Shown: piece by piece, positions 1 to 6,535 of the stretch | How the letters are laid out: each line of letters begins with the position of its first letter | Position numbering within the stretch: position 1 is the first letter of the stretch | NCBI GenBank assembly: GCA_021161545.1 | Contig: JAGHAJ010000244.1 | Span: forward strand, 1 to 6,535 | Direction of reading: 5' to 3' | From: Synergistota bacterium | Lineage (GTDB): Bacteria; Synergistota; JAGHAJ01 | Length of the DNA stretch: 6,535 bases | Translations under genes and position numbers: made by a program | Notes under the pieces: generated by a model | The model's database searches: none | What the model saw: the letters and a program-made list of their open reading frames with translations, nothing else | What the model was told of the DNA's origin: nothing

Positions 1-19
1 GTTTTGACCTGAGGTGGAG

Positions 20-87
20 GGGTCCTAACACCAAGGGGATTGGCAAAGAGAATAGGTGTTTTATGCCCGGGTTTGTTTTCAGGACCT
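20..87 (+). promoter_or_regulatory. possible antiterminator-type leader structure
   Basis: GGTCCT (21-26) is exactly complementary to AGGACC (81-86), and a G20-T87 wobble can extend the stem. Immediately inside it AACACC (27-32) is exactly complementary to GGTGTT (55-60). The outer stem would capture the first bases of the 3' arm of the terminator-like hairpin at 63-93, so the two folds compete in part. This is the architecture of an attenuated leader. I recognise no known riboswitch class, and any ligand-binding part may begin before the window. The pairings are seen in the sequence; regulation is inference, and short complementary segments can arise by chance. Confidence 0.3.
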
Positions 88-102
88 GGGCATTATCTTT
101 TT
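63..102 (+). terminator. hairpin with T-rich tract before the hyd operon (terminator or attenuator)
   Basis: ATGCCCGGG (63-71) pairs with CCTGGGCAT (85-93) over nine base pairs including one G-U, with a 13-nt loop. It is followed directly by TATCTTTTT (94-102). This has the form of an intrinsic terminator. It ends only 25 nt before the first start codon, which leaves no room for a promoter between them. It is therefore either an attenuator inside the operon leader or a leaky terminator of an upstream gene through which the operon is transcribed. No convincing promoter is visible in 1-127. Confidence 0.55.
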
Positions 103-127
103 GAAATTTTGAAAGGGGGAAAGGAGC

Positions 128-613
128 ATGAAGAAGGTGAAGTTTATTACATACGGTGGGATACTACTTGCAGTTGCTGCGCTGTTTCCGGGATTACATT
201 TACCTCAGTATGTTACAGGTCCTGTGGTGAACTTTACCATAATCCTTGCCACATATGTTTTGGGCACAATTGGAGGGGTTATCCTGGGTTGCTTAACACC
301 ATGGGTGGCGTTTATATCAGGTTTGATGCCGGTTGCATTTCTTCCACCTATAATAATGGTGGGTAATGGGATATATACACTTAGCTTTGGTCTTCTGAAG
401 AATACAGGTCTCAAGGGGATGATTGCCGGTATAATTGCTGGTGCCTTTCTTAAGTATCTGTTTCTTTCCTATGCTGTAACGCACATTGTTCATGCACCGC
501 CAAAACTTGTGCAGATGTTATCACTGCCGCAGCTATTTACTGCCTTAGTTGGAGGTGTAATTGCGGTACTTGTAGTTAAAACAGGTTACATAAAGGGGGA
601 TGTTTTAAAATGA
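128..613 (+). CDS. small polytopic membrane protein, ECF-transporter S-component-like
   Basis: The 161-residue protein is very hydrophobic, with about six predicted membrane segments (roughly residues 5-21, 31-52, 55-75, 76-92, 96-118 and 135-151). This matches the size and topology of ECF-transporter substrate-binding (S) components, integral membrane proteins that bind a vitamin or cofactor precursor and work with a shared EcfA/A'/T module. Gly-rich helices and an LPQLFTALVGG segment near residues 133-143 suit that fold. No ECF energising genes are nearby, so a shared module elsewhere would be needed. My recollection is that similar short membrane proteins occur beside [FeFe]-hydrogenase genes and are sometimes labelled 'iron hydrogenase', a name nothing here justifies: there is no cluster-binding motif and only one cysteine. 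The ATG follows AAAGGGGG (112-119) at 8 nt; a second AAGGAG (121-126) abuts it. The stop overlaps the next start as ATGA. The substrate cannot be assigned. Confidence 0.65.
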   Translation: MKKVKFITYGGILLAVAALFPGLHLPQYVTGPVVNFTIILATYVLGTIGGVILGCLTPWVAFISGLMPVAFLPPIIMVGNGIYTLSFGLLKNTGLKGMIAGIIAGAFLKYLFLSYAVTHIVHAPPKLVQMLSLPQLFTALVGGVIAVLVVKTGYIKGDVLK

Positions 614-858
614 GGAGGTTGGGAGTGGTTGGTATAGTCATTGAAGATAGGGAAAGACAGGCTCCGAAGGTAAACGAAATCCTTAGTGCCTGTAGTGACA
701 TCATAGTTGGGAGGATGGGATTACCATATAAAGAAAGGGGTGTAAGTGTAATCGCACTTATAGTTGATGGAACAAATGATAGGATAGGAGCTCTGACAGG
801 GAAACTTGGCATGATAGAGGGCGTAAAAGTAAGGTATGCACTGAGTAAGGAGAAATGA
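610..858 (+). CDS. TM1266-family putative iron-only hydrogenase system regulator
   Basis: This 82-residue protein matches the TM1266 family, small cytosolic proteins with an ACT/NikR-C-like ferredoxin fold that are habitually encoded with [FeFe]-hydrogenase maturation genes. Recognisable features are the opening RRLGVVGIVIEDRE strand, a helix with the 'APKVNEILSACSDIIVGRMGLPY' type of pattern (about residues 18-40), the strand VSVIALIVDG (45-54) and a helix ending in GKLGMIEGVKVRYAL (64-78). The regulator label comes from genome context and fold, not from a demonstrated mechanism, and no DNA-binding domain is visible. AAAGGGGG (592-599) lies 10 nt before the ATG. The gene overlaps its predecessor by 4 nt and runs into the lyase gene by up to 4 nt, so the three are probably translated together. 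The full family length is present. Confidence 0.9.
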   Translation: MRRLGVVGIVIEDRERQAPKVNEILSACSDIIVGRMGLPYKERGVSVIALIVDGTNDRIGALTGKLGMIEGVKVRYALSKEK

Positions 859-2240
859 TGGAATACAGGGTTGAAAGAGACCTGTTGGGTGAGATGCAGA
901 TACCTTTGGAGGCATACTGGGGGATTCACACACAAAGAGCATTGAGGAATTTTCCTGTGAGTGGTATTGGGGTGAGACTCGAGATTATAAGAGCTATGGC
1001 AATGGTGAAAAAGGCCTGCTGTGAAGCGAATATAGAACTTGGTTATCTGGACGAGAAGAAGGGTAACGCTATATCTACTGCCTGCGATGAAGTGATACAG
1101 GGTGTTCTTGATGAGCAGTTTCCTTTAGATGCCTTTCAAGGAGGAGCGGGGACATCTATAAACATGAATGTTAACGAGGTCATAGCGAATCGTGCCATAG
1201 AGTTGTTAAGAGGTAAAAAGGGAGATTACTCGGTGGTTCATCCGATAGAGGATGTCAACCTTCATCAATCCACGAATGACACATTCCCCACGGCTGTGAA
1301 AGTGGCTACTATTTACAAACTTAGAGAGTTAAGTGGTGCTATTGCACGATTGCAGGGAGCACTTCAGAGGAAAGAAAAGGAGTTTGCATCTGTTGTCAAA
1401 ATTGGTAGAACTGAGCTGCAGGAGGCTGTTCCTATGACTCTTGGAGCTGAGTTTTCAGGGTTTGCAGAGGCGATATCACGTGACAGATGGAGAACATTTA
1501 AGTGTGAGGAGAGGCTCAGGGTGATAAACATAGGTGGAACTGCAATAGGCACGGGTATAACGGCACCAAGGGATTACATCTTTCTGGTTGTGGACAAACT
1601 ACGTGAGATTACGGGGCTTGGACTTGCACGTGCTGAAAATCTGATTGGTGAAACCGCTAATGTGGACCCTTTCGTTGAGGTATCTGGAATAGTAAACGCG
1701 CATGTTACCAATCTTATCAAGCTATCTGGTGATCTAAGGCTTATGAATCTCTTGAAGGAAATTGAGCTCCCTTCAGTTCAGGCAGGTTCATCTATTATGC
1801 CTGGTAAGCTAAACCCGGTTATACTTGAAAGTGTTATGCAGGTTGGTTTCTGGTGTATGGCATCTGATGGTGTTATTTCTCGTGTTGCCGCGCATGGCAG
1901 CTTTCAGATAAATGAGTTTTTACCTTTACTTTCGCATGCAATGATATCTTCTATGGATATGCTTATCAGGACGGATAGGCTTCTTGCGAAACATATCAAT
2001 GAGATTCGGTGTAAGTCTGATTGGTGTGCAAGGTATGTGAATGAAAGCACAAGTATAATTACTGCCTTTTTACCTTACATCGGGTATAAGAGGGCAGAGA
2101 AGTTGCTTAACGAGTTTAGGAATATAGGGAAAGGCAATTTTAGAGAGTTTTTGAATAGCAGGCTTGGGCATGACCTTGTTGATGAAGTTCTTTCTCCTTA
2201 TAGGCTGACATCGTTGGGGTACAGGAGGTCGAGGAGATGA
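855..2240 (+). CDS. aspA: aspartate ammonia-lyase (aspartase/fumarase superfamily), variant active site
   Basis: The 461-residue protein is a class II fumarase/aspartase-fold lyase, probably converting L-aspartate to fumarate plus ammonia as a cytosolic homotetramer. Conserved blocks: GGAGTS (residues 96-101), which favours aspartase over fumarase (GSGTQS), HQSTND (137-142), GRTELQEAVPMTLG (184-197) and the flexible signature loop GSSIMPGKLNP (311-321) with the likely catalytic base Ser312 plus Lys318 and Asn320. Two oddities: Glu187 occupies the position after Thr186 that is His in fumarases and Bacillus aspartase and Gln in E. coli AspA. The near-universal SGPRxG loop before the EI-LP segment is missing, with DLRLMNLLKEIELP (293-306) about five residues shorter than normal. 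The substrate is therefore inferred, not certain. AAGGAG (847-852) lies 2 nt from the first ATG and 5 nt from a second ATG at 858, which may be the true start. Its place between the TM1266-like gene and hydF suggests ammonia supply for H-cluster synthesis. Confidence 0.85.
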   Translation: MMEYRVERDLLGEMQIPLEAYWGIHTQRALRNFPVSGIGVRLEIIRAMAMVKKACCEANIELGYLDEKKGNAISTACDEVIQGVLDEQFPLDAFQGGAGTSINMNVNEVIANRAIELLRGKKGDYSVVHPIEDVNLHQSTNDTFPTAVKVATIYKLRELSGAIARLQGALQRKEKEFASVVKIGRTELQEAVPMTLGAEFSGFAEAISRDRWRTFKCEERLRVINIGGTAIGTGITAPRDYIFLVVDKLREITGLGLARAENLIGETANVDPFVEVSGIVNAHVTNLIKLSGDLRLMNLLKEIELPSVQAGSSIMPGKLNPVILESVMQVGFWCMASDGVISRVAAHGSFQINEFLPLLSHAMISSMDMLIRTDRLLAKHINEIRCKSDWCARYVNESTSIITAFLPYIGYKRAEKLLNEFRNIGKGNFREFLNSRLGHDLVDEVLSPYRLTSLGYRRSRR

Positions 2241-3538
2241 ATAGTACACCCAAGGGAAATAGGTTGCATATAGCATTGTCTGGAAGGGCAAATGTTGGGA
2301 AGTCCAGCTTTCTGAACCTCGTTGCTGGACAGGATGTTGCCATTACATCTCCTATTGCGGGAACTACCACTGATGTGGTTGAAAAAACCATGGAGCTTTT
2401 GCCGATAGGACCGGTAGTCTTTCTGGATACAGGTGGTATAGATGACAGAACTCCTCTTGCTGAGAAGAGGTACAAAAAGACGACCTCTGTTTTCAATCGT
2501 GCTGATGTAGTGGTATTGATAGTTGAGGCGGAGGTATGGACTGAATATGAAGAACACATCGTTGCGGAAGCAAGGAAGAGAAAAGTGCCCATTTTGGCGA
2601 TTGTGAACAAGAGTGATTTGAGAAGCCCCTCTCAGGATTTTATTACGCTTTTGAAGGGTTACGTAGATGATGTTATATCTGTGTGCAGTCTGGATTTTAC
2701 CGGCAGAGACAGATATGTTGATGCTTTGAAGCGTTTTCTTTTGAAGAATGCTCCTGCAGACTTTCTACAGCCACCTCCTCTAATAGGTGACCTGCTTCCA
2801 CCGGGGGGATTGGCAGTCCTCGTTGTTCCGATAGATTTGGAGGCACCCAAAGGAAGATTGATCTTGCCACAGGTGCAGACTATAAGGGATGTTCTGGATA
2901 ACGATGCAATGGTAGTTGTCGTGAAGGAAAGGGAGCTGGCATACCTTTTAAGTTTGCTTAAGAGGCCGCCTGATATAGTAGTTTGTGATTCTCAGGTTGT
3001 GTTGAAGATGTGTGCAGATACTCCAAGAGAAGTGCCGTGTACTACCTTTTCTATACTGTTTTCCAGGTATAAGGGAAATCTTGTTGAACAGGCTCGTGGA
3101 GTGGCACATATTGAGGAACTTAAACCAGGTGACAAGGTGCTTATTGCAGAAGCCTGTTCCCATCATCCGTTAGAAGATGATATAGGTAGAGTGAAGATAC
3201 CCAGGTGGCTCAGACAATATGTGGGTATGGATGTAAGGATAGATGTGTATGCGGGCAGGGATTATCCCGACAATTTGCAGGATTATAAACTCGTTATCCA
3301 CTGTGGAGGGTGTATGCTTAACCGAAAAGAGATGCTGAACAGGATTCAGATGGCATTGGATGCAGGTGTATCAATTACCAATTATGGGGTTTGTATATCC
3401 TTCCTTCAAGGAGTTATTAAAAGAACGCTTTCTCCATTTCCTGCTGCACTGATGGCGTTTGAGGAAGAGTTGGAAAAAATGAGAGAAAGGGGTGTTGGTA
3501 ATGGTTTTGTCTGTGAAGGAAAAGAAATGGATGGATAG
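2237..3538 (+). CDS. hydF: [FeFe]-hydrogenase maturation GTPase and scaffold HydF
   Basis: HydF is the cytosolic scaffold on which the 2Fe subcluster is completed before transfer to apo-hydrogenase. At 433 residues it has all three expected parts. An N-terminal Era/TrmE-like GTPase domain carries the P-loop GRANVGKSS (16-24), switch threonines TTTD (43-46), DTGG (64-67) and NKSD (124-127). A dimerisation domain is marked by GDLLPPGGLAVLVVPIDLEAP (about 184-204). The C-terminal cluster domain has CSH (Cys307, His309) and HCGGC (His355, Cys356, Cys359), fitting the family CXHX(44-53)HCXXC pattern with 45 residues between the histidines. The ATG overlaps the lyase stop by 4 nt and has AGGAGG (2223-2228) 8 nt upstream. 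After the SPFP segment (399-402) the tail runs on for about 30 residues. Its last 12 codons overlap the preferred hydG start, so this tail is probably not structurally essential. Confidence 0.97.
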   Translation: MNSTPKGNRLHIALSGRANVGKSSFLNLVAGQDVAITSPIAGTTTDVVEKTMELLPIGPVVFLDTGGIDDRTPLAEKRYKKTTSVFNRADVVVLIVEAEVWTEYEEHIVAEARKRKVPILAIVNKSDLRSPSQDFITLLKGYVDDVISVCSLDFTGRDRYVDALKRFLLKNAPADFLQPPPLIGDLLPPGGLAVLVVPIDLEAPKGRLILPQVQTIRDVLDNDAMVVVVKERELAYLLSLLKRPPDIVVCDSQVVLKMCADTPREVPCTTFSILFSRYKGNLVEQARGVAHIEELKPGDKVLIAEACSHHPLEDDIGRVKIPRWLRQYVGMDVRIDVYAGRDYPDNLQDYKLVIHCGGCMLNRKEMLNRIQMALDAGVSITNYGVCISFLQGVIKRTLSPFPAALMAFEEELEKMRERGVGNGFVCEGKEMDG

Positions 3539-5012
3539 TGTTATTAAGGAAGAAGAAGTGAGGAGGTATATGGATGGGGAGTATGACTTTATAGACGATG
3601 AGGAGATATGGAGTAAACTCCTTTCCAACAGGAGTCCAGATAAAAAGCGAATAGAGGATATACTCCAGAAATCCCTTGCTATTGAGACACTCACTCCTGA
3701 TGAAACTGCTGCACTGCTCAATGTAGAAGACCCTGAACTGTGGGATGAAATCTTCAGGGTAGCAGGCGAGGTGAAGAAGAAAGTATATGACAACAGGATT
3801 GTGACGTTTGCGCCTCTGTACTGTAGTAATTACTGTGTGAACAACTGCCTATACTGTGGTTTTAGAAGAGAAAACCTCAGGGAGAAGAGAAGAAAGCTCT
3901 CTTTGGAAGAAGTGAAAGAAGAGACAAAAGTGCTTGCAGGTGAGATAGGGCATAAGCGGTTGATAGTGGTGTATGGTGAGCATCCACTTTCAGATGCCAG
4001 ATATATTGCCGATACGATTGAGGCGATATACAGTGTGAAAGTTCCTACTCGTAATGGTTTTGGGCAGATAAGAAGAGTGAATGTTAATGCGGCACCCATG
4101 TCCATAGATAACCTCAGACTCTTAAGAGATGTTGGCATAGGAACGTATCAGGTATTTCAAGAGACTTACAGTCATGAGCTGTATGCTAAGGTGCACCCAG
4201 AAGGCACCATAAAGCACGACTACAGGTGGAGACTTTACTGTATGCACAGGGCACTTGAAGCAGGGATAGACGATGTTGCCATAGGTGTGCTGTTTGGCCT
4301 CTATGACTGGCGGTTTGAAGTGATGGGATTATTGTATCATGCCAGAGAATTGGAGAAGCGTTTTGATGGCATAGGTCCACACACGATTTCTTTCCCAAGA
4401 TTGATGCCAGCTGCAGAGGCACCCTTTGTACAGGAGACGAGATATAAAGTATCTGATGAGGATTTTAAGAGATTAGTGGCGGTGTTGAGGTTGGCGGTGC
4501 CTTATACAGGACTTATATTGACGGCACGTGAGACAGCGGATATTCGTAGGCAGCTGATACCTTTGGGTATTACGCAGACGGATGCCTCTACTAAGATAGG
4601 TATAGGTGCTTACAGTGAAAACTACGACGAACAGGAAATAGAAAGGCAACAGTTTATTATAGGAGACCCCAGAAGCCTTGATGAGGTAATAAGAGAGCTT
4701 GCAGAGATGGGATATATAACCTCTTTTTGCACAGCGGGATATAGATGTGGTAGGACGGGAGATAGAATTATGAAACTTCTGCGTTCAGGTAAGGAAGGAA
4801 GATTTTGTAAACTAAACGCTATATTGACATTCAGAGAGTGGCTGGATGACTTCGCAAGCGAACAGACCAGGCATATTGGGGAGCAGATTATAGAAAAGGA
4901 GATTGAAGAAGTGAAAATGCAGGTGCCTGAGAACTACTCGGAAACGGTATTTAATGAACTCCTTAAGTATTACGAGAGGATAAAGAATGGGGAAAGAGAC
5001 CTCTACTTTTAG
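3501..5012 (+). CDS. hydG: [FeFe]-hydrogenase maturation radical SAM tyrosine lyase HydG, variant auxiliary-cluster motif
   Basis: HydG cleaves tyrosine to p-cresol and dehydroglycine, then makes CO and cyanide that are loaded on an Fe-cysteine synthon at its auxiliary cluster. With the start at 3501 it has 503 residues. The radical SAM CX3CX2C triad is Cys112, Cys116 and Cys119, preceded by an extra Cys108. GPHTIS supplies His294, matching the residue that binds the dangler iron. The C-terminal GERDLYF ending is typical of the family. The normal CX2CX22C motif for the second cluster is altered: Cys410 and Cys436 are in place, but the middle position 413 is Gly (GGA) and a new Cys416 follows, giving CX5CX19C. 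The HydG-like SAGS segment reads TDASTKIGIGAY (about 359-370). The ATG at 3501 has AAAGGGG 8 nt upstream and overlaps hydF by 38 nt; ATG 3531 and ATG 3570 are alternatives, the last giving the length closest to the family norm. It could be a HydG subclade or a relative, but the context supports HydG. Confidence 0.93.
   Translation: MVLSVKEKKWMDSVIKEEEVRRYMDGEYDFIDDEEIWSKLLSNRSPDKKRIEDILQKSLAIETLTPDETAALLNVEDPELWDEIFRVAGEVKKKVYDNRIVTFAPLYCSNYCVNNCLYCGFRRENLREKRRKLSLEEVKEETKVLAGEIGHKRLIVVYGEHPLSDARYIADTIEAIYSVKVPTRNGFGQIRRVNVNAAPMSIDNLRLLRDVGIGTYQVFQETYSHELYAKVHPEGTIKHDYRWRLYCMHRALEAGIDDVAIGVLFGLYDWRFEVMGLLYHARELEKRFDGIGPHTISFPRLMPAAEAPFVQETRYKVSDEDFKRLVAVLRLAVPYTGLILTARETADIRRQLIPLGITQTDASTKIGIGAYSENYDEQEIERQQFIIGDPRSLDEVIRELAEMGYITSFCTAGYRCGRTGDRIMKLLRSGKEGRFCKLNAILTFREWLDDFASEQTRHIGEQIIEKEIEEVKMQVPENYSETVFNELLKYYERIKNGERDLYF
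3561..3566 (+). promoter_or_regulatory. Shine-Dalgarno-like AGGAGG, may decide the hydG start
   Basis: A perfect AGGAGG lies 3 nt before an in-frame ATG at 3570. That start would give a 480-residue HydG beginning MDGEYDFIDDEEI, close to where family members usually begin, and would remove the overlap with hydF. The spacing is shorter than usual, so I kept 3501 as the main call. Confidence 0.3.
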
Positions 5013-5253
5013 AGAATTTTCTGAGCTGGCATTCGAGATAAAGCGAAAGTATGGAATTGGCCTTCAGTTGGTTGAAATAATTGGTAGTAGATGGTCTTTT
5101 GTGGCAGGAGAGGAGGACGAGGAAAGTTTTCTTCCCCCTGAGCGCATTCGTGTAGCGAAGCGATTTGGCATTGTTTCTGCATGTTGGAGTAGATTACCGG
5201 ATTTTGAAAAGGAGAGGATACTAACTGTGGTGAAACGATATGACGAAAGATGA
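4987..5253 (+). CDS. uncharacterised 88-residue protein between hydG and hydE
   Basis: I do not recognise this family. The protein is small, soluble and strongly charged, with no signal peptide, membrane segment or metal-binding motif, and only one cysteine (Cys66). The N-terminal third reads as an amphipathic helix (FSELAFEIKRKYGI, 11-24), followed by a probable strand LQLVEIIGSRWSFVAG (26-41), an acidic linker GEEDEES (41-47), a PPERIRVAKRFGIVSACW stretch (50-67) and a final helix (72-87). It is likely a real gene: GAGAGGA (4974-4980) sits 6 nt before the ATG, it overlaps hydG by 26 nt and hydE by 14 nt, and it fills what would otherwise be a 227-nt gap in a gap-free operon. Its position suggests an accessory role with HydG or HydE; that is inference from context only. 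Confidence 0.75.
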   Translation: MGKETSTFREFSELAFEIKRKYGIGLQLVEIIGSRWSFVAGEEDEESFLPPERIRVAKRFGIVSACWSRLPDFEKERILTVVKRYDER

Positions 5254-6244
5254 GATTTTGTATTACCTTAAAACCCATCATGAAGTGGATATGTACGGAA
5301 TTTTTGAGTTGGCAGATAGAGTTCGTAAGAGATACTGCGGTGATGGGGTGCACCTGAGGGGCATAATAGAGTTTTCAAATTGTTGTGTGAGAAACTGCCT
5401 GTATTGTGGTTTAAGGAGGGGAAATGGGAGGGCCCGTAGATACAGAATGACGGTGGATGAGGTTTATCAGGTTGCAGAGTGTGCTGTAGACGCTGGTGTG
5501 AAGACGATAGTGTTGCAGTCAGGGGAGGACCCATACTATAGTGTGAGTGAATTATGCAGAATGGTTGAGCGTGTAAAGGAACTTGATGTTGCTGTTACGC
5601 TTTCTCTGGGTGAGAAGAGCTATAGGGACTATAGGTCTCTAAAGGAGGCTGGGGCAGATAGATATCTGCTGAAATTTGAGACATCTGATAAGAGACTTTA
5701 TGCACTTTTGAAGCCGGATTCTTCGTATGTAAACAGGTTTAGGTGTCTTGAGTATCTCTCAGAATTGGGGTATCAGGTGGGCTCTGGTAATATGGTAGGT
5801 TTACCCAACCAGTCTTCTGAAAGTATTGCTGATGATATACTCCTATTTGGGATGCTTGAACTCGATATGGTGGGCATAGGTCCTTTTATACCACACCCTG
5901 ATACTCCTTTGGGTGGCTTTAATGGTGGTTCATCTGGTTTGACTGTAAAGGTCATAGCACTGACGAGGATACTCACAAGAAATGCCCATATACCTGCAAC
6001 AACTGCTCTGGCCACGGTGGACCCTGAAGGTAGGAGGAAAGCCCTGTGTTGCGGTGCAAATGTTGTAATGCCTAATGTGACGCCGTTTTCATATGCAGCC
6101 GATTACGAAATATATCCAGATAAATTGACCGAGGATACAATTGATGGGGCTAAGAAACTTGTTTCTTCCGTTGGCAGGTATGTTGCCAAAGGCTATGGTC
6201 ATAGCCTGAAGATGGGTGGGAATGTTAACATTCCCACCCATTAG
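5240..6244 (+). CDS. hydE: [FeFe]-hydrogenase maturation radical SAM enzyme HydE
   Basis: HydE is the cytosolic radical SAM enzyme that acts on the Fe(CO)2(CN)-cysteine synthon released by HydG, on the way to the diiron core assembled on HydF. The 334-residue protein has the radical SAM CX3CX2C triad Cys49, Cys53, Cys56 in a CCVRNCLYCGLR segment, the SGED motif (94-97) after the second strand, LKFETSD (144-150) and the conserved MVGLPNQ and GIGPFIPHPDTPL blocks (about 185-224). No cysteine follows Cys271, so the optional C-terminal auxiliary cluster found in Thermotoga maritima HydE is absent, which is common and not needed for activity. The ATG overlaps the upstream small gene by 14 nt with only a weak GGTGA ribosome site, so it probably depends on translational coupling. 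The last ten residues, from Met325, are encoded entirely by the terminator palindrome, and they extend past the usual SLK end. Confidence 0.96.
   Translation: MTKDEILYYLKTHHEVDMYGIFELADRVRKRYCGDGVHLRGIIEFSNCCVRNCLYCGLRRGNGRARRYRMTVDEVYQVAECAVDAGVKTIVLQSGEDPYYSVSELCRMVERVKELDVAVTLSLGEKSYRDYRSLKEAGADRYLLKFETSDKRLYALLKPDSSYVNRFRCLEYLSELGYQVGSGNMVGLPNQSSESIADDILLFGMLELDMVGIGPFIPHPDTPLGGFNGGSSGLTVKVIALTRILTRNAHIPATTALATVDPEGRRKALCCGANVVMPNVTPFSYAADYEIYPDKLTEDTIDGAKKLVSSVGRYVAKGYGHSLKMGGNVNIPTH
6191..6206 (+). repeat. small inverted repeat in the 3' end of hydE
   Basis: GGCTATG and CATAGCC are exact reverse complements separated by GT, so they form a 6-bp stem with a four-base loop. It lies five bases before the larger palindrome, giving two hairpins in tandem at the end of the transcript. 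A role in 3' end protection or termination is inference. Confidence 0.5.
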
Positions 6245-6249
6245 GTTTT
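6212..6249 (+). terminator. operon terminator palindrome embedded in the hydE coding end
   Basis: Positions 6212-6241 are a perfect 30-bp palindrome centred on GTTAAC. As RNA it gives a 13-bp stem rich in G-C with a TTAA loop. It is followed by TAGG and then TTTT (6246-6249), a weak U-tract. It lies between the end of the plus-strand operon and a convergent minus-strand gene remnant, which suits an intrinsic terminator. The hydE stop codon TAG (6242-6244) comes immediately after the palindrome, so translating ribosomes would cover the stem until they terminate. No T-tract follows on the minus strand, so bidirectional function is less likely. Confidence 0.7.
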
Positions 6250-6535
6250 ACTGTAGCATGTCCCTCTCATTTGGTGAATTTATTATTTGATTGAATTCTT
6301 CAATGGATAGATACTGTGGTGTATATGTTCCATTCCACCTTTTGATGAGTTTCATAAACGCTCTCATTTGTGTTTTTCAGGTGTTCCTGAAGGTCCTTTA
6401 TGTTTAATTCTTCTACCATTGTACCTACTTTTAGTGCTTCGAGTAATGATGTACTTCCCTTCTTGACGAGATTGTTGTATATCTCCTGGAGTTTTTTGTT
6501 TTCGAACACCCATTTTGTCATTTGTTGCTTTAACA
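6248..6535 (-). pseudogene. degraded DUF2202 ferritin-like protein, C-terminal part, frameshifted
   Basis: Read on the minus strand, one frame (from the window edge to about 6372) gives FENKKLQEIYNNLVKKG, then SLLEALKVGTMVEELNIKDLQEHLKNT, the second half of a DUF2202 ferritin-like helical domain. After a one-base frame change, a second frame (about 6370 to the TAA at 6248-6250) gives MRAFMKLIKRWNGTYTPQYL and SIEEFNQIINSP, the usual C-terminus of the same family. The helix expected between LKNT and MRAF (a VYENL...GSRNH type of segment) is missing, roughly 15-20 residues from memory of the family. The cause looks like an internal deletion not divisible by three. The N-terminal half lies beyond the window. 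Other DUF2202 proteins are thought to be ferritin-like, with unknown function. The two homologous frames are seen; loss of function is inference. Confidence 0.75.

Follow-up and report, generated by a model that had tools for sequence, protein, structure and literature searches.

What is known of the HydG mechanism comes from canonical enzymes, and the auxiliary-cluster motif CX2CX22C is treated as essential. A reading made from the sequence alone proposed that the hydG gene in the window (the whole stretch of DNA analysed here, 6,535 nucleotides) carries CX5CX19C instead. This raises the questions of whether the rearrangement is real, how far it extends among HydG proteins, and what kind of enzyme it belongs to.

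The window gene encodes HydG

The features of the window are listed in Table 1. Residues are numbered from GTG 3492, which adds three to the earlier numbering from ATG 3501. Translation more likely begins at ATG 3531, judging from AAGGA ahead of it and the stop of hydF just after it. The subfamily bearing Asp364, described below, is here named D-type. Counts are given as alignment rows: 137 D-type rows (five of which repeat genomes), 160 canonical rows, and 129 rows without Cys416.

By every general test the window gene is HydG. Its product scores above the cut-off of the equivalog model TIGR03955 (472 versus 312.15 bits) and below that of the ThiH model TIGR02351 (248 versus 380 bits). The AlphaFold model (pLDDT 96) has 4wcx_A as its best match in the PDB, with an rmsd of 1.5 angstrom over 477 columns. 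The radical SAM motif CX3CX2C is present in the window HydG, in all canonical HydG, in 13/13 ThiH and in 128–129 of the 129 rows without Cys416. His297, which we take to be the equivalent of the HydG ligand of the fifth (dangler) iron, is kept as the sequence-only reading had stated; the position is His in 137/137 D-type and 158/160 canonical rows and is not His in ThiH.

The four codons of the auxiliary-cluster region (Cys, Gly, Cys and Cys, at 4728, 4737, 4746 and 4806) lie exactly where they had been placed. In an ungapped alignment with T. italicus HydG (4wcx), CTAGYRC of the window HydG stands opposite CTACYRM. The rearrangement from CX2CX22C to CX5CX19C (C-T-A-G-Y-R-C...C) is thus real.

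Table 1 Features of the window, with the basis of each assignment
Feature	Positions	Strand	Basis
ECF-type transporter substrate-binding subunit, ahead of the TM1266-like gene	128–613	+	PF12822
TM1266-like putative iron-hydrogenase regulator	610–858	+	TIGR03959, 115 bits
Aspartate ammonia-lyase family gene (aspA)	855–2240	+	NF008909, 552 bits
hydF	2237–3538	+	TIGR03918, 527 bits
hydG, D-type (Asp364, CX5CX19C) radical SAM maturase	3492–5012	+	TIGR03955, 472 bits
Radical SAM CX3CX2C cysteines, Cys115, Cys119, Cys122	3834–3857	+	Motif present in the window HydG
His297 (294 from ATG 3501), CAC; equivalent of the fifth (dangler) iron His	4380–4382	+	Row counts
Ala345, replaces phenolate-binding Thr (ThiH T299)	4524–4526	+	Ungapped alignment to 7pd1
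Arg352 (ThiH R306), kept	4545–4547	+	Row counts
Asp364, replaces phenolate-binding Ser (ThiH S318); clade hallmark	4581–4583	+	Row counts
Cys413 (410 from ATG 3501), TGC; first auxiliary-cluster ligand, kept	4728–4730	+	Invariant
Gly416 (413), GGA; site of the canonical middle cluster Cys	4737–4739	+	Codon reading and alignment
Cys419 (416), TGT; new cysteine, proposed replacement ligand	4746–4748	+	121/129 D-type rows without Cys416
Cys439 (436), TGT; last auxiliary-cluster ligand, kept	4806–4808	+	Invariant
88-aa ORF between hydG and hydE, overlapping both gene ends	4987–5253	+	Unnamed small family
hydE	5240–6244	+	TIGR03956, 324 bits (cut-off 255)

The rearranged motif belongs to one widespread clade

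A protein search of genome contigs yielded 80 relatives with 61–77 percent identity to the window HydG. Nearly all of them read directly C-T-[A/S]-G-Y-R-C, the last Cys being at its usual position; the canonical motif occurs in none of these 80 nearest relatives. Relatives with CX5CX19C come from about 20 named phyla, both bacterial and archaeal; the groups include Omnitrophota, Thermodesulfobacteriota, Planctomycetota, Fibrobacterota, Spirochaetota, Thermotogota, Archaeoglobaceae and others. With three further phylum-level groups sampled, the set comprises 267 non-redundant HydG, which carry CxxCxx(non-Cys) in 162 cases, CxxGxxC in 94, CxxDxxC in five, CxxGxxA in four and CxxDxxL in two. The middle Cys and the new Cys occur together in 0/267. 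The frequency of CX5CX19C is far beyond chance. Moreover, Gly416 is encoded by GGA (35), GGT (32), GGG (11) and GGC (29), and both Cys codons are used at 419; since every Gly codon and both Cys codons are in use, the arrangement is an old one, maintained by purifying selection.

In trees with ThiH as outgroup, the D-type proteins are nested within canonical HydG. The Asp364 clade arose once, with a support of 98 in a quick tree search from which the crown (the phenolate-binding residues described below) and motif columns were removed. The earlier suggestion of a distinct subclade, rather than a lone mutation, agrees with this result and with the motif shared by the nearest relatives.

The window lies on a short contig of an assembly that is fragmented, which could favor an error of sequencing or assembly, or a single degenerate copy. 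We rejected error and lone mutation, and give this explanation a negligible probability, on account of the motif being common to about 80 closest relatives, the use of all synonymous Gly codons, and the gene being the sole copy.

The motif itself is not new. C-x(5)-C-x(19)-C has been listed for the HydG of Clostridium autoethanogenum (CLAU_RS03260), C. drakei and C. scatologenes, where the variant stands in a table only, with no clade, pocket change or ligand wandering described (PMC9431212). These three proteins share the auxiliary motif spacing of the window HydG and, judged by the published motif, probably belong to the D-type subfamily. In the searchable literature we found no description of the clade, the pocket change, the forms lacking both Cys416 and Cys419, or the small ORF after hydG.

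The substrate pocket is rewritten in the same clade

In tyrosine-bound ThiH, T299, S318 and S321 hold the substrate phenolate and R306 points at it; the residues of this phenolate crown were called strictly conserved in HydG by the authors (PMC9046217). The alignment leading from ThiH (7pd1) through canonical to D-type HydG has no gaps across the pocket stretch, and maps T299 and S318 onto positions 345 and 364. Position 345 is Thr in 160/160 canonical rows and Ala, Cys or Val in 137/137 D-type rows. Position 364 is Ser in 158/160 canonical rows and 13/13 ThiH, and Asp in 129/129 rows without Cys416 as well as in eight rows with it. The two positions go together: Thr345 with Ser364 is found in 158/160 canonical HydG and Ala/Cys/Val345 with Asp364 in 137/137 D-type rows, while no intermediate with only one of the pair changed occurs among the rows compared. 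Asp364 is further accompanied by Thr344 and a hydrophobic residue at 369, nearly always Ile. Arg352 is present in 158/160 canonical and 129/137 D-type rows. The window HydG has Ala345, Asp364, Thr367 and Arg352 at the crown positions, in place of the canonical Thr/Ser/Ser and Arg. As placed by this alignment, two of the three crown hydroxyls are lost and one acid is gained in the D-type clade.

The sequence-only reading had noted that the nearby TDASTKIGIGAY and GEHP segments differ from well-studied HydGs. Both hold as markers of the clade, but TDAST and the preceding TARE are not merely nearby differences: they align to the phenolate-binding crown of ThiH, so the substrate pocket is rewritten as well.

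We suspected at first that Asp364 is a new ligand of the auxiliary cluster, given its perfect association with the loss of Cys416, and dropped the idea after the alignment with tyrosine-bound ThiH placed Asp364 in the substrate pocket. The aligned S318 of ThiH binds the substrate phenolate, and in HydG the auxiliary and radical SAM clusters sit at opposite ends of the barrel, about 2.4 nm apart (PMC6212873), which makes a ligand role of Asp364 very improbable.

A changed pocket may also mean a changed substrate. D-type HydG could cleave a different amino acid, either another aromatic one or a differently protonated tyrosine, its specificity being altered, and the cysteine shift would follow from changed handling of dehydroglycine. 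Consistent with this, Thr345, Ser364 and Thr369 of the pocket region, which vary little or not at all in canonical HydG, have all changed jointly, intermediates at 345/364 being absent, and the changes of Ala161 to Tyr and of Ile200 to Ala also set the clade apart. On electrostatic grounds an Asp is an awkward neighbor for a phenolate, which argues against unchanged tyrosine binding. Moreover, neither of the two known positions for the acid partner of the substrate carboxylate holds an acid (160 is Val and 199 is Asn), although the acid at 160 is missing in some canonical HydG too. Against a new substrate stand Arg346, Arg352 and the beta-bulge (aligned to ThiH without a gap), all of which are kept; the one-residue beta-bulge insertion together with R306, the equivalent of Arg352, marks tyrosine over tryptophan (PMC9046217). 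Because the bulge and Arg352 are kept, we judge tyrosine the likelier substrate, and regard a different one as unlikely.

Two side observations concern the same region. The codon site of position 360 (window 4569–4571, forward strand), which precedes strand beta-8, encodes Ile in the window HydG; Cys360 is found in 61 of the 129 rows that lack the middle Cys, and canonical rows do not have Cys as one of their common residues there. Two genomes (G368 and G401) encode, besides a canonical HydG, another HydG-like protein that scores under the family cut-off (L331 and L342). These proteins are probably the two rows with Leu364, Trp352, Lys346 and an intact middle Cys, and are possibly paralogues with another substrate.

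The pocket changed before the middle cluster cysteine

The loss of Cys416 is perfectly nested inside the presence of Asp364. All 129 rows without Cys416 have Asp364, and the eight other Asp364 rows keep the old Cys416, hence the pocket swap came first. Position 416 changes only inside the D-type clade, where it has done so several times, with Cys, Gly and Asp interchanging between close neighbors. Cys419 is found in 121/129 rows without Cys416 and in 0/160 canonical rows, in line with the sequence-only reading that this site is usually not Cys; its near-constant presence without Cys416, and its absence where Cys416 is kept, count for a relocated ligand.

Neither Cys416 nor Cys419 is present in six distinct genomes, four with CTAGYRA (L200, L203, L206 and L212) and two with CTADYRL (L322 and L327), and all six have [FeFe]-hydrogenases. 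Cys419 is therefore not universally needed, which is a point against its relocation as a full account. By sequence, the main other candidate cysteines in these proteins are Cys360 (L200, L203), Cys404 (L206, L212) and Cys428 (L322, L327). The middle ligand thus appears to be relaxed in the clade and would usually be re-supplied by Cys419.

These exceptions bear on another possibility, that the auxiliary site is no longer a three-cysteine [4Fe-4S] site and has become a two-cysteine or mononuclear one, with Cys419 playing a structural role. In the L200/L203 and L206/L212 lineages, Cys413 and Cys439 are the only motif cysteines left, and these proteins are the sole or an additional HydG in hydrogenase-bearing genomes; Gly and Asp are swapped at 416 between the near neighbors L214 and L217. 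Set against this are the retention of Cys419 in 94 percent of the rows without Cys416, across about 20 phyla, and the spare cysteines at 360, 404 and 428 in the lineages without Cys419. We consider such a reduced site improbable.

Gene context and hydrogenase clients

Both hydE and hydF are inside the window, together with the TM1266-like gene and aspA, a known neighbor of hydF (PMC11736057). This company and the family score count for a normal HydG role. So do the copy number and the co-occurrence with hydrogenases. The D-type protein is the only HydG over the cut-off in 34/35 genomes of the window HydG's own type, and [FeFe]-hydrogenase is present in 29/36 genomes of that type (the window's own among the 36), often on the same contig. 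Among cultured organisms, Athalassotoga saccharophila (L039, L122 and L172) has a D-type protein as its one HydG over the cut-off, alongside a hydrogenase gene. The H-cluster motif MPCxxKxxE was found in 30/30 hydrogenase loci read. [FeFe]-hydrogenases are also present in 20/20 further D-type genomes with odd motifs, among them the forms with two motif cysteines; in 19 of these 20 there is no second HydG over the cut-off. In the window's own assembly, which is 82% complete, no hydrogenase large subunit was found, which may weigh against a normal role.

The 88-aa ORF has homologues directly after hydG in 59/108 D-type loci (six loci with an unparsed pocket motif counted in) and in 0/98 canonical loci. 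It matches no Pfam or NCBIfam family. The family has a G-x-RWS core, a helix, four strands and a helix; the model (pLDDT 91) gave no significant match in a fold search of the PDB, the best E value being 0.24. A second contig (C120) of the window's own assembly matches window positions 4948–6232 at 94.5 percent, which would mean either that the assembly mixes strains or that this stretch is present twice.

Discussion

The window HydG resembles the canonical enzymes of T. italicus (4wcx) and Carboxydothermus hydrogenoformans (4rtb) in its fold, radical SAM Cys triad, dangler-iron His, operon role, equivalents of Arg300 and Arg306, and first and last auxiliary cysteines. It differs from them in the middle auxiliary Cys, which is Gly with a new Cys three codons on, and in the phenolate crown, where Thr is replaced by Ala and Ser by Asp. 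With ThiH of Thermosinus carboxydivorans (7pd1) it shares the radical SAM tyrosine lyase fold and the frame of the pocket, whereas ThiH has no auxiliary cluster and keeps Thr299 and Ser318.

We favor, as the probable explanation, a second, widespread HydG subfamily that performs the normal HydG job with a rebuilt pocket and, subsequently, a cluster cysteine relocated to Cys419. The single origin of the clade and the perfect nesting of Cys416 loss within Asp364 both count for it. By radical SAM chemistry, D-type HydG would cleave an amino acid, most likely still L-tyrosine, to dehydroglycine, which would be converted to CO and CN on an auxiliary Fe–S cluster with a His-bound fifth iron. The product, the Fe(CO)2CN synthon, would feed HydE, HydF and the [FeFe]-hydrogenase. 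In the first step of its evolution, the pocket for the aromatic end of the substrate lost the Thr and Ser hydroxyls and gained Asp364, which, backed by Arg352, may share a proton with the phenol of tyrosine. In the second step, and in the Asp364 background only, the middle cluster Cys was given up and in most lineages replaced by Cys419, so that Cys413, Cys419 and Cys439 presumably hold the cluster. A few lineages may instead rely on Asp416 or on another cysteine (360, 404 and 428 being the sole sequence candidates), or two cysteines may suffice.

A more far-reaching proposal, which we think unlikely, is that a major HydG branch uses L-tyrosine differently or not at all and assembles the Fe(CO)2CN unit at an auxiliary site with a middle ligand that shifts freely among Cys416, Cys419, Asp416 and other cysteines, possibly aided by the clade-specific small protein encoded after hydG.

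A motif long held essential, CX2CX22C, proves replaceable in nature, and annotation based on it overlooks or misreads a large part of the HydG proteins. Natural enzymes without the middle ligand, together with the transitional forms still alive, open the roles of each ligand and of the phenolate pocket to direct testing.
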